Assembly: GCF_002737755.1 (NCBI RefSeq)
Contig: NZ_PEGH01000013.1
Span: 62,001 to 126,000 of the forward strand
Reading direction: 5' to 3'
Source of the DNA: Caulobacter sp. BP25
Lineage (GTDB): Bacteria > Pseudomonadota > Alphaproteobacteria > Caulobacterales > Caulobacteraceae
DNA length: 64,000 nt
In this document: piece by piece, positions 1-64,000 of the stretch
Numbering within the stretch: the first letter of the stretch is position 1
How the letters are laid out: each line of letters begins with the position of its first letter
Notes under the pieces: model-generated
Seen by the model: the letters and a program-made list of their open reading frames with translations, nothing else
Told to the model about the DNA's origin: nothing
The model's database searches: none
Program-made: the position numbers and the translations under genes

Positions 1-1
1 G

Positions 2-1759
2 GGCGCGCCCATCATTCTTCTGCATCGCACGCCCGTCTCTTCCGAGAGCTTCGAGGCGGTGCTGGAGATCCTGGATGGGCGGCGCGCGGCGATCGCTCTG
101 GACACGCCGGGTTTTGGCGGCTCGTTTCGTCCGGAAGGCCAGCCCTCGACCTTGGCCTATGCACGCTGGCTGATGGACGCCATCGACGCCCTGGGCATCG
201 AAACCTTATACCTCGGCGCGCATCACACCGGCGTCCACTTCGCGGTCGAGATGGCCGTGATGGCGCCCGACCGCGTGCTGGGAATGCTGCTCAGCGGGAT
301 CATCCATGCGCCGGCCGAGGAACGCGCCAAGATGCGCGCGGATATCGGCAAAGCCCGCCCCATAGACGTGGACGGCGTTTATATGACCGATTGCTGGAGG
401 ACGATGAAGGGCCTCTTCCTGGACCCGGTCCCCGCCCTCGTTCACGCCGAAACGATGGGAGCCCTAAACGCGATCGAGGGCCGGGACCAAGCCTTTGACG
501 CTATCCTCGATCAGGACTTTGAGGCCGTGCTGACGAAAGTCGCCTGCCCTGTCCGCGTAGCCCAGGCGACGGACGATCCCCTGACGCTGACGGGGATGCT
601 GGAGCGGGTTCAAGCGCAACGCCCCGACTTTCCGATCGAACGGTTCGGGCCGGCGTTCCTGGCGGCGCCCGAACGCCAAGCCGGCGCATTCGCCCGCGCT
701 CTCATTCGCCTAACCGAGGACACCGACGCCACGATGACCGACCGCCGCTACCAATTAAACCGCGCCAGCGCGGGCTATAATCTTGCGCGCGTCGATCAGA
801 CCACGCCCCTCCCCGGCCCCGACGAAGTGCTAGTCCATGTCCGCGCGGTGTCGATCAATCGCCGAGATATCGGCGTGCGCGACCTCTCCTATCCGGTAGG
901 CGGCGCCGATGGCTTCACGCCCTTGTCGGACGCCGCCGGCGAGGTTGTCGCCGTGGGGGCGAATGTCACGGAGTGGAAGCCGGGCGACCGCGTGACCTCG
1001 ACGTTCTTCCAGGCTTGGCCGGACGGGCGGCTGACCTTGCCCGCCGTCATGTCTTCGCTCGGAGCCGGCGGTCCAGGCGTGTTCGCTGATCATATCGTGC
1101 TGTCTCGCCATGGCGTCATCCGCACGCCGGAGCATCTGACGGATGAGGAAGCCGCCTGCCTGCCCTGCGCGGGCGTCACCGCCTGGAACGCGCTGATGAC
1201 CCTGGGGCGCCTCCAGGCTGGCGACTGGGTGCTGATCATCGGCACCGGCGGCGTCGCGCTGTTCGCGCTGCAGATCGCGGTCGCGGCGGGCGCTCGCGCG
1301 ATCGTGCTGTCCTCCAGCGACGAGAAGCTGGATCGCGCCAAGGCCATGGGCGCGGAAGTCGGGATCAACTACGCCTCGACTGCGAATTGGACGGAGGCCG
1401 TGAAGGTGGCCAGCCGCGGCTTCGGCGTTCAGCACGTAGTCGAGTTGGGCGGCGCAGGCACCCTGCCCAAATCTTTGGCCAGCCTCGGCCTGAACGGTCA
1501 TCTAGCCCTGATCGGCGCGCTCGACGGGTTTGGCGGGCAGTTGGACGCCCTGCCGATGATCTTCTCCGCCCTCCGCGTCAGCGCCGTGATGGTGGGCTCC
1601 CGGGCCGATCACGAGGCCTTGGCCGCGTTCGTGGCCGAACACGCGCTTCATCCGGTCATCGACAGCATCCACGACTTCGAGAACGCCGATGCGGCATACG
1701 CTCGGGCCGCTGGCGGCGCCTTCGGCAAGGTTGTGGTGCGCATGGAATCTCAAGCATGA
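2..1759 (+). CDS. Alpha/beta-hydrolase fused to MDR (quinone-oxidoreductase-like) reductase, 5' end cut
   Basis: The frame is open from base 2, so the start lies outside the window; the GTG at 59 is internal. The first ~240 visible residues are an alpha/beta-hydrolase fold: an HRTP segment where HGxP normally forms the oxyanion hole, then strand/turn DTPGFGGS, then the nucleophile elbow AHHTG (nt 218-232). The elbow has His where Ser/Cys/Asp is expected, and no C-terminal catalytic His is visible. At nt 734 (MTDRRYQ) a second domain begins: a medium-chain dehydrogenase/reductase with GroES-like part, then the Rossmann motif GTGGVALFAL. The structural/catalytic zinc cysteines of alcohol dehydrogenases are not evident, so an NADPH:quinone-reductase-like activity is likely. 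No stop codon separates the domains. The stop overlaps the next gene (ATGA), indicating translational coupling with the SDR. Substrate is unknown. Confidence 0.8.
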   Translation, partial: GAPIILLHRTPVSSESFEAVLEILDGRRAAIALDTPGFGGSFRPEGQPSTLAYARWLMDAIDALGIETLYLGAHHTGVHFAVEMAVMAPDRVLGMLLSGIIHAPAEERAKMRADIGKARPIDVDGVYMTDCWRTMKGLFLDPVPALVHAETMGALNAIEGRDQAFDAILDQDFEAVLTKVACPVRVAQATDDPLTLTGMLERVQAQRPDFPIERFGPAFLAAPERQAGAFARALIRLTEDTDATMTDRRYQLNRASAGYNLARVDQTTPLPGPDEVLVHVRAVSINRRDIGVRDLSYPVGGADGFTPLSDAAGEVVAVGANVTEWKPGDRVTSTFFQAWPDGRLTLPAVMSSLGAGGPGVFADHIVLSRHGVIRTPEHLTDEEAACLPCAGVTAWNALMTLGRLQAGDWVLIIGTGGVALFALQIAVAAGARAIVLSSSDEKLDRAKAMGAEVGINYASTANWTEAVKVASRGFGVQHVVELGGAGTLPKSLASLGLNGHLALIGALDGFGGQLDALPMIFSALRVSAVMVGSRADHEALAAFVAEHALHPVIDSIHDFENADAAYARAAGGAFGKVVVRMESQA

Positions 1760-2472
1760 CCCAGACCATCCTCGTCACTGGCGCCAACCGCGGCATCGGC
1801 CTGGAGCATGTGCGCCAAGCCCTCGCCGCGGGACAGTTCGTGATCGCCGCCTGTCGCTCGCCCGAGAAAGCCGGCGAGCTGGACCAATTGCATCAGCGCT
1901 TTCCTGAAAGACTGAGGATCGAACAGTTGGACACCGGCGGAGCCGCTTCCATCGCCGCATTGGCTTCGCGACTGGACGGAACTCCCATCGACATCCTGAT
2001 CAACAACGCCGGGCTCTATGGCGGCGGCTGGGATGACAGCGCGGCGCGGCAGACCCTGGCAGGGATGGACTATGAGCAGTGGGAAGAGATCCTGCGGGTC
2101 AACGTCATCGGCGTTTTCAGGCTTACCGCCGCTTTGCTTCCGAACCTGAAGCTCAGTGAGCGGAAACTGGTGGTCATGATGTCTTCTGACCTCGGCTCGA
2201 TCGCCAACAATAAGCAGGGCCAATCGCACGCCTATCGCAGCAGCAAGGCGGCGCTGAACATGCTGACCAAGGGCCTCTCGGTCGATCTGCGCGAACAAGG
2301 CGTGACGGTGATGTCCATGGCCCCTGGCTGGACGCAGACCGATCTTGGCGGCGCCAATGCGCCCTGGCCCGTCGACGAGAGCGTTCGCCGCCAACGCGCG
2401 GTGCTAGCCGAAATGACCTTGGCGCGTGGCGGCGAGTTCTTGAACCTGAAGGGCGAGACGGTCCCCTGGTGA
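1756..2472 (+). CDS. Short-chain dehydrogenase/reductase (SDR)
   Basis: A 238-residue classical SDR, NAD(P)-dependent, cytoplasmic. Visible motifs are the cofactor glycine motif TGANRGIG (residues 8-15), NNAG (83-86), the catalytic Ser around 143/144 and the YxxxK pair (Tyr160, Lys164). Length and motif spacing are normal for the family, so it should be active. The ATG overlaps the TGA of the upstream hydrolase-MDR fusion by four bases, so both are probably made from one message and may act on the same carbonyl or alcohol compound. It faces the next gene tail to tail with only 5 bp between stops. The substrate cannot be read from sequence. Confidence 0.9.
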   Translation: MTQTILVTGANRGIGLEHVRQALAAGQFVIAACRSPEKAGELDQLHQRFPERLRIEQLDTGGAASIAALASRLDGTPIDILINNAGLYGGGWDDSAARQTLAGMDYEQWEEILRVNVIGVFRLTAALLPNLKLSERKLVVMMSSDLGSIANNKQGQSHAYRSSKAALNMLTKGLSVDLREQGVTVMSMAPGWTQTDLGGANAPWPVDESVRRQRAVLAEMTLARGGEFLNLKGETVPW

Positions 2473-2477
2473 GCCGC

Positions 2478-3287
2478 CTATTCGGCGGCCAGGAACTCGC
2501 TCACCACCTGCGCCCACTCCTCGGGATAGGCGTCGACCGCGTCCACCCCGCCGCCGGGTAGCTCGACGAAGGAGAAGTCGGGGCGCATGTCGCGAGCGCG
2601 CAGCGCCGCGTCGTAGATGACGTCGTCGGGATTGGTCAGGATCAGCGTGCGATGCTTGATCCGTGTCATCGCCTCGGCGTGGTCGTATTGGAACGCCGCG
2701 TTGTGGCCCCACCACATCTCGCCATAGCCGATGAACTTCTCGGCAACGATGCGGGTCAGCACGGCCGGATCGGGATGATGGCTGGAGCCATGCAACTGCC
2801 AGCGCACCTGGAAGGTGTGCGCCAAGTGGCTGCCGTCCTGGTGATGGACCATGTCCTTTTCCTCGGCCGTCACCGTATCGCGCAGTTCCTGCAGCTCAGC
2901 CTCGGTGAAGGGCGTCGGACCGTTGATCACCAGATTGATCACGCGATCGGGCCAGCGTAGCGCGACCTCGGTCACGACCTGGGCGCCGGTATGATGGCCG
3001 GCGAAATCCGCCCGCGCGATGTGCAGATGATCCAAGACCGCCGGAAACACCGAGGCGTAGTCGGCGATCGTTGGAACGTCAGGCGTGGGATCGGAACTGC
3101 CGAACCCCGGGTGATCGACGGCGATCACGCGCAGCCCGCGCGCGACCAGGGCCGGAACGAGCAGATCGAACTGGCGCGCCGATTGCGGCGACTGGTGGCT
3201 CAGGACGATCGGCCGCCCCTCACCGCCTGTATAGTGGAAATGGACCTGGCCAAACGGCCCGTCGGCATAGCCGCGACGCGCGATCAT
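2478..3287 (-). CDS. Alpha/beta-fold hydrolase of the HxTP/HHTG clade
   Basis: A 269-residue single-domain alpha/beta-hydrolase without signal peptide. HQSP (residues 31-34) sits at the oxyanion-hole position, DHPGFGSSD follows, and the elbow is GHHTG (97-101): the nucleophile position is His. The late segment that usually carries the catalytic His reads PGGGVDAVD with no His. The same two departures occur in the hydrolase domain of the fusion protein at the left edge, so these are relatives of one divergent clade kept side by side. I recall similar HQTP...GHHTG proteins in sphingomonads and mycobacteria annotated only as alpha/beta hydrolases. It may be a non-hydrolytic enzyme or a hydrolase with another catalytic arrangement. 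Confidence 0.88.
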   Translation of the reverse strand: MIARRGYADGPFGQVHFHYTGGEGRPIVLSHQSPQSARQFDLLVPALVARGLRVIAVDHPGFGSSDPTPDVPTIADYASVFPAVLDHLHIARADFAGHHTGAQVVTEVALRWPDRVINLVINGPTPFTEAELQELRDTVTAEEKDMVHHQDGSHLAHTFQVRWQLHGSSHHPDPAVLTRIVAEKFIGYGEMWWGHNAAFQYDHAEAMTRIKHRTLILTNPDDVIYDAALRARDMRPDFSFVELPGGGVDAVDAYPEEWAQVVSEFLAAE

Positions 3288-3303
3288 AGGGAACTCCCAG
3301 GAA

Positions 3304-4404
3304 CTAGGGATGAGCGGTCAACGCCGCCTTGGCGCGCAGCGCGGCGTTAGCGCGCACGTCGGCGTAGAACAGGCCGAAGTCGTGATAGTGCAGGCTGCCG
3401 CCTGGCAGCGGCTGCAGTTCCAGCGATGGGTCGGGCGTGACGACCAGGAAGCCTCGGTCGCAGCGGGCGGCGACCTTGCCCTTCTCTAGCGGCCGCATGG
3501 GCGAGGCGTCAGGCGTTCCTGGAACCGCGCCTAGGCTTTGGGTCGCGTCGGCGGCCGGCTTGTCGGCGTCGAAGGTCAGCGGATTGACGCACAGCGTGGT
3601 CTTGCCGGCGACGTCGCCGTGAAGCGCGACGAACCGGCGCTCGGAAGCCTTGGCGATAACGTCTAGATCCGCAGACGGCAGCACCGAGTTCCACTGGACC
3701 AAGCAGTGTAGCTGGTCGGGCTTCCGGCAGATCGGCACGGTCTTGTAGGTCAGCGGGAAGTCACCCTCGGCCAGATTGAAACCGATGGTGTAAGCGGCGA
3801 CCATCTTGGCCTGCAGGGACTTTCCGTCGATACGGCGCTGGACCAGGCGCGCCACGTGCGAGCCGCCCTGGCTGTGGCCGACCAGGATGAACGGCCGACC
3901 GTGGTTCTCATGGGCGATGTACTCGTCGAAGGCGCGCTCGACATCGCCATAGGCCAGGTCGAAGGCCTTCCCGCCCTCCCCGTCCATCTTCATCAGGGCC
4001 AGGGTGGAGGCCTGGCGATAGCGCGGCGCGAACAGACGGCAGCAGCCGTCGAAGATGCTGGCCTGGCGCGCCGTGGCGCTGCCATCGGTCCAAGCGTTCA
4101 GCGTGGCGTCGGCGGGATAGCCGTTCCACTTGTCGGTGCTGCGCAGGGTCGTCGGATGGACGTAGAAGACGTCCACCTTCTGGTCTTTGCCGGCGACCAC
4201 CGCGCCGGGCGCGGGGGTCGCGCCGACGCCCTTGCCAGCGAACGCGGCCCAGGAGGCGCGATTGGCGTAGTCCAGGGCGGGCGGCGGCATTTGGCTGGCG
4301 AAATCGACGACCTGCCGACCGATCGCCGGCGAGGCCATCATCAGCAGCCCGGTCAGCAGGCCGAGCTTCCAGAAGATCCGCCCAAAATACCCGCGTCCGG
4401 CCAT
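3304..4404 (-). CDS. DUF3089 family alpha/beta-hydrolase, exported or membrane-anchored
   Basis: 366 residues from the ATG at 4404, chosen because a GGGG-rich ribosome site precedes it and the hydrophobic stretch (residues 11-28) then forms an N-terminal signal or anchor ending near AIG. A longer frame to 4509 exists but runs into the GH3 remnant. The protein matches DUF3089: an early VDVFYVHPT segment, a conserved CC around 121, and a canonical nucleophile elbow GHSQG (176-180, Ser178), with LHYHDFGLFY near the C terminus supplying candidate catalytic His residues. Unlike its upstream neighbour it keeps a normal Ser elbow. The role is unknown; an esterase or lipase-like activity in the envelope is plausible. 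Confidence 0.85.
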   Translation of the reverse strand: MAGRGYFGRIFWKLGLLTGLLMMASPAIGRQVVDFASQMPPPALDYANRASWAAFAGKGVGATPAPGAVVAGKDQKVDVFYVHPTTLRSTDKWNGYPADATLNAWTDGSATARQASIFDGCCRLFAPRYRQASTLALMKMDGEGGKAFDLAYGDVERAFDEYIAHENHGRPFILVGHSQGGSHVARLVQRRIDGKSLQAKMVAAYTIGFNLAEGDFPLTYKTVPICRKPDQLHCLVQWNSVLPSADLDVIAKASERRFVALHGDVAGKTTLCVNPLTFDADKPAADATQSLGAVPGTPDASPMRPLEKGKVAARCDRGFLVVTPDPSLELQPLPGGSLHYHDFGLFYADVRANAALRAKAALTAHP

Positions 4405-4491
4405 GGTGTCCCCGCTTAACTTACAGCCCAGAGGGACACCATCTCGCGCGAATGCGCAAACTCGGCCCACAGGATGACCACTGGTCGGACA

Positions 4492-4618
4492 GACTACGGC
4501 GCCGACCAAACCCAGCCACGGCGTAGCGATCGCGCGCCCCTGTCTGCAGCAGCACCACGGTCTTGGGATTGGCGGCCAAGACAGCCGCGATCAGGGCGTC
4601 CTGACCGTTTCGCAAAGC
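4492..4618 (-). pseudogene. Fragment of a GH3 beta-glucosidase gene
   Basis: Immediately downstream of the DUF1838 stop, one frame reads NGQDALIAAVLAANPKT followed by VVLLQTG, the well-known signature of the C-terminal domain of glycoside hydrolase family 3. About ten bases later the match continues in another frame as ATPWLGLVGAVV, equivalent to the usual PWLxxVxAVVEAWYPG. No N-terminal part exists because the DUF1838 gene occupies the upstream DNA. It is a dead scar of roughly 40 codons with a frameshift, left by a deletion or rearrangement. Confidence 0.7.
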
Positions 4619-4625
4619 CCTGAAA

Positions 4626-5627
4626 TCAGGACTTCTTCGGACGCACATAGCCGGGGGTCTCCGGAGGCACCTCTTCGGCATAGCGCATGAAGGTGTCCTG
4701 CACGCCCTCGTCCGGCCCGTCGGTCGGCTCTTCCAGCAGATCCGGGCGATCTCGCTCAACCCGCTTGAGAACGGCCTTGGGCACATCCTCCGGACCGCCG
4801 GTGATCTTGTAGCTGTGCATGCGCCCCATCAGCACGCCCTGTGCGCCACTCTGGCCCATCTTCATCCACGGCCACCAAGGCCCCTGTCGCATGAATCCGG
4901 CATGATAGCGCGCCGACACCACCGAGCGGTCGTCGATCTCGGCGGCGGGGGTAAACATCGTGAAGTGTTCGGACGGATTGATCACCGGCCCCGTTGAGGC
5001 CTTGGGCCAGCCTGCCGGCGTCACGGGGTTGGTGTACTCGTGGGCGTAGTCCCAGCCGAGCAGATACTGGTCGCCGACGCGGTTCCACGGCAGCCGGAAC
5101 GGCTGGGCCTTTGGTGCGCCCATGTCGTTGTTCTTCGTCTCTCCGTCGCCGACCTTGAACACCTTCTGCTCAAGGCCGAGCGTTCCTCGGAAGCGGTCGT
5201 TCAGGAAGGTGTAGACCTCGACCTTCTCGCCTGTGTAGGGGTTGTCCCAGACGTCCAGGATCTCGCCGGTGGCTAGATCGGTGAAGTAGCTGCACTCCTT
5301 GCCCATCACCTTCACCGAGCCGTCGGGCTGGATAACGTTGCGAACATTGCCAAACCCGCAGAAGCCAAACAGTGGCTTTGCGCGATGGCTGCCAACCAGC
5401 CCGTACTGCACGCCGTAGTAGCCCGACAGCACCGCCTTGGGTCCGATCGTGCCCCACATCTTGGCAAAGCCGTAGAGGTTCTCGCGCGGGTCTTCGATGT
5501 TCAGCGGACGAATGTTCGGGTTCGCTGCCTCGGCGGCGGGCGTGACCATTGTCATCGCGCCGGCGCCCACCAACCCTCCCAGAGCGCCGCGGCGTGAAAC
5601 GACCCGGCCAAACGTCTCGAACATCAT
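4626..5627 (-). CDS. DUF1838 family protein with Tat signal
   Basis: 333 residues. The N terminus has a twin-arginine motif (VSRRGALGG) followed by a hydrophobic stretch and an AEA cleavage region around residue 34, so it is exported folded to the periplasm. The mature part begins with the family hallmark NIEDPRENLYGFAKMWG and continues with GKECSYFTDLATGEILDVWDNP, typical of DUF1838 proteins. No catalytic residues are known for this family; Tat export suggests a bound cofactor or rapid folding. It is followed by the GH3 scar and DUF3089 gene, and preceded (133 bp) by another leftward gene, so the set could be one transcription unit. Confidence 0.85.
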   Translation of the reverse strand: MMFETFGRVVSRRGALGGLVGAGAMTMVTPAAEAANPNIRPLNIEDPRENLYGFAKMWGTIGPKAVLSGYYGVQYGLVGSHRAKPLFGFCGFGNVRNVIQPDGSVKVMGKECSYFTDLATGEILDVWDNPYTGEKVEVYTFLNDRFRGTLGLEQKVFKVGDGETKNNDMGAPKAQPFRLPWNRVGDQYLLGWDYAHEYTNPVTPAGWPKASTGPVINPSEHFTMFTPAAEIDDRSVVSARYHAGFMRQGPWWPWMKMGQSGAQGVLMGRMHSYKITGGPEDVPKAVLKRVERDRPDLLEEPTDGPDEGVQDTFMRYAEEVPPETPGYVRPKKS

Positions 5628-5760
5628 GACGGCGTATCCCAGCGTGACACCCCCTTTGCTGGAGGCGCGGGAAGGATGCCGCGAATGCCTAGGTCAGAGA
5701 CGCGCGCGCCCCGACTTCTCCGCCCTGCGACCTTGGCAAGGCGGATAGGCCGTGGTCCGC

Positions 5761-6270
5761 CTAGAACTTAGGTGGCACGGTCACGTCGAAGCTCCCCCAA
5801 TCCTTGGTGATGAACACCTCGTCGATCAGGGTGCGCTGGAAGCAGACGCCGTCGCGGAACCACTGCCAGGTGCGGGCGCGGTTCTGGCGGTCGTCCGAGT
5901 TCTGGATCATCTCATAGAGATAGACATCCGGCTCGCCCTTGCGGGTCCAGTTCAGGCAGGTCGAGCGACCATAGTCATCGGGCGACATTTGCGAGGCCCA
6001 GCCCTTGATCAGATCGTTGTCCCACCAGACGCGGCCATTCTCATACCAGGCCGGAAAGTCGCGAGTTTCGCTACGGCCGTCCTCCCAGAAATAATAGTTG
6101 GTCTGGTGATAGCGGACCTTCCCGTCGCCCTCGTCGATCAGACGGCACAACAGACGCGAACGGTGCTGGTCGGTTAGCTCGCCGGTCTTAGCGTCGTAGT
6201 AGCGATACCAGCCCTCCCAGACGCCTTCGTTGCTGACCAGGATCGGCATGGTTTCGTAGATGGTTCCCAT
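5761..6270 (-). CDS. Conserved hypothetical protein, lipocalin-like (DUF3598-like)
   Basis: 169 residues from the ATG at 6270 (MGTIYETMP). The frame extends to 6378, but the extra part has unnatural composition. The sequence is rich in aromatic and charged beta-strand segments (NEGVWEGWYRYYD, YYFWEDGRSE, RTWQWFRDG) and has no signal peptide. The pattern resembles small beta-barrel proteins of the DUF3598/lipocalin type, but this is a resemblance by eye rather than a secure family match. It lies upstream of, and in line with, the DUF1838 gene. The DUF1838 family also carries Trp/Tyr-rich strands, so the two may handle related ligands. Function unknown. Confidence 0.65.
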   Translation of the reverse strand: MGTIYETMPILVSNEGVWEGWYRYYDAKTGELTDQHRSRLLCRLIDEGDGKVRYHQTNYYFWEDGRSETRDFPAWYENGRVWWDNDLIKGWASQMSPDDYGRSTCLNWTRKGEPDVYLYEMIQNSDDRQNRARTWQWFRDGVCFQRTLIDEVFITKDWGSFDVTVPPKF

Positions 6271-6623
6271 CGGGCGTCTCGGCCTCTCGCATGCTGACGC
6301 CGACCCTCGCGAATTTACACAGTTCGGGAACGTCAGCGGTTTCGAACCGCGCCTGGGCGCGACTCCATGGCTTTCCATTGCGTTAGGCTGTCACGCGCCG
6401 AGAGTGACAAGCGGAGTGTAATCTATCCGCGGCGCGAACATGGGAGGCTGGACAGAACACCCTCCGACCACGAGGTACAGAAACAACCCAAGGCGGCTCC
6501 CCCGCGTCCCGGATCAAAAATGCGAACTTTTCGCCGCCTTTTGCGCGCCCGCCTACGATCTGGCGGCGAGAAAATCGCAATGTCGGCGGCTCTGGCGCAC
6601 TGTATCGCGCACTGGCGTAGTTT
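6271..6623. other. 353-bp intergenic region with one inverted repeat
   Basis: No gene is supported here. It is the promoter side of the leftward 5761-6270 gene and the 3' flank of tRNA-Arg. The only structure I see is a 6-bp inverted repeat TGTCAC-N9-GTGACA at 6389-6409, about 120 bp upstream of that gene, listed separately. Confidence 0.5.
6389..6409. promoter_or_regulatory. Possible operator, inverted repeat
   Basis: Perfect arms TGTCAC and GTGACA are separated by 9 bp, giving a 21-bp dyad suitable for a dimeric regulator. It is about 120 bp upstream of the 5761-6270 gene. No regulator is encoded next to it, so the assignment is speculative. Confidence 0.25.
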
Positions 6624-6700
6624 TGGCGCGCCCTGCTGGATTCGAACCAGCGACCGCTCGCTTAGAAGGCGAGTGCTCTATCCAGCTGAGCTAAGGGCGC
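6624..6700 (-). tRNA. tRNA-Arg (UCU)
   Basis: The 77-nt cloverleaf reads on the minus strand from GCGCCCTTAGCTCAGCTGG to an encoded CCA at 6624-6626. The anticodon stem CTCGC/GCGAG encloses the loop CTTCTAA, giving anticodon UCU, which reads AGA/AGG. The T loop GGTTCGAATCC is canonical. Confidence 0.95.
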
Positions 6701-6726
6701 GCGTCCGCAGCTTCAGCCTCCGGACT

Positions 6727-7032
6727 CTAGTGGGTCCAGGGCTGCTTGCGGTTGGCCGCGAAGTTATCGGCATAGGCCTTGATGATCCGCTTGGGCGTCT
6801 TGGGCTCGAACAGCTGGAACGCAATCTCGTGACGCTGGGCGTAGGCCACGGCCTCGTCGCGGGTATCGAACGTCAGGCGGATCTGGCCGTTCATGTCGCT
6901 GGACTGGGTCCAGCCCATCAGCGGATCGGATTTGCGGGCCGAGGCCGGTTCGAACTCCAGCACCCAGTCCTTGGTCTTGGCCTTGCCGGACTGCATGGCG
7001 TTCTTGGCGGGGCGATAGATGCGGGCCAGCAT
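6727..7032 (-). CDS. NDUFS4-like complex I accessory protein
   Basis: 101 residues. MLARIYRPAKNAMQSGKA and the later WVLEFEP / MGWTQSSDM / RLTFDTRDEAVAYAQ segments match the ETC complex I subunit conserved region (NDUFS4, 18-kDa subunit), a nuclear-encoded accessory subunit in mitochondria and a conserved alphaproteobacterial protein. It likely associates with NADH:ubiquinone oxidoreductase near the NADH-oxidising arm on the cytoplasmic side. Length is typical for the bacterial form. It sits alone between two tRNA genes, away from any nuo operon, which is the usual arrangement in this group. Confidence 0.9.
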   Translation of the reverse strand: MLARIYRPAKNAMQSGKAKTKDWVLEFEPASARKSDPLMGWTQSSDMNGQIRLTFDTRDEAVAYAQRHEIAFQLFEPKTPKRIIKAYADNFAANRKQPWTH

Positions 7033-7058
7033 GGACCTCTCCCAAAGTGCCTTACCGA

Positions 7059-7135
7059 TGGTCGGAGCGGCAGGATTTGAACCTGCGACCCTCTGCTCCC
7101 AAAACAGATGCGCTACCAGGCTGCGCTACGCTCCG
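7059..7135 (-). tRNA. tRNA-Pro (UGG)
   Basis: A 77-nt cloverleaf with encoded CCA (7059-7061). The acceptor CGGAGCG pairs with CGCTCCG, the T loop is GGTTCGAATCC, and the anticodon loop TTTGGGA gives UGG. A second tRNA-Pro (GGG) with very similar arms lies at 24343-24419. Confidence 0.95.
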
Positions 7136-7194
7136 AAACATCGGCAGGCGGCTGCTCTACAGGGGTTCGGCGCGCGGATCAACGGACGTGAGCA

Positions 7195-7610
7195 TCATCC
7201 CTTCGGGAAGATCCTGTGCAAAACCCGATCGCCCGGCAAAATCCCCAACTGTGCGGCCCTTCCGCCCGCGATCTCAAGCACGCCCAGAACCAAGCCGCCG
7301 GACGGTAGCGGCGTTTCGTCGTGGGGGCGCGCGTTGCGCACGATCGACAAAATGCGCCCGTCTGGGCCAGCGGGATCAGCGTGTAGATGGGGCCGCCTGT
7401 AATGCCTCGATCAGGCGCCAGAGACTTGCGGAACATCAGTCCCCTCGCCTGCTCGGCTTGAGTGGCGGCGATCTCGACCTGGAAGCGGGCGCGTCCCCGG
7501 CTGGTCACGACTTCGACCATCTCCAGCCTGGCCTCGACCGCAGAGGCGGTATCGAGGCCAAGCGCCCATGCCCCGCATGTCATGGCCAGCAGGGCGCGTC
7601 TGTCGATCAT
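7195..7610 (-). pseudogene. Broken DUF192 gene
   Basis: DUF192 proteins are small exported beta-barrels of about 150 residues. From the ATG at 7610 the frame gives a signal peptide (MIDRRALLAMTCGAWALGL...ASA) and the N-terminal half, ending in [16 protein letters not shown]. The expected central core (LFDF...PVSFWMKNTLIPLDIIFI) is mostly missing; only TLIPL remains. The C-terminal half, [19 protein letters not shown] through [10 protein letters not shown] and a stop at 7195-7197, is in another frame from about 7377. An internal deletion plus frameshift therefore separates two otherwise well-preserved halves. The undisturbed frame runs to 7179 but its tail is nonsense. The lesion looks recent; a sequencing error could explain the shift but not the missing core. 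Confidence 0.75.
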
Positions 7611-7683
7611 CCGTTCCGCCACGCGTCACACCTCGTCCGAAAGCTTGTCACGGAGACTAACTTCCGGACCAAGGCGGCGAAAG

Positions 7684-8277
7684 TCAGGCGTCGCCTGCGG
7701 TGATTTCGGCGACCACGAGGCCCTTCGGACCTCGCGCGAACCGGACCAGGACATCATCGCCGGGCTGAAGGTCTTCCAACCCGCCCCGTCGAAGCGTCTC
7801 GATATGGACGAAGATATCGCCTGGTTCGGCGTCGCGGACTACGAAGCCATAGCCCTTGGTGCGGTTGAACCATTTCACCTTGGCGCGCTCGGCAGGCCCT
7901 TCGGGGACCAGCGCGCTGCGGCCATGGCTGTCGCATCGCTGGCCGTCTCGCCGTGGAGGACCGTCCGCGAAGGTCCGCTTCTGCCGCTCGATCGGCGCGG
8001 GCGCGGAACTCTCGTCGAGGTTGACGACCTCGCTGACCTGCCAGCCCTTGGGCCTTCGCACGACGTCGCACACGATCATCGCGCCTTCCAGAGCGGTTTC
8101 CCGTCCGCAATTGCGCAACGAAGTCACATGCAAAAGCACGTCCTTAAGCCCGGTCTGGCCTGGATCATCAGGTACTATGAAACCATAGCCCTTGCCGGCG
8201 TCGAACCACTTCACCCTGCCACTAATGCGTACGAACTCTTCGTGCGCCGCAGCGTCCTCAAAATTGTAACCAGACAT
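7684..8277 (-). CDS. Two-domain cold-shock protein
   Basis: 197 residues from MSGYNFED at 8277, preceded by AGGGGTGGG. Two cold-shock domains are joined by a ~45-residue charged linker. Domain 1 (about 18-88) carries [18 protein letters not shown]; domain 2 (about 128-195) carries [15 protein letters not shown] and DIFVHIETL, i.e. RNP1 and RNP2 single-stranded nucleic-acid-binding motifs. It is an RNA/ssDNA chaperone of the Caulobacter CspC/CspD type, which in that genus are the double-domain, stationary-phase members rather than the cold-induced ones. I cannot tell which of the two this is from sequence alone. Confidence 0.9.
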
Positions 8278-8447
8278 CCCACCCCTCTGGCTCGCTTGAT
8301 CAGCCCATCGGAGCGAGCACACGAGAACAGTGTTCTCGCGTGAGGAGAGCCGTCAATGACGAAATCGCGTCAAACGGCTCAGCAAGCGGCATCCGCGACA
8401 TTTCGCCGCAGACACACTCTAGAAACATTCTGAAATACAGCCAGGAA

Positions 8448-8522
8448 TGGCAGTCCCTAGGGGAGTCGAACCCCTCTCTCCAGATTGAAAATCTGGCGTC
8501 CTAACCGATAGACGAAGGGACC
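8448..8522 (-). tRNA. tRNA-Glu (UUC), copy 1
   Basis: A 75-nt cloverleaf from GGTCCCTTCGTC to an encoded CCA. The anticodon stem CCAGA/TCTGG with loop TTTTCAA gives UUC. It is identical to the copy 122 bp away at 8570-8644. Confidence 0.95.
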
Positions 8523-8569
8523 ACGTCGCCGCTGTTGGCGGGAACATCGTCGAGATATGGCCTCGCGGG

Positions 8570-8644
8570 TGGCAGTCCCTAGGGGAGTCGAACCCCTCTC
8601 TCCAGATTGAAAATCTGGCGTCCTAACCGATAGACGAAGGGACC
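8570..8644 (-). tRNA. tRNA-Glu (UUC), copy 2
   Basis: Identical in sequence to the neighbouring tRNA-Glu at 8448-8522, including the encoded CCA. The two lie in tandem with a ~47-bp unrelated spacer, so they are probably cotranscribed. The duplication raises the dose of the main Glu tRNA, which also supplies glutamate for translation-linked uses. Heme synthesis here uses the ALA synthase route, so it does not consume Glu-tRNA. Confidence 0.95.
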
Positions 8645-8780
8645 ACGGCCCCGCGAGGAAGCGGGTGTATAGCCGCGCCGTTTGGGGCGCGCAACCCGGC
8701 AAAAGTCATTTTTTCTGTCCGTCCACATCCTCCGCGACGGCGGATGAAGATCCCCCATGCCAGAACGGTAACGGATGCGC

Positions 8781-10616
8781 CTAGGCGTAGCGCGCGCGCG
8801 GATCGTGGGCGTCTTCGATTTCGAACTGCACCCCGTTGCGGCCCATATAGTCATCGGGCTTGAGACGTCCCGCCACGTCCAACGCGCTGCCGCCGGATAG
8901 AAGCCGCTGCCCAAGCGGGGTCTCGGCGCTGCGCCAGCTGACAGCCTTGATTCGATCGCCCGTCGGCCCGACGAGATCGAGCCGCACATGTCCGCCCTTC
9001 AAGGCCGTCACGCGGTCGGGTCGCACCTGGGTCATGGCGAACATCGGCTCAGGATTGCCAGGTCCAAAGGGCGCAAGGCGCTGGAAGTCGTCGTGCAGCG
9101 CGCGGCTCGCGGCGCGCGGCTGCAGCAGGACGTCGATCTCTACGGCTTCAGCGCCCGCCGCCTCCATCTCCCCGGCAAGACGCTCTTCGAGGAACGCCCG
9201 AAACTCTGGAATCAGCTCTGGCCGAATCGAAAGGCCAGCGGCCATGGCGTGACCGCCGCCGGCCATAAGAAGCCCAGCCTCGAATGCGGCCTGGATGGCT
9301 CGCCCGAGGTTCACGCCAGGTTGCGAACGCCCGGAGCCCTTGCCGACATTGGCAGCGCGGTCGATGCCGATGACCACAACCGGCTTGCGATAGCGCTCGC
9401 GCAGACGCCCGGCGACGATGCCGATCACGCCGGGGTGCCAGTCCTCGCCGGCCACGACGATGACGGGAGCGTCGGGGGCGAAATTGCCACGCTCCAACAT
9501 AGCCGCGGCCTCTTCGACCACGGCGGCCTCGACCGCCTTACGCTCCGTGTTGAGGCCATCCAGCTCCTCGGCCAAGGCGCGGGCCTCCAGCGGATCGTCC
9601 GTCGACAGAAGCCGCGCGCCCAGGTCAGAACGTCCGATGCGGCCGCCAGCGTTGATGCGGGGCCCCAGGATGAAGCCGGCGTGGAACACCGTCGGCGGAC
9701 CAGAGCCCTTGCCGACCTCGAACAGCGCCTTGAGGCCCGGATTGGCCCATGCGCCCATCGTCCGCAGGCCAAGAGCGGTCAGCGCGCGGTTAAAGCCTAC
9801 CAGCTGGGTGACGTCGCAGACCTCGCCCAGCGCGACGAGATCCAGCCACTGGCGCGGATCAGGCTGCGGCCGTTCCTCGGTGAACAGCCCCCGCTTACGC
9901 GCTTCGCGATTGAGCGCCGCCAGCAGCACGAAGGTCACGCCGGCCGCGGCCAAGACCCCCTGCCCGCTCTGGCAACCAGGACGGTTCGGATTGACGACGG
10001 CGGCGGCCGCGGGCGGATCCTCGCGCATCAAGTGATGGTCGATGACCACGACCTCGAGCCCGATCTCCCCCGCGCTAGCGATGGCGTCATAGGCCGCCGC
10101 GCCGCAGTCCAAGGTCACGACCAGTTCGGCGCCGCTGTCGCGGATCTTGCGGAAGGCGGCGGGACTGGGCCCATAGCCTTCGGTCAAACGATCGGGAATG
10201 TAGATTGGCAGCTCGACGCCCATGTAGCGGAACCATCGCACCAACTGGGCGGCGCTGGTCGCCCCATCGACGTCATAGTCCGCGAAGACCATGGTCGGCC
10301 GCCCCTGCTCGAGAGCGTCGATCAGAATCTCCGCCGCCCGGTCCATATCGGTAAAGCTGGATGGATCGGGAAATAGCGCCTTCAGGGTCGGGCGAAGATA
10401 GTGTTCGGACTGCTCAAGGGATACGCCTCGCGCGGCGAGGGCCCGCGCCAATGGCTCGATCAGCCCATGGCGCTGCTGGATGTCTCGCACGATCAAGGGA
10501 TCGGCCGCCCGCTCGCGCCAAGCGCGACCGCTCAGCGAACGTTCAACGCCGAGAAAGGCGCTGGGAGCGAAATTGGAGACACCGTCAGCGGCCATGGCGT
10601 CAGAGTATCCGGTCAT
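8781..10616 (-). CDS. recJ: Single-stranded-DNA-specific exonuclease RecJ
   Basis: 611 residues from the ATG at 10616, chosen because GGAG precedes it; an ATG five codons upstream lacks such a site. RecJ degrades ssDNA 5' to 3' in RecF-pathway recombination and mismatch repair. The DHH phosphoesterase motifs are present: FADYDVDGATSAA (motif I), TLDCGAA (motif II) and VIDHHL (motif III), then the DHHA1 domain (ASGGGHAMAAG-like segment, here LMAGGGHAMAAGLSI) and the C-terminal OB domain. It is the last gene of a leftward operon after fbp (46-bp gap), the same association with glpX and hom as in other Caulobacter. Confidence 0.96.
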   Translation of the reverse strand: MTGYSDAMAADGVSNFAPSAFLGVERSLSGRAWRERAADPLIVRDIQQRHGLIEPLARALAARGVSLEQSEHYLRPTLKALFPDPSSFTDMDRAAEILIDALEQGRPTMVFADYDVDGATSAAQLVRWFRYMGVELPIYIPDRLTEGYGPSPAAFRKIRDSGAELVVTLDCGAAAYDAIASAGEIGLEVVVIDHHLMREDPPAAAAVVNPNRPGCQSGQGVLAAAGVTFVLLAALNREARKRGLFTEERPQPDPRQWLDLVALGEVCDVTQLVGFNRALTALGLRTMGAWANPGLKALFEVGKGSGPPTVFHAGFILGPRINAGGRIGRSDLGARLLSTDDPLEARALAEELDGLNTERKAVEAAVVEEAAAMLERGNFAPDAPVIVVAGEDWHPGVIGIVAGRLRERYRKPVVVIGIDRAANVGKGSGRSQPGVNLGRAIQAAFEAGLLMAGGGHAMAAGLSIRPELIPEFRAFLEERLAGEMEAAGAEAVEIDVLLQPRAASRALHDDFQRLAPFGPGNPEPMFAMTQVRPDRVTALKGGHVRLDLVGPTGDRIKAVSWRSAETPLGQRLLSGGSALDVAGRLKPDDYMGRNGVQFEIEDAHDPRARYA

Positions 10617-10662
10617 GCGGATTCGCTCCATGCGGCGCCGCTATGACAGTCACGGACGCAGG

Positions 10663-11640
10663 TCAGCCGAGAAGCATCTCCGAGCGCACGATCTCAACCT
10701 CGTTGGCCGAGCCCAGCACGACCGGCACGCGCTGGTGCAGCTTGGTGGGCTGGATGTCGAGAATACGCTCGGCGCCGTCGGTCGCCTTGCCGCCGGCCCG
10801 CTCGACCACCAGCCCCATCGGGTTGGCCTCGTACATCAGACGCAGCTTGCCGGGCTTGCCCGGCTCGCGGGCGTCCCACGGGTACATGAAAATCCCGCCG
10901 CGCATCATGATGCGGTGGACGTCCGCCACCATCGAGGCGATCCAGCGCATGTTGAAGTTCTTAGCTCGTGGACCTTCCTTGCCCTGCAGGCAACCGTCGA
11001 TGTAGCGGCGCACGGGCTGCTCCCAGTGGCGCTGGTTCGACATGTTGATCGCGAACTCGGTGGTGTCGGGCTTGATGGTCAAGGCCGGATGCGTAAGCAA
11101 CCACTGACCGTCGGCGCTGAGGGTGAATGCGTTGACCCCGCTGGACAGCGTCAAGACCAGCATGGTCTGCGGGCCATAGACGGCATAGCCAGCGGCGACC
11201 TGGTTGCGGCCAGGCTGCAGGAAGTCGGCTTCGATCGGCGCGTGGCTGGTCGGCGCCGGAAGCACCGAGAAGATGGTGCCGACCGAGACATTGACGTCGA
11301 TGTTGCTGGAGCCGTCCAGCGGATCGAAGGTGACGAGATAGCCGCCCACGCGCCCGGTCGATTCGACCTCTTCCAGCTCTTCGGAAGCCAAGCCCGCGAC
11401 TGGAGCGCAGGCCTTCAGGGCGTCGCTCAGCATGTCGTTGGTGATGACGTCGAGCTTCTTCTGCTCTTCGTCCTGCACATTCGTGCTGCCCGCAGCGCCC
11501 AGGCTGCCCGATAGCGCGCCAGACGCAACCACACGGCTAATCTGAGCGCAGGTGGAGGCGATGGTTCGGACGACATCCTTCAGAGCGGCGTCCGCCGGCT
11601 CCGCCGCGAGCCAGGCGGCCAAGTCGACAAAGGTGGTCAT
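10663..11640 (-). CDS. fbp: Fructose-1,6-bisphosphatase, class I
   Basis: 325 residues from MTTFVDL at 11640, preceded by GAGG. It hydrolyses fructose-1,6-bisphosphate to fructose-6-phosphate in gluconeogenesis, cytoplasmic, Mg-dependent. Visible class I motifs are the metal-binding [29 protein letters not shown] and the substrate-binding stretch [15 protein letters not shown]. Length is normal. It lies 61 bp after a class II enzyme, GlpX, that catalyses the same reaction, an uncommon pairing in one operon. Confidence 0.95.
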
Positions 11641-11701
11641 AGGCAACCTCTAAACCAGAGCAGAGCGGCCGCCTCTAGCGGACGACCGTGACAGGAAGGT
11701 T

Positions 11702-12655
11702 TCAAACCTTCCGCTTCATGCGGACCTCGCGGACGGTGCCCGTCGAGGAGTTCATCACCAGGGTGTGGGTGTGGACGCAGCCGTCGCGGAAGACGACGCC
11801 GTCCACGAGCCCGCCGCGCGTCACGCCCGTGGCGGCGAAGATCGCCTCGTCGCGGACGATCTCGTGCAGGTCATACTTCTTGTCGAGGTCAGTGACGCCC
11901 CAGCGCGCGGCGCGGGCGCGCTCGTCGGCGCTGCGGAACAGCAGGCGCCCCTGGAACTGGCCGCCGACGCACTTCAGCGCCGCGCAGGCCAGCACACCCT
12001 CGGGCGCGCCGCCGGAGCCGAGATAAAGGTCAATGCCCGTCGAGGGGTCGGTGGTGTTGATCACGCCGGCGACGTCGCCATCGGTGATCAGGTGGACGCG
12101 GGCGCCGACCGAACGCAAGCCGGCGATGATCTCGGCGTGGCGAGGACGGTCCAGCACGCAGACCGTGATCTCGGTCGGCGCGACACCCTTGGCCTCGGCC
12201 AGCGCCTTGACGTTCTCGCCAGGCGACCGGTCCAGGTCGATCACGCCAGCCGGCAGGCCTGGGCCACAGGCGATCTTGTCCATGTAGGTGTCGGGCGCGT
12301 TCAGCAGCGTGCCCTTCGGCGCCCAGGCCATCACGGTAAGGGCGTTGGGTTGGGCCTTGGCGGCCAGGGTCGTGCCTTCCAGCGGATCGAGCGCGATGTC
12401 GATCCGAGGCCCCTTCCCCGTGCCGACCTTCTCGCCGATATAGAGCATCGGCGCTTCGTCGCGCTCGCCCTCGCCGATGACGATCTCGCCGTCGATATTC
12501 AGCTCATTGAGCGCGTTGCGCATGGCGTCGACAGCGGCCTGGTCGGCGGCCATCTCGTCGCCACGTCCCAGCATCGTCCAGGAGGCGATGGCGGCGGCCT
12601 CGGTCACGCGAACGGCGTCCAGGACCAGCGAGCGGTCCAGGGTGTTCGAACTCAT
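11702..12655 (-). CDS. glpX: Fructose-1,6-bisphosphatase class II (GlpX)
   Basis: 317 residues; start preceded by GGAGAAACGG. GlpX-type FBPase (some homologues also take sedoheptulose-1,7-bisphosphate), unrelated in sequence to class I except for the general Mg-phosphatase fold. Motifs: GEGERDEAPMLYIGE, ALDPLEGTTLAA (the DPLEG/T metal site), and LYLGSGGAPEGVLAC. It lies between hom and fbp in the alaC-hom-glpX-fbp-recJ operon. Alphaproteobacteria often have glpX next to hom, so this is likely the ancestral enzyme at this locus. Confidence 0.95.
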   Translation of the reverse strand: MSSNTLDRSLVLDAVRVTEAAAIASWTMLGRGDEMAADQAAVDAMRNALNELNIDGEIVIGEGERDEAPMLYIGEKVGTGKGPRIDIALDPLEGTTLAAKAQPNALTVMAWAPKGTLLNAPDTYMDKIACGPGLPAGVIDLDRSPGENVKALAEAKGVAPTEITVCVLDRPRHAEIIAGLRSVGARVHLITDGDVAGVINTTDPSTGIDLYLGSGGAPEGVLACAALKCVGGQFQGRLLFRSADERARAARWGVTDLDKKYDLHEIVRDEAIFAATGVTRGGLVDGVVFRDGCVHTHTLVMNSSTGTVREVRMKRKV

Positions 12656-12727
12656 CCGTTTCTCCTAGCCCCCGCAGCCGGAGGCCTAGTTCCCAATGTC
12701 GCCTTCGGCGCCCAGATTCCTGGGTCG

Positions 12728-14017
12728 TTAGATGCGCGCGACGCGCAGAAGGCGGGGACGCTCTAGCACGGTCTGCAGCTTTTCGATGCGGCTAATCGCG
12801 TCCAGCAGCTTCGATTCCGGGGTCGCATGGGTAACGAGCACGATCGGCACCCCGCCCGCGCCTTCGATAGGCTTTTGCAGGAAGCTGTCGATGGAGACGC
12901 CGCATTCGGCCAGGGTTTCCGAGATCGCGGCGATCACGCCAGGCTGGTCCTGGACCATGATCCGCAGATAGGCCTTGCCCACGGCGCGGGTCGGGTCGAT
13001 GGCGATGAACGGCTTCAGCTCGCCGGCCGGCGCCTGGAAAACCGGACGCATGGCGCGAGTCATCACGTCGGCGATATCAGCGGCCACGGCCGCAGCGGTC
13101 GGGCCCGCGCCCGCGCCGGGCCCCTGGATGAAGATCCGGCCGATCCGGGTGCCCTCGATGAACAGCGCGTTCAGCGCCCCGCCGGCCTGCGCCAGCGGAT
13201 GGTCCAGCGGAACCAGCGAGGGATGGACCTTCACCGCGACGCCGTCCTCGGACTTGGCGGCTCCGGCGATGAGCTTGATGCGATAGCCCAGGTCCTTGGC
13301 CAGCTTGATGTCGAGCAGGTCGACATCGCTGATGCCCTCGATCTCGGCCGCTTCGAAGTTCGGTGCGCAGCCGAAGGCCAGGGCCGCCAGGATGCTGATC
13401 TTGTGGCCGGCGTCGAAGCCACCGACATCCATGGTCGGATCGGCTTCCGCGTAGCCCAGGCCTTGGGCTTCCCGCAACACGTCGGCGAACGAGCGGCCGG
13501 TCTTCTCCATCTCAGAGAGAATGAAGTTGCAGGTGCCGTTGAGAATGCCGGCCACCGAGATAACGTCATCGCCGACCATTGCCTCGCGCAGCATCTTCAC
13601 CGCCGGGGTGCCCCCCATGACGGCCGCTTCGAACAGCAACGGAACGCCCTGGGCTTCCGCCAGGGCGGCCAGCTCCGCGCCGTGCACGGCGATCAGAGCC
13701 TTGTTGGCCGTGACCACCGGTTTGCCGGCCTTAAGGGCGGTCTCGACGGCGGCCTTGGCCGGACCGTCGGAGCCGCCAATCAGTTCGACGAAGAGGTCAA
13801 TGTCCGGCGACCCCGCCAGGGCCACCGGATCATCGAACCAGGCGAGGTTCGAGATGTCGACCGTGCGCGGTCGCGACTTCGACCGGGCTGAGACCGCGGT
13901 CACGACCGCCTTGTCGCCGGCCGGCGCAAAGCCGGGACGCTCGGCCAGGAACTGTAGGAGGCCGCCACCCACGGTGCCCAGGCCCGCAACACCCACGCGC
14001 CAGGTCTTGTTCGTCAT
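12728..14017 (-). CDS. hom: Homoserine dehydrogenase
   Basis: 429 residues; start preceded by GAGG. It reduces aspartate-semialdehyde to homoserine with NAD(P)H, the branch point to threonine and methionine. Domains: N-terminal Rossmann fold (GVAGLGTVGGGLLQ, residues 9-22), catalytic region with ILNGTCNFILSEM and the ADPTMDVGGFDAGHK segment, and a C-terminal ACT domain from about residue 350 (RIMVQDQPGVIAAISETLAECGVSI) that suggests feedback control by an amino acid, usually threonine. It is 37 bp downstream of alaC, so an amino-acid pair leads the operon. Confidence 0.96.
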   Translation of the reverse strand: MTNKTWRVGVAGLGTVGGGLLQFLAERPGFAPAGDKAVVTAVSARSKSRPRTVDISNLAWFDDPVALAGSPDIDLFVELIGGSDGPAKAAVETALKAGKPVVTANKALIAVHGAELAALAEAQGVPLLFEAAVMGGTPAVKMLREAMVGDDVISVAGILNGTCNFILSEMEKTGRSFADVLREAQGLGYAEADPTMDVGGFDAGHKISILAALAFGCAPNFEAAEIEGISDVDLLDIKLAKDLGYRIKLIAGAAKSEDGVAVKVHPSLVPLDHPLAQAGGALNALFIEGTRIGRIFIQGPGAGAGPTAAAVAADIADVMTRAMRPVFQAPAGELKPFIAIDPTRAVGKAYLRIMVQDQPGVIAAISETLAECGVSIDSFLQKPIEGAGGVPIVLVTHATPESKLLDAISRIEKLQTVLERPRLLRVARI

Positions 14018-14054
14018 CTTGAAGTCCTCGTTACGCCGTCGGGAAAGGCCAGCC

Positions 14055-15275
14055 TCAGGCCTGTTCCATCTTGTTGTGGGCCTTGGCCAGGATGGAGTCG
14101 GCGTTGGCGATGAATTTCTTCACGTTGCGCGCGGCCTGGCGGATGCGGTGCTCGTTCTCGACCAGGCCGATCCGCACATAGCCCTCCCCGTACTCGCCAA
14201 AGCCGATACCGGGCGCTACGGCGACGCCGGCCTCCTCGATCAGCAGCCGCGAGAACAGCATTGAGCCGGCCTCGCGATACTGTTCCGGGATCTTGGCCCA
14301 GGCAAACATCGAGGCTGGCGGATTGGGGATGTCCCAACCCGCGCCTTGCATCGACTTGATCAGGGTGTCGCGGCGGCTCTTGTAGATGGCGCGGATTTCA
14401 TCGACGCAGTCCTGCGGACCATTGAGGGCGGTCGCGGCGGCTACCTGCACCGGCGTGTAGGCGCCATAGTCTAGATACGACTTCACGCGGGCCAGAGCCG
14501 AGCAGATGCGGCTGTTGCCGACCACCATGCCCACGCGCCAGCCGGCCATGGCGTAGGTCTTCGACAGCGAGTTGACCTCGACCGCGATGTCCTTGGCGCC
14601 ATCCACCTGCAGCACCGAAGGTGGCGGATTGTTGTCGAAATAGATCTCGCCATAGGCCACGTCGCTGATCACCAGCAGGTCGTGCTTTTTGGCCAGCGCG
14701 ATGGCGTCCTTGTAGAAGTCCAGATCCACCCACTGGGCGGTCGGGTTCGACGGATAGGACAGGATCAGCACGCTGGGCGGCGGCACCGAGTGCTTCACCG
14801 CGCGGCTGATATTGGAAAGATATTCCTCCGGCGACAGGGCCGGCACGTGGCGGATGATGCCGCCGGCCATGATGAAGCCGAAGGCGTGGATCGGATAGGC
14901 CGGGTTCGGGCAGATTATGACATCGCCCGGGCCGGTCAGGGCCTGGGCGAGGTTGGCGAAACCTTCCTTGGAGCCCAGGGTCGCGATGACCTCGGTGTCG
15001 GGGTTCAGCTTCACGCCGAAACGGCGGCCATAGTAGTTGGCCATGGCCTTGCGCAGGCCAGGAATGCCCTTGGAGGCCGAGTAGCGGCCCGCCTTGGGAT
15101 CCTTGGCGGTCTCGATCAGCTTATCGACGATATGCTGCGGCGTCGGCATGTCGGGATTGCCCATGCCAAAGTCGATGATGTCGGTCCCCTCGGCGCGCAG
15201 GCGCGCCTTGATCTTGTTGACCTCTTCAAAGACGTAGGGCGGCAGGCGGCGAATACGGTGGAAATCGGTGCTCAT
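14055..15275 (-). CDS. alaC: Glutamate-pyruvate aminotransferase, AlaC type
   Basis: 406 residues, fold-type I PLP aminotransferase (class I/II). It most resembles E. coli AlaC (YfdZ): RIRRLPPYVFEEVNKIK at the start, GMGNPDMPTPQHIVDKL, GSKEGFANLAQ, YPSNPTAQWVDL, and the PLP lysine in SLSKTYAMAGWRVGM. AlaC makes alanine from pyruvate and glutamate; related enzymes act on methionine or diaminopimelate precursors, so substrate choice is not certain. It is the first gene of the operon with hom, glpX, fbp and recJ. Confidence 0.88.
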   Translation of the reverse strand: MSTDFHRIRRLPPYVFEEVNKIKARLRAEGTDIIDFGMGNPDMPTPQHIVDKLIETAKDPKAGRYSASKGIPGLRKAMANYYGRRFGVKLNPDTEVIATLGSKEGFANLAQALTGPGDVIICPNPAYPIHAFGFIMAGGIIRHVPALSPEEYLSNISRAVKHSVPPPSVLILSYPSNPTAQWVDLDFYKDAIALAKKHDLLVISDVAYGEIYFDNNPPPSVLQVDGAKDIAVEVNSLSKTYAMAGWRVGMVVGNSRICSALARVKSYLDYGAYTPVQVAAATALNGPQDCVDEIRAIYKSRRDTLIKSMQGAGWDIPNPPASMFAWAKIPEQYREAGSMLFSRLLIEEAGVAVAPGIGFGEYGEGYVRIGLVENEHRIRQAARNVKKFIANADSILAKAHNKMEQA

Positions 15276-15384
15276 GACAGCTCATTGCGCCGCGTCGGCG
15301 CTTTGGGAGCGAAAAGTCGGGCATGGATAGACCCCGAGCGGGGCCAAGCCAAGCCAGTTCGAGGAAGATTATGCCTCCGTCGCC

Positions 15385-15825
15385 CTATTGGGGCTGTGAC
15401 GGAGGCGCGCTAGCTCGGCCGCGAGCTGCGCGGGCGAAGGCTTCGGTGTTGGCGCGGTCGGTGTCCGTCGGCGCTTCGAACGCCGGCGGCGTGGCCTCGC
15501 GGCGCGCCTTGGCGGCGTAGGCCTCAGTTCCCTTCAGTTCCCAAGTCGACGGCGCGGTGGCGCGCGTCAGCGCGTCGCCAGCGACCTGCTGCTGAGCGAC
15601 GGCCTTGCGGATCTGATCAGCGCTCGGGATATCGCTGGGAATCGCCGGAATTTCGGAGAGCTTGCGACGCGGCCCCTTGGTCTTGGCCGCGCTCGCGACG
15701 GCCGCGGCCACGGGCGAGCTGGGATCCACTGGCGCGGTCTTGAACGGGTTCGCGCAAGCGCTCACGCCGGCCGCGAAGCCGACGATAAGACCGAGACGCA
15801 TGATTTTGCGGGTGTCGCCGTTCAT
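15385..15825 (-). CDS. Small lipoprotein, unknown function
   Basis: 146 residues from MNGDTRKIM at 15825; a longer frame reaching 15993 would hide the signal peptide. After a short basic start, a hydrophobic stretch ends in the lipobox-like GVSAC (Cys24), so it is probably lipidated and held in the envelope. The mature part is low-complexity, rich in Ala, Pro and charged residues, with no domain I recognise. It lies divergent to phaC, sharing a 90-bp intergenic region. Possibly Caulobacter-specific. Confidence 0.7.
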   Translation of the reverse strand: MNGDTRKIMRLGLIVGFAAGVSACANPFKTAPVDPSSPVAAAVASAAKTKGPRRKLSEIPAIPSDIPSADQIRKAVAQQQVAGDALTRATAPSTWELKGTEAYAAKARREATPPAFEAPTDTDRANTEAFARAARGRASAPPSQPQ

Positions 15826-15915
15826 TGGTTCTGGTCTTATGCGATGATCGCGGCGAGCGAAAGGCGTCCAACGTCGCTTTTCGCGAACTGGCTTTGGACA
15901 AGCGGAGGAAACCTC

Positions 15916-17901
15916 ATGGCCACGGCGAAGGCCGCACCCAAGCCCAAGAAGAAAGCCACGCCAAAGGCCCAAAAGGGTCAGGCCAAGGCTCAACCCAAAA
16001 AGACGCCGCCGCCCGAGACCTCGGCCTCACCGCCGCCGCCAAAGACCGAGTCGCCGCCGAGTTCATCGACGAACGGCGCCCCTCTGCCCGCGTTCGAGAC
16101 GCTGCTTTCGCCCGAACAGGTAAAGCTGGTCGAGACACTATCGGCCAACTTGGCGCGCGCAGCGGTCACCGCCCAGGGCGCGATCGCCGAGGCAGCCTTG
16201 CGCCAGGCCGATCGCCCGACGGCTCTGACGCCCGATCCCTTCCACGTCGCGCCAGCGCTGAACGAAGTGATGAATCGCCTCGCCGCACAGCCCGACCGCC
16301 TGATGCGGGCCCAGGCCGACCTCTTCAGCCGCTACATGGACCTCTGGCAGTCGGCGGCCCGCCGCGCGGCAGGCGAAGAGGTCGAGCCCGTGGTCTCGCC
16401 GGCGCCGGGCGACAAGCGGTTCAACGATCCCGACTGGGCCTCGAACCCGATGTTCGATCTTATGAAGCAGTCCTACCTGCTGTCGTCGAACTGGCTGAAC
16501 AGTCTGGTGGCCGAGGTGGATGGCGTCGACCCCGCCACCAAGCGACGGGTCGAGTTCTTCACCAAGATCCTGACCGACGCCTTCTCGCCGTCGAACTTCC
16601 TGATGTCCAACCCGGCCGCCTTGCGCGAGGCCGTCCAGACTCAGGGCGAAAGCATCGTCCGAGGCATGGAGAACTTCGCCGCCGACCTCGAGCGCGGGGG
16701 CGGCCAGCTGGCGATTAGCCAGACGGACCTGGCCAAGTTCAAGGTTGGCGAGAACGTCGCCACGGCCCCCGGCAAGGTCGTCTACCAGAACGATATCCTG
16801 CAGCTCCTGCAGTTCGATCCGACGACCGAGACGGTCTGCGAGATCCCGCTGCTGATCTTCCCGCCGTGGATAAACAAGTTCTATATCCTGGATCTGCGCC
16901 CCGAGAACTCGATGATCCGCTGGCTGACCAGCCAGGGCTTCACGGTCTTCGTCGCCTCTTGGGTCAATCCGGACCGCAAGCTGGCCGACAAGACCTTCGA
17001 GGACTACATGATCGAAGGCGTCTACGACGCCACCCAGCAGGTCATGACCCAGTGTGGCGTCAATAAGGTCAACACGGTCGGCTACTGCATCGGCGGCACC
17101 CTGCTGTCGGTCGCTCTGGCCCACATGGCCGCGCGGGGCGAAAAGCGCATCAACTCGGCGACCTTCTTCGCCGCCCAGCAGGACTTCGCTGAGGCCGGCG
17201 ACCTTTTGCTGTTCACCAACGAGGAGTGGCTGCGCTCGATCGAACAACAGATGGACCAGGCCGGCGGCTTCCTGCCCAGCCAGTCGATGGCCGACACCTT
17301 CAACGCCCTGCGCGGCAACGACCTGATCTGGTCGTTCTTTGTCAGCAACTACCTGATGGGCAAAGAGCCCAGGCCCTTCGACCTGTTGTTCTGGAACGCC
17401 GACCAGACACGGATGCCCAAGGCCCTGCACCTGTTCTACCTGCGAAACTTCTACAAGGATAACGCCCTGGCCAAGGGCGAGCTGACGATCGGCGGCGAGC
17501 GGCTGGACCTGTCGAAGGTGAAGGTCCCGATCTTTGTGCAATCCTCCAAGGAGGACCACATCGCGCCCTACCGCAGCGTCTTTAGGGGCGCCAAGCTGTT
17601 CGGCGGTCCGGTCAACTTCATGATGGCGGGCTCGGGCCACATCGCGGGCGTGATCAACCATCCCGCCGCTAACAAGTATCAGCACTGGATCAACGAACAG
17701 ACGTGCGATTCGGTCGAGACGTGGCAAGCCGGCGCCAAGGAGTTCCCAGGCTCGTGGTGGCCCTATTGGGGCGACTGGCTGAAGGCGCGCTCCGGCGGCC
17801 AGGTTCCAGCTCGCGATCCGGCCAAGGGCAAGCTGAAGCCGCTGGAGAACGCGCCGGGCAGCTTCGTGCTGGTGAAGTCCAATACGGTAGACGCGGGCTA
17901 G
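15916..17901 (+). CDS. phaC: Poly(3-hydroxyalkanoate) synthase, class I
   Basis: 661 residues; ATG preceded by GGAGGAA. It polymerises 3-hydroxyacyl-CoA into PHA on granule surfaces. The N-terminal ~55 residues are an unusual Lys/Ala/Pro-rich tail ([18 protein letters not shown]...), then the PhaC N domain, then an alpha/beta-hydrolase catalytic domain with the lipase-like box GYCIGG (Cys391), the Asp in [10 protein letters not shown] and the His in [21 protein letters not shown] near the C terminus is typical for class I. It is a stand-alone gene. Its TAG stop overlaps the argC stop on the other strand in a shared CTAG. Confidence 0.95.
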
Positions 17902-18848
17902 AGCCCCGCGTCTTCCTTCAAGCCCAGCGCGATGTTCAGGTTCTGAACCGCCGCGCCCGACGCGCCCTTGCCCAGGTTGTCCAGCAAGGCCACCAGGCGG
18001 GCCTGACCGCTGGCGTCCGAGCCGAATACGAAGAGCTTCAGGCGGTTGGTGCCGTTCAGGCCTTCGGGGTCCAGGGTCGTCAGGGCCTTGGCTTCATCCA
18101 GGGACGCGACCTCGACGAACGCCTCGCCCTTGTAGTGCCCTTCGAGGGCCGCGTGGATGTCGGCCAGCGACGCGCCGTTCAGGCTCGCAAGGTGCAGCGG
18201 CAGCTCGACGATCATGCCCTGAGCGTAGCGGCCGACGGCGGGCGTGAAGATCGGACGGGTCAGCAGGCAGCCGTGCTTCTGCATTTCCGGGACGTGCTTG
18301 TGACTCAGCGATAGGCCGTAGATGAAGTACGGAGCCCGGGTGTGGTCGGGGGCGCTCTCGTCCTCGAACTGGGCGATCATCGCCTTGCCGCCGCCGGTAT
18401 AGCCCGAGACGGCGTTGTACGAGACCGGCAGCTCGGCCGGCAGGATGCCCGCGCTGACTAGCGGCCGCGTCAAGGCGATAGCTCCGGTCGGATAGCAGCC
18501 CGGATTGGAGATCCGCTTGGACGCGGCGATCTTGCCGCGCTGGGCCGCGTCGAGTTCCGCGAAGCCATAGGCCCAGTCCTCGGCCGTGCGGTAGGCGGTC
18601 GAGGCGTCGATGATCACGGTGTCGGGATTGGTCACCAGCGAAACGGCTTCCTTGGCCGCGTCGTCGGGCAGGCACAGGATCACCGCATCGGCGCCGTTCA
18701 GCATCTCGGCGCGGGCGACCGGGTCCTTGCGCTTGTCGGGATCGATCGAGACCAGCTGAAGATCCGTGCGGGCCAGCAGGCGCTCGCGGATCTGCAGGCC
18801 GGTGGTGCCGGCTTCGCCGTCGATGAAGACCTTAGGGGCGCTCGCCAT
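17898..18848 (-). CDS. argC: N-acetyl-gamma-glutamyl-phosphate reductase
   Basis: 316 residues; start preceded by GGAG. Third step of arginine synthesis: reduces N-acetylglutamyl-phosphate to the semialdehyde with NADPH. It is the shorter type-2 Arg[18 protein letters not shown] at the N terminus, catalytic Cys118 in [10 protein letters not shown], and HKHVPEMQ with the general-base His. It follows rpsI on the same strand as in many alphaproteobacteria, but a strong hairpin lies between them, so argC may depend partly on readthrough or its own promoter. Confidence 0.95.
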
Positions 18849-18885
18849 GGGCGGACTCCGATCCAGACAGAGACAGGGAATAGAC

Positions 18886-18920
18886 CAAGAAAAAGGGCGC
18901 TTCGGAGACCCGAAGCGCCC
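18886..18920 (-). terminator. Rho-independent terminator after rpsI
   Basis: Read on the minus strand, an 11-bp GC-rich stem (GGGCGCTTCGG with CCGAAGCGCCC) is followed directly by TTTTTCTT. It lies 25 bp past the rpsI stop and before argC. Confidence 0.85.
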
Positions 18921-18944
18921 TCTTCCAAACGCGTGGATACGCGC

Positions 18945-19415
18945 TTAGCGCTTCGAGAACTGGAAGCTGCGGCGGGCCTTGGCCTTGCCGTACTTCTTAC
19001 GCTCGACGACGCGGCTGTCGCGGGTCAGGAAGCCATGCGGCTTCAGGACCGGGCGCAGGCCGGGCTCGTAATAGGTCAGAGCCTTCGACAGGCCGTGACG
19101 GATCGCGCCAGCTTGGCCCGACAGGCCCGAGCCTTCCACGGTCACGACGACGTCGAATTGACCGAGGCGATCGGTCACTTCCAGCGGCTGGGCGATCATC
19201 ATGCGCAGCACCGGACGGGCGAAATAGACTTCCTGGTCACGACCGTTGATCGTGATCGAGCCCTTGCCCGGCTTGATCCAGACGCGAGCGATCGCGTTCT
19301 TGCGCTTGCCGGTCGCGTAGGAGCGGCCTTGGGCGTCGATCTTCGGTTCGGCCGGAGCGACTTCCGGGTTGCTGGACAGGCTGGCCAGCGCGTCAAAGCC
19401 TTGTGCGTCGGTCAT
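18945..19415 (-). CDS. rpsI: 30S ribosomal protein S9
   Basis: 156 residues. The S9 core is clear: [40 protein letters not shown] and the C-terminal RRSFQFSKR tail that reaches the P-site tRNA. An N-terminal extension of about 30 residues ([13 protein letters not shown]...) precedes the core, as is common in alphaproteobacteria. It follows rplM by 3 bp, the universal L13-S9 pair. Confidence 0.98.
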
Positions 19416-19418
19416 GAC

Positions 19419-19892
19419 TTAGAGGCTCCGGGTGTTTTTGCTGTTGCGGGCCGCGAAGTCGACGACTTCCGGGCTCTGCGCTTGGTGCGGGTGCTCACCG
19501 TTGTTGTAGATGAGCAGGTGGGTCAGCTGCTTGCGAGCCAGCGGGCTCTCCTTGGGCAGCATGCGCTCGACGGCCTTCTCCAGGACGCGTTCCGGGAACT
19601 TACCGCCCAGCACCTTGCGGGGGGTGGTTTCCTTGATGCCGCCCGGGTGACCGGTGTGACGGTAGTAGACCTTGTCGTCCAGCTTCTTGCCCGTGAACTT
19701 CACCTTGTCGGCGTTGATCACGACGACGAAGTCGCCGCAGTCGACGTGCGGGGTGTAGTCAGGGCGGTGCTTGCCGCGAAGACGCATGGCGATGAACGAA
19801 GCCAGACGGCCGACAACGGCGTCCTGGGCGTCGACCACGATCCACTTCTTCTCGACCTCGGCTGGCTTCAAGGAAGCCGTGATCTTCTGCAT
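19419..19892 (-). CDS. rplM: 50S ribosomal protein L13
   Basis: 157 residues, normal length. It has the L13 features [36 protein letters not shown] and [12 protein letters not shown], then GMLP-type [15 protein letters not shown]13 is an early assembly protein of the large subunit. It heads the rplM-rpsI operon, with the promoter presumably in 19893-20050. Confidence 0.98.
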
Positions 19893-20042
19893 GGGATTGA
19901 TCCGTAATTTCTAGGCGTCCGACCCCGAGAAATCCGGTTTCGTCCGTGTGAGGCGCGGCATGTACGGGAGGGTTCGCGAACTGTCAACATTGACGCCGCG
20001 AGAAACTTGCAAAACCCAATGAAAACAAGGCGCTGGCAGATA

Positions 20043-20094
20043 CGGTAATATAATACCGCAACCTCGTGCTCAAACTGTCATGAAAGGGGTGCAT
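20043..20094 (+). promoter_or_regulatory. Promoter region of the PhoX-like gene with a possible Pho half-site
   Basis: CTGTCATGAA at 20075-20084 matches one half of the PhoB box consensus (CTGTCAT). The second half is degenerate (GGTGCAT at 20088). Just upstream a short dyad CGGTA-N6-TACCG (20043-20058) is AT-rich in its centre. The neighbouring gene encodes a PhoX-type phosphatase, which makes phosphate control plausible, but the box is incomplete. Confidence 0.3.
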
Positions 20095-20128
20095 AGCGCT
20101 GGGCGTTACCTTCTAACAGAGGCGTTCC

Positions 20129-21529
20129 ATGACCTTTTCCCGTCGCGGCTTCATCGGCGCCGGCGCCACCAGCCTGGCCTTCGCGGCCTTTTCCGCCCGC
20201 GCCCAAGATGAAGCCCTTGAGGCTGAGACCTATCTCAATGAGGTCGAGGGTTACGGCGCGCTGATCCCCGACTCGAAAGGCATGATCGACCTGCCGCCAG
20301 GCTTCCGATACCAGGTGATCTCCCAGGCTGGCGAGACGATGAGCGACGGCTTGTTGGTGCCCGGCAAGGCCGACGGCATGGGCTGCTTCGCGCTCGACGC
20401 CGAGCGCGTCCTGCTGGTGCGTAACCACGAACTTTCGGTCAGCGACATCCACAACGGCGCCTTTGGCCTCGGCGAGCGGCTGATCGACCGCATCGACCGC
20501 TCTAAGGTCTGGGACTTCCAAAACGGCCAGCGCCCCCTGCCCGGCGGCACGACCACGCAACTCTATAATCTCAAGACCGGCCAGACCGAGCGCCAGCACC
20601 TGTCCCTGGCCGGCTCGCTGGTCAACTGCGCGGGCGGCGTCACCCCTTGGGGCTCCTGGCTGACGTGCGAGGAGACGACGCTCGAAGCGGGCTTGGAGGT
20701 CGGCAAGGATCACGGCTGGGTCTTCGAAGTGCCTTCGGCCCATGTCGGCCTCGTCGAGCCGGTCGCCCTGAAGGGCCTGGGCCGCTTCAAGCACGAGGCC
20801 GCCTGTATTGATCCCCGCACGGGCGTCGTCTACCTGACCGAGGACGTGGCCGACGGCCTCTTCTATCGTTTCCTGCCGAACGATCGGCGCAACCTGGCAG
20901 CGGGCGGACGCCTTCAAGCCCTGGGCCTGGTCGATGCTCCCCAAGGCGGCGACACCCGCAACCAGGAAGAAAAGACCTTCCCTATTGGCGGCTGGAAGGC
21001 CGCGCGCTGGATCGACCTGGACGGGGTCGACAACCCTTACGACGACCTTCGCCGACGCGGCCACGCCAAGGGCGCGGCGATCTTCTGCCGGGGCGAAGGC
21101 GTGTTCTTCGGCCAGGGCGAGCTCTATTTCGCCTGCACCGCCGGCGGCGCGACCGGCTCGGGCCAAATCTTCCGCTACGTCCCCTCGGCCACCGAGGGCC
21201 AGGCCGGCGAAAAGGACCTGCCCGGCAAGCTGCAGTTGTTCGTCGAGAGCCAGAACGACCGGGTGCTGGACTACGCCGACAACCTGGTCGTCGCGCCCTG
21301 GGGCCATGTGATCGTCTGCGAGGACCGCTATTCGGACACCCTGCGCAATCACCTGCGCGGCGTGACGCCCCAAGGCAAGATCTACACCCTGGCCCGCAAC
21401 GTCTTCACCGGAAACTCCGAGTTCGCCGGCGCGTGCTTCTCGCCGGACGGCGGCACGCTGTTCGTCAACTTGCAGAACCCGGGGGTCACCCTGGCGATCA
21501 CGGGGCCTTGGGCGACGGTGAAGGCCTAG
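20129..21529 (+). CDS. PhoX-type (DUF839) phosphatase, Tat-exported
   Basis: 466 residues. The Tat signal SRRGFIGAGATSLAFAAF ends near ARA (25). The rest is the DUF839/PhoX beta-propeller family: VRNHELSV, GGTTTQLYNLKT, NCAGGVTPWGSWLTCEET (the cysteine that bridges the iron site in PhoX lies in this kind of segment), FKHEAACIDPRTGVVYLTEDV and a late SPDGGTLFVNLQNPG. PhoX enzymes are Fe/Ca-dependent periplasmic alkaline phosphatases induced by phosphate starvation. Homology at this level supports phosphatase but not proven substrate range. It is monocistronic, with no clear terminator. Confidence 0.85.
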   Translation: MTFSRRGFIGAGATSLAFAAFSARAQDEALEAETYLNEVEGYGALIPDSKGMIDLPPGFRYQVISQAGETMSDGLLVPGKADGMGCFALDAERVLLVRNHELSVSDIHNGAFGLGERLIDRIDRSKVWDFQNGQRPLPGGTTTQLYNLKTGQTERQHLSLAGSLVNCAGGVTPWGSWLTCEETTLEAGLEVGKDHGWVFEVPSAHVGLVEPVALKGLGRFKHEAACIDPRTGVVYLTEDVADGLFYRFLPNDRRNLAAGGRLQALGLVDAPQGGDTRNQEEKTFPIGGWKAARWIDLDGVDNPYDDLRRRGHAKGAAIFCRGEGVFFGQGELYFACTAGGATGSGQIFRYVPSATEGQAGEKDLPGKLQLFVESQNDRVLDYADNLVVAPWGHVIVCEDRYSDTLRNHLRGVTPQGKIYTLARNVFTGNSEFAGACFSPDGGTLFVNLQNPGVTLAITGPWATVKA

Positions 21530-22097
21530 GTTGGTCACGAGCCATTGTCCTCACGCGGCTTGCCGCTGAAGGGATGGAAAGGACGCGGAGCGCCGGACAT
21601 CCGTCCGGAGGTGTTTGTAGTGAGTACCGTTTCGACGAAGCCAGACGCTCCGCGTAGCCGTTATCCGGTGAGCCAGCGGGGCGCGGGGTTTTAACCCGCT
21701 CCCGACAGTCGGCCCCCGACGGGCGGGCCAGGGCGACGAACCCCGGTCCCGGAACGTCCAGGCGATTTCAGCCCGGACCTGTCGCGTTCGCCTATGTCTC
21801 CGCCGCCCCCTAAGGGAAGGATCTGGGGCTTCGTCCCGATGTTTCAGGGAGCCCGCCACTGGATCCGCCGCGAAGACGCCTTCCCGAAAGAAGACCGGCG
21901 AGCGCTTCCCGCTCGACCACCCCCGACAGCCGTCACGATCGCCGGCCGGACGTCCCTTCCGCGCTATCGGGTGAGATCAGTATGGAGGGGGATTCAACGC
22001 GGATCACACAGCGGCGTGTAAAAGTGAGAAGTGGTTGAAATCGCTGACTTCGATTCCGGATACGCCGAGCATAGAGCGCCGCGAACGCCCGTAAAAG
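21530..22097. other. 568-bp region without recognisable gene
   Basis: Between the PhoX-like gene and the palindromic repeat I find no ORF with a convincing product on either strand. The 102-codon frame on the minus strand (21551-21859) is Arg-rich and looks like noise. The DNA is GC-rich with several short hairpins, e.g. GGGGCTTCGTCCC near 21825 with a CTTCG-type loop. It could be an RNA gene or the decayed remains of one. It does not match the core motifs I know for RNase P RNA, tmRNA or SRP RNA. Confidence 0.45.
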
Positions 22098-22214
22098 ATC
22101 CTCCCCCGTGACACGGGGGAGGTGTCGCGGAGCGGCGGAGGGGGCGAACTGGACATCGGCCGAAGCTGGCCCCCTCCGGCCCTCTGGGCCACCTCCCCCG
22201 CTAGGGGGAGGAAA
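22098..22214. repeat. Caulobacter palindromic intergenic repeat
   Basis: About 117 bp built of nested palindromes: CTCCCCC-gtgacac-GGGGGAG at the left, a matching CCTCCCCC-gctag-GGGGGAG at the right, and a central GGAGGGGGC / GCCCCCTCC pair. The whole unit is an imperfect inverted repeat. Elements of this make (CTCCCCC...GGAGGGGGC...GCCCCCTCC) are scattered through Caulobacter intergenic regions. It sits directly after the ctaA stop on that gene's 3' side, where it may also work as a transcript end. Confidence 0.75.
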
Positions 22215-22226
22215 AGACGAAGACGC

Positions 22227-23258
22227 CTAGGGACGCCGCACGCGCCAGGCGAAGGCCGTCGCCGCGGCAAGCAGCACCGCCGCCCCAGCCTGGTGCAACA
22301 CGCCCAGGCTGATCGGCACGGCCGCCATCAAGGTCCAGACACCCAAGGCAGCCTGCAGCACCACAATGACCGCCATCGTCGTGGCGATCGTTTTGCTTTC
22401 GGTAGCCAAGGGCCTGTCACGCCCCGCGATCACGGCCAACGCGATCCCAGCGACGAGCAGGACATAGGCCACAAGACGGTGATGCAGTTGCACCGCGCCC
22501 TGGCTATGAGCCAGGGTCCCCCAGAAGCCGTTGCCGACATAGCTGTCCGGGACCAAATTGCCGTTCATCAAGGGCCAGTCATTGTAGACCAAACCCGCGT
22601 CATTGCCGGCGACCAAAGCGCCGAGCAGGCTTTGGAAGAACACCGCCCCGAGGAAAGCGAGCGCCCAGCCGCGCCAGGGCGAACGCTCCTCGACGCGCGG
22701 CGCGCCGTTCCAGGCGTCTAGGGCCGTCCAAATCAGGATCACGAACAGCGCCAGGGCCAGGCCCAGGTGCGTCATCAGCCGCTCGGGCGCGACCGATACC
22801 CGCTCAGAAAGCCCGCTGGAGACCATCCACCAGCCGATCAGTCCCTGCAGCCCGCCCAGGCCCAGCATGACCGCGCAGCGCCAGATCAGGCGACGGGGGA
22901 TGTCGCCACGGATCAGGAAAACGATGAAAGGGATCGCGAAAACCAGACCGACGGTGCGTCCTAGCAATCGGTGGGCCCATTCCCACCAGAAGATCCCCTT
23001 GAACCCTTCCAGGGTCATGTCTGGATTGACCAGCTTGTACTGCGGGATCTGCTTGTAGAGCTCGAAGCTCTCGCGCCAGGCCTGATCCGACATCGGCGGC
23101 AAGGCGCCCATGATCGGTTGCCACTGGGTGATCGACAGCCCCGAATCCGTGAGGCGAGTCGCACCGCCGACGACGACCATGCAGAACACCATGGCGGCGA
23201 CGATGAAGAGCCAGATCGCTACAGGACGCGAACGGTCGGAACGCAGGAAAGACGTCAT
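22227..23258 (-). CDS. ctaA: Heme A synthase (type 2, COX15-like)
   Basis: 343 residues, 8 predicted membrane helices. It oxidises heme O to heme A for aa3-type cytochrome oxidase. Hallmarks: [21 protein letters not shown] after the first helix, [14 protein letters not shown] with a heme-ligand His, [11 protein letters not shown], and [11 protein letters not shown] with the second-half His. It lacks the Cys-pair loop of the Bacillus type, matching the alphaproteobacterial/mitochondrial type 2. It is not linked to ctaB or cox genes here. Confidence 0.96.
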
Positions 23259-23396
23259 GGGGTCGGCAAAGCGTCACTTCTGGGCCGAAATGCGGCCGAA
23301 CCTTCCTACGCCCGCCGCGCACGCGCATCAATGCCGTAAGGCTACGCATGACGACGCTCGCGCGTCATGGCAAAAGCCGTCCTCTAGGAGGAGCGC

Positions 23397-23648
23397 ATGA
23401 GCGGTACGGGGGTCTTCGCGGCGACGATCGTCGGCATCATCGCCGGCTGGATCGCCGACGTCGTGCTGGATCGGCGACACTCCCTGTTCATCAAACTCTT
23501 GATTGGCGTAATCGGCGCGTTCATCGGAGCCTTCACGGCCACGCGCATAGACCTTCACCTCGACGGACTGCTCGGCGAGTTGGCGGTCTCCAGCGTCGGC
23601 GCTGTCCTATTCCTGGCCATGCTCGGCCTTATTCGGAGACCTGCGTGA
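23397..23648 (+). CDS. GlsB/YeaQ/YmgE family small membrane protein
   Basis: 83 residues with three hydrophobic helices and the Gly-rich GIIAGWIADVVLD and GVIGAFIGAF segments of the transglycosylase-associated (YeaQ/YmgE) family, known in several bacteria as stress-induced inner-membrane proteins of unknown mechanism. Start preceded by GGAGGAG. Its TGA overlaps the GTG of the next gene (GTGA), so the two are translationally coupled. Confidence 0.88.
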   Translation: MSGTGVFAATIVGIIAGWIADVVLDRRHSLFIKLLIGVIGAFIGAFTATRIDLHLDGLLGELAVSSVGAVLFLAMLGLIRRPA

Positions 23649-23866
23649 GCGCTCCCCTTATTCCGGCCCGCCTGCGCAAGCTGATCGGCTCGATCGCGGT
23701 GATGATCGTGCTGTTCGCCTGGATCTGGGTCTTCACCAGTCTGTACGACCGCCTGCCCCAGAATCGCTTCGTGCACCTGGCCTACTTCGTGGCTCTGGGC
23801 ATGGGCTGGATCCTGCCGGTGATTCCGCTGATCTCTTGGATGGGCAAGGCCGACAAGCGCCTTTGA
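23645..23866 (+). CDS. DUF2842 small membrane protein
   Basis: 73 residues from a GTG that overlaps the preceding stop. It has two membrane helices (KLIGSIAVMIVLFAWIWVF and VHLAYFVALGMGWILPVIPLISWM) with the LRKLIG start and GxxWxLPxxxLISWM ending of DUF2842, an alphaproteobacteria-restricted family without known function. A longer overlapping frame from 23348 begins in unrelated sequence and was rejected. Confidence 0.85.
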   Translation: MSAPLIPARLRKLIGSIAVMIVLFAWIWVFTSLYDRLPQNRFVHLAYFVALGMGWILPVIPLISWMGKADKRL

Positions 23867-23997
23867 GAGCGAGCATCTCTCACCCAACACGTCGCGGCGT
23901 GCCTAGCGAATCAATTTGAGATTGCAATTGCGGAAAGGCAATTTTCGAGAGACCCTCGTTTTGCGTCTTAAACCAATACATTCGCAAAGAGGTCGTC

Positions 23998-24270
23998 ATG
24001 CACTTCAGGAAATGGATTAGAAATTTTCTCGTTGTCGCCGCCGTTGTCACGCCGTTGAACATCGCCACGACGAATACGGCAACCGCGCTTCCGGACTACT
24101 GCACAGCGGCCGCGTGGACATATTGCAGAGGGGAAACGGATATCAACGGATACCCGCTCGTCTTCGGCAGCCCTGAGTTTCAGGCCTGCGTTGCAGCGAT
24201 CAAGCCGCACTTGACCGAGTGCACGGAGAAGCCGGTTTGCCTCGTCAACGGGAAGCCGGCTCCCTGCTGA
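23998..24270 (+). CDS. Small secreted cysteine-rich protein, unknown
   Basis: 90 residues. A basic start (MHFRKWIRNF) and hydrophobic core, with cleavage likely after NTATA (about residue 30), give a ~60-residue mature chain with six cysteines (35, 43, 64, 75, 81, 90), enough for three disulfides and implying a periplasmic or extracellular place. No family recognised. The gene and its upstream 130 bp are visibly richer in A/T than the neighbours, and it lies beside a tRNA-Pro gene, both hinting at acquisition by transfer. Confidence 0.6.
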   Translation: MHFRKWIRNFLVVAAVVTPLNIATTNTATALPDYCTAAAWTYCRGETDINGYPLVFGSPEFQACVAAIKPHLTECTEKPVCLVNGKPAPC

Positions 24271-24290
24271 GGCCACCCCATATCCAAAAC

Positions 24291-24323
24291 AAAAAGGCCG
24301 CCCGAAGGCGGCCTTTCTTTCTT
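24291..24323. terminator. Bidirectional terminator
   Basis: A stem of AAAGGCCGCC with GGCGGCCTTT closes a CGAA loop. TCTTTCTT follows on the plus strand, and TTTTTGTTTT on the minus strand. It can end both the small secreted-protein gene (+) and tRNA-Pro (-). Confidence 0.85.
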
Positions 24324-24342
24324 CCGCAATTCCCGAAGGAAA

Positions 24343-24419
<77 letters not shown>

Positions 24420-24502
24420 ACGCGGAAGAGGCGCCCTTATAGGCGCCGGTCTTGGCTTGGGCAACAGCCATTTCGGACGAAATCGCAGGACCGTAAAAGA
24501 CC

Positions 24503-24928
24503 CTAGCGCGACAACAGTCCGTCCAATCGCGATTTCATCTCGGTGAGGTCGCGCAACATGAAGGCGAGGCGCTCGCGGGCGCCCTCGTCCAGGCGCGATT
24601 CGCCACGCTCAGACCGGCCGTAATCCAAATCAACGGCAAGCTTGGTCGAATCGTTCGACCCAAAGCCTGCGGCGATCACCTGCGCCAGACCATGGTCGCG
24701 ATGCAGCTTCTGCACGCCCTTGATGGTCAGGCCTTCGTTATGGAGCAAGGTGCGGACGCCGTTCAGCACGGCCACGTCCTGGGGACGATAGAAGCGCCGT
24801 CCGCCGGCGCGTTTCATGGGACGAATAAAGGAGAACTTGGTCTCCCAGAAGCGCAGGACGTGCTGCGGCACGCCCAGCTCCTCGGCGGCTTCGGAGATCG
24901 TGCGGAAGGCGTTCGGCCCCTTCGCCAC
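24503..24928 (-). CDS. MerR family transcriptional regulator
   Basis: 141 residues from the GTG at 24928, chosen because homologues begin at [14 protein letters not shown]; the longer frame starts with a TTG inside ihfA. The winged helix shows [25 protein letters not shown] and [16 protein letters not shown], the MerR signature. It lacks the C-terminal cysteines of metal sensors. This MerR adjacent to ihfA is a fixed pair in alphaproteobacteria; its ligand and targets are unknown. Confidence 0.88.
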
Positions 24929-24938
24929 CGCATGAATC

Positions 24939-25241
24939 CTAGTCGCCCAAGGCGCGGTCAATTCGCGCCTTCATGACCTGGGAAGCGCGGAAGCCGATCA
25001 CGCGCCGAGGTTCGATCTCGGCGGGCTCCCCTGTCTTGGGATTGCGTCCCATCCGGGCCCGCTTGGCGCGAACCTGGAAGACGCCGAAACCGGAAAGCTT
25101 GACCGTCTCGCCCTTCTCCAGGGCTTCAGCCACCAGATCCAGGGTGCGCTCGACGAGGCCGGCGCAGTCCTGACGGGTCAAACCGACCTCTTCATGGACC
25201 GCCTCGCATAGGTCGGCCCGGGTCAAAGTAGAGCCCTTCAT
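24939..25241 (-). CDS. ihfA: Integration host factor subunit alpha
   Basis: 100 residues from [11 protein letters not shown] at 25241, after GGGGG. DNA-bending HU/IHF fold: [34 protein letters not shown] with the Pro-containing beta arm, then [13 protein letters not shown]. Heterodimer with IhfB; in Caulobacter IHF assists sigma-54 flagellar promoters. It lies downstream of fabH with a 199-bp gap that may hold its own promoter. Confidence 0.95.
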
Positions 25242-25440
25242 GCAACCCCCTCCACGCGTATCCTGGCGGCCCGAAGACCACCTCCGATAAAGCATTCCCG
25301 GCGGAAAAGCGCTGATTGCGGCTGCCCTCAACTCGCCGCGCCCTCACCCACCGAAGACCTCATGCCGTGATTATCGCATGAAGTCAAAGGCTCAAGGTCA
25401 ACAGTTCATGCCATTCGCGAAGCGGGCGCCATCATGCGCA

Positions 25441-26421
25441 TCAAAGCCGCAGAACGCAGGCGCCCCAGGTCAAACCGCCGCCGCCCATGGCTTCGAGCAG
25501 CAGCAGATCGCCCTTCTTGATCCGCCCGTCGTTGATCGCATGGGCCAGGGCCAGCGGGATCGAGGCGGCCGAGGTGTTGGCGTGAATCGCGACCGTCGAG
25601 ACGACCTTGTTCTCGTCGATGCCGCAGCGATGGGCCACGCCCTGCAGGATTCGCTGGTTGGCCTGGTGCGGAATGAACCAGTCGACGTCCGAGACCGGCA
25701 CGCCCGCCTTCTCGGCGGCCGCGTGGATGGCTTCGGAGATGTTGACCACGGCGTGCTTGAAGACCTGGTTGCCCAGCATCCGCAGCTTGCCGACCGTGCC
25801 CGTGGTCGACGGACCGCCGTCGACATAGAGCAGCTCCTGCTTGCTGCCGTCGGCGCGCAGAGCAAAGCCCAGCATACCGCGATCGCTGGTGGTCCCCTCA
25901 CCTTCGCCGGCCTCCAGCACGACCGCGCCGGCGCCGTCGCCGAACAGCACGCAGGTGCCGCGGTCGCTCCAGTCCATCAGCCGGGTCATGGTCTCGGCGC
26001 CAATGACCAGGGCGCACTTGGCGTGGCCGCGCGCCACGAAGCCGTCGGCGACGCTCAGCGCGTAGACAAAGCCCGAGCAGACGGCCTGGACGTCGAAGGC
26101 GATCCCAACCGGCGCGCCAAGCTTGCGTTGGACGATCGTGGCGACCGCCGGAAAGGTCAGATCGGCCGTCGTCGTGGCGACGATGATCAAGTCAACATCG
26201 GCGGCGGTCTTGCCGGCGGCGGCCAGAGCCTCGCGGGCGGCTTCGGTGGCGAGATCCGAAACAGGCTGGTCATCAGCCGCCTGGTGGCGTTGGCGGATGC
26301 CGGTGCGCTCGACGATCCATTCGTCGCTGGTGTCGACGAACTTGGACAGGTCGTCATTGGTCACGACCTTGGGCGGCAGATAGGCGCCGACGCCGGTCAC
26401 CACGCTACGAACTACGCTCAC
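25441..26421 (-). CDS. fabH: 3-oxoacyl-ACP synthase III (KAS III)
   Basis: 326 residues. It starts fatty-acid synthesis by condensing acetyl-CoA with malonyl-ACP. The Cys-His-Asn triad is visible: VCSGFVYALSV (Cys in the AVCSGF loop), FIPHQANQRI (His) and IHANTSAASIP (Asn). SVVTGVGAYLPPKVVTN and DTSDEWIVERTGIRQR are typical. Its GTG start overlaps the plsX TGA by 3 of 4 bases (GTGA), the normal plsX-fabH coupling. Confidence 0.97.
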   Translation of the reverse strand: MSVVRSVVTGVGAYLPPKVVTNDDLSKFVDTSDEWIVERTGIRQRHQAADDQPVSDLATEAAREALAAAGKTAADVDLIIVATTTADLTFPAVATIVQRKLGAPVGIAFDVQAVCSGFVYALSVADGFVARGHAKCALVIGAETMTRLMDWSDRGTCVLFGDGAGAVVLEAGEGEGTTSDRGMLGFALRADGSKQELLYVDGGPSTTGTVGKLRMLGNQVFKHAVVNISEAIHAAAEKAGVPVSDVDWFIPHQANQRILQGVAHRCGIDENKVVSTVAIHANTSAASIPLALAHAINDGRIKKGDLLLLEAMGGGGLTWGACVLRL

Positions 26422-27503
26422 TCGGCCGCTCCCTGGGCATCAACGCCGGAATTGGGCTCCTCGCCGGAAGCCTCGTCCTTGGCCGCGGCGGCGGTCAGGC
26501 GCTTCAGATTTCTGTCGATCTCGGCGCGGAAATCGCTGCGCGCGAGGTTGGTCGCGACCCGGATCGCTGAGGCGAAGCCGCCCGCGTCCGCGCCGCCGTG
26601 GCTCTTCACCACGATTCCGTTCAGGCCCAGCAGCGGCCCGCCGTTCACGCGGCCAGGATCCAGGCGCGCGCGCATCTTCTTCAGGGCGCCCGAGGCGATC
26701 GCCGCGCCCAGCATGGCCAGCGGCGTCGAGGTCAGGGTGCTCTTGATCTCATTGGAGAAGAACCGCGCCAGGCCTTCGGCGGTCTTCAGGGCGACATTGC
26801 CGGTGAAGCCGTCGGTGACGACGACGTCCACCGTGCCGTAGGCGATGTCGTTGCCCTCGACAAAGCCGTGATAGTCGAAGTCCAGCTTGGTCTCACGCAG
26901 GATGGCGTGCGCCTCGCGCACCTCCTCATGGCCCTTCTGCTCCTCGGAGCCGACGTTCAGCAGGCCGACGGTCGGACGATGCGAGCCATGCACCGCGTGG
27001 TGGAAGGCCGCGCCCATGATCGCAAACTCGACCAGTTGAGCCGCGTCGCTTTCGACATTGGCGCCGACGTCCAGCACCGCCGTCACCCCCTTCATCGTCG
27101 GCCAGTTGGCGACAATGGCAGGACGCTCCAGGCCCGCGCCCATGCGCAGGATCAGCTTGGAGATCGCCATCAGCGCGCCGGTGTTGCCCGCCGAGACGCA
27201 GGCGTGGGCCTCGTTCTCGCGCAGCGCCTCGACGGCGTTCCACAGGCTTGAGCCCTTGCCCCGGCGCATGGCCTGGGCGGGCTTTTCGTCCATGCCGATC
27301 GCCTTGTCGCAATGGCGGACCTCGCTGACGGCCTTGGCGGTCGGATGCTTGGCCAGCTCCGCCTCAATGGCCGGGCCATCGCCGTGCAGCAGGAAGCGCA
27401 CGCCGGGCAGCGTCTTGGCCGCCTGGGCGACGCCGGGCACGACGATGGAGGGGCCGTGATCGCCGCCCATGGCGTCGACCGAGATGACTACGGATTGAGA
27501 CAC
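26418..27503 (-). CDS. plsX: Phosphate acyltransferase PlsX
   Basis: 361 residues from a GTG start. It converts acyl-ACP to acyl-phosphate for phospholipid synthesis. Motifs: ISVDAMGGDHGP at the N terminus, SAGNTGALMA, VDVVVTDGFTGNVALKTAEGLA. The C-terminal ~25 residues are a poorly conserved Glu/Ala tail. It lies in the DUF177-plsX-fabH cluster; rpmF, which sits between in many bacteria, is absent here. Confidence 0.96.
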   Translation of the reverse strand: MSQSVVISVDAMGGDHGPSIVVPGVAQAAKTLPGVRFLLHGDGPAIEAELAKHPTAKAVSEVRHCDKAIGMDEKPAQAMRRGKGSSLWNAVEALRENEAHACVSAGNTGALMAISKLILRMGAGLERPAIVANWPTMKGVTAVLDVGANVESDAAQLVEFAIMGAAFHHAVHGSHRPTVGLLNVGSEEQKGHEEVREAHAILRETKLDFDYHGFVEGNDIAYGTVDVVVTDGFTGNVALKTAEGLARFFSNEIKSTLTSTPLAMLGAAIASGALKKMRARLDPGRVNGGPLLGLNGIVVKSHGGADAGGFASAIRVATNLARSDFRAEIDRNLKRLTAAAAKDEASGEEPNSGVDAQGAAE

Positions 27504-27598
27504 GTGGCGCTGAGAGCTCCGGCAGGCGGTCCGGCCGCCCTCAAGGCGGCGGACGATACATCCGCGTGAATATCACGCAAGCGGTCGAGTCGGAGCTT

Positions 27599-28138
27599 CT
27601 AGCCCTGATCGTCCTTCAGATTCAGCCCCTTCAGGGCCGCGAACGGGGACAATTCCACCGGTTCTGGCGGCTGGACAAAGACTGCGCCGGGTTTGCGGGG
27701 GAACGGATCCAGCTCCAGGGCCAGGTGCTCGACCACATAGCCGGAGACATCAACGACCTCGCCCTCGAGCACGTCCGGCGGATCGTCGCCGTCAGGATCG
27801 GCGCCCAGGTCGCCGGACTCCTCCTGCGGCGCGTTCTGGCTGTCGGCGGGCAGGACGCGCAGATGGAATCGGGCGTCGATCGGGGTCTCGAAGTCGTCGG
27901 CTGTGGCGCTGCAGGTCTGGACGAGCCGCGCGCGCAGGACGCCCGAAATCTCGGCGCCATCCAACCACGAGGTCAGGAACACCTCGGCCGAGAGCGCCTC
28001 CAGGCTGACGACGCCCAGCTGCAGAGCGATCGTCTTGCGCTGCTCGGCGCTCGGCTCAAGGCGCAGCTTCACGGCGCCACGATCGACCTGAGCGAGCGGA
28101 ATCTCGCAGGGCCAGGGCGCGGTCACGGGGTCGGCCAA
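27599..28138 (-). CDS. DUF177 (YceD-like) protein
   Basis: 179 residues from a TTG at 28138; AGGAG seven bases upstream supports this rare start. DUF177/YceD proteins accompany rpmF-plsX and have been linked to 23S rRNA/L32 biogenesis in chloroplasts and bacteria. The core segments CSATADDFETPIDARFHL and VDVSGYVVEHLALELDPFPRKPG match the family, with an acidic spacer between. Its first 16 bases overlap the end of the upstream chaperone gene, implying coupled translation. Confidence 0.88.
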   Translation of the reverse strand: MADPVTAPWPCEIPLAQVDRGAVKLRLEPSAEQRKTIALQLGVVSLEALSAEVFLTSWLDGAEISGVLRARLVQTCSATADDFETPIDARFHLRVLPADSQNAPQEESGDLGADPDGDDPPDVLEGEVVDVSGYVVEHLALELDPFPRKPGAVFVQPPEPVELSPFAALKGLNLKDDQG

Positions 28139-28653
28139 GTCACATCTCCTTGCAGCAGGGCGTCCAGCGGCTGTTCCGCAAGCGCCGCGCGCGTCTTGAT
28201 CACATAGGCGGTCAGGGCGGCGACGTCGCCCTCGCCTCTTTCCTCGAGCGCGGTTCGGGCCAAGAAGTCGCGCGTGGCCGCCCCGTCCGGCAAGCTGGCG
28301 ACGGCTTCATCATAGGCCTTCAGGCGGCCATAGAAGGCGCCAGCCAGCTTCTTCATCTTCTTGCCGACCGAGGTGTCGGCCACGCCGATTTCCCGGAAGG
28401 CGTCGTCAAGGCCCTTCACATAGGAATCAAACACGGCCTGAGAGGTCTCCGCTGCGGCCTCGCCTTGCCCCTTCAGTCGCTCGATCAGGAAGATCACGTG
28501 CAGACTGAACAGCTCGAACCGGCCCTCCATCGAGTCGCGGACGCCAAAATCACGATAGAAAGCCGGCGAGCGCGCCTGCGCCACGGCGCAAGCGTAGAGC
28601 TTGCCCCCCGCCGCCTTGGTGGGCCTGGGCTTTAGCCATCGGTCCAGAAACAT
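28123..28653 (-). CDS. Ubiquinol-cytochrome c chaperone (CBP3 family)
   Basis: 176 residues from MFLDRWL at 28653. CBP3 domain: YACAVAQARSPAFYRDFGVRDSMEGRFELFSLHVIFLIERL and MFDSYVKGLDDAFREIGVADTSVGKKMKKLAGAFYGR-type helices. In yeast the CBP3-CBP6 pair helps make and insert cytochrome b; the bacterial homologue is taken to assist bc1 complex assembly. It is the promoter-proximal gene of the leftward cluster and lies divergent to bamE. Confidence 0.9.
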   Translation of the reverse strand: MFLDRWLKPRPTKAAGGKLYACAVAQARSPAFYRDFGVRDSMEGRFELFSLHVIFLIERLKGQGEAAAETSQAVFDSYVKGLDDAFREIGVADTSVGKKMKKLAGAFYGRLKAYDEAVASLPDGAATRDFLARTALEERGEGDVAALTAYVIKTRAALAEQPLDALLQGDVTWPTP

Positions 28654-28774
28654 TGAAACGCCTCGATTTCGCCGCGACATCCCGCTAGAGGCGGGGTCCG
28701 CTTTCACGCGGGCATTGAACTAAGCCCCCGCGGGCGATAGGTCAAAGTCTGCATTTTTCCGGTTCGGAGCCTTG

Positions 28775-29260
28775 ATGTCTCGCCCCGCCGTTTTCGCCGC
28801 CGCTGTCCTGGCCCTGGCGCTCGCCACTTCGGCCTGCACGCCGCTGACGAGTTATTCCGGGTTCCAGGCCATCGAGGCCAGGCCCGCCGACATGAAAGTC
28901 GGAGAGGACAGCAAGTCCACCTTGATGGAAAAGCTGGGTTCGCCGTCGACGGTTTCGACCTTCGACAACAACACCTGGTACTACATCTCGCAGACCACCG
29001 ACCGGGTCGCCTTCTACTATCCGCGCGTGATCAAGCGCGACGTCGTGGCGATCAAGTTCAATCCGGCCGACGAGAAGGTCGCCTCGGTGAACACCTACAC
29101 GCTGAAGGATGGCAAGGTCATCGCCTACAACGGCCGCGAGACGCCGACTCGCGGCCGCGAGATGACGATCCTCGAACAGCTTCTGGGCAACGTCGGCCGC
29201 GGCGGCATGCTGCCGCAAGACGACGAGGCCCCCGGCCAGCGTCCGGGCGATCGTCGTTAA
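28775..29260 (+). CDS. bamE: Outer membrane assembly lipoprotein BamE
   Basis: 161 residues from the ATG at 28775. The signal peptide ends in ATSAC (Cys21), a lipobox. The SmpA/OmlA fold shows VGEDSKSTLMEKLGSPS, NNTWYYISQT and VVAIKFNPADEKVASVNTYTL. BamE supports the BamA/BamD machine that folds outer-membrane proteins. The C-terminal ~40 residues after the fold are a Gly/Pro/Arg-rich tail, longer than in E. coli. Confidence 0.92.
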   Translation: MSRPAVFAAAVLALALATSACTPLTSYSGFQAIEARPADMKVGEDSKSTLMEKLGSPSTVSTFDNNTWYYISQTTDRVAFYYPRVIKRDVVAIKFNPADEKVASVNTYTLKDGKVIAYNGRETPTRGREMTILEQLLGNVGRGGMLPQDDEAPGQRPGDRR

Positions 29261-29285
29261 GCCCAAACGCCACCGCAAGCTTTAC

Positions 29286-29321
29286 AAAGCCGCTCGCCGT
29301 AAGGTGGGCGGCTTTTCTTAT
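29286..29321 (+). terminator. Terminator after bamE
   Basis: AAAGCCGC pairs with GCGGCTTT around a 14-nt loop that can itself form a small stem, followed by TTCTTAT. Confidence 0.75.
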
Positions 29322-29430
29322 ACTGCTCAGAGTATTCAAGAATGGACAGACTTGGTCACACCGGCGCATTTACTGTGAATAAAAAATTTACCTTTCTTCT
29401 TGAGACACATTGCCGCAGTCTAAGCCCTCC

Positions 29431-29445
29431 TTAAGACCGACTTGA
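29431..29445 (+). promoter_or_regulatory. CtrA-like box upstream of the response regulator
   Basis: TTAA-N7-TTGA, one base from the full CtrA site TTAA-N7-TTAA, about 70 bp before the GTG at 29514. CtrA is the cell-cycle master regulator of Caulobacter and controls many motility genes. This is a single sequence match. Confidence 0.35.
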
Positions 29446-29513
29446 ACGCCCCCTGAATTCTGAAGGCGCGTAAATCGCGCACTCATGAGTTCAGAGACAG
29501 GAGGAGGCGCACT

Positions 29514-30068
29514 GTGGAGACGACGGACCTTCGCGCCCTATCCATCCTGTTGATCGACGACAACGCCAACATGCGCCGGGTGATCACCACCATCCTGAAG
29601 TCGGCGGGCGTACGGAACATCCACGAGGCCGACGATGGTCTGGGCGCCTTGCGGATCTTCCAGACCAAAGAGATCGACATCATCTTTACCGACCTGGTGA
29701 TGCAGCCCGTGGACGGCCTGGCGTTCGTCAAATGGGTCCGCACCTCGACGGCCAGCCCCAATCGCTATGTCCCGATCATCATGATGACCGGCCACGCCAC
29801 TCAGCGCACCCTGAACGAGGCGCGGATGGCCGGCGTGACCGAGTTCCTGGTCAAGCCGCTGACCGCGCGGACGGTGATGCATCGGATCAACGAAATCATC
29901 AACAATCCCCGCCCCTTCGTTCAGGCCAAGGCGTATTTCGGCCCCTGCCGGCGGCGGCGAATAGACCACGACTTTGTCGGCGCAGAGCGGCGGGGCGAGG
30001 TGCCGATCGACGTGATTCCGAGGGCCAGGGCCGCTCCCGCCGAGCTCACTCCGGAAGAGATGTACTAA
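29514..30068 (+). CDS. CheY-like response regulator with Arg-rich C-terminal tail (Cle-like)
   Basis: 184 residues from a GTG preceded by GGAGGAGG. A single receiver domain (1-130) with all key residues: Asp15/16, phosphoacceptor Asp60 (IIFTDLVM), Thr92, Lys114. After it comes a ~55-residue tail beginning RPFVQAKAYFGPCRRRR (Arg146-149). No output domain. In Caulobacter, the Cle proteins are CheY-like proteins that bind c-di-GMP through an Arg-rich C-terminal region and act on the flagellar motor; the layout here fits that class. No histidine kinase is adjacent. Assignment to Cle is by analogy. Confidence 0.8.
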   Translation: METTDLRALSILLIDDNANMRRVITTILKSAGVRNIHEADDGLGALRIFQTKEIDIIFTDLVMQPVDGLAFVKWVRTSTASPNRYVPIIMMTGHATQRTLNEARMAGVTEFLVKPLTARTVMHRINEIINNPRPFVQAKAYFGPCRRRRIDHDFVGAERRGEVPIDVIPRARAAPAELTPEEMY

Positions 30069-30082
30069 GTCTACAAGGACAA

Positions 30083-30110
30083 ACGCCCCGGAGTTTCCTC
30101 CGGGGCGTCG
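30083..30110. terminator. Terminator between convergent genes
   Basis: A 10-bp stem CGCCCCGGAG/CTCCGGGGCG with a TTTC loop. A T-rich run follows on both strands. It can serve the response regulator (+) and hppA (-). Confidence 0.75.
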
Positions 30111-30135
30111 TCGTTTCAGGCGATGGCTTTCTCGA

Positions 30136-32274
30136 TCAACCGCCGTGGGCCAGGACCGCCAGCAGCAGCAGCGCCACGATGTTGGTGATCTTGATCATCG
30201 GGTTCACCGCCGGACCCGAGGTGTCCTTGTAGGGATCGCCGACGGTGTCACCGGTGACGGCGGCCTTGTGGGTCTCACCGCCCTTCGTGTGCAGGACGCC
30301 GTTCTTGTCGGTGAAACCTTCCTCGATCACCTTCTTGGCGTTGTCCCAGGCGCCGCCGCCGCTGGTCATCGAGATGGCGACGAACAGGCCGGTGACGATG
30401 ACGCCCATCAGCATGGCGCCGAGCGACGCAAAGGCGTCGACCTTGCCGGCGATGGCGTTGATCACGAAGAACAGCACCACCGGCGAGACGACCGGCAGCA
30501 GGCTGGGGACGATCATCTCGCGAATGGCCGCCTTGGTCAGGATATCGACGGCGCGGCCGTACTCCGGCTTCACCTCGCCCGTCATAATGCCCGGGTTCTC
30601 GCGGAACTGACGGCGGACCTCGGCGACGACTGACTCGGCCGCGCGCCCGACAGCGGTCATCGACATGCCGCTGAACAGGAACGGCAGCAGACCGCCGAAC
30701 AGCAGGCCAACCACCACGTACGGATTCGACAGGTCAAACGTCACCGGGCCCATGCCGTCGAAGAAACTGCCCGGCGTCGCATTGGCCGAGAAGAACTTCA
30801 GGTCCTCGGTATAGGCGGCGAACAGCACCAGGGCGCCGAGACCAGCCGAACCGATGGCGTAGCCCTTGGTCACGGCCTTGGTGGTGTTGCCAACGGCGTC
30901 GAGCGCGTCGGTGGTGACGCGGACTTCCGGCGGCAGGCCGGCCATTTCGGCGATGCCGCCGGCGTTGTCGGTGACGGGTCCAAAGGCGTCCAGCGCGACG
31001 ATGAAGCCGGCCAGCGACAACATGGTTGTGGTGGCGATCGCAATGCCGAACAGGCCCGCCAGGTTATAGGTGACCACGATGCCAACGATGATGGTCAGGG
31101 CTGGCAGCGCCGTGGCTTCCAGCGACATGGCCAGGCCCTGGATCACGTTCGTGCCGTGACCCGAGACCGAGGCCTGGGCCACCGACTTCACCGGGCGGAA
31201 GTTCGTGCCGGTGTAGTACTCGGTGATCATCACGATGGCGGCGGTGACGGCCAGGCCGACCAGACCACAGTAGAACAGGCCGTCGGCCGTGTAGGTCCGG
31301 GCCTCGGTCACGACCGGAGCCGGGACCAGCTGGTGCAGCACGTACCAGACCGCCGGGATCGACAACAGGCCGGTCACGATCAGGCCCTTGTACAGCGCGC
31401 CCATGATGTTCTGGCTCTTGCCCAGGCGGACGAAGAACGCGCCGATGATCGAGGTAACGATACAGACCGCGCAGATGGCCAGCGGCAGCAGCATCATCGC
31501 GCCCACGGCCTCGTGGCCGCGGAAGAAGATCGCCGCGAGAACCATGGTCGCGACGGTGGTCACGGCATAGGTCTCGAACAGGTCGGCCGCCATGCCGGCG
31601 CAGTCGCCGACATTGTCGCCCACGTTGTCGGCGATGGTCGCGGCGTTGCGAGGATCATCCTCGGGGATGCCGGCCTCGACCTTACCCACCAGATCGCCGC
31701 CCACGTCGGCCCCCTTGGTGAAGATGCCGCCGCCGAGCCGGGCGAAGATGGAGATCAGCGACGCGCCGAAGCCCAGGGCCACTAGGGCGTCGACGACGCT
31801 ACGGCCGGTGGCCTCAAGACCCAGAACCTCCGTCAACACCCAGTAGTAGCCGGCGACGCCCAGCAGAGCGAAGCCCGCCACCAGCATGCCGGTGATCGCG
31901 CCGGAGGTGAACGCCAGGGACAGCCCCTTGGCGAGACCTTCAGACGCCGCCTGGGCCGTGCGCACGTTCGCGCGCACCGAGATCAGCATGCCAGCGAAGC
32001 CCGCCGCGCCCGACAGCACCGCGCCAACCAGGAAGCCCAGAGCGGCCCACAGGCCGATCAGCAGGTAGACAGCGACGAGGATGACCGCGCCGACGATCGA
32101 AATGGTGAGATATTGCCGCCGCAGATAGGCCTGAGCCCCTTCCTGGATCGCTGCGGCGATCTCCTGCATGCGTGCATTGCCGGCCGAGGCCCGCATCAGA
32201 CTGGCCGTCTGCACGGCGCCGTATAGCACCGCCAGAAGCCCGGCCCCAATGGCCAGATAAAGCCAAAGACTCAT
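30136..32274 (-). CDS. hppA: Membrane-bound proton-translocating pyrophosphatase
   Basis: 712 residues with about 16 membrane helices. It couples pyrophosphate hydrolysis to proton export. The catalytic loops are intact: [20 protein letters not shown] with [22 protein letters not shown], the second DNAGGIAEM, and [17 protein letters not shown] near the end. The residue that decides potassium need is Lys in GNTTKA, which marks the K+-independent H+-pumping subfamily (K+-dependent forms have Ala). It is monocistronic, and the 258-bp upstream region holds a 14-bp-period direct repeat of AGCCAACTCAA. Confidence 0.96.
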
Positions 32275-32339
32275 TAGGTTCTTCGCCCCTTCGCGCTTCT
32301 TTGCAACGAGGGGACGCCGATCCGCCGGCGGCGACCTTG

Positions 32340-32364
32340 AGCCAACTCAAACAAGCCAACTCAA
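32340..32364. repeat. Short direct repeat upstream of hppA
   Basis: Two perfect copies of AGCCAACTCAA separated by ACA, about 65 bp before the hppA start. It could be a binding site pair or a chance slip duplication. Confidence 0.4.
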
Positions 32365-32532
32365 TCGCCGTCGAGGTCGACAGGCGGGCCTTATGGCCTC
32401 GTGCCCCCTCGTACTCCCTGAAAATGACGACCGAACGGTGTCATGCGAAGGACACTGTCAGATGCCTTGGGGGCGCGCAACCCGCGTTGGCGCAAGCGAT
32501 TTTCGCGGCGCGCCGGCTCAAGCTGCTGTGTT

Positions 32533-33030
32533 TCAGGGATTAGGATTGTCGGGCTTGTTCTGGATCGCTCGCAAGGCCGCCGCGTTCGGCGGCATGACCC
32601 GCTGGCGTGGAATCTGCTTGGCGATCTCCACCGAAGCCACCTTCCCCTTGCCGAACAGCGTGGCGCATTGGCTCAGGACAAAGGCTTGAAGCCGAGGACC
32701 ATCGACCTCCTGCCAGGTGTCGGGACGGACGAAGGGCGTGCGATAGGCCGCGCGCATGATCGCGTCCCGTAACACCGGTTCCTGAACCTTGAAGCTCTCG
32801 ACCTCGGCGCCGGAGGTTAGCCTGAGCGTCAGAGCCACAAAGACGTAGTTCACGATCCGCCCATTGACGACGATCGGGATCGTCATCGAGCCCAGCTTGT
32901 AGGTCGGATCGAGCGCCTGAGCCTCGCCGTCCTTCTTCTTTTCCGAGCTGGCGAGGGCTGGGCCAGCCGCGAAAGCGCCCGAAACAAGTCCCAGGACGAG
33001 GCGGCGGGAATAGATGCGGCGGAGGCTCAT
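32533..33030 (-). CDS. Secreted conserved hypothetical protein, weakly FliL-like
   Basis: 165 residues from MSLRRIYSRR at 33030. A signal peptide (RRLVLGLVSGAFAAGPALA) precedes a Lys/Glu-rich stretch. The body (TIPIVVNGRIVNYVFVALTLRL, then VQEPVLRDAIMRAAYRTPF) recalls the periplasmic domain of FliL/stomatin-like proteins, where a ring-forming domain has this strand-helix order, but no membrane anchor remains after cleavage. No flagellar genes are nearby. Function unknown; the FliL link is a guess. It ends just before the hppA promoter region on the same strand. Confidence 0.6.
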   Translation of the reverse strand: MSLRRIYSRRLVLGLVSGAFAAGPALASSEKKKDGEAQALDPTYKLGSMTIPIVVNGRIVNYVFVALTLRLTSGAEVESFKVQEPVLRDAIMRAAYRTPFVRPDTWQEVDGPRLQAFVLSQCATLFGKGKVASVEIAKQIPRQRVMPPNAAALRAIQNKPDNPNP

Positions 33031-33080
33031 GAGCCCAACCTTAGCAAGCGGGGCTTGATATTCCCCTACTAGGGCCTTGC

Positions 33081-33182
33081 GCGTCAAAACGGAATCGTTT
33101 TGACGCGATAACAAGGCTCTAAATCAAACACTTAGAGCGTGACTCGTGCCGAAATCGGCTCCCACTTTCGGCGTGACGCTCT
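33081..33182. repeat. RIME-like mosaic palindromic repeat
   Basis: Two palindromic modules joined by CTCTAAATCAAACACTTAGAG. The left one is GCGTCAAAACG-GAAT-CGTTTTGACGC (perfect 11-bp arms). The right one is AGAGCGT...ACGCTCT enclosing GCCGAAA/TTTCGGC with CCCACTTTCGG. This composition (TTTTGACGC..., CTAAATCAAA..., AGAGCGTGA..., CCCACTTTCGG) is the alphaproteobacterial intergenic mosaic-element family seen in rhizobia and Caulobacter relatives. Its right end touches the thiL stop and may act as a terminator. Confidence 0.7.
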
Positions 33183-34212
33183 AGCCGTGCAGCCAGCCCA
33201 GGCGCGAGGGGGTCACATCGCGCCCCTTGTAGTAGGCCGACACGCCCTCGCCTTCGACGAACTCGCCGATCTCGCTGACCTTGACGCCCGCCGCCGCCGC
33301 CGCGATGCGGAAGTTCCAGGCCTCGTTGGGATCGACAGCGCAGACGATCTCGTAGTCGTCGCCGCCGGAAGCGAGCGAGATACGTCCCTCGACCTGCTCG
33401 GGCTGGAGCTCCAGCCAAGCCTGGCCGCCCGGCGAGAGCGGTAGACGTTCCAGATCGACCCGGACGCGGCACCCGCTGGCCTTGGCGATATGGCTACTGT
33501 CGGCCAGCAAGCCGTCGGAGACGTCAGCGGCGGCCTTGGCGTGCTGACGCATGGACTCGCGAAGGCCGATGCGCGGCTCGGGCTGGCGATAGCGGCGAAG
33601 CAAACCGCCGTCGGGATCGGCGACCTCGCCCCATTGGGCCAGCAGGCCCAGCCAGCCGTCACCGATCGTACCGGACACCATGAGCTTGTCGCCCGGCTTG
33701 GCGCCCCGGCGCAGGATCGCCTCGCCTTCCGGAACCCAACCCAGCAGGGTCGCCGACAGCACCAACGGGCCGGAGGTGGTCACCGTGTCGCCGCCCAGCA
33801 GCGAAATGTCGAAGAGCGCGCCGTCTTCTGCCAGACCGCGCGCGAAGGTCTCGCGCGAGGTGACGTCCGAGCCCGAAGGCCAGCCGACGGACAGGAAATA
33901 GCCGTAGGGCTCGGCGCCCTTGGCCGCGAGATCGGAGAGATTGGTGCGCAGCAGCTTGCGCGCGACCACATCCAGCGCCTCGTCGACCAGGAAGTGCACC
34001 CCGCCGACCATGGCGTCCTTGGTGACCACCAGGTCATAGCCCGGACGCGAGGGCAGCACGGCCGCGTCGTCTAGCAGATCGAGCGCAGCCGGATCGCCCC
34101 GCGTCAGCGGACGCAGAAGCCGTTCGATATGGTCGAATTCAGTCGCGGGCGCCACCGCTGTGGATGGCGCCTCGTCTTCAGCGAACCAGTCTTCTTCGTC
34201 AGTCTCTTGCAT
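33181..34212 (-). CDS. thiL: Thiamine-monophosphate kinase
   Basis: 343 residues from the ATG at 34212, which overlaps the nusB stop; a longer frame upstream is inside nusB. It phosphorylates thiamine phosphate to thiamine pyrophosphate with ATP. AIR-synthase-like fold: [74 protein letters not shown] and [13 protein letters not shown]. The first ~25 residues are acidic and unconserved. It closes the glyA-nrdR-ribH-nusB-thiL series. Confidence 0.95.
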
Positions 34213-34648
34213 CACGGGCGATCGCGTCGAGGGCGCCATTGATGAAGCCTGACTCGGGACCCTCAAAAAAGGATTTCGCTATCTCGACATACTCATTGAT
34301 GACGACTTCGGTCGGAACATCCGGCCGATACATCAATTCGTAGGCGCCTGCCCGCAAAACAGCGCGCGCGGTTGCGTCCAATCTTTCGAGGCGCCAACCC
34401 GAAGCCAGACGCTTGACGATCCCCTGGTCCACCTTGGCCTGATGGGCCACGACCCCTTTAGCCAGCTCGGCAAAGAAGGTTTCATCGGCCGCCGCCAGAC
34501 GCTCGCCCTCGACGTCCCGGTCGAAGCGATGCTCCGAAAACTCGCGGATGACGGAGTCGACGCCGGCACCTGAAACTTCCATCTGGTACAGCGCCTGGAT
34601 GGCCGCTAGGCGAGCGACCGAGCGCGGTTGGGTGCGGGGTGCGCTCAT
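34199..34648 (-). CDS. nusB: Transcription antitermination factor NusB
   Basis: 149 residues from [24 protein letters not shown] at 34648. All-helical RNA-binding protein that with NusE binds boxA in rRNA leaders. The C-terminal [18 protein letters not shown] and [13 protein letters not shown] are diagnostic. Its ATG overlaps the ribH stop by four bases and its end overlaps thiL, so the three are tightly coupled. Confidence 0.96.
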
Positions 34649-35109
34649 CTGCCGCGCCCCAGAAGCTGACGTTTCAGCGCGATCGTCTCCAGGCAAGCCT
34701 TGGCGGCCGCGCCGCCGCGATCGCCTTCGCTGACCTTGGCGCGGGCCCAGGCCTGCTGCTCGTCATCGACGGCCAGCACACCAAAGCCGATCGGCAGACG
34801 CCGGCCGATGCCCAGGTCCTGCAGCCCGCGAGCGGTTTCGTTCGACACGAGCTCGAAATGGTAGGTCTCGCCGCGGATCACGCAGCCCAAGGCGACATAG
34901 CCGTCGTAGCGCACGCCCACGGGGCCTTGGCCGGCGTCGTCCGCCAAGGCGATCGCCGTTGGGATCTGGAGCGCGCTGGAAACCGTGATCACATCGTATT
35001 CCGCGCCATAGGCCTCGATAGCCTGGGCGGCCCCGCGCAGCAGCTCGTCGGAGACGCCCGAATGGCTTCGGCCCTCCACGATCAACAGGCGGATGTTGTC
35101 TTCAACCAT
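34645..35109 (-). CDS. ribH: 6,7-dimethyl-8-ribityllumazine synthase
   Basis: 154 residues. It condenses the pyrimidinedione and butanone-phosphate in riboflavin synthesis, forming icosahedral or pentameric shells. The conserved patches are present: [12 protein letters not shown] (substrate loop), [22 protein letters not shown] with the catalytic His, and [25 protein letters not shown]. No ribB, ribD or ribE gene is adjacent; the nearest upstream gene on this strand is nrdR, 61 bp away. Confidence 0.96.
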
Positions 35110-35170
35110 CTAGCTCGACTCTCCACGGCCGCGTCGCGCGCGACCAGAAACACACATTAGGCTTAACGGA

Positions 35171-35644
35171 CTATAGCTCTTCCTCGACACTGTCGCTCAG
35201 TCCCTCTTCGGTGAGGAACTTGGCGAAGTCGCCGGTTTCCTTGAAATCGCGATAAACCGAGGCGTAGCGGACATAGGCCACGTCATCGAGGGATTTCAAC
35301 GCCTTCATGACCATTTCGCCGACCGTCGACGACGGCAGCTCGGTCTCGCCCATGCTTTCCAGCTGGCGGACGATGCCGTTGATCATCCGCTCTACCCGTT
35401 CCGGATCGACGGGGCGCTTCTGCATCGCCAACGTGATCGAACGCACCAGCTTGTCGCGGTCGAACGGCGAACGCCGGCCCGAACGCTTGTGGATGATCAG
35501 CTCGCGCAGCTGGACGCGTTCGAAGGTCGTGAAGCGGCCGCCGCACTCGGGGCACATCCGGCGACGGCGGATGGCCGCGCCGTCTTCCGACGGGCGGCTA
35601 TCCTTGACCTGGCTTTCGGCGTGGCCGCAGAAGGGACAGCGCAT
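35171..35644 (-). CDS. nrdR: Transcriptional repressor NrdR
   Basis: 157 residues. It senses ATP/dATP and represses ribonucleotide reductase genes. The N-terminal zinc ribbon [20 protein letters not shown]...[10 protein letters not shown] (CxxC...CxxC) is intact and is followed by the ATP-cone ([22 protein letters not shown]). The first residues MRCPFCG are universal. It is 121 bp downstream of glyA; the stem-loop between them may reduce readthrough. Confidence 0.97.
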
Positions 35645-35734
35645 GATATGGCCCCTCCCGCGGCGCCGCGAACGCGTAGGCGAAAGTGTTGGCGGTTTCG
35701 CCGCCTAACGCGTTCGAAAACTAACAAACCAGCC

Positions 35735-35753
35735 CCTCTTGTACACAAGAGAG
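35735..35753 (-). terminator. Stem-loop between glyA and nrdR
   Basis: CCTCTTGT-AC-ACAAGAG forms a tight stem 13 bp past the glyA-coding end on its 3' side. On the minus strand it is followed by GGTTTGTTAGTTTT. It looks like an attenuating or weak terminator rather than a full stop. Confidence 0.45.
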
Positions 35754-35765
35754 GCTGAGGCGCCA

Positions 35766-37055
35766 TTAGTTGTAGATCGGGAACCGGCCCGTCAAGGCCA
35801 GCACTTCCTCGCGGACCTTGGCTTCGACTGCGGCGTTGCCGTCGGGACCGTTGGCGGCCAGACCGTTGACCACTTCGCCGATCAGCTCGCCGACGCGGGT
35901 AAACTCGGCTTCCTTGAAGCCGCGCGTCGTGCCGGCCGGCGTGCCCAGGCGGATGCCCGAGGTGACCGTGAACGGCGCGGTGTCGAACGGCACGCCGTTC
36001 TTGTTGCAGGTGATGTGGGCGCGCTCAAGGCTGTGCTCGGCGTCGCGGCCCGTCACGCCCTTGGGACGCAGGTCGACCAGCATCAGGTGGCTGTCGGTGC
36101 CGCCCGAGACGATGTTCACGCCCGACTTCAGCAGGGCCTCGGACAGCGCGCGCGCATTGGCGATGACCTGGTGGGCGTAGGCCTTGAACGACGGCTGCAG
36201 CGCCTCGCCGAAGGCGACGGCCTTGGCGGCGATGACATGCTCCAGCGGGCCGCCTTGCAGGCCGGGGAAGACCGCCGAATTGACCTTCTTGATGATGGCC
36301 TCATCGTTGGTCAGCACCATGCCGCCGCGCGGACCGCGCAGGGTCTTGTGGGTCGTCGTCGTGACGATGTGGGCGTGCGGGATCGGGTTCGGATAGGCGC
36401 CGCCGGCGATCAGGCCGGCGTAGTGGGCCATGTCGACCATCAGATAAGCGCCAATCGAGTCGGCGATCTGGCGGAACCGGGCGAAGTCGATCTCGCGGCT
36501 GTAGGCGCTGCCGCCGGCGATGATCAGCTTGGGCTTCTCGCGCTGAGCGATCTCGGCCACGCTGTCATAGTCGATCAGGTTGTCCTGCTGGCGCACGCTG
36601 TAGGAGACCGGCTTGAACCACTTGCCCGACTGGTTGGCGGGCGAGCCGTGGGTCAGGTGACCGCCGGCGGCCAAGTCCATGCCCAGGAAGGTGTCGCCCG
36701 GCTGAAGCAGGGCCATGAACACCGCCTGATTGGCCTGCGAGCCCGAGTGCGGCTGAACGTTGGCGAAACCCGCGCCGAACAGCGCCTTGGCGCGTTCAAT
36801 GGCGATGGTCTCGATCTCGTCGACATACTCGCAGCCACCGTAGTAGCGCTTGCCGGGATAGCCCTCGGCGTACTTGTTGGTCAGAATCGAGCCCTGGGCT
36901 TCGAGCACCGCCTTGGAGACGATGTTCTCCGAGGCGATCAGTTCGATCTGGTTCTGCTGCCGATCCAGTTCGCGACCGATGCGATCGAAGATGTCCCGAT
37001 CGGCGGTGGCGAGGTCGGCCCCGAAAAAGGCGTTGAGGTTGGCTTCAGTCATCAC
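35766..37055 (-). CDS. glyA: Serine hydroxymethyltransferase
   Basis: 429 residues, PLP enzyme interconverting serine and glycine with tetrahydrofolate. Conserved blocks: [54 protein letters not shown], and the PLP lysine in [15 protein letters not shown]. Normal length. First gene of the leftward operon that continues to nrdR, ribH, nusB and thiL. Divergent from mucR. Confidence 0.97.
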
Positions 37056-37216
37056 GCTCTCCTGGCGCTGCGGGGAGTCGGCAGAGGCGCCCTCTTTAAC
37101 GAGATAGGCGCGGCAATCAATCTTGGAACCACATGTGAAGCTGTGCGTTGCAGTCGCTCAGGGCGGCGTCGTCCCCCTGCGACATGACAATGGCAACAAC
37201 GAGAGTGGGATATCTC

Positions 37217-37663
37217 ATGGCGTCTCAGGGCGGCGGCAATCCGGACACGAGAGGCGCGAACAGCCTCGATATCCTGGGGCTCAGCGCGGACATCGTGGCG
37301 GCCTATGTGGCCCAGAACACCGTGTCGCAGGCGGCCATTCCCGAGCTGATCCGGACGGTTCACGGCGCCCTGACGTCGCTTAGCAATGGCGGCGAGCCAC
37401 CTCCTCCTCCGGAGAAGGTCAAGCCGGCCGTCCCGATCGGCCGCTCGGTGCAGCACGACTATATCGTCTGCCTGGAAGACGGGAAGCAGTTGAAGATGCT
37501 CAAGCGCTATCTTCGCTCGCACTACGACATGAGCCCGGAAGAGTATCGTCGCAAGTGGGGCCTGCCGCCTGACTATCCGATGGTGGCGCCAGCCTATGCC
37601 GCTCGGCGCTCGGATTTCGCCAAGAAGATCGGCCTGGGGAAGGGCGTGCGCCGCGGCAGCTGA
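37217..37663 (+). CDS. MucR/Ros family transcriptional regulator
   Basis: 148 residues from MASQGGGNPDTRG at 37217. N-terminal oligomerisation half (LDILGLSADIVAAYVAQNTVSQAAIPELIRTVH), Pro-rich linker, then the Ros/MucR DNA-binding domain HDYIVCLEDGKQLKMLK... and MSPEEYRRKWGLPPDYPMVAPAYAARRS. MucR proteins bind AT-rich promoters and in Caulobacter act with CtrA in the cell-cycle circuit. Of the four zinc ligands known in Ros (Cys, Cys, His, His) only the first Cys is kept; the others are Asp, Tyr and Tyr, so the finger probably folds without zinc. Confidence 0.92.
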   Translation: MASQGGGNPDTRGANSLDILGLSADIVAAYVAQNTVSQAAIPELIRTVHGALTSLSNGGEPPPPPEKVKPAVPIGRSVQHDYIVCLEDGKQLKMLKRYLRSHYDMSPEEYRRKWGLPPDYPMVAPAYAARRSDFAKKIGLGKGVRRGS

Positions 37664-37690
37664 CGGCGCTCCGACCAGCAGGCATGCGAA

Positions 37691-37714
37691 CGCCGCCGGG
37701 CTCCGGCGGCGTTT
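37691..37714. terminator. Terminator between mucR and hemA
   Basis: CGCCGCCGG-GCT-CCGGCGGCG forms a 9-bp stem followed by TTTCTCGGTT on the plus strand, 28 bp after the mucR stop. Confidence 0.75.
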
Positions 37715-37763
37715 CTCGGTTCTACGATGACGACTTTGGTCGAAGCTGAAGTGTGCTCTGTCC

Positions 37764-38990
37764 TTAAGCCGCGTAGCCGCCCATGCGGGCTACGTTGCAG
37801 TGGGCCCACAGCTTTTCCATCGCCGAGACCAGCTTGCGCATCATCTCGTCGCTGTGGAACGGCGTGGGGGTGAAGCGCAGGCGTTCGGTGCCGCGCGGAA
37901 CGGTCGGATAGTTGATCGGCTGCACATAGACGCCGTGATCGGCCAGCAGCATGTCGCTGATCATCTTGCAGTGGACGGGGTCGCCGACCAGCACCGGCAC
38001 GATGTGGCTGTCGTTCTCCATCACCGGCAGGCCGGCGGCCTTGAACATGGCCTTTAGAGTCGCGGCGCGCTCCTGGTGGATTTCGCGCACTTCCGGATGG
38101 GCCTTTAGCCACCGCACACTGGCCAGCGAGCCGGCCACCAGGGCCGGAGGCAGCGAGGTCGTGAAGATGAAGCCAGCGGCCATCAGGCGGATGGCGTCAA
38201 TCACCTCGGCGTCGCCGGTGATATAGCCGCCCATGACGCCGAACGCCTTGCCCAACGTGCCTTCGATGATGTCGATGTCGCCCATCAGGCCTTCGCGCTC
38301 GGCGACGCCGCCGCCGCGCGGGCCGTACATGCCGACCGCGTGGACTTCGTCCAGGTAGGTCATGGCGCCGTACTTCTTAGCCAGGGCGATCGTGCCGGCG
38401 ATGTCGGCGATATCGCCGTCCATCGAGTAGACGCTTTCGAAAGCGATCAGCTTGGGCGCGTCGGTCGGCGCTGCGGCCAGCAACTGTTCCAGATGCGCCA
38501 GATCGTTATGCTTGAAGATCTTGCGCGGGCCGCCGCCGTTGCGGATGCCGGCGATCATCGAGGCGTGGTTCAGCTCGTCTGAAAAGACGATCAGGCCCGG
38601 CAGGATCTTCTGGACGACCGACAGCGTCGCCTCGTTCGAGACATAGCCCGAGGTGAACAGCAGAGCGGCTTCCTTGCCATGCAGGTCAGCCAGTTCCTGC
38701 TCCAGCAGGACGTGGTCGTGATTGGTGCCCGAGATGTTGCGGGTGCCGCCCGAGCCCGAGCCATGCGCGTCCACCGCGTTCTTCATGGCTTCCAGCACGA
38801 CGGGATTCTGGCCTTGGCCGAGATAGTCGTTGCTGCACCAGACAACGACCTCGCGCTCCGAGCCGTCCTGACGGGTCCAGGTCGCCCGAGGGAAAGCGCC
38901 GCGCTGGCGCTTCAGGTCGGCGAAGACGCGGTAACGGCCTTCGTCGCGGATCTGATCGACGGCGCTGCGGAACGCGGCTTTGTAGTCCAT
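37764..38990 (-). CDS. hemA: 5-aminolevulinate synthase
   Basis: 408 residues. It condenses glycine and succinyl-CoA to 5-aminolevulinate, the Shemin route used by alphaproteobacteria. Alpha-oxoamine synthase fold with [59 protein letters not shown], and the PLP lysine in [14 protein letters not shown]. Stand-alone gene. A strong stem-loop lies 70 bp upstream of its start. Confidence 0.97.
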
Positions 38991-39059
38991 TGCGATCTCT
39001 AAACCGGCGGCCGATCAGGCGACGGTCCCCTTGATTACAGGCTGGGCTTTTCGCACCAA

Positions 39060-39086
39060 GCGCCCTTAGTGTCCATCTAAGGGCGT
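39060..39086. terminator. Stem-loop between mmsB and hemA
   Basis: CGCCCTTAG-TGTCCAT-CTAAGGGCG has perfect 9-bp arms in the 171-bp gap. It lacks a good T-tract on the minus strand, where both flanking genes are read, so it may be a leader element of hemA rather than a classical terminator. Confidence 0.5.
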
Positions 39087-39161
39087 TTACCTAGCAAATA
39101 GAAATACCCAATCCGCGCCAACGATATTGTCTATGGGGGGACAACTCGTCGCGGCGCGCTG

Positions 39162-40058
39162 TCAGGCCAATTCGCTCAGCCTACCCCGCAAAAGCTGAAT
39201 CACCGCCGAGAAGTCCTTGCCGCCAAAGCCGTTGGCCGCGAACAGGGCGTACAGCGCCTCGGCCTGTGCGCCCATCGGGGTCGAAGCCCCTACCTGGGCG
39301 GCCGCGCCCTGCGCCAGCTTCAGGTCCTTCAGCATCATCGCCGTAGCGAATCCCCCGTCAAAACCGCGATCGGCCGGTGTCTGAGGGCCGACGCCAGGTA
39401 CGGGACAATAGGTGCTCAGCGACCAGCATTGCCCCGAGGACTTGCTGGCGATGTCGAAGAAGCTCTCTGCCGCCAGGCCCAGCTTCTCGGCCAGGGCGAA
39501 GGCTTCGCAGACGCCCAACATCGACACGCCCAGCAGCATGTTGTTGCAGATCTTGGCCGCCTGCCCCGCCCCGTGCTCTCCGGCGCGGATCGTGGCGCGG
39601 GACATGGGCTCCAACGCGGCCTCGACCGCCGGAAAATCGCCCGCGTTGCAGCCGACCATGAAGGCCAGGGTCCCGGCCTCGGCCGCCATCACCCCGCCGG
39701 ACACCGGCGCATCGGCGAAACGGAAACCCGCCTCCCCCGCTTGCCGCGCCACATCGCGAGCAGTCTCGACGTCGATCGTGGAGCAGTCGATCAACAAGGC
39801 TGATTTCGGAGCGTTCTTCAGAACATCCTCGCCATAGACCGAACGCACGTGCGGTCCGGCGGGGAGCATGGTGATCACCACCTCGGCGTCCGCAACCGCC
39901 TCGGCGACGGACGCAGCAGCCTGACACCCAGTGGACACCGCGCGCGCCATGGCGTCGGCTGAGACGTCAAAGGCCCGGACCTGATGGCCGGCGCCCGCCT
40001 GGTTGGCGGCCATGCCGCCTCCCATGTTTCCCAGCCCGATGAACGCGACGCGGGTCAT
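39162..40058 (-). CDS. mmsB: 3-hydroxyisobutyrate dehydrogenase
   Basis: 298 residues, beta-hydroxyacid dehydrogenase family. It oxidises 3-hydroxyisobutyrate to methylmalonate semialdehyde in valine breakdown. Motifs: FIGLGNMGGGMAANQAGAGH (NAD binding), DAPVSGGVMAAEAGTLAFMVGC (substrate), and catalytic Lys in GAGQAAKICNNMLL. Its pathway partners, the acyl-CoA dehydrogenase and 3-hydroxyisobutyryl-CoA hydrolase, lie on the same strand upstream, with an unrelated lipoprotein gene between. Confidence 0.93.
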   Translation of the reverse strand: MTRVAFIGLGNMGGGMAANQAGAGHQVRAFDVSADAMARAVSTGCQAAASVAEAVADAEVVITMLPAGPHVRSVYGEDVLKNAPKSALLIDCSTIDVETARDVARQAGEAGFRFADAPVSGGVMAAEAGTLAFMVGCNAGDFPAVEAALEPMSRATIRAGEHGAGQAAKICNNMLLGVSMLGVCEAFALAEKLGLAAESFFDIASKSSGQCWSLSTYCPVPGVGPQTPADRGFDGGFATAMMLKDLKLAQGAAAQVGASTPMGAQAEALYALFAANGFGGKDFSAVIQLLRGRLSELA

Positions 40059-40123
40059 CCACTGCTCCCTGCAAAGACGAACCGCGCCTCATGGGCGCGG
40101 CTCTTATGACTATGTTTGGTTCG

Positions 40124-40927
40124 TCAGCGCGCCGAAGCAGGCTTGCGGAACTTGTAGACGAACTGGTCGGTCTTGCCGCGGATCGACGGGTCGTAGACGT
40201 TGACCTTGCGAGGGTCCGACGCGGAGCGGAGCACCTTGCTCTCGCCTTCGAAGATGAAACCCGCCGCCGTGACCTCGGACTTCACCACCGCCGGGTCGAT
40301 ACGATGTAGATCCTCAGTGTTGCGCAGGCCCGAACCCGGCTCGGCGGCGTGGTCGATGACCAGGTAGACGCCACCCGGCTTCAAGGCCTTGAAGATCTGG
40401 CGGTTCACGACCGACAGGTCCGCCGGACCCATGAACTTGTCGTGCATGTCGTGATAGTTCTGGGCCGTGAACACGAGGTCCAGCTTCTCCGGCGTGGCGA
40501 AGTTGGGCAGGGTGTTCAGGATCACCTTCACGTTCGAATAGGCCGGATCGCGGGCGATGGCGTTCACCGCCGGCTCGCGCTTGGCCAACTTGGTCAGCTC
40601 GTCGGGGACATAGGCGTAGACCTTGCCCTTGGGCCCGACGGCCTTCGAGAAGATCCGCGTGAAGTAACCACCGCCAGGGATCAGGTCAGCCACCTTGGCG
40701 CCCGGCTTCACACCCGCAAAGGCCAGCACCTCGCCCGGATGGCGCGCTTCGTCGCGCACCATGTCGACGGCGGGGCGCGAGGGATCGCTCAGCGCGGCGG
40801 CGATGTTCGCCGGGATAGAGATGGAAGCCGGACCGGAAGGCGGCGGCGGCGGCGGTCCCAGCATCGGCTGTGTGGCGCAGGCGGCGAGGCCGAGCACGGC
40901 GACGAGACTGAGAAGCGGCTTACGCAT
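40124..40927 (-). CDS. Lipoprotein with class I SAM-methyltransferase fold
   Basis: 267 residues; start preceded by GGAAGGA. The N terminus MRKPLLSLVAVLGLAAC is a lipobox signal (Cys17), then a Pro-rich linker. The body resembles a Rossmann methyltransferase: KVADLIPGGGYFTRIFSKAVGPKG (motif I), VYAYVPDEL, LDLVFTAQNYHDMHD, KALKPGGVYLVIDH. It is odd because a SAM-using enzyme would have no cofactor in the periplasm, so it may bind another ligand. Similar exported methyltransferase-like proteins exist in Caulobacterales, with no known role. It interrupts the valine genes. Confidence 0.83.
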   Translation of the reverse strand: MRKPLLSLVAVLGLAACATQPMLGPPPPPPSGPASISIPANIAAALSDPSRPAVDMVRDEARHPGEVLAFAGVKPGAKVADLIPGGGYFTRIFSKAVGPKGKVYAYVPDELTKLAKREPAVNAIARDPAYSNVKVILNTLPNFATPEKLDLVFTAQNYHDMHDKFMGPADLSVVNRQIFKALKPGGVYLVIDHAAEPGSGLRNTEDLHRIDPAVVKSEVTAAGFIFEGESKVLRSASDPRKVNVYDPSIRGKTDQFVYKFRKPASAR

Positions 40928-40985
40928 GGCGATCCTTCCAAACCGGCACTTTATTGTTATGCAACACGTTAGCGCAGCCCGCCGC

Positions 40986-42038
40986 TCACGTCAGCGGCGT
41001 CCATTCCTCGTCCGTCGGTAGGGGCGCGAAAATCTCGTCCAGCATGGCGTCAGAGACGTCTTCCAGCCGCGCCGGGTTCCAGCGGGGCGAATTGTCCTTG
41101 TCGATGATCACCGCCCGCACGCCCTCGATGAAGTCGTGTTTGCGGACCACGCGCGAGCCGATCCGGTACTCCATGGCCATGTTGTCGGCGAAGTCGGTCA
41201 TGGCCGCGCCACGCTTGAGCTGCTCGAAGGCGACCTTCAGCGTCTGGGGCGATTTGGTCTTCATCACCTCCAGCTGAGCCTTGCCCCAGTCGCAGGAGTC
41301 GAGAGTCAGGAACTCGACGATCTCCTCAACGCTCTCGCCCACGAACAGCCGGTTCAGGTCCTGCTCGAAGCCCAGCAGCGAGGCCTTGCCGGCGTCGGCG
41401 CGGTACTTTCGCAGGGTCTCGTCGATGCGTCGCGGATCGGCGACGATCGCCTTTTTTAGCCCCTCGACCGCGCCGAACTCGACGAAGTGGGTGGCGATGC
41501 CCAGACGCATGCAGTCCGCGCCCTTGATCCGCGCGCCGGTCAGGGCCAGCCACAGCCCCGCCTTGCCTGGCAGGCGCGGCAGGTACCAGCCGCCGCCGAC
41601 GTCCGGAAACAGGCCGATGCCGGTCTCGGGCATGGCGAAGGTCGTGCGCTCGGTGGCGATCCGCACGTGGGCGGGCATCGAGATTCCGACGCCACCGCCC
41701 ATCACCACGCCGTCCATCACCGCCACGACCGGGGTGTCGTAGGTGAACAGCAGGTGGTTCAGCTGATATTCGGTGTGGAAGAACCGACGTGCCTCGGCTC
41801 CGTCCTTGGCGCCGCTGTCCGCCAGCATGCGGATGTCGCCGCCGGCGCAGAAGCCCCGCTCGCCCGCATGGTCAATCAGCACCATGTAAATCTCGGGATC
41901 GTCCTGCCAGTCCAACAGGGCGGCGATCATGGTCTCGCACATGCCCAGCGTCAGAGCGTGCAGAGCCTTGGGGCGGTTGAGCGTGATGCGACCGACGTTC
42001 TTTTGGACGCGGATCAGAACTTCGGGGTCTTCGGTCAT
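40986..42038 (-). CDS. 3-hydroxyisobutyryl-CoA hydrolase (enoyl-CoA hydratase/isomerase family)
   Basis: 350 residues from MTEDPEVLIRVQ at 42038; upstream frame is inside the next gene. Crotonase fold with the HIBYL-CoA hydrolase pattern: ITLNRPKALHALTLGMCETM, ERGFCAGGDIRMLAD (oxyanion hole), VMGGGVGISMPAHVRIATERTTFAMPETGIGLFPDVGGGWYLPRLPG with catalytic Glu and Asp. It frees 3-hydroxyisobutyrate from CoA in valine catabolism. The context (acyl-CoA dehydrogenase upstream, mmsB downstream) supports this over simple enoyl-CoA hydratase. Confidence 0.92.
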   Translation of the reverse strand: MTEDPEVLIRVQKNVGRITLNRPKALHALTLGMCETMIAALLDWQDDPEIYMVLIDHAGERGFCAGGDIRMLADSGAKDGAEARRFFHTEYQLNHLLFTYDTPVVAVMDGVVMGGGVGISMPAHVRIATERTTFAMPETGIGLFPDVGGGWYLPRLPGKAGLWLALTGARIKGADCMRLGIATHFVEFGAVEGLKKAIVADPRRIDETLRKYRADAGKASLLGFEQDLNRLFVGESVEEIVEFLTLDSCDWGKAQLEVMKTKSPQTLKVAFEQLKRGAAMTDFADNMAMEYRIGSRVVRKHDFIEGVRAVIIDKDNSPRWNPARLEDVSDAMLDEIFAPLPTDEEWTPLT

Positions 42039-42054
42039 GAGTGGCCTTGAAGGT

Positions 42055-42663
42055 TCAGGCGTGTTCGGCGGGTTCAGCGACCGGCGCGCAGTCGATCCGC
42101 TCGATCCGGCCGCTAGCCAGGCGAAAGACGGCGTCCTGGGGGATGTCCTGGCGCAGGGTCTCTTCCTTGGAGAGACCGGCATAGAGGCCGCGCAGCAGCC
42201 GGCCGGCGACGCCATGGCTGACCACGATCAGGCGGCGTTCCGGCTCGGCCGTCTGTTCGGCCAGCCAGGCGCCAAGACGCGCGGTCATGACCTCATAGGT
42301 CTCGCCGCCCGGCGCGTAAAACCCCCAGGCGTCGTCGCCGTGCAGATGCGGGTTCTCGCCCCTCACCTCCTCGCGGAGGCGTCCGGACCACTCGCCAACG
42401 TCGATCTCGACCAGGCGCTCGTCGAAGTCCACGCCGAGACCCAATCGCTCGCCGATCGCCTCGGCGGTGTGGCGCGCCCGGCGCAGCGGGCTGGCGACCA
42501 GTCGCCAGTAAGCCCGTTCGGCGGCGGGCGCGAGATCGTCCAACAAGGCCGCCATGGCGCGGGCCTGAGCCTGGCCTAGCGGGGTGAGATCGGACTCGAT
42601 CCGCCCCTGCAGGCGCCCCTCGCGGTTGTGGAAGGTCTGGCCGTGGCGGCAGAGATAGATCAT
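42055..42663 (-). CDS. Histidine phosphatase family protein
   Basis: 202 residues from MIYLCRHGQTFHNREG at 42663; the longer frame is inside the acyl-CoA dehydrogenase gene. Branch 1 histidine phosphatase (phosphoglycerate-mutase-like): RHG motif with phosphorylated His7, SPLRRARHTAE, LVEIDVGEWSGR, and the second His in IVVSHGVAGRLLRGL. Substrate unknown; family members hydrolyse 2-/3-phosphoglycerate, sugar phosphates or alpha-ribazole phosphate. It sits 7 bp after the acyl-CoA dehydrogenase and 16 bp before the hydrolase, so it is part of the operon. Confidence 0.92.
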   Translation of the reverse strand: MIYLCRHGQTFHNREGRLQGRIESDLTPLGQAQARAMAALLDDLAPAAERAYWRLVASPLRRARHTAEAIGERLGLGVDFDERLVEIDVGEWSGRLREEVRGENPHLHGDDAWGFYAPGGETYEVMTARLGAWLAEQTAEPERRLIVVSHGVAGRLLRGLYAGLSKEETLRQDIPQDAVFRLASGRIERIDCAPVAEPAEHA

Positions 42664-42670
42664 CCGACGC

Positions 42671-43810
42671 TCATTGGCGGAACATCTCGCGGGCGATGAT
42701 GACGCGCATGATCTCGTTGGTCCCTTCCAGGATCTGGTGCACCCGCAGGTCGCGCACGATGCGTTCCAGCGGATAGTCCTGGAGGTAGCCGTAGCCGCCA
42801 TGCAGCTGCAAGGCGTCATTAGCGACCCGGAAGCCGGCGTCGGTGGCAAAGCGCTTGGCCATGGCGCACAGCTTCGTCGCCTCGGGATGCTTGCTGTCCA
42901 GCGCGTGGGCCGCGCGACGGACCATCAGGCGGGCGGCCTCCAATTCCGTCGCCATGTCGGCCAGCTTGAACTGCAGGGCCTGAAAGTCCTTCAACGGCTT
43001 GCCGAACTGGTTGCGCGTCTCAAGATAGGCCTTGGCGGTGTCGAGTGCGAACTGGGCGCCGCCGAGCGAGCAGGAGGCGATGTTCAGCCGTCCGCCGTCC
43101 AGACCCATCATGGCGAAGCGGAAGCCCTCGCCTTCCTGGCCGATACGGTTCAGGGCCGGCACGCGGCAGTTGTCGAAATTGACCTGAGCGGTGGGCTGGG
43201 CGTTCCAGCCCATCTTGCGCTCATTGGCCCCGAAACTCAGGCCCGGCGCCCCCTTCTCCACCACGAAGGCCGACACGCCCTTGGCGCCCTCGCCGCCCGT
43301 GCGCGCCATCACGACATAGACGTCCGAGACGCCGCCGCCCGAGATGAAGGCCTTGCCGCCGTTCAGCACATAGTGGTCGCCATCCAGCTTGGCGCTCGTG
43401 CGCATGGCCGCGGCGTCCGAACCCGAGCCCGGCTCGGTCAAGCAGTAGCTGGCGATCAACTCCATCGAGGTTAGCCGCGGCAGGTAGCGCTGGCGCAGGT
43501 CGTCCGAGCCGAAGCGGTCGATCATCCATGAGGCCATGTTGTGGATGGTCAGGTAGGCGGCGACCGGCACGTCGCCATAGCTCAGCGCCTCGAAAATGAT
43601 CGAGGCGTCAAGGCGCGACAGGCCGCTGCCGCCGACGTCCTCGTTCACATAGATGCCGGCGAAGCCCAGCGCGGCGGCCTGGCGCAGGACGTCGACGGGG
43701 AAGTGCTTCTTCTCGTCCCATTCGGCCGAATGCGGGGCAAGCTGTCCCTCGGCGAACGCGCGCGCCGCATCCTGGATTGCAACCTGATCCTCATTCAGCG
43801 CGAAATCCAT
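42671..43810 (-). CDS. Isobutyryl-CoA dehydrogenase (acyl-CoA dehydrogenase family)
   Basis: 379 residues from [21 protein letters not shown] at 43810. FAD enzyme with the three-domain ACAD fold: [19 protein letters not shown] (FAD/substrate), [19 protein letters not shown], and the C-terminal [34 protein letters not shown]. The neighbouring hydrolase and mmsB point to isobutyryl-CoA as substrate (ACAD8-type), giving methacrylyl-CoA. Electrons would pass to ETF and then to the ETF:ubiquinone oxidoreductase encoded at 59.9 kb. Confidence 0.9.
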
Positions 43811-44067
43811 GCGCGACTTCCTCCCGATCGGGGCAGAACGGCCCTCGTTTCTTTTCGCCTGACTGCGCCGCCGCCGCGCGGCTGTCAATCGCGCTCGGCG
43901 CCGCGCATCGGAAGGTTTCGCAAGCCCGCAGGAGGTGTGGCCTGAAATCCTCCGTTACACGACTTGAATCGGCAGAACGGCCACACCCCTTGATAACGAT
44001 CCGCATTCAGCCCAAATGGCGATCTTCGAGTCTGACCGTTCTCAACAAAAAATCTGCATCAACGACC

Positions 44068-44532
44068 ATGCGTTTCGTGAAGTTCGTGAAGGCCGCCCTG
44101 GTGGCGGCCCTGGGAATGACCCTCATCACCGCTTCGGCCCACGCGGCTGACGGCGGCGACATCGCACGTAGCTATGGCGTCTGGCGCAATCCGAAGAATA
44201 GCGTGCATCTTGAGATCAAGGACTGCGGGCCCGCGACCTGCGGCGTCGTGGTCTGGGCCAGCCCCAAGGCCGAGGCCGACGCGCGCAAGTCGGGCACGGA
44301 CACCCTGATCGGCAAGCAGCTCCTGCGTGACTTCGAAGCCCAGAAAAATGGCTCCCTGAAGGGCCGCGTCTGGGTTCCGACCTTGAAAGTCACCCTGGTC
44401 GGCACCGCCGACATCGTCGACGCCAAGACCATGCGCGCCAAGGGCTGCGTGATCGGCAACTTCCTGTGCAAGTCGCAGCTGTGGACCCGCATCGACGGCC
44501 CGGCGCTGATGGCCTCGCGCGCCGCGCCCTAA
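44068..44532 (+). CDS. DUF2147 secreted protein
   Basis: 154 residues from MRFVKFVKAALVAALGM. Signal peptide cleaved near AHA (26). Mature part matches DUF2147: YGVWRNPKNSVHLEIKDCG, CGVVVWASPKAEADARKSGTD, and KGCVIGNFLCKSQLWTRI; four cysteines probably form two disulfides. DUF2147 is an eight-stranded beta-barrel family, periplasmic, function unknown. Divergent from the acyl-CoA dehydrogenase operon across a 257-bp region. Confidence 0.87.
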   Translation: MRFVKFVKAALVAALGMTLITASAHAADGGDIARSYGVWRNPKNSVHLEIKDCGPATCGVVVWASPKAEADARKSGTDTLIGKQLLRDFEAQKNGSLKGRVWVPTLKVTLVGTADIVDAKTMRAKGCVIGNFLCKSQLWTRIDGPALMASRAAP

Positions 44533-44666
44533 CCTCGACTCGCCACTTTCGCTTGATTCAGCGCAAGAGCCGCGCGCACACTCCAAGTGTACAATGATCA
44601 CTTGAGCGTCCGACAGAGACGCCAAGCGATCCAGGCCGCATCACGGCCGGCACGGGAGGAACGAGC

Positions 44667-46166
44667 ATGGACGAAGCGGCGACGCTTCAGAGGCCCGCGC
44701 GCGGCGCGGCCAGCGAGCATTTCGACTGTATCATCGTCGGGGCCGGCATCTCCGGCGTCGGTGGCGCCTACCACCTGACGCATCAGAGGCCCGGAACCCG
44801 CTTCGTGGTGCTGGAGGCGCTAGAAAGCTTTGGCGGCACCTGGCTGACCCACACCTATCCCGGCATCCGCTCGGACAGCGACCTCTATACCTTCGGCTAT
44901 CGCTTCAAGCCCTGGGTCGGCCCTCCCATCGCCACCGCCGGCGAGATCCTCAGCTACATGGGCGAGGTGATCGACGAGAACGATCTGGCCCGTCACATCC
45001 GCTATCGCCGCCGGATCACCAATGCATCCTGGTCCAGCCTGGACAAGCTCTGGACCCTGATGGTCAGCGGCCCCGACGGCGTCGAGACCTACACCACCAA
45101 CTTCCTCTGGATGTGCCAGGGCTATTACCGACACTCGGTGGGCTACACGCCGCAATGGCCGGGCATGGCGGACTACAAGGGCCGGATCGTCCATCCGCAG
45201 ACCTGGCCCAAGGACCTGGACCTTAAAGGCAAGAGGGTCGTCGTGATCGGCTCCGGCGCCACCGCCGCGACCCTGGTCCCCAACATCGCCGGCGACTGCG
45301 CCCACGTCACCCTGCTGCAGCGCTCGCCCACCTATTTCGTGCCTGGCCGCAACGAGAACGAACTCGCCGACATGCTGCGCCAGCTTGAGATCGACGAGCG
45401 CTGGATCCACGAGATCGTCCGCCGCAAGGTCCTGTTCGACCAGAACGAGTTCACCCGGCGCGCGATCGAGGAGTCCGACGCGGTGAAGGCCGAGCTGCTA
45501 GAAGGCGTGAAGATGTTCCTCGGCGAGGACTTCGATATCGAGAAGCACTTCACCCCGCGCTATCGCCCCTGGCGCCAACGGATCGCCTTCGTGCCGGACG
45601 GCGACCTCTTCCAGGGTATCGCCTCGGGCAAGGCCTCGGTCGTCACCGACGAGATCGAGCGTTTCACGGAAAAGGGCCTGCTGCTGAAATCCGGCCAGGA
45701 GCTTGAGGCCGACGTCATCGTCACCGCCACCGGCTTCGATCTCAGCGTGCTGGGCGACATCGCCTTCGAGATCGACGGCAAGCCGCTGGATTTCGCCGAC
45801 ACCGTCACCTATCGCGGCATGATGTTCACCGGCGTGCCCAACCTCGTCTGGGTGTTCGGCTATTTCCGCGCCAGCTGGACGCTGCGCGCCGACCTGATCG
45901 GCGACTTCGTCTGCCGCCTGCTGGCGCACATGGAGAAAACGGGCAAGACGCAGGTCGAGGTCACCCTGCGTCCTGAGGACAGCGACATGAAGATCGGGAG
46001 CTGGATTGATCCCGAGGACTTCAATCCCGGCTACCTGATGCGCAACATGCACCTGCTGCCCAAGGCCGGCGAAAAGCCCGAGTGGCGCCACACCCAGGAC
46101 TATTGGAGCGAGAAGGAGGTCTTTCCCAAGATCGACCTTACCGACACAGCGTTCCGCTATTCGTGA
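44667..46166 (+). CDS. Flavin-dependent monooxygenase (FMO/Baeyer-Villiger type)
   Basis: 499 residues. Two dinucleotide motifs: FAD-binding GAGISG (25-30) and NADPH-binding GSGATA (195-200), with the fingerprint YKGRIVHPQTWP between them (170-181), i.e. FxGxxxHxxxWP with Tyr for Phe. ATGF-type VTATGFDLSVLGD follows. It resembles mycobacterial EthA and other Baeyer-Villiger monooxygenases that turn ketones into esters or oxidise sulfur/nitrogen. Start preceded by GGAGG. No esterase or alcohol dehydrogenase is adjacent to complete a pathway. Confidence 0.9.
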   Translation: MDEAATLQRPARGAASEHFDCIIVGAGISGVGGAYHLTHQRPGTRFVVLEALESFGGTWLTHTYPGIRSDSDLYTFGYRFKPWVGPPIATAGEILSYMGEVIDENDLARHIRYRRRITNASWSSLDKLWTLMVSGPDGVETYTTNFLWMCQGYYRHSVGYTPQWPGMADYKGRIVHPQTWPKDLDLKGKRVVVIGSGATAATLVPNIAGDCAHVTLLQRSPTYFVPGRNENELADMLRQLEIDERWIHEIVRRKVLFDQNEFTRRAIEESDAVKAELLEGVKMFLGEDFDIEKHFTPRYRPWRQRIAFVPDGDLFQGIASGKASVVTDEIERFTEKGLLLKSGQELEADVIVTATGFDLSVLGDIAFEIDGKPLDFADTVTYRGMMFTGVPNLVWVFGYFRASWTLRADLIGDFVCRLLAHMEKTGKTQVEVTLRPEDSDMKIGSWIDPEDFNPGYLMRNMHLLPKAGEKPEWRHTQDYWSEKEVFPKIDLTDTAFRYS

Positions 46167-46224
46167 GAGCGCTTAAGGCGTCTGCAAACTTGCCTCGGCG
46201 GGCGGCGCGGTCCAAATCAACGGC

Positions 46225-47244
46225 ATGACCACGCCGCCCCTCGCCCCCTACCCGCACACCCGCCTGCGCCGCGTGCGCCAGAGCGACTGGGTCCGCCGCC
46301 TCGTCCGCGAGACCGAGGTGCGGCCGTCCGACCTGATCTGGTCGATGGTGGTGCACGAGGGCGAAGGGACCATTCCGGTGGCCTCGATGCCGGGCGTCGA
46401 GCGGTTCTCGGTCAAGGAAGCCGCCAAGGCCGCCGTCCGCGCACGTGACTTAGGGATTCCCGCCATCGCCATCTTCCCGCACATCGACGGGTCGCGAAAG
46501 GACGCGACCGGCTCGATCGCCGCCGATCCGGACGGCGTGATCCCGCGCGCGGTCAAGGCCATGAAGGACGCCGCCCCCGAGGTCGGCATCATGTGCGACG
46601 TGGCCCTGGACCCTTTCACCGACCACGGCCACGACGGCGTGGTCGAGGGCGGCAAGATTCTCAACGACGCCACCATCGAGCGCCTGATCGAACAGGGCCT
46701 GATGCAAGCCGAGGCCGGCGCCGACATCCTGGCGCCTTCCGACATGATGGACGGCCGCATCGGCAAGCTGCGCGCGGCGTTGGAAGCCGCCAGCTATCAG
46801 GACGTGATGATCATGTCCTACGCGGCCAAGTACGCTTCGGCCTTCTACGGCCCCTACCGCGACGCCATCGGCTCGGCCAAGCTGTCGGCTGGCCCCAATG
46901 GGACGGGATTGGGAGACAAGAAGACCTACCAGATGGACCCGGCCAACACCGAGGAAGCCATCCGCGAGGTCGCGCTCGACATCGCCGAGGGCGCTGACAT
47001 GGTCATGGTCAAGCCGGGCATGCCCTATCTCGACATCCTGCGCCGCCTGGTCGAGGAGTTCCGCATGCCGACCTACGCCTTCCAGGTGTCGGGTGAGTAC
47101 GCGATGATCATGGCCGCCGCCCAGAACGGCTGGATCGACAAGGACCGCGCCATCCTGGAAAGCCTGACCGCCTTCAAGCGCGCGGGCGCGGCGGGGATCA
47201 TTACCTACTTCGCCCCCTGGGCGGCGGAGAAGCTGGGCGGCTAG
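46225..47244 (+). CDS. hemB: Porphobilinogen synthase (delta-aminolevulinate dehydratase)
   Basis: 339 residues. It joins two 5-aminolevulinates to porphobilinogen. Schiff-base lysines are in MSYAAKYASAFYGPYRDA and VKPGMPYLDI. The metal-site stretch is MCDVALDPFTDHGHDG, with Asp/Ala instead of the three zinc cysteines, marking the Mg-dependent alphaproteobacterial type. QMDPANTEEA is normal. It lies 9 bp from the Nudix gene downstream. Confidence 0.97.
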   Translation: MTTPPLAPYPHTRLRRVRQSDWVRRLVRETEVRPSDLIWSMVVHEGEGTIPVASMPGVERFSVKEAAKAAVRARDLGIPAIAIFPHIDGSRKDATGSIAADPDGVIPRAVKAMKDAAPEVGIMCDVALDPFTDHGHDGVVEGGKILNDATIERLIEQGLMQAEAGADILAPSDMMDGRIGKLRAALEAASYQDVMIMSYAAKYASAFYGPYRDAIGSAKLSAGPNGTGLGDKKTYQMDPANTEEAIREVALDIAEGADMVMVKPGMPYLDILRRLVEEFRMPTYAFQVSGEYAMIMAAAQNGWIDKDRAILESLTAFKRAGAAGIITYFAPWAAEKLGG

Positions 47245-47253
47245 CTTGCGCCC

Positions 47254-47649
47254 ATGACCCGCGTCCTCGACATCGTCACCGCCGTGATCCGCGACGCGGA
47301 CGGCCGCATGCTGCTGGTCCGCAAGCGCGGGACCTCGACCTTCATGAAGCCGGGCGGCAAGCGCGACGCCGGCGAGGACGACCTGACCACCCTGGCCCGC
47401 GAGCTCGAAGAAGAGCTCGGCTGCCGGCTGATCGCCGCCAAACTGCTTGGCCATTTCAGTGCGCCCGCCGCCAACGAAGCGGGCTTCACGGTCCAGTCGG
47501 CGACCTATCTGGCGACGGTCGAGGGCGATATCGCGCCGCGCGCCGAGATCGAAGAGTTGGTCTGGATCGACCCCGCCGCGCCGGGTGGCCTGCGTCTCGC
47601 ACCGCTGCTGACCGAGCAGGTGCTGCCGGTCCTGCTGGAGATCGCCTAG
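47254..47649 (+). CDS. Nudix hydrolase
   Basis: 131 residues. The Nudix box is complete: G35-x5-E41-x7-R49-E50-x2-E53-E54-x-G56 (GKRDAGE...RELEEELG). FMKPGGKRDAGE with Lys before the box resembles small enzymes that clean 8-oxo-dGTP-like or dinucleotide substrates. Substrate not deducible. Probably cotranscribed with hemB. Its TAG stop overlaps the TetR gene's stop on the other strand in a shared CTAG. Confidence 0.93.
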   Translation: MTRVLDIVTAVIRDADGRMLLVRKRGTSTFMKPGGKRDAGEDDLTTLARELEEELGCRLIAAKLLGHFSAPAANEAGFTVQSATYLATVEGDIAPRAEIEELVWIDPAAPGGLRLAPLLTEQVLPVLLEIA

Positions 47650-48254
47650 CCCTTCGAGCCCAGAGCGCTGATGCGCCCTTGCACCATCTCCAACGCCAGC
47701 TCCCGCGCGCGTTCGGGAGGACGTCCCAGCAGATCCGACAAGGTCGGGCCAAACAGTCCCGTTCCGACGGCCAGGATGATGTTCAGCAGGATGAAGTCCA
47801 CGACCTTCTCGCGATCGAGGCCCAGGTCCTGGGCCAGGCGGGTCTGGATGATCTCGTCGACCACGTTGCGGACCACGGTCAGCCGCCGGCTCTCGCCCGT
47901 CAGCTCCAGCCAGGCCGCCAGCCGCGCCGCGCCCTTGGCCTCGAAGGCCTCGAACAGGGCCTGAGCCCCAAACCCCGGCGTCGCGCCGCCGGTGTTGAAG
48001 CCGGTGATGACCTTGTCGGCGAGGTTGCGGATCATCCGCTCCATCAGCGCCGTCTCGACGCCCGCGATCGAGCCGAAATGGTGGATGACGTTGGCGTGCA
48101 CCACGCCGGCGGCCTTGGCCACGTCCGCCAGCTTCAGCGCCTGGGGGCCGTGTTCGACCAGGATCGCCTCGGCGGCGGCCAGGATGTTCTCGCGCGCGGC
48201 CTCGGGCGAGCGGCGGACGCGAGTTGGACGGGGCGCGGACGCTTCTATTGACAT
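47646..48254 (-). CDS. TetR family transcriptional regulator
   Basis: 202 residues from MSIEASAPRPTRVRRSPEAARENIL at 48254. N-terminal helix-turn-helix: AAAEAILVEHGPQALKLADVAKAAGVVHANVIHHFGS, the TetR pattern with an extra His. C-terminal half is the ligand/dimer domain, with no ligand known. It is divergent from a ferritin-like hydrolase gene 71 bp away and a palindrome overlaps its own start codon, so autorepression and control of the neighbour are likely. Confidence 0.92.
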   Translation of the reverse strand: MSIEASAPRPTRVRRSPEAARENILAAAEAILVEHGPQALKLADVAKAAGVVHANVIHHFGSIAGVETALMERMIRNLADKVITGFNTGGATPGFGAQALFEAFEAKGAARLAAWLELTGESRRLTVVRNVVDEIIQTRLAQDLGLDREKVVDFILLNIILAVGTGLFGPTLSDLLGRPPERARELALEMVQGRISALGSKG

Positions 48255-48262
48255 TTTTGTCA
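48249..48262. promoter_or_regulatory. Likely TetR operator
   Basis: The palindrome TGACATTTTTGTCA (5-bp arms, 4-bp centre) overlaps the TetR start codon and lies 64 bp before the divergent gene's ATG. This is the usual place for a TetR-family operator. Confidence 0.45.
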
Positions 48263-48325
48263 GTACAACCAAATCTCAGGTTCAGGTCGATGTCCAAGCC
48301 CTAGACCGGCGGAGCCCCGAACGCC

Positions 48326-49192
48326 ATGACCCAACCCACGACCCACACCAAGACCCTGGCCAAGCACACGCCCGACGACCTCGCCGTCGCCCCGCGCGAT
48401 ATCCGTTTTGACCTCGACAAGGCGCGCCAAGGCCATTGGCTGGGCGGCGATCCGGTCGGCACGGCGGTGTTCAACGCCCTGTCGCTGACCTTTCCGGATG
48501 GCGAGCGCGTGTTCATGGACGCGGTGAAGGCCTATCGCGATCGCCTGACCGGCAAGCTCGCCGAAGACGCTCGGGGCTTTGTCGCCCAGGAAGCCATTCA
48601 CTCGCGCGAACACCATCACCTGAACAGCCTGATCGACCGCGAGCGCTATCCCGTCGCCGAGATCGAGGCGATGGTCCGCCAGCGCGTGACCTTCATTCGC
48701 GGGCGTGGGCCGATGGCCATGCTGATCGCGACCATCGCTCTGGAGCACTTCACAGCCATGATGGCCGAGATGCACGCCCGCCATCGCGAGCTCTTCGCCA
48801 CCACCGATCCCGAGATCGAGAAGCTGTGGCGCTGGCACGCCATGGAGGAAACCGAACACAAGGCCGTCGCCTACGACGTCTTTCTGGAGGTGACCAGGGA
48901 TTGGTCCCCGCTGAAGCGCTATCTTGTCCGCTGCCGGGCCATGGCGCTGGTGACGCTGATGTTCACCCGCAACATCACCCGCTACGCCGCCCGGCTGCTG
49001 GCGGCTGACGGCTATGCGCCTGATGCGGCGGTCAAGGCGGTGAAGCGCTTCCTCTGGCGCGAGCCGGGCGTCTTCAGCCGCGGCGCCAAGACCTACTTCG
49101 CCTGGTACCGGCCGGGCTTCCACCCCTGGGACCAGGACGACCGGGCGCTGATGGCCGACTGGAAGGCGGAGTTCGACGCGGCGGTGGCTTAG
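48326..49192 (+). CDS. PF10118-type metal-dependent hydrolase (ferritin-like)
   Basis: 288 residues, all-helical. It carries a diiron-type ligand set: Glu60, Glu89-x2-His92 (EAIHSREH), Glu140, and Glu175-x2-His178 (EETEHK), spaced like ferritin-like di-metal carboxylate proteins. The family is annotated 'predicted metal-dependent hydrolase' but the fold suggests an oxidase or oxygenase. WYRPGFHPWDQDD near the end is typical. Divergent from the TetR gene that probably regulates it. Its stop lies in the first unit of a heptamer tandem repeat. Confidence 0.87.
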   Translation: MTQPTTHTKTLAKHTPDDLAVAPRDIRFDLDKARQGHWLGGDPVGTAVFNALSLTFPDGERVFMDAVKAYRDRLTGKLAEDARGFVAQEAIHSREHHHLNSLIDRERYPVAEIEAMVRQRVTFIRGRGPMAMLIATIALEHFTAMMAEMHARHRELFATTDPEIEKLWRWHAMEETEHKAVAYDVFLEVTRDWSPLKRYLVRCRAMALVTLMFTRNITRYAARLLAADGYAPDAAVKAVKRFLWREPGVFSRGAKTYFAWYRPGFHPWDQDDRALMADWKAEFDAAVA

Positions 49193-49221
49193 GGCTTAGG
49201 GCTTAGGGCTTAGGGCTTAGG
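49187..49221. repeat. Five tandem copies of GCTTAGG
   Basis: GCTTAGG is repeated five times without error, starting in the last codons of the preceding gene; the first copy supplies its TAG stop (49190-49192). The 7-bp unit is not a multiple of three, but copy-number change would leave the protein unaltered because the first TAG comes at once. Confidence 0.9.
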
Positions 49222-49252
49222 GAAAGAAAAAGTCCAGCCCCTCAATATCACC

Positions 49253-49382
49253 GTCATTCCCGCCCTCGTGGCGGGAACCCCTGGTTCAGCTGACACGTGA
49301 GACGCCAGCGGACTGCTGAGCAGTCCGCCCCACACGCACCTGCGACGGACAGAGAGGTTCTCGCCACAAGGGCGAGAATGAC
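49253..49382. repeat. Palindromic repeat element with 27-bp inverted ends
   Basis: The left end (GTCATTCCCGCCCTCGTGGC...) and right end (...GCCACAAGGGCGAGAATGAC) are imperfect inverted repeats of about 27 bp. At the centre is a perfect 10-1-10 palindrome (49308-49328). It resembles the GTCATTC...GAATGAC Caulobacter intergenic repeats. There is no coding capacity, so it is a MITE-like or REP-like element. Confidence 0.75.
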
Positions 49383-49406
49383 GGACATTTGGGATGGCGA
49401 AACAAG

Positions 49407-49436
49407 AACGGCGGCCCGTGAGCCGCCGTTTTCGTT
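49407..49436. terminator. Bidirectional terminator
   Basis: AACGGCGGC / GCCGCCGTT stem with a 6-nt loop. TTTCGTT follows on the plus strand and CTTGTTT on the minus strand. It lies just past the end of glyS. Confidence 0.75.
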
Positions 49437-49455
49437 ATCCAGGGTGGGAAAGCCC

Positions 49456-51450
49456 CTACCCCGCAATCAGCCCGAAGTCCGCCACCTGGCCCATCGCATC
49501 CCGCACGGCCGCCAGCGTCCGCAGGCGGTTGTCGCGGTGGTCGGGGTCGTTGACGAAGACGCCGTCCAGATAGGCGTCCACCGGACCGCGCAGGCCAGCC
49601 AACTGGGCCATGGCGCCGGTGAAGTCTTCCGACTTCAGGGCGTCGGCCAGCGGGCCCTTCAGCACGCGCAGGGCGTCGAACAGCTGGACCTCGGCGGCGC
49701 TGTCGGCGGCGGGCGCCTCCGGCTCGCCGCTCGGCAGGGCGCCCTTCTTTTCCTCGGCCTTGAGGATGTTGGAGGCGCGCTTGTAGCCGGCCAGCAGGTT
49801 CTTGCCGTCGTCGGTCTTCAGGAAGCCGTCCAGGGCCTCGACCCGCGCGACGATGCGCGCCAGGTCGTCGTCACCCAGGGCGAACACCGCGTCGACGAGG
49901 TCGTGGCGCTTACCCTGATCACGGAGGGTGACCTTCAGGCGGTCGGCGAAGAAGGCGATCAGGTCTTCCTTGCCGAACTTGGCTAGCGAAACCCGCAGCC
50001 CGTTCTCCAGGATGATCCGGATCACGCCCAGCGCCGCGCGACGCAGCGCATAGGGGTCCTTCGAGCCCGTCGGCTTCTCGTCGATCGCGAAGAAGCCGAC
50101 CAGAGTGTCGAGCTTGTCGGCCAGGGCCACGGCGATCGCCAGCGGCGAGGTCGGAACGGCGTCCGAGGGGCCTTGCGGCTTGTAGTGGTCCTGGATCGCG
50201 GCGGCGATCTCGGGATCGAGGCCGGCCTCGCGGGCGTAGTAGCCGCCCATCAGCCCCTGCAGTTCCGGGAACTCACCGACCATGCCGGAAGCCAGGTCCG
50301 CCTTGGCCAGCCGCGCGGCTTCCTTGGCTTTCTCGACATCGGCGCCGACCCGCGGGGCGATCTCGCCGGCTAAGGCGACGATACGCTCGACGCGCTGGGC
50401 CATGGTGCCGAGCTTGGCGTGGAAGGTCACGCCGTTCAGCTTTTCAAGCCACGGTTCGAAGCCGGCCTTGCGGTCCTCGTCCCAGAAGAAGCGGGCGTCG
50501 GACAGGCGCGCCGACAGCACCTTGGCGTTACCAGCGGCGATCACCTTGCCGCCGTCCGCGGCTTCGATGTTGGCGATGGTGATGAAGTGCGGGGCCAGAC
50601 CCGGCTCGCCGGGCTTCTTCACCGCGAAGTACTTCTGGTGCGTGCGCATCGAGGTGCGGATCACCTCGGGCGGCAAATCCAGGAACGACGGATCCATGTC
50701 GCCCAGCACCGGGGTCGGCCATTCGGCCAGGCCCGCGACTTCGTCGAGCAGGCCCTGGTCCTCGACCAGTTCCAGATGACGGGCGAAGCAAAGGGTCTTG
50801 CAGCCTTCCAGGATGCGCGCCTTGCGCTCCTCGACGTCCAGCACGACGAAGTGCTTTTCCAGGACCGCGACATACTCGTCGAAGTCCTTGGCCACGAACG
50901 GCTTGGCCTCGCCCATGAAGCGGTGGCCCTCGGTGACGTCGCCGCTTTCGACGCCCTCGATCGAGAACGGCACGACCTCGCGGTCTAGCACGCACAGGAT
51001 GCGCTTGAGCGGCCGCACCCAGCGCAGCTTCTTGTAGCCCCAGATCATCGACTTGGGCCACGGGAAGCCCCGGACGATGGCCTCGACCATCTCGGCGACG
51101 ATTTCGGCGGTCGGACGGCCCTTCTTTTCGATGAAGGCCATGTAGACGCCGTCGCGCTCGACCAGCTGGTCTTGCGTCAGGCCCGTCTTGCGCAGGAAGC
51201 CTTCCATGGCTTGCGGCGGGGCGCCGACGCGGGGGCCTTTCAGCTCTTCCTTGCGGTCGGCCTGGGCCAGCGGCAGGCCTTCGGCGACCAGGGTCAGGCG
51301 ACGCGGGCCGGCGAAGGTGGTCAGAGCCTCGGGCAGGAAGCCGGCGGCGGCCAGGTGCTCGCGCGCCATGCGCTCCAGGTCCTTGGCGGCCTGGGCCTGC
51401 ATGCGGGCGGGGATCTCTTCCGAGAACAGTTCGAGGAGAAGTTGGGGCAT
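49456..51450 (-). CDS. glyS: Glycyl-tRNA synthetase beta subunit
   Basis: 664 residues, normal for the alpha2-beta2 type. The beta chain holds tRNA-binding and HD domains. LLELFSEEIPARMQAQAAKDL at the start, PKSMIWGYKKLRWVRPLKRIL, DPSFLDLPPEVIRTSMRTHQKYF, and GFFAIDEKPTGSKDPYALRRAALG are diagnostic. A Lys/Glu-rich insert around residues 570-590 (EEKKGALPSGEPEAP) looks like a lineage-specific spacer. 6 bp after glyQ. Confidence 0.97.
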   Translation of the reverse strand: MPQLLLELFSEEIPARMQAQAAKDLERMAREHLAAAGFLPEALTTFAGPRRLTLVAEGLPLAQADRKEELKGPRVGAPPQAMEGFLRKTGLTQDQLVERDGVYMAFIEKKGRPTAEIVAEMVEAIVRGFPWPKSMIWGYKKLRWVRPLKRILCVLDREVVPFSIEGVESGDVTEGHRFMGEAKPFVAKDFDEYVAVLEKHFVVLDVEERKARILEGCKTLCFARHLELVEDQGLLDEVAGLAEWPTPVLGDMDPSFLDLPPEVIRTSMRTHQKYFAVKKPGEPGLAPHFITIANIEAADGGKVIAAGNAKVLSARLSDARFFWDEDRKAGFEPWLEKLNGVTFHAKLGTMAQRVERIVALAGEIAPRVGADVEKAKEAARLAKADLASGMVGEFPELQGLMGGYYAREAGLDPEIAAAIQDHYKPQGPSDAVPTSPLAIAVALADKLDTLVGFFAIDEKPTGSKDPYALRRAALGVIRIILENGLRVSLAKFGKEDLIAFFADRLKVTLRDQGKRHDLVDAVFALGDDDLARIVARVEALDGFLKTDDGKNLLAGYKRASNILKAEEKKGALPSGEPEAPAADSAAEVQLFDALRVLKGPLADALKSEDFTGAMAQLAGLRGPVDAYLDGVFVNDPDHRDNRLRTLAAVRDAMGQVADFGLIAG

Positions 51451-51456
51451 CGTGAC

Positions 51457-52356
51457 TTACGCGGCTTCCTGCTGCTCGACCCAGGCGCTGGCGCACATCT
51501 TACAAAGGTCGCGGATGCGGCCGATGTAGCTGGCGCGCTCGGCGACGGCGATCGCGCCGCGGGCGTTCATCAGGTTGAAAAGGTGGCTGGCCTTCAGGAC
51601 CATGTCGTAGGCGGGCAAAACGAGCGACTTGCCCTGATAGGAGCGCTCCAGCATCAGCGGGACCTGCTCTTCCATCTGCTCGAACTGCTGCTTGAGCACG
51701 GCGACGTCATAGCCATGGAAGTTGGCTTCCGACTGCTGGCGCTCGTTCTCCAGGAACACCTCGCCATAGGTCGTCGCGCCAAGGGCCGAGTCCGGGTCGT
51801 TGAACGGCAGGTCGTAGACGTTGTCGACGCCGAACACGTACATGGCCAAGCGTTCCAGGCCATAGGTCAGCTCGCCCGCCACGGGCGAGACGTCCAGGCC
51901 GCCGACCTGCTGGAAGTAGGTGTACTGGCTGACTTCCATGCCGTCGCACCAGACTTCCCAGCCCAGGCCCCAGGCGCCGACGGTCGGGTTCTCCCAGTCG
52001 TCCTCGACAAAGCGGATGTCGTGGGTGCGCAAGTCGAGGCCGATCGCTTCCAGCGAGCCGAGATACAGGTCCTGCATGTTCTCGGGGTTCGGCTTCAGGA
52101 TCACCTGGTACTGGTAGTAGTGCTGCAGGCGGTTGGGGTTCTCGCCATAGCGGCCGTCGCCTGGACGGCGCGAGGGCTGCACATAGGCCGCGTTCCAGGG
52201 CTTGGGGCCCAGGGCGCGCAGCACCGTGGCCGGGTGCAGGGTCCCCGCCCCCACCTCGACGTCGTGCGGTTGCAAGATGATGCAACCCTGCCGGCTCCAA
52301 TAGTCATGGAGCGTCAGGATCAGGCTTTGGAAGGACTTGGGTTTTTCGCGCGACAT
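51457..52356 (-). CDS. glyQ: Glycyl-tRNA synthetase alpha subunit
   Basis: 299 residues from the ATG at 52356. Class II catalytic subunit for glycine activation: [44 protein letters not shown] (motif 1 and glycine site), [30 protein letters not shown] (motif 2) and [15 protein letters not shown] (motif 3). Precedes glyS in the standard glyQS operon. Confidence 0.97.
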
Positions 52357-52497
52357 CAATCGAAGCAGGCCTAGAAAAAAGTCGGCGGACCATAGGGCCC
52401 GCCGTCCGGTGCTTCAAGCGATGTCAGGAGCGCGTCAGGCGAAAGTGTGAGCGGTTTCGCCACCCCACGCGCGACCAGCAAGAAATCTTGGAAGGGC

Positions 52498-52902
52498 TCA
52501 GTTGCCCTTGGGCGTCGTGCGCTTGCCCGCGTTGGACATCGGCGCGCCGTACTTGGCCCGATTGGCCGTGGTGTCGGCGATCGGGCCGTTGGAGACAACA
52601 TTGGGATCGCCCGCCTTCAGCAAGGCCTGCGCCTCGGGCGACTGCGACGAGACAGGGACAACGCCCGAGGCGTTCACGCCCGCCTCTGGCGCGGACATGG
52701 CCGATGGCGAGGCGATCGGGTCGGCGGCCATGTCGATCGTGGTCGTCGGCGCGACCCAGGTCAGGGTCGGGTCGGTCGCTACGAGAGAGCCGGCGACCGG
52801 CGCCTGCGGGGCGGGCGCCGCGCCAGTCGTGGTCTGGGCGCTAGCCGCCCCGGCCATCAGGGCGATCGCGGCGGCGGCGGTCACAAAGCGCTGGGCAGTC
52901 AT
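52498..52902 (-). CDS. Secreted low-complexity hypothetical protein
   Basis: 134 residues from MTAQRFVTAAAAIALMAGAASAQ at 52902. A clean signal peptide ends at ASA (about 22). The mature chain is Ala/Pro/Thr/Ser-rich, with no domain recognised, probably disordered and periplasmic. It sits 141 bp upstream of glyQ on the same strand without evident link. A longer frame to 52983 would hide the signal. Confidence 0.65.
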   Translation of the reverse strand: MTAQRFVTAAAAIALMAGAASAQTTTGAAPAPQAPVAGSLVATDPTLTWVAPTTTIDMAADPIASPSAMSAPEAGVNASGVVPVSSQSPEAQALLKAGDPNVVSNGPIADTTANRAKYGAPMSNAGKRTTPKGN

Positions 52903-52986
52903 GGCGGCGTTCCCTTCGGTTCGAACGGTGTACGCTCCAGCCTCGGACTCGGTTCCATGATCACGCCATCTTGATCGGCACACCGG

Positions 52987-53337
52987 TCAGCGAAAGAAGA
53001 ACACCATGGCTGCACCGCAGACGATCAAGCCAAATCCGATCAGCGTGGTCAACTTGATCGCCTCACCAAGGTAGAAGTACGAAAACAACGTGAAGACGAT
53101 CAGCGTGATCGCCTCCTGTCCCGTCTTGAGCTGAGCCGTGGAATACATGTTGCTGCCGAGGCGATTAGCCGGCACCGCCAGCATGTACTCAGGCAAGGCG
53201 ATCAACCAGCTCGACAGGATCGCCACCGGAAGCGCCAGACTCTTGTGCTTCAAGTGACCATACCAGGCGAAGGTCATGAAGATGTTGGACGCCACGAGCA
53301 TCAGCCAAGGCGCGATCTTCAGGACGATGGGCGGCAT
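52987..53337 (-). CDS. DUF486 family (DMT-like) membrane protein
   Basis: 116 residues with four helices. WLMLVASNIFMTFAWYGHLK, LALPVAILSSWLIALPEYMLAVPANRLG, STAQLKTGQEAITLIVF and FGLIVCGAAMVFFFR are characteristic of DUF486, a half-size drug/metabolite-transporter relative. Such four-helix proteins dimerise to make a pore; the substrate is unknown. It precedes the secreted hypothetical gene by about 85 bp. Confidence 0.9.
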   Translation of the reverse strand: MPPIVLKIAPWLMLVASNIFMTFAWYGHLKHKSLALPVAILSSWLIALPEYMLAVPANRLGSNMYSTAQLKTGQEAITLIVFTLFSYFYLGEAIKLTTLIGFGLIVCGAAMVFFFR

Positions 53338-54003
<666 letters not shown>

Positions 54004-54025
54004 TCGGGAACAAGGGGATACCGAG

Positions 54026-55561
54026 ATGAAACTCACCTTCAAACCGCTGGCGGGGCTTATGCTCGCCGCGACCATCGCGGGAGCTCCGCTGGGGGCGACC
54101 GCCTTCGCCCAGGAGGCCGCGCCCGCGCCGGCCGCCGCCGCCGCGCCCGCCGAGGCCGCACCGGCTCCGGCTGCTGCGGCTCCCGCCGAGGCCCCGGCTC
54201 CCGCCGCTGCGCCGACCATCGAAGACAAGATGGACAAGGGCGATAACGCCTGGATGCTCACCTCCGCCCTGCTGGTTCTGCTGATGATCCTGCCGGGCCT
54301 CGCTTTGTTCTACGGCGGCCTGGTGCGCTCCAAGAACATGCTGTCGGTCATGATGCAGGTCTCGACCGTGGCGCTGATCGGCTTCGTCGCCTGGATGCTG
54401 TGGGGCTACAGCTTCGCCTTCACCGACGGCGGCGGTCTCGACAAGTTCGTCGGCGGCTTTGGTCGGATCTTCCTGAAGGACGTCACTCCGGCCAGCAACG
54501 TCGCGACCTTCTCGACCGGCGTCGTGATCCCGGAACTGACCTTCATCGCCTTCCAGTCGACCTTCGCGGCCATCACCGCCGCCCTGGTGGTCGGTTCGCT
54601 GGTCGAGCGCATGAAGTTCGCCGCCATCGTCGCCTTCGCCGTCCTGTGGCCGCTGCTGTCGTACTATCCGATCGCGCACATGGTCTGGTGGTGGCCTGGT
54701 CCGAACGCCATCGCCCTGGCGCCGGAAGATCCGGTGAAGTCGGGCCTGCTCTGGGGCTTCGGCGCCCTGGACTTCGCCGGCGGCACCGTGGTCCATATCA
54801 ACGCTGGTATCGCCGCCCTGGTTGGCGCTCTGATCCTGGGCAAGCGTCAAGGCTACGGCAAAGAGCCGATGCCCCCGCACTCGCTGACCCTGACCCTGGT
54901 GGGCGCTGGTCTGCTGTGGGTGGGCTGGTTCGGCTTCAACGCCGGTTCGAACCTGGAGTCGAACGGCTACGCTTCGCTGGCCATGGTCAACACCTTCATC
55001 GCCACCGCGGCCGCCGGTCTGTCGTGGATCATCGTCGAGTGGGCCACTCGCGGTAAGCCGTCGGCTCTGGGCCTGGCTTCGGGCATCGTCGCCGGCCTCG
55101 TCGCCGTCACCCCAGCCGCCGGCTTCGCCGGTCCGATGGGCGCGCTGATCCTGGGCCTGATCGTCTCGCCGATCTGCATCGTCTTCTGCTCGGTCGTGAA
55201 GAACGCCCTGAAGTACGACGACAGCCTGGACGCCTTCGGCATCCACGGCATTGGCGGCATCGTTGGCGCCATCGGCACCGGCCTGGTGGTCAACCCCGCC
55301 TGGGGCGGCGCTGGCGTCGTCGACTACACCAGCTGCGGCAAGGACGGCGACTTCTCGACCTGCGACACCGCCGTCTACGACATGGGTGTTCAGCTGATGG
55401 CTCAACTGAAGGCCGTCGGCGTCACGATCCTCTGGTCGGCCGTGGCTTCGGCCATCGTCTTCTTCCTGATCAAGCTGGTCATCGGCCTGAAGGCTTCGCC
55501 GGAAGCCGAAGAAGAAGGCTTGGACATCTCGGAACACGGCGAGCGCGCCTACCACAGCTAA
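54026..55561 (+). CDS. amtB: Ammonium transporter
   Basis: 511 residues. A signal peptide (ATAFAQ, about residue 29) is followed by a ~35-residue Ala/Pro/Glu-rich periplasmic linker, then eleven membrane helices. The pore features are seen: FYGGLVRSKNMLSVMMQ, twin-His region DFAGGTVVHINAGIAALV, GWFGFNAGSNLESNGYA, DAFGIHGIGGIVGAIGTG. Cotranscribed with glnK. A DUF-like C-terminal tail (EEEGLDISEHGERAYHS) matches the GlnK-docking end of AmtB. Confidence 0.97.
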   Translation: MKLTFKPLAGLMLAATIAGAPLGATAFAQEAAPAPAAAAAPAEAAPAPAAAAPAEAPAPAAAPTIEDKMDKGDNAWMLTSALLVLLMILPGLALFYGGLVRSKNMLSVMMQVSTVALIGFVAWMLWGYSFAFTDGGGLDKFVGGFGRIFLKDVTPASNVATFSTGVVIPELTFIAFQSTFAAITAALVVGSLVERMKFAAIVAFAVLWPLLSYYPIAHMVWWWPGPNAIALAPEDPVKSGLLWGFGALDFAGGTVVHINAGIAALVGALILGKRQGYGKEPMPPHSLTLTLVGAGLLWVGWFGFNAGSNLESNGYASLAMVNTFIATAAAGLSWIIVEWATRGKPSALGLASGIVAGLVAVTPAAGFAGPMGALILGLIVSPICIVFCSVVKNALKYDDSLDAFGIHGIGGIVGAIGTGLVVNPAWGGAGVVDYTSCGKDGDFSTCDTAVYDMGVQLMAQLKAVGVTILWSAVASAIVFFLIKLVIGLKASPEAEEEGLDISEHGERAYHS

Positions 55562-55589
55562 GGCTGGCGTAGGTTCTCACTGAAAGCCG

Positions 55590-55627
55590 AAGGGCGCGGA
55601 GAGCAATCTCCGCGCCCTTTTCCTTTT
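55590..55627 (+). terminator. Terminator after amtB
   Basis: An 11-bp stem GGGCGCGGAGA/TCTCCGCGCCC with a GCAA loop, followed by TTTTCCTTTT. Confidence 0.88.
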
Positions 55628-55676
55628 GCGACTCGCACCCCATTGGCCAAGCTGCGCCGCTCGACCGGAGATCGTC

Positions 55677-56480
55677 ATGGACGTCCAACTCTTCCTGCTG
55701 TGCGTCCTGACCTTCGTGATCCACCTGATCGGCGCCCTGGCCTATGCGGTGCGGATCGCCGGCGTGCGCACGCGCCGGATCGCCATGTCGTTCGCCCTGT
55801 TCAACGTGCTAGTCCTCGTCTCGCGCGCCTCTAACGCCTTTCAGGGTCCGTTCCTGTCAAAACGCGTCGAAACCGGCCTGGCGGCGGACGCTGGAGGCCG
55901 GTTGCTCTCGGACTTTCAATGGTTGATGGCCGGCGCCAGCTTGGCGGCTTTGATCGGCGCCCTGGCTATTCCAACGGCCCAGCGCCTGTTCACCCGCGCG
56001 GTGGCTCACTTCCAGGTCCACCGCTCGATCCCCAAGCTCTTGATGCACGCCTTCGCCAAGGGCGGGGTGTCCTACGTGCGCCAATCGGTAGCCCTGCCCT
56101 CGCCCACCCACTTGAAGAGCATGAAGCAGAAGGTCGAGGTTCCAGCGCGCGTCATCGTGCTGAATGTCCTGGCTCAAGCTTTGCTGACCGTGGGCGTGTT
56201 CGCCCCGCTCTACGCGGGCTATCTCGATCCGCAATTGCGAGTGACGGCCGTCAGCCTGTCGTCCGCGATCAACGGCGTGGCCACGATCCTGCTGTTCGTG
56301 CTGATCGACCCGTGCCTGTCGATCATGACCGACGACGTGATGGAAGGCCGCGTGAGCGAGCCGGCGTTCCGCCGCGCCGTCGTCTGGTTCGCGGCGAGCC
56401 GAGTGGCCGGCACGGTTCTGGCGCAACTACTTCTAGTCCCGGCGGCGACGGCCGTCGCGCTGCTGGCGCGGATGATCTAG
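55677..56480 (+). CDS. amj: Lipid II flippase Amj (alternate to MurJ)
   Basis: 267 residues with six helices. LTFVIHLIGALAYAVRIAGVRTRRIAMSFALFNVLVLVSRASNAFQGPFLSKRVE is the Amj (YdaH) hallmark. In B. subtilis Amj substitutes for MurJ in moving lipid II across the membrane and is induced by envelope stress. Presence beside an alphaproteobacterial chromosome core suggests a second route of peptidoglycan export, unless murJ is missing elsewhere. The TAG stop overlaps the cyclophilin stop on the other strand in a shared CTAG. Family match is good; activity is inferred. Confidence 0.87.
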   Translation: MDVQLFLLCVLTFVIHLIGALAYAVRIAGVRTRRIAMSFALFNVLVLVSRASNAFQGPFLSKRVETGLAADAGGRLLSDFQWLMAGASLAALIGALAIPTAQRLFTRAVAHFQVHRSIPKLLMHAFAKGGVSYVRQSVALPSPTHLKSMKQKVEVPARVIVLNVLAQALLTVGVFAPLYAGYLDPQLRVTAVSLSSAINGVATILLFVLIDPCLSIMTDDVMEGRVSEPAFRRAVVWFAASRVAGTVLAQLLLVPAATAVALLARMI

Positions 56481-57112
56481 ATGCGCCGCGCGCTGGTGAT
56501 CGGCACGACCGGTTCCAGCATCTGGCCTTCCATGACCGGATTGGTCGCCTTGCCGGGTGTCGGAAGGTTCAGGATCTTGCGGACGATCTCCATGCCCTTG
56601 ATCACCTGGCCAAACGCGGCGAAGCCCAGGTTGTCGCCCTCGCCCGCCGGATTGGCGTCGAGATACGGCGCCTCGCCCACGCAGATGAAGAAGTCCGAGT
56701 CCCCCGTGCCCGGCTCCTTGCGCGCCAGCGACACCGTGCCGTCCACGTGGCGAAGACCGGTCTGGCTGGTGGGCTCGTGCGCGATCGGCGGCAGGAGCTT
56801 TATCGGATCGCCCTGCAAGCCGCCCTCGATCAGGCCGTAGTCCACGGGGCTGTTGGCCTTGGCCGAGCGCCAGAAGCTGGCGCCGTCATAGCGCTTCTCG
56901 TCGACATAGCGCAGGAAGTTGGCCGTGGTCAGCGGGGCTTGCTTGACCTTCAGGGCGATAACGATCGGCCCAAGGCTCGTTTCCAAGGCGACCAGAACAT
57001 CGCCAGGCCCCGGCACGATCGGCGCGGGGGCCAGGTTCAGGATCTGAGCCGACGCCAGGCTGGGCGCCGCGCCCAGCCCGCCGAGGGCCGTCAGGACATC
57101 ACGGCGCTTCAT
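56477..57112 (-). CDS. Peptidyl-prolyl cis-trans isomerase, cyclophilin type, Tat-exported
   Basis: 211 residues. The N terminus MKRRDVLTALGGLGAAPSLASAQ has RR and a short hydrophobic core, a Tat-like signal, cleaved near ASA. The cyclophilin barrel follows: VALETSLGPIVIALKVKQAPLTTANFLRYVDE, YDGASFWRSAKAN, GTVSLARKEPGTGDSDFFICVGE and GFAAFGQVIKGMEIVRKI. Divergence at the active-site Arg region (FWRSAK) leaves the Arg. Periplasmic folding helper. Confidence 0.9.
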   Translation of the reverse strand: MKRRDVLTALGGLGAAPSLASAQILNLAPAPIVPGPGDVLVALETSLGPIVIALKVKQAPLTTANFLRYVDEKRYDGASFWRSAKANSPVDYGLIEGGLQGDPIKLLPPIAHEPTSQTGLRHVDGTVSLARKEPGTGDSDFFICVGEAPYLDANPAGEGDNLGFAAFGQVIKGMEIVRKILNLPTPGKATNPVMEGQMLEPVVPITSARRI

Positions 57113-57122
57113 GCGACTTTCC

Positions 57123-57995
57123 CTAGCTCAAGCGGCAGCGCCGCACCCACCAGTCCGGCCGGACAGCCTCGATCCGTTCGGCCAGGGTCTCGGCCTCGAT
57201 ATCGCCGGCGCAGAGCGCAAAGCAGGTCGCGCCCGAGCCCGACATGCGGACCAGCAGACTTTCGGACTGGTCTCGCAGGACGTCCAGCGCCTCGCCGATC
57301 AGCGGCTGCAAGGCGACGGCGGGCGCCTCAAGATCGTTGCGCGTGGCGACCGCCAGCCAGCCGGCGGCCTCCTCGGCGCTCTCCAGCGCGGCCGGCATGA
57401 GAGGGCGCTCGGCCCCATCGGGATGCACGGCGGCGTCATAGGCCCGATAGACCGCGCCGGTCGGCGACGGGACGCCTGGATTGACGAGCACCGCGTGCAG
57501 GGTCGGCAGCACAGGCGCGTGGGACAACACCTCTCCACGCCCCTCGGCCATCAGGGCCGTCGCGCGAAAGCAGGCCGCGCCATCGGCGCCGAGGCTCGCC
57601 ACCAACGGCTCCAACTCATCATCGGAGAATTGCGGCGCCAGGGCGTCGCGCAACAGCTTCAAGGCCGCGCCGGCGTCGCTGGAGCCGCCCCCCAGCCCCG
57701 CCGCGATCGGCAGGCGCTTGTCCAGGATCAGACGATAGGGCGGAACCGGGCCGCCGAGCTTGGCGTGGAAGGCCCGCGCAGCGCGAAGCACCAAGTTGTC
57801 CTCGCCCGCCGGGATGCTGGCCCCGAACGGCCCGGTCGTCTCGAAGCCCGGCGCATCACTGGGCTGGACCATCACCTGATCGCCGACATCGGCGAAGACC
57901 ATCAGACTGGAGATCGGGTGATAGCCCTCCGCGTCCGGTCCGCCGACATGGAGGAACAGATTGACCTTGGCGGGCGCGAAGGCGGAAAGCCGCAT
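57123..57995 (-). CDS. ispE: 4-diphosphocytidyl-2-C-methyl-D-erythritol kinase
   Basis: 290 residues, GHMP kinase in the MEP isoprenoid pathway. APAKVNLFLHVGG at the start, the ATP loop LPIAAGLGGGSSDAGAALKLL, and the C-terminal VRMSGSGATCFALC are diagnostic. It is followed by the cyclophilin gene (10 bp) and preceded by the TPR lipoprotein, all leftward. Confidence 0.96.
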   Translation of the reverse strand: MRLSAFAPAKVNLFLHVGGPDAEGYHPISSLMVFADVGDQVMVQPSDAPGFETTGPFGASIPAGEDNLVLRAARAFHAKLGGPVPPYRLILDKRLPIAAGLGGGSSDAGAALKLLRDALAPQFSDDELEPLVASLGADGAACFRATALMAEGRGEVLSHAPVLPTLHAVLVNPGVPSPTGAVYRAYDAAVHPDGAERPLMPAALESAEEAAGWLAVATRNDLEAPAVALQPLIGEALDVLRDQSESLLVRMSGSGATCFALCAGDIEAETLAERIEAVRPDWWVRRCRLS

Positions 57996-58036
57996 GACTC
58001 TTCAAAGCTCGGTTACGGAAGCGGCCGTGCGATAGC

Positions 58037-59770
58037 TCAGTTGTGCGCCACCGTCGACTTGGCGATCGGCGCGGTCGCTGGACCCAGACCGTTCTTCAGC
58101 TTGGCTTCGGCTTCGGCCTTCTGCTTCTCGGTCGGCTCAAGGCTCAGCACGCGCTGCCACTGGAACCGCGCCTCGATCTTGCGCCCGACCTGCCAGTAGG
58201 CGTCACCAAGGTGGCCGTTCACATCGGGATCGCCAGGCTCCATCTCGACGGCAGCTTCCAGCTTCTCGACGGCGGTCTTGTAGTCGCCCAGCCGATAATA
58301 GGCCCACCCCAGGGAATCGAGCATGGCTCCAGACTGCGGTCGGGCGTCGACCGCCTTCTGCACCATGGCCAGCGCGTCCTGCAGCCGCTCGCCGCGATCT
58401 ATCCAGGTGTAACCCAGGAAGTTCAGCAGTTCCGGCTCATCAGGATTGATCTTGAGGGCGGCTTGCAGGTCGCGCTCGGCCTCGGGCCAGCGACCGCCCT
58501 GCTCCAGCGACACCGCGCGGAGGTACAGCAAACGCCAGTCGGGCGACCCGGCTTCGCGCGCGATGACCGCGTCGAGCACGGCCACCGACTCGTCCCACTG
58601 ACTGCTGGAGCGGAGAAGATCGGCCAAGGCCACCTGGGCGTCACGGTCGGTCGGCGCGGTCGCCGCCGCAGCGCGCGCCACCTCCAGCGCCTTGGTCTTT
58701 TCGCCCAGGTCGTTGAGGGACCAGGCCGTCTTGGTCTGGGCCGTGACATAGTGGGCCGAGGTCGCCGGAACGCGCGCGAAGGCCTCGATCGCGCCCTTGG
58801 GGTCCTCGTTCCGATTCATCAGGTCGCCCAGTAACACCCAGGCCTCGTCGCGCCCGGGATCCAGGCGTAGGGCCAGGCGCAAATAGGCCTGAGCGAACTG
58901 GACCTGACGCTCGCTCGCGAAGGTGGCTGCGCAGGCGATCAGCCCCTCCGCCGCGCCCTGACGGATGGTCGGCGCAGGCGGCGGCGCGCCCTTGGCCGAG
59001 GCGCGAGCGCGAGCCCGAAGCAGGCCCAGATCATTCGGCGCGGCGCCCAACGCCGCGTCGTAGAGCGCCACGGCGTCCGCATGTCGCTTTCGCCGCTCCA
59101 GGAACGCGCCGTAGTCCAGCGTGAAAATGCTGGCGGTCGTCGCGTTCGAGGTCAGCGCCTTGTAGTCGGTCTCGGCCTCGTCATAGCGCTTGGCGCGCTC
59201 GAACAGGCGAGCCTGGCCCTGCTGGCCGAAGAACTGAACCAGCTTGTCGTTGCGCAAGGTTGGTTGCACCGCCGCGCCCTCCTTGTCGCCCGCCAAGGCT
59301 GCGGCCCACGGCGATAGAAGCGCGGCCGCCTGCTGATGCGGGAACCCCGGCGGCGAGGTCTTTAGCAGCGTCTGCGCCGTCTTGCCGTCGCCCACGGCGA
59401 TCGCCTCGATCACGCGGGTCAGCACGCTGAGGCGTTTGACCGCCTCGGGCGTGTCGGCGGCCGTCGGCGCGACCGCCGCAGCGCGGGAGATGTCGCCCGC
59501 CAGCAGCAAAGCCGTAAACGCGCGCTCGCCGATCAGCCCCGGGTCCTCGCCCAAGGACGCCGCCGTGTCGAAATAGGTCGCCGCCTGCTTGGACTGCCCG
59601 TCCCGCAGCGCCGCCTGTCCCGCCAGGAACTGACCGTAGGAACTGCGCGTGTCGAACAGCGGCGAACCCAAGGCGATCGGACCGCGCATGGTGATTTCGC
59701 TGGGCACGCTGGAACAGGCGGCCAAGGCGGCGACGGAAACGCAGGCGAGAAGGACTTTGATACGCGTCAT
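58037..59770 (-). CDS. TPR-repeat lipoprotein
   Basis: 577 residues. The signal ends in the lipobox LAAC (Cys19). The rest is a chain of tetratricopeptide repeats, best seen toward the C terminus: AIEAFARVPATSAHYVTAQTKTAWSL, WPEAERDLQAALKINPDEPELLNFLGYTWIDRGE, ALAMVQKAVDARPQSGAMLDSLGWAYYRLGDYKTAVEKLEAAVEMEPGDPDVNGHLGDAYW. About a dozen repeats. Probably an outer-membrane-anchored scaffold; no partner is known. Its place next to ispE (41-bp gap) is a recurring pairing in alphaproteobacteria. Confidence 0.88.
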   Translation of the reverse strand: MTRIKVLLACVSVAALAACSSVPSEITMRGPIALGSPLFDTRSSYGQFLAGQAALRDGQSKQAATYFDTAASLGEDPGLIGERAFTALLLAGDISRAAAVAPTAADTPEAVKRLSVLTRVIEAIAVGDGKTAQTLLKTSPPGFPHQQAAALLSPWAAALAGDKEGAAVQPTLRNDKLVQFFGQQGQARLFERAKRYDEAETDYKALTSNATTASIFTLDYGAFLERRKRHADAVALYDAALGAAPNDLGLLRARARASAKGAPPPAPTIRQGAAEGLIACAATFASERQVQFAQAYLRLALRLDPGRDEAWVLLGDLMNRNEDPKGAIEAFARVPATSAHYVTAQTKTAWSLNDLGEKTKALEVARAAAATAPTDRDAQVALADLLRSSSQWDESVAVLDAVIAREAGSPDWRLLYLRAVSLEQGGRWPEAERDLQAALKINPDEPELLNFLGYTWIDRGERLQDALAMVQKAVDARPQSGAMLDSLGWAYYRLGDYKTAVEKLEAAVEMEPGDPDVNGHLGDAYWQVGRKIEARFQWQRVLSLEPTEKQKAEAEAKLKNGLGPATAPIAKSTVAHN

Positions 59771-59804
59771 GCCGGCACCCTCCGAGGTTTCGAGGCGGTC
59801 CGCA

Positions 59805-59840
59805 ACAAAAAGCCTCCCGGTGCGAACCGGGAGGCTTTGA
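59805..59840 (-). terminator. Terminator after the ETF-QO gene
   Basis: On the minus strand AAAGCCTCCCGG pairs with CCGGGAGGCTTT, followed by TTTGTT. It lies 20 bp past the stop. Confidence 0.85.
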
Positions 59841-59858
59841 TCACGCCAATCTTGGCTT

Positions 59859-61532
59859 TTACATGTTTGGATAGTTCGGTCCGCCGCCGCCTTCCGGCGT
59901 GGTCCAGACGATGTTCTGCGACGGATCCTTGATGTCGCAGGTTTTGCAGTGGACGCAGTTCTGAGCGTTGATCTGGAAGCGCGGATCGGTCCCCTGCTCG
60001 TTGTAGAGCACCTCGTAGACGCCGGCCGGACAGTAGAGGCGCGCCGGTTCGCCGTACTTGGGCAGGTTCACCGCGATCGGGATCGAGGGGTCCTTCAGCC
60101 TCAGGTGCGCCGGCTGGTCTTCCTCGTGATTGGTCGCCGACAGGAAGACGCTGGACAGCTTGTCGAAGCTGATCACGCCATCGGGCTTGGGGTAGACGAT
60201 CGGCTGGTAGTCCTTGGCCAGGCCCGTGGACGCCGCGTCGGTCTTGTCGTGCTTCAGCGTGCCGAAGAACGAGAAGCCGCCGAACAGGTGCGCGCACCAC
60301 ATGTCGAACATGCCGAACGCGCCGCCCAGGGCCGTGCCGAACTTGCCCAGCAGCGGCTTGGCGTTGCGGACGATCTTCAGTTCCTTGGCCACCCACGACG
60401 CTTCATAGGCCACCTGGTAGGCGGTCAGTTCGTCGCTGGCGCGGCCGGCTTGGACGGCCTCGAACGCGGCCTCGGCGGCCAGCATGCCGGTCTTCACCGC
60501 ATTGTGGCTGCCCTTGATGCGCGGCACGTTGACGAAACCAGCCGAGCAGCCGATCAGCGCGCCACCGGGGAAGGTCAGCTTCGGCACCGACTGATAGCCG
60601 CCCTCGGTGATGGCCCGCGCGCCGTAGGCGATGCGCTTGCCGCCTTCTAGATGCGGCCGCACCGTCGGGTGCTGCTTGAAGCGCTGGAACTCGTCGAACG
60701 GCGAAAGCCACGGGTTCTTGTAGTTCAGGTGCACGACGTAACCGATGGCCACGTAGTTGTCCCCGAAGTGGTACATGAAGCTGCCGCCGCCGGTCTTGCT
60801 GTCCAGCGGCCAGCCGGTGGTGTGCTCGGCCAGGCCAGGCTGGTGCTTTTCGGGAAGGACCTGCCACAGCTCCTTGACACCAATGCCGTACTTTTGAGGC
60901 GACTTGCCCTCGTCCAGCTTGAACTTGGCGATCAGCTGCTTGGCCAGCGAGCCGCGCACGCCCTCGGCGATGAAGACATACTTGCCGTGCAGCTCCATGC
61001 CCGGCTGGTAGTCCGGCTTTTGGTGGCCGTCCTTGCCAATCCCGACAACGCCGACGACCACGCCCTTGACCGACCCATCATCGTTCCAGACCAAATCAGA
61101 GGCCGCAAAGCCCGGATAGATCTCGACGCCCAGCTCCTCGGCCTTGCCCGCCAGCCAACGGGTGACGTTAGCGAGCGAGGCGATGTAGCAGCCATGGTTG
61201 TGCATGAAGGGCGGCATGGCCCACATGGGCAAGCTGAGCTCGCCCTGCGGCCCCAGCAGCTTGAAGCGGTCCTTGGTGACCGGCGTCTCGAGCGGAGCGC
61301 CCTCTTCCTTCCAGTTCGGGAACAGTTCGGACAGACCCTTAGGGTCGATCACCGCGCCTGACAGGATGTGCGCGCCGACTTCCGAGCCCTTTTCCAACAG
61401 GGCGACCGAGATGTCGGTCCCGGCCTTGGCGGCCATCTGCTTGAGCCGGATCGCGGCCGAGAGGCCAGCGGGACCGCCGCCGACGATCACGACGTCGTAC
61501 TCCATCGACTCGCGTTCGAGGTCTTCGCTCAT
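59859..61532 (-). CDS. Electron transfer flavoprotein-ubiquinone oxidoreductase
   Basis: 557 residues; start preceded by GGGAGAAG. Membrane-associated protein that passes electrons from acyl-CoA dehydrogenases via ETF to ubiquinone. N-terminal FAD site DVVIVGGGPAGLSAAIRLKQ, quinone-side segments VGVGDVGI-like KGVVVGVVGIGKDGH, and the C-terminal 4Fe-4S cluster CPAGVYEV...CVHCKTCDIKDP. Length agrees with the family (~550). It would receive electrons from the acyl-CoA dehydrogenase at 42.7 kb. Confidence 0.96.
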   Translation of the reverse strand: MSEDLERESMEYDVVIVGGGPAGLSAAIRLKQMAAKAGTDISVALLEKGSEVGAHILSGAVIDPKGLSELFPNWKEEGAPLETPVTKDRFKLLGPQGELSLPMWAMPPFMHNHGCYIASLANVTRWLAGKAEELGVEIYPGFAASDLVWNDDGSVKGVVVGVVGIGKDGHQKPDYQPGMELHGKYVFIAEGVRGSLAKQLIAKFKLDEGKSPQKYGIGVKELWQVLPEKHQPGLAEHTTGWPLDSKTGGGSFMYHFGDNYVAIGYVVHLNYKNPWLSPFDEFQRFKQHPTVRPHLEGGKRIAYGARAITEGGYQSVPKLTFPGGALIGCSAGFVNVPRIKGSHNAVKTGMLAAEAAFEAVQAGRASDELTAYQVAYEASWVAKELKIVRNAKPLLGKFGTALGGAFGMFDMWCAHLFGGFSFFGTLKHDKTDAASTGLAKDYQPIVYPKPDGVISFDKLSSVFLSATNHEEDQPAHLRLKDPSIPIAVNLPKYGEPARLYCPAGVYEVLYNEQGTDPRFQINAQNCVHCKTCDIKDPSQNIVWTTPEGGGGPNYPNM

Positions 61533-61743
61533 GACTTCTCCCGGCTGGGCCGACCGGCCCGTCTTATCAGTGTTTGAATCACAGCTTATCCGAACGTGAC
61601 GCTGAGGCGGTCAAGCGTCCGCCGCAATTTTTCGCTGCGCCGCAGCGTGGATAAGGGTCCGCAAACACTCCTAGGCTCCGAATTCGGTGGGCGACCCGCC
61701 AAAACCGCTGACTTTTGGGGCCGTCACGCTTTATGACGGTGAC

Positions 61744-62562
61744 ATGAGCCCCGCCGTCGATCAACGCGCCGTCGAGAGCCTGCTGGCCTTCTGGGCCGAC
61801 GCGGGCGTCGAGGTCTCGTACGCCGACGCGCCGATCGACCGCCTGGCCGAAGGCGTGGCCATGCTGCGGGCCAAGAGCCAGCCGCCGCCTCCCCCGCCGC
61901 CAGCGCGTCCAGGCCTCGCCACGGTGCGCAGCCCGGACATTGGCGCGGCGATCGCCGCCGCCAAGGCCGCCGCCGCAGCCTGCCAGAACCTCGACAGCCT
62001 GGCCGCCGCCATCGCCGCCTTCGACGGCTGTCCGCTGAAGACCCAGGGCGCGAAGCAGGCCGTGTTCTCACGCGGTGTCGCCGACGCCCCGCTGATGATC
62101 ATCGGCGAAGGTCCGGGCGCGGACGAGGACGCCCAAGGCGAGCCCTTCGTCGGCAGGGCCGGCAAGCTGCTGGACCGGATGCTGAAGGCCGCGAACCTGG
62201 AAGGTCGCGTCTTCATCACCAACACCGTCTTCTGGCGCCCTCCCGGCAACCGGACACCGACCCCGCAGGAGCAGGCCGTCTGCGCGCCGTTCGTCGAGCG
62301 CGCTATCGCCTTGGTGAAGCCCAAGATGCTGCTGCTGGCCGGCGGCGCCTCGGCGAAAGCCATGCTCAAGCGCGACGAAGGCATCCTGTCGATGCGCGGC
62401 CGCTGGTTCGAGTGGCTGTCCGAGGACAAGACCACGGAACTGCCCGCGATGCCCACTCTGCACCCAGCGTTCCTGCTGCGAACGCCGGCCCAGAAAAAGA
62501 AGGTGTGGCAAGACCTTCTGACATTAACCGAACGGCTTGATCGACCCGAACGGCCCCACTAG
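61744..62562 (+). CDS. Uracil-DNA glycosylase, family 4-like
   Basis: 272 residues from MSPAVDQRAVESLL at 61744; the frame opens at 61687 but the first 19 codons are non-conserved. Pro-rich linker (PPPPPPPARP) at 46-56. Motifs: GEGPGADED (121-129, catalytic Glu/Asp region), EPFVGRAGKLLDRML, FWRPPGNRTPTPQEQ and LHPAFLLR (His240). Family 4 enzymes normally bind 4Fe-4S by four Cys; here FDGCPLK keeps one and AVC180 another, but Trp164 replaces the Cys in the 'CRPPGN' stretch. It removes uracil from DNA; whether it holds an Fe-S cluster is unclear. Confidence 0.9.
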   Translation: MSPAVDQRAVESLLAFWADAGVEVSYADAPIDRLAEGVAMLRAKSQPPPPPPPARPGLATVRSPDIGAAIAAAKAAAAACQNLDSLAAAIAAFDGCPLKTQGAKQAVFSRGVADAPLMIIGEGPGADEDAQGEPFVGRAGKLLDRMLKAANLEGRVFITNTVFWRPPGNRTPTPQEQAVCAPFVERAIALVKPKMLLLAGGASAKAMLKRDEGILSMRGRWFEWLSEDKTTELPAMPTLHPAFLLRTPAQKKKVWQDLLTLTERLDRPERPH

Positions 62563-62612
62563 AAGTTTCACCGACCAGTTGAACGGGGACGCGCGACTTT
62601 GGGGGCGCGCGG

Positions 62613-64000
62613 ATGGCTTTGCAGCTTTGGACTCGCGCGCTGGCCGTGGTTTCGGCCTTCCTCCTATGCCTGACCGTGACGACGGCGCGCGCCAGCCCGC
62701 TGGAGCCGCTATCTCAAGAAGACGCCCGCGCCTATCGCGCGGCGTTCTCGGCGATCGACCGAGGTGATTTCGACGGCGCCGAAACAATGCTCGCCACGGT
62801 GCGCGACCGCAGCCTCGCAGGACGCGCCGCCTTCGCCAAGTTGATGCATCCGACACGCTACGCGGCGCGCTACGGCGAACTGACCGAATGGTTGGAGCGC
62901 CATGCCGACGAGGCGGGCGCCGAGAGGATCTACGCTCTGGCGCTTAAGCGAAAGCCGGTTAGCAAGCGTATCGCCGCGCCGCCCGTTCCGACGCTGTTCG
63001 TCGCTGACCAGAGCAGGCCCCCTCCCGCCGACCGGGGACGGGCCGCGCGCGAAGCCTACTATTCGGGCGAGGTCCGCAAGGCGCTGTCGCTGGCGATCTC
63101 AAGCGGCGAGCACTGGATCGCGGGCCTGTCGGCCTATCGCTTGGGCGATGCCCGTCAGGCGCGGACGTTCTTCGAGCAAGTCGCTGACGACCCGAACCAG
63201 GATGAGTGGCAACACGCCGCCGGAGCCTTCTGGGCCGCGCGCAGCGCTCTACATGTTGGGGAAGAGCGCCAGGCCCGCGAGCTGCTGCTGCGCGCCGCCG
63301 CCTCGCCCCACACCTTCTATGGCATGATCGCGGCTCGCCAACTGGCCCTGGCCGGGCTGGCCGCCCCTGGCGAGGCTGAAGACCCCATCGCAGCGCTGAT
63401 CACGCGGACGTCCTCTATTGGGGGTGACACCGCCGCGATCGAGCGGCTGATACGGATGGATCCCCGCGCTCGCCGCGCCGCCGCCCTGGCCCAGATCGGG
63501 CGCTGGCGCGAGGTGGGCCTGGAGCTGCGGGCAGGGCTGTCCCTGGCCGAGACCGAGACGCTGCGCGGCGACTGGACGACCCTGGCCCTAGCCTTGAACG
63601 CCAACGCTCCCTTGAACGCCGGGCGCCCCATGCGACGCGTGGGCGGCGAGGACTATCCCCTGCCCGCCCTTGAGCCGATCGGCGGCTTCACGATCGACAA
63701 GGCCCTCGTCTACGCCCTGGTGCGCCAGGAAAGCCGCTTTGATCCCATGGCGGTCTCGAACGCCGGGGCCGTCGGGCTGATGCAGGTGATGCCGGTCGCC
63801 GCCGCGCGCGCCGCTGGCGACGACAAGCTGCTGGCGGACACGACCCCGCTGTTCGACCCGGCCTTCAACCTGCGGGTCGGTCAGGACTATTTCACCTGGC
63901 TGATGGATCGCGGCCTGCAAAGTCCCGACATCCTACGCGCCGTCGCCGCCTATAACGGTGGTCCAGGCACACTGAACCGCACGCTCCAGCAACTGGGCGC
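62613..64000 (+). CDS. Soluble lytic murein transglycosylase, 3' end cut
   Basis: At least 462 residues, running off the right edge; ATG at 62613 after GGGGG. Signal peptide (ALAVVSAFLLCLTVTTARA, cleaved about 27). Then a long alpha-helical TPR-like region with superhelical repeats typical of Slt70, and from about residue 365 the SLT catalytic domain: VYALVRQESRFDPMAVSNAGAVGLMQVMPVAA with the catalytic Glu in QESRFDP, and AAYNGGPGTLNR near the edge. It cleaves the glycan of peptidoglycan to anhydro-muropeptides in the periplasm. Confidence 0.92.
   Translation, partial: MALQLWTRALAVVSAFLLCLTVTTARASPLEPLSQEDARAYRAAFSAIDRGDFDGAETMLATVRDRSLAGRAAFAKLMHPTRYAARYGELTEWLERHADEAGAERIYALALKRKPVSKRIAAPPVPTLFVADQSRPPPADRGRAAREAYYSGEVRKALSLAISSGEHWIAGLSAYRLGDARQARTFFEQVADDPNQDEWQHAAGAFWAARSALHVGEERQARELLLRAAASPHTFYGMIAARQLALAGLAAPGEAEDPIAALITRTSSIGGDTAAIERLIRMDPRARRAAALAQIGRWREVGLELRAGLSLAETETLRGDWTTLALALNANAPLNAGRPMRRVGGEDYPLPALEPIGGFTIDKALVYALVRQESRFDPMAVSNAGAVGLMQVMPVAAARAAGDDKLLADTTPLFDPAFNLRVGQDYFTWLMDRGLQSPDILRAVAAYNGGPGTLNRTLQQLG

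Follow-up and report, generated by a model that had tools for sequence, protein, structure and literature searches.

Few enzyme folds have been studied as thoroughly as that of the alpha/beta-hydrolases, in which Ser, Asp or Cys is assumed to serve as nucleophile. In the chloroperoxidase/aryl esterase group (4dgq, 1zoi, 1a88) and in the C-C hydrolases (BphD, DxnB2, CarC), the elbow carries Ser and is accompanied by a base His; haloalkane and fluoroacetate dehalogenases and epoxide hydrolases require an elbow Asp for the alkyl-enzyme ester. RutD (TIGR03611), the aminoacrylate hydrolase of pyrimidine catabolism, is not known to have a His at its elbow, and E-2-(acetamidomethylene)succinate hydrolase (3kxp, vitamin B6 catabolism) has a canonical Ser triad. 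Catalysis that is independent of a nucleophile also has precedents in the fold: the cofactor-independent dioxygenases HOD/QDO have Ser or Ala at the elbow and an essential base His-Asp pair, which in HOD acts as general base on N-heteroaromatics, and MKS1 is a second such protein of the alpha/beta-hydrolase fold without the triad (PMC10548524).

The window analysed here (the whole stretch of 64,000 nucleotides from Caulobacter sp. BP25) encodes two proteins of this fold in which the elbow carries His and the base His is missing. The chloroperoxidase/aryl esterases and C-C hydrolases match over the whole length of the fold (Z 31.5 to about 28), with elbow, acid and base loop at the same positions as in the window protein and with 13-23% identity among the matches listed, but they differ in both the elbow and the base residue. 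The dehalogenases and epoxide hydrolases are the top pairwise matches by sequence, which extend over the first 100-130 residues, and have a similar H-x-x-P oxyanion loop, whereas the window proteins, with His and not Asp at the elbow, score only 38-39 bits against the haloalkane dehalogenase profile PRK03592 (cut-off 241). RutD is related at the profile level (E 9.6e-13), at 48.1 bits against a curated cut-off of 238.5, and resembles the present case in its enamine-type chemistry within an N-heterocycle pathway; an isochorismatase encoded in the same gene island is RutB-like. A structural match to 3kxp (Z 28.9) again leads to N-heterocycle catabolism, in this case to enamide hydrolysis by a Ser triad that the window proteins do not have. 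The profile of the 3-oxoadipate enol-lactonase PcaD (TIGR02427) gives 32-45 bits against a cut-off of 255.85. HOD/QDO share the fold and the N-heterocycle context, but their base His is absent from both window proteins.

The two genes and their active sites

The features at the left end of the window are:

2..733, + strand: GxHTG alpha/beta-hydrolase domain of a fusion protein (residues 23-266 of 607; Abhydrolase_1 E 1.2e-8)
215..232, + strand: elbow G-A-H-H-T-G of the fusion, with the His at the nucleophile position in codon 224-226
734..1759, + strand: MDR reductase domain (ADH_N + ADH_zinc_N), continuing the frame of the hydrolase domain with no stop between
1756..2472, + strand: SDR oxidoreductase, overlapping the fusion stop codon (ATGA)
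2478..3287, - strand: stand-alone GxHTG alpha/beta-hydrolase of 269 aa (H31-x-S-P, D58, H99-T100-G101, D221-D222; V at the place of the base His)
2985..2999, - strand: elbow G97-H98-H99-T100-G101 of the stand-alone hydrolase

The fusion is encoded by a single open frame (2-1759, + strand) that continues past the left window edge to its true start, a GTG at G000:C13:61936, and the first 22 residues of the 607 aa product lie left of the window. Position 218, at which the earlier note on this DNA began, is merely the start of the motif region and not of the gene. The C-terminal half scores above the cut-offs for both ADH_N (60.3 bits) and ADH_zinc_N (72.3 bits) and belongs to the MDR superfamily. 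As the same hydrolase-MDR fusion occurs in nine further genomes of the genus and in one more distant genome (L050), it is no assembly accident; the MDR part is 56-59% identical. Pairwise dN/dS ranged from 0.03 to 0.27 among eight fused copies from the genus, and the fused genes are under purifying selection. The SDR gene is probably co-translated with the fusion gene.

The earlier note had described an (A/G)-H-H-T-G elbow, matching oxyanion segments and a base segment without His in both proteins, and this description was confirmed. The elbow reads YLGAHHTGV in the fusion protein (His codons 221-223 and 224-226), where Ala replaces the first Gly of G-x-H-T-G, and DFAGHHTGA in the stand-alone hydrolase (H98 at 2994-2996, H99 at 2991-2993). 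The oxyanion segments, LLHRTP and LSHQSP respectively, both follow H-x-[ST]-P, and no His is found in the base segment of either the fusion protein (ERFGPAFLAAPE) or the stand-alone hydrolase (VELPGGGVDAVD). Alignment to the PDB sequences of solved alpha/beta-hydrolases places the second His of HHTG at the nucleophile position, in register with GHD in epoxide hydrolase and AQD in dehalogenases. The two window hydrolases are about 23% identical to each other and belong to different subclades, not being close sisters; the closest sisters of the stand-alone hydrolase, in Lysobacter, are 51-52% identical to it and retain the base His.

The structure of the stand-alone hydrolase, predicted from a 93-sequence alignment (pLDDT 95.9, pTM 0.94), is that of a standard alpha/beta-hydrolase, with an rmsd of 2.2 over 257 residues to 4dgq (Z 31.5). 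Structure prediction had been proposed as a check of the nucleophile position, and in the model H99 falls exactly between strand 93-98 and helix 100-111, that is, on the elbow. A Ser/Asp/His triad shifted to neighbouring positions was also looked for and rejected, since the elbow and the positions next to it contain no Ser and the rest of the C-terminal segment has no conserved His; a His of any kind within model positions 236-252 was present in 73 of 131 domains.

Extent and motif of the family

With a family profile built on 19 homologues, 385 genomes of the class were searched, together with the open frames of all fetched loci. At 190 bits or more, 137 non-redundant domains were found, all of them with His at the nucleophile position, the Asp of DxPGxG and the oxyanion His; the residue after the elbow His is Thr in 136, and the one after that is Gly in 136. 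The residue before the elbow His is variable (Y 41, H 38, N 24, F 15, also T, S and others), therefore the family motif is G-x-H-T-G and not HHTG. The earlier expectation that HHTG would be conserved across homologues held for the second His, the Thr and the Gly, but not for the first His. Both window proteins carry the family signature of H-x-[ST]-P, D-x-P-G-x-G-x-S and G-x-H-T-G. Ten columns are invariant across 93 family sequences, with the pocket residues H31, D58, H99 and T100 the most conserved of the family. The Pfam Abhydrolase_1 profile matches 93 of 93 members, while the canonical nucleophile (Ser, Asp or Cys in G-x-Nuc-x-G) is replaced by His in 137 of 137 domains.

The set of loci from named genomes is biased toward the motif, as one of its two search patterns contained HTG. 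In one of two motif-independent sets, the domains found by profile search alone, the elbow His was present in 55 of 56. The plasmid matches of a window protein by tblastn (among them Streptomyces, Rhodococcus, Variovorax, Shinella and Antarctobacter) were all GxHTG proteins, with a tandem protein beside one of them reading AxHTS, and these relatives, found without using the motif, bring Actinobacteria into the family. When a control profile was searched from which the elbow and base segments had been removed, every domain of at least 150 bits still had the His, and domains without it scored below; of the domains without the His that lie close to the family, most come from tandem proteins, as their degenerate second half. 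No Pfam or NCBIfam family name for the clade appeared among the profile matches of its members, and a literature search that reached few subscription papers found no description of the family or of its cluster; likewise, neither sequence comparison nor the literature searched yielded a characterised GxHTG protein. The GxHTG proteins are a sharply bounded, widespread and unnamed branch of the alpha/beta-hydrolases and not a chance motif, and the elbow His, being a family trait, is not there by chance. Together with the low dN/dS and the conserved neighbourhoods, the near-fixed H-T-G and the elbow-excised profile uphold the earlier proposal of a functional clade with an altered active site rather than decay.

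Acid and base positions

The canonical acid is retained in the family: 142 of 151 domains have the Asp after strand 7, where the stand-alone hydrolase reads DD at 221-222. The canonical base His after strand 8, missing from both window proteins, is present in 60 of the 131 relatives with an aligned C-terminus, and its presence changes at least 10 times on well-supported branches of a tree computed without the acid and base columns (by FastTree, so that the deep branching is rough). These changes, the 60 relatives that keep it and its retention in the Lysobacter sisters indicate that the base His is dispensable. On this tree, its absence from both window genes is convergent, and the shared loss, which had been read as a mark of the clade, could not be upheld as one.

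Gene neighbourhood

Two further genes of the window fall in groups that recur beside GxHTG genes:

4626..5627, - strand: DUF1838 protein (recurrent GxHTG neighbour, 18 of 79 loci)
5761..6270, - strand: lipocalin-like barrel of 10 strands (recurs beside GxHTG genes at 15 loci; identity up to 63% in Hyphomonas)

The survey covered 79 loci from many genera (among them Novosphingobium, Hyphomonas, Parvularcula, Paraglaciecola, Lysobacter, SAR92 and Woeseiaceae). An MDR reductase gene was found near the GxHTG gene in 34 of them, at a median distance of 412 bp and on the same strand in 34 of 36 cases, and in Rhodococcus it lies directly upstream. Other recurrent neighbours were VOC proteins (29 loci), TonB receptors (26), FAD oxidases (23), MFS transporters (20), methyltransferases (19), PuuE-like deacetylases (17), CoA transferases (15), HMG-CoA-lyase-like proteins (14), LeuC (9) and LeuD (9). 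On plasmid pP6W1, a DUF1838 gene is directly downstream of a 43% identical hydrolase.

Both window hydrolases belong to a single large catabolic island of about 68 kb (contig C13, 1-68 kb), in which some genes were assigned by eye from sequence. It holds five divergent GxHTG hydrolases, four PuuE-like proteins (the PuuE-type proteins match PuuE allantoinase, E 3.7e-64), oxoprolinase-type HyuA/HyuB, isochorismatases, two LeuC/LeuD sets, a CoA transferase, an HMG-CoA lyase, a PEP-mutase-type lyase, three TonB receptors and three DUF1838-type proteins. Parts of the island recur in distant bacteria, and a compact version of the cluster is carried by the sphingomonad plasmids pJE1 and pTomTYG65b. 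Neither a direct repeat nor a G+C shift that would mark integration was found at the tRNA-Arg gene (6624-6700), whose 3' end faces the island.

Discussion

The explanation we favour, which as a whole has about an even chance of being correct, is that both genes encode active GxHTG enzymes of N-heterocycle catabolism in which an elbow His-Asp pair acts as general acid/base with no acyl-enzyme. The elbow His would be oriented by the Asp after strand 7, the usual Ser-His-Asp triad having collapsed into this pair, and the oxyanion hole would be formed by the backbone NH of Thr100 and the H-x-S-P loop. As there is no Ser, Asp or Cys at the elbow, no acyl-enzyme would form, and the His may activate water or the substrate directly for hydrolysis or for C-C/C-N cleavage. 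The compound cleaved could be an intermediate of the enone, enamide or enamine type, on which the MDR reductase, fused or adjacent, probably acts too, at the neighbouring C=C/C-OH step.

The elbow His could instead serve to hold a metal or a ligand and have no catalytic part, and sequence does not tell lyase, oxygenase and binding protein apart. The GxHTG proteins may be pseudo-enzymes that serve the pathway as binding or carrier subunits and catalyse nothing, a rather unlikely explanation that would account for the lack of a canonical nucleophile, for the tandem proteins in which a GxHTG domain is joined to a degenerate second domain without His, and for a lipocalin-like binder in the same cluster; however, conservation is highest at the pocket residues, and five divergent copies occur in one island, one of them fused to a reductase. 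Somewhat less probable again is a covalent role, in which the elbow His forms an acyl- or alkyl-imidazole intermediate and the proteins are ordinary two-step hydrolases with a swapped nucleophile. The His is invariant and exactly at the nucleophile position, the acid Asp persists and roughly half of the family still has a base His, all of which would suit such a role, but the base His needed to activate water in the second step has been lost or changed at least 10 times independently. Acyl-imidazoles are also labile, and we know of no alpha/beta-hydrolase that uses one, which further speaks against a covalent His.

The earlier suggestion of another chemistry (lyase, cofactor-independent oxygenase or binding protein) agrees with the altered site, but its oxygenase part is disfavoured because the base His is missing. 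Cofactor-free dioxygenases of the HOD type, which use O2 to cleave a heteroaromatic ring, have the same fold, N-heteroaromatic substrates and no need of a nucleophile (PMC10548524), and the genetic setting resembles N-heterocycle catabolism; yet the base His on which HOD relies is lacking from the two window proteins and from over half of the family, so that its role would fall to the elbow His, and we regard such an activity as improbable, a little more so than the covalent role. Binding of a metal by the elbow His, whether an ion for catalysis or the metal at the centre of a tetrapyrrole substrate, is very unlikely, since H31 is also a common structural His of the superfamily and no conserved second ligand set was identified, even though the pocket offers invariant His (H31 in the oxyanion segment and H99) and acids and the neighbouring barrel resembles tetrapyrrole-binding proteins. 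Decay, with the hydrolases broken and being lost, has next to no probability and was rejected: the base His is missing from both genes, but these are under purifying selection (dN/dS 0.03-0.27) with zero stops, an invariant motif across phyla and conserved operons.

A His fixed at the elbow across phyla, together with a freely lost base His, would constitute a new catalytic arrangement. The family is otherwise a variant of a known fold and machinery, whose novelty could be raised by proof of its chemistry. GxHTG proteins are also an annotation trap, as they are labelled plain 'alpha/beta hydrolase', and their tight link to a recurring catabolic cluster offers a concrete route to the substrate and to the degradation pathway.

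Candidate substrate

The PuuE-type proteins, HyuA/B, isochorismatase-type amidases, LeuC/LeuD and lyases suggest the opening of cyclic imides or lactams and the hydration of alkylmaleates, and the pathway, as read from gene content, would then degrade an N-heterocycle via cyclic imides and alkylmaleates. The substrate is perhaps a maleimide derived from a tetrapyrrole. Among the described degradation products of chlorophyll and haem are methyl-alkyl maleimides and hematinic acid (PMC7318184). A more speculative and rather doubtful extension is that the elbow His-Asp pair acts on chromophores of tetrapyrrole origin (bilins or degradation products of chlorophyll or haem), cleaving their bridges without a covalent intermediate, in an undescribed bacterial mineralisation pathway where PuuE-like imidases and amidases open the alkylmaleimide ring, LeuC/LeuD add water, and cleavage then yields pyruvate and acids. 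Tetrapyrrole catabolism is a lead and not a result.

The lipocalin-like protein had no sequence match in the PDB. Among the structures listed, its predicted model (pLDDT 92.2) is similar to BFA1 (Z 17.0), a DUF3598 protein (14.9), nitrobindin (14.0), CpeS (13.5) of the CpeS/CpcS phycobilin lyases, Ycf58 (12.7) and UnaG (10.7). As the barrel is shared with fatty-acid-binding proteins (Z 10-11), these matches favour a tetrapyrrole ligand just mildly.

Genes accompanying the GxHTG hydrolases

Three genes lie beyond the second GxHTG hydrolase gene of the window, on its strand:

3304-4416 (-), DUF3089 protein, between the second GxHTG gene and the DUF1838 gene
4626-5627 (-), DUF1838 protein (PF08894)
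5761-6270 (-), lipocalin-like barrel protein

DUF1838 was a repeated partner of the GxHTG family, with extra copies in the host genome's island. The DUF3089 protein, which has a normal elbow (GHSQGG), was not among the repeated neighbours. A lipocalin-like gene overlapped or abutted the GxHTG gene at 15 of the 79 GxHTG loci. The window protein had no sequence matches in Pfam, NCBIfam or PDB, and its predicted model is similar to DUF3598/BFA1, nitrobindin and phycobilin lyases.

A large methyltransferase-domain protein stood alongside the hydrolase at 19 loci, and likewise on plasmid pSMS3-3. Two examples, each of about 400 aa with the N-terminal half outside the assigned domain, are:

L042 1270-2496 (L042, a fetched GxHTG locus)
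G000:C13:41376-42581 (host contig)

Tandem proteins combined one GxHTG domain with a degenerate domain (elbow residue A, G, Q or E) in L042 (2-1696 and 7444-9102), L049, L057, L058, L062, L065, L067, L069 and L084; both domains were GxHTG in L046, L048, L087, L088 and L097.

Host island and plasmid versions

G000:C13:1-68000, catabolic island of ~68 kb, comprising loci L042, L156, L157 and L043 and window 1-6300
L154 and L155, compact cluster version on plasmids pTomTYG65b and pJE1

A tRNA-Arg (window 6624-6700) lies beside the island's end, its 3' end towards the island, and neither a direct repeat nor a G+C shift was seen for the island. The two plasmids are conjugative or mobilizable, and their cluster encodes LeuC, LeuC-LeuD, two deacetylases, isochorismatase, HMG-CoA lyase, CoA transferase, VOC, GxHTG hydrolases and TonB.

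One further window gene was read by eye:

7684-8322 (-), protein with two cold-shock-like domains, in which two 11-residue repeats were noted
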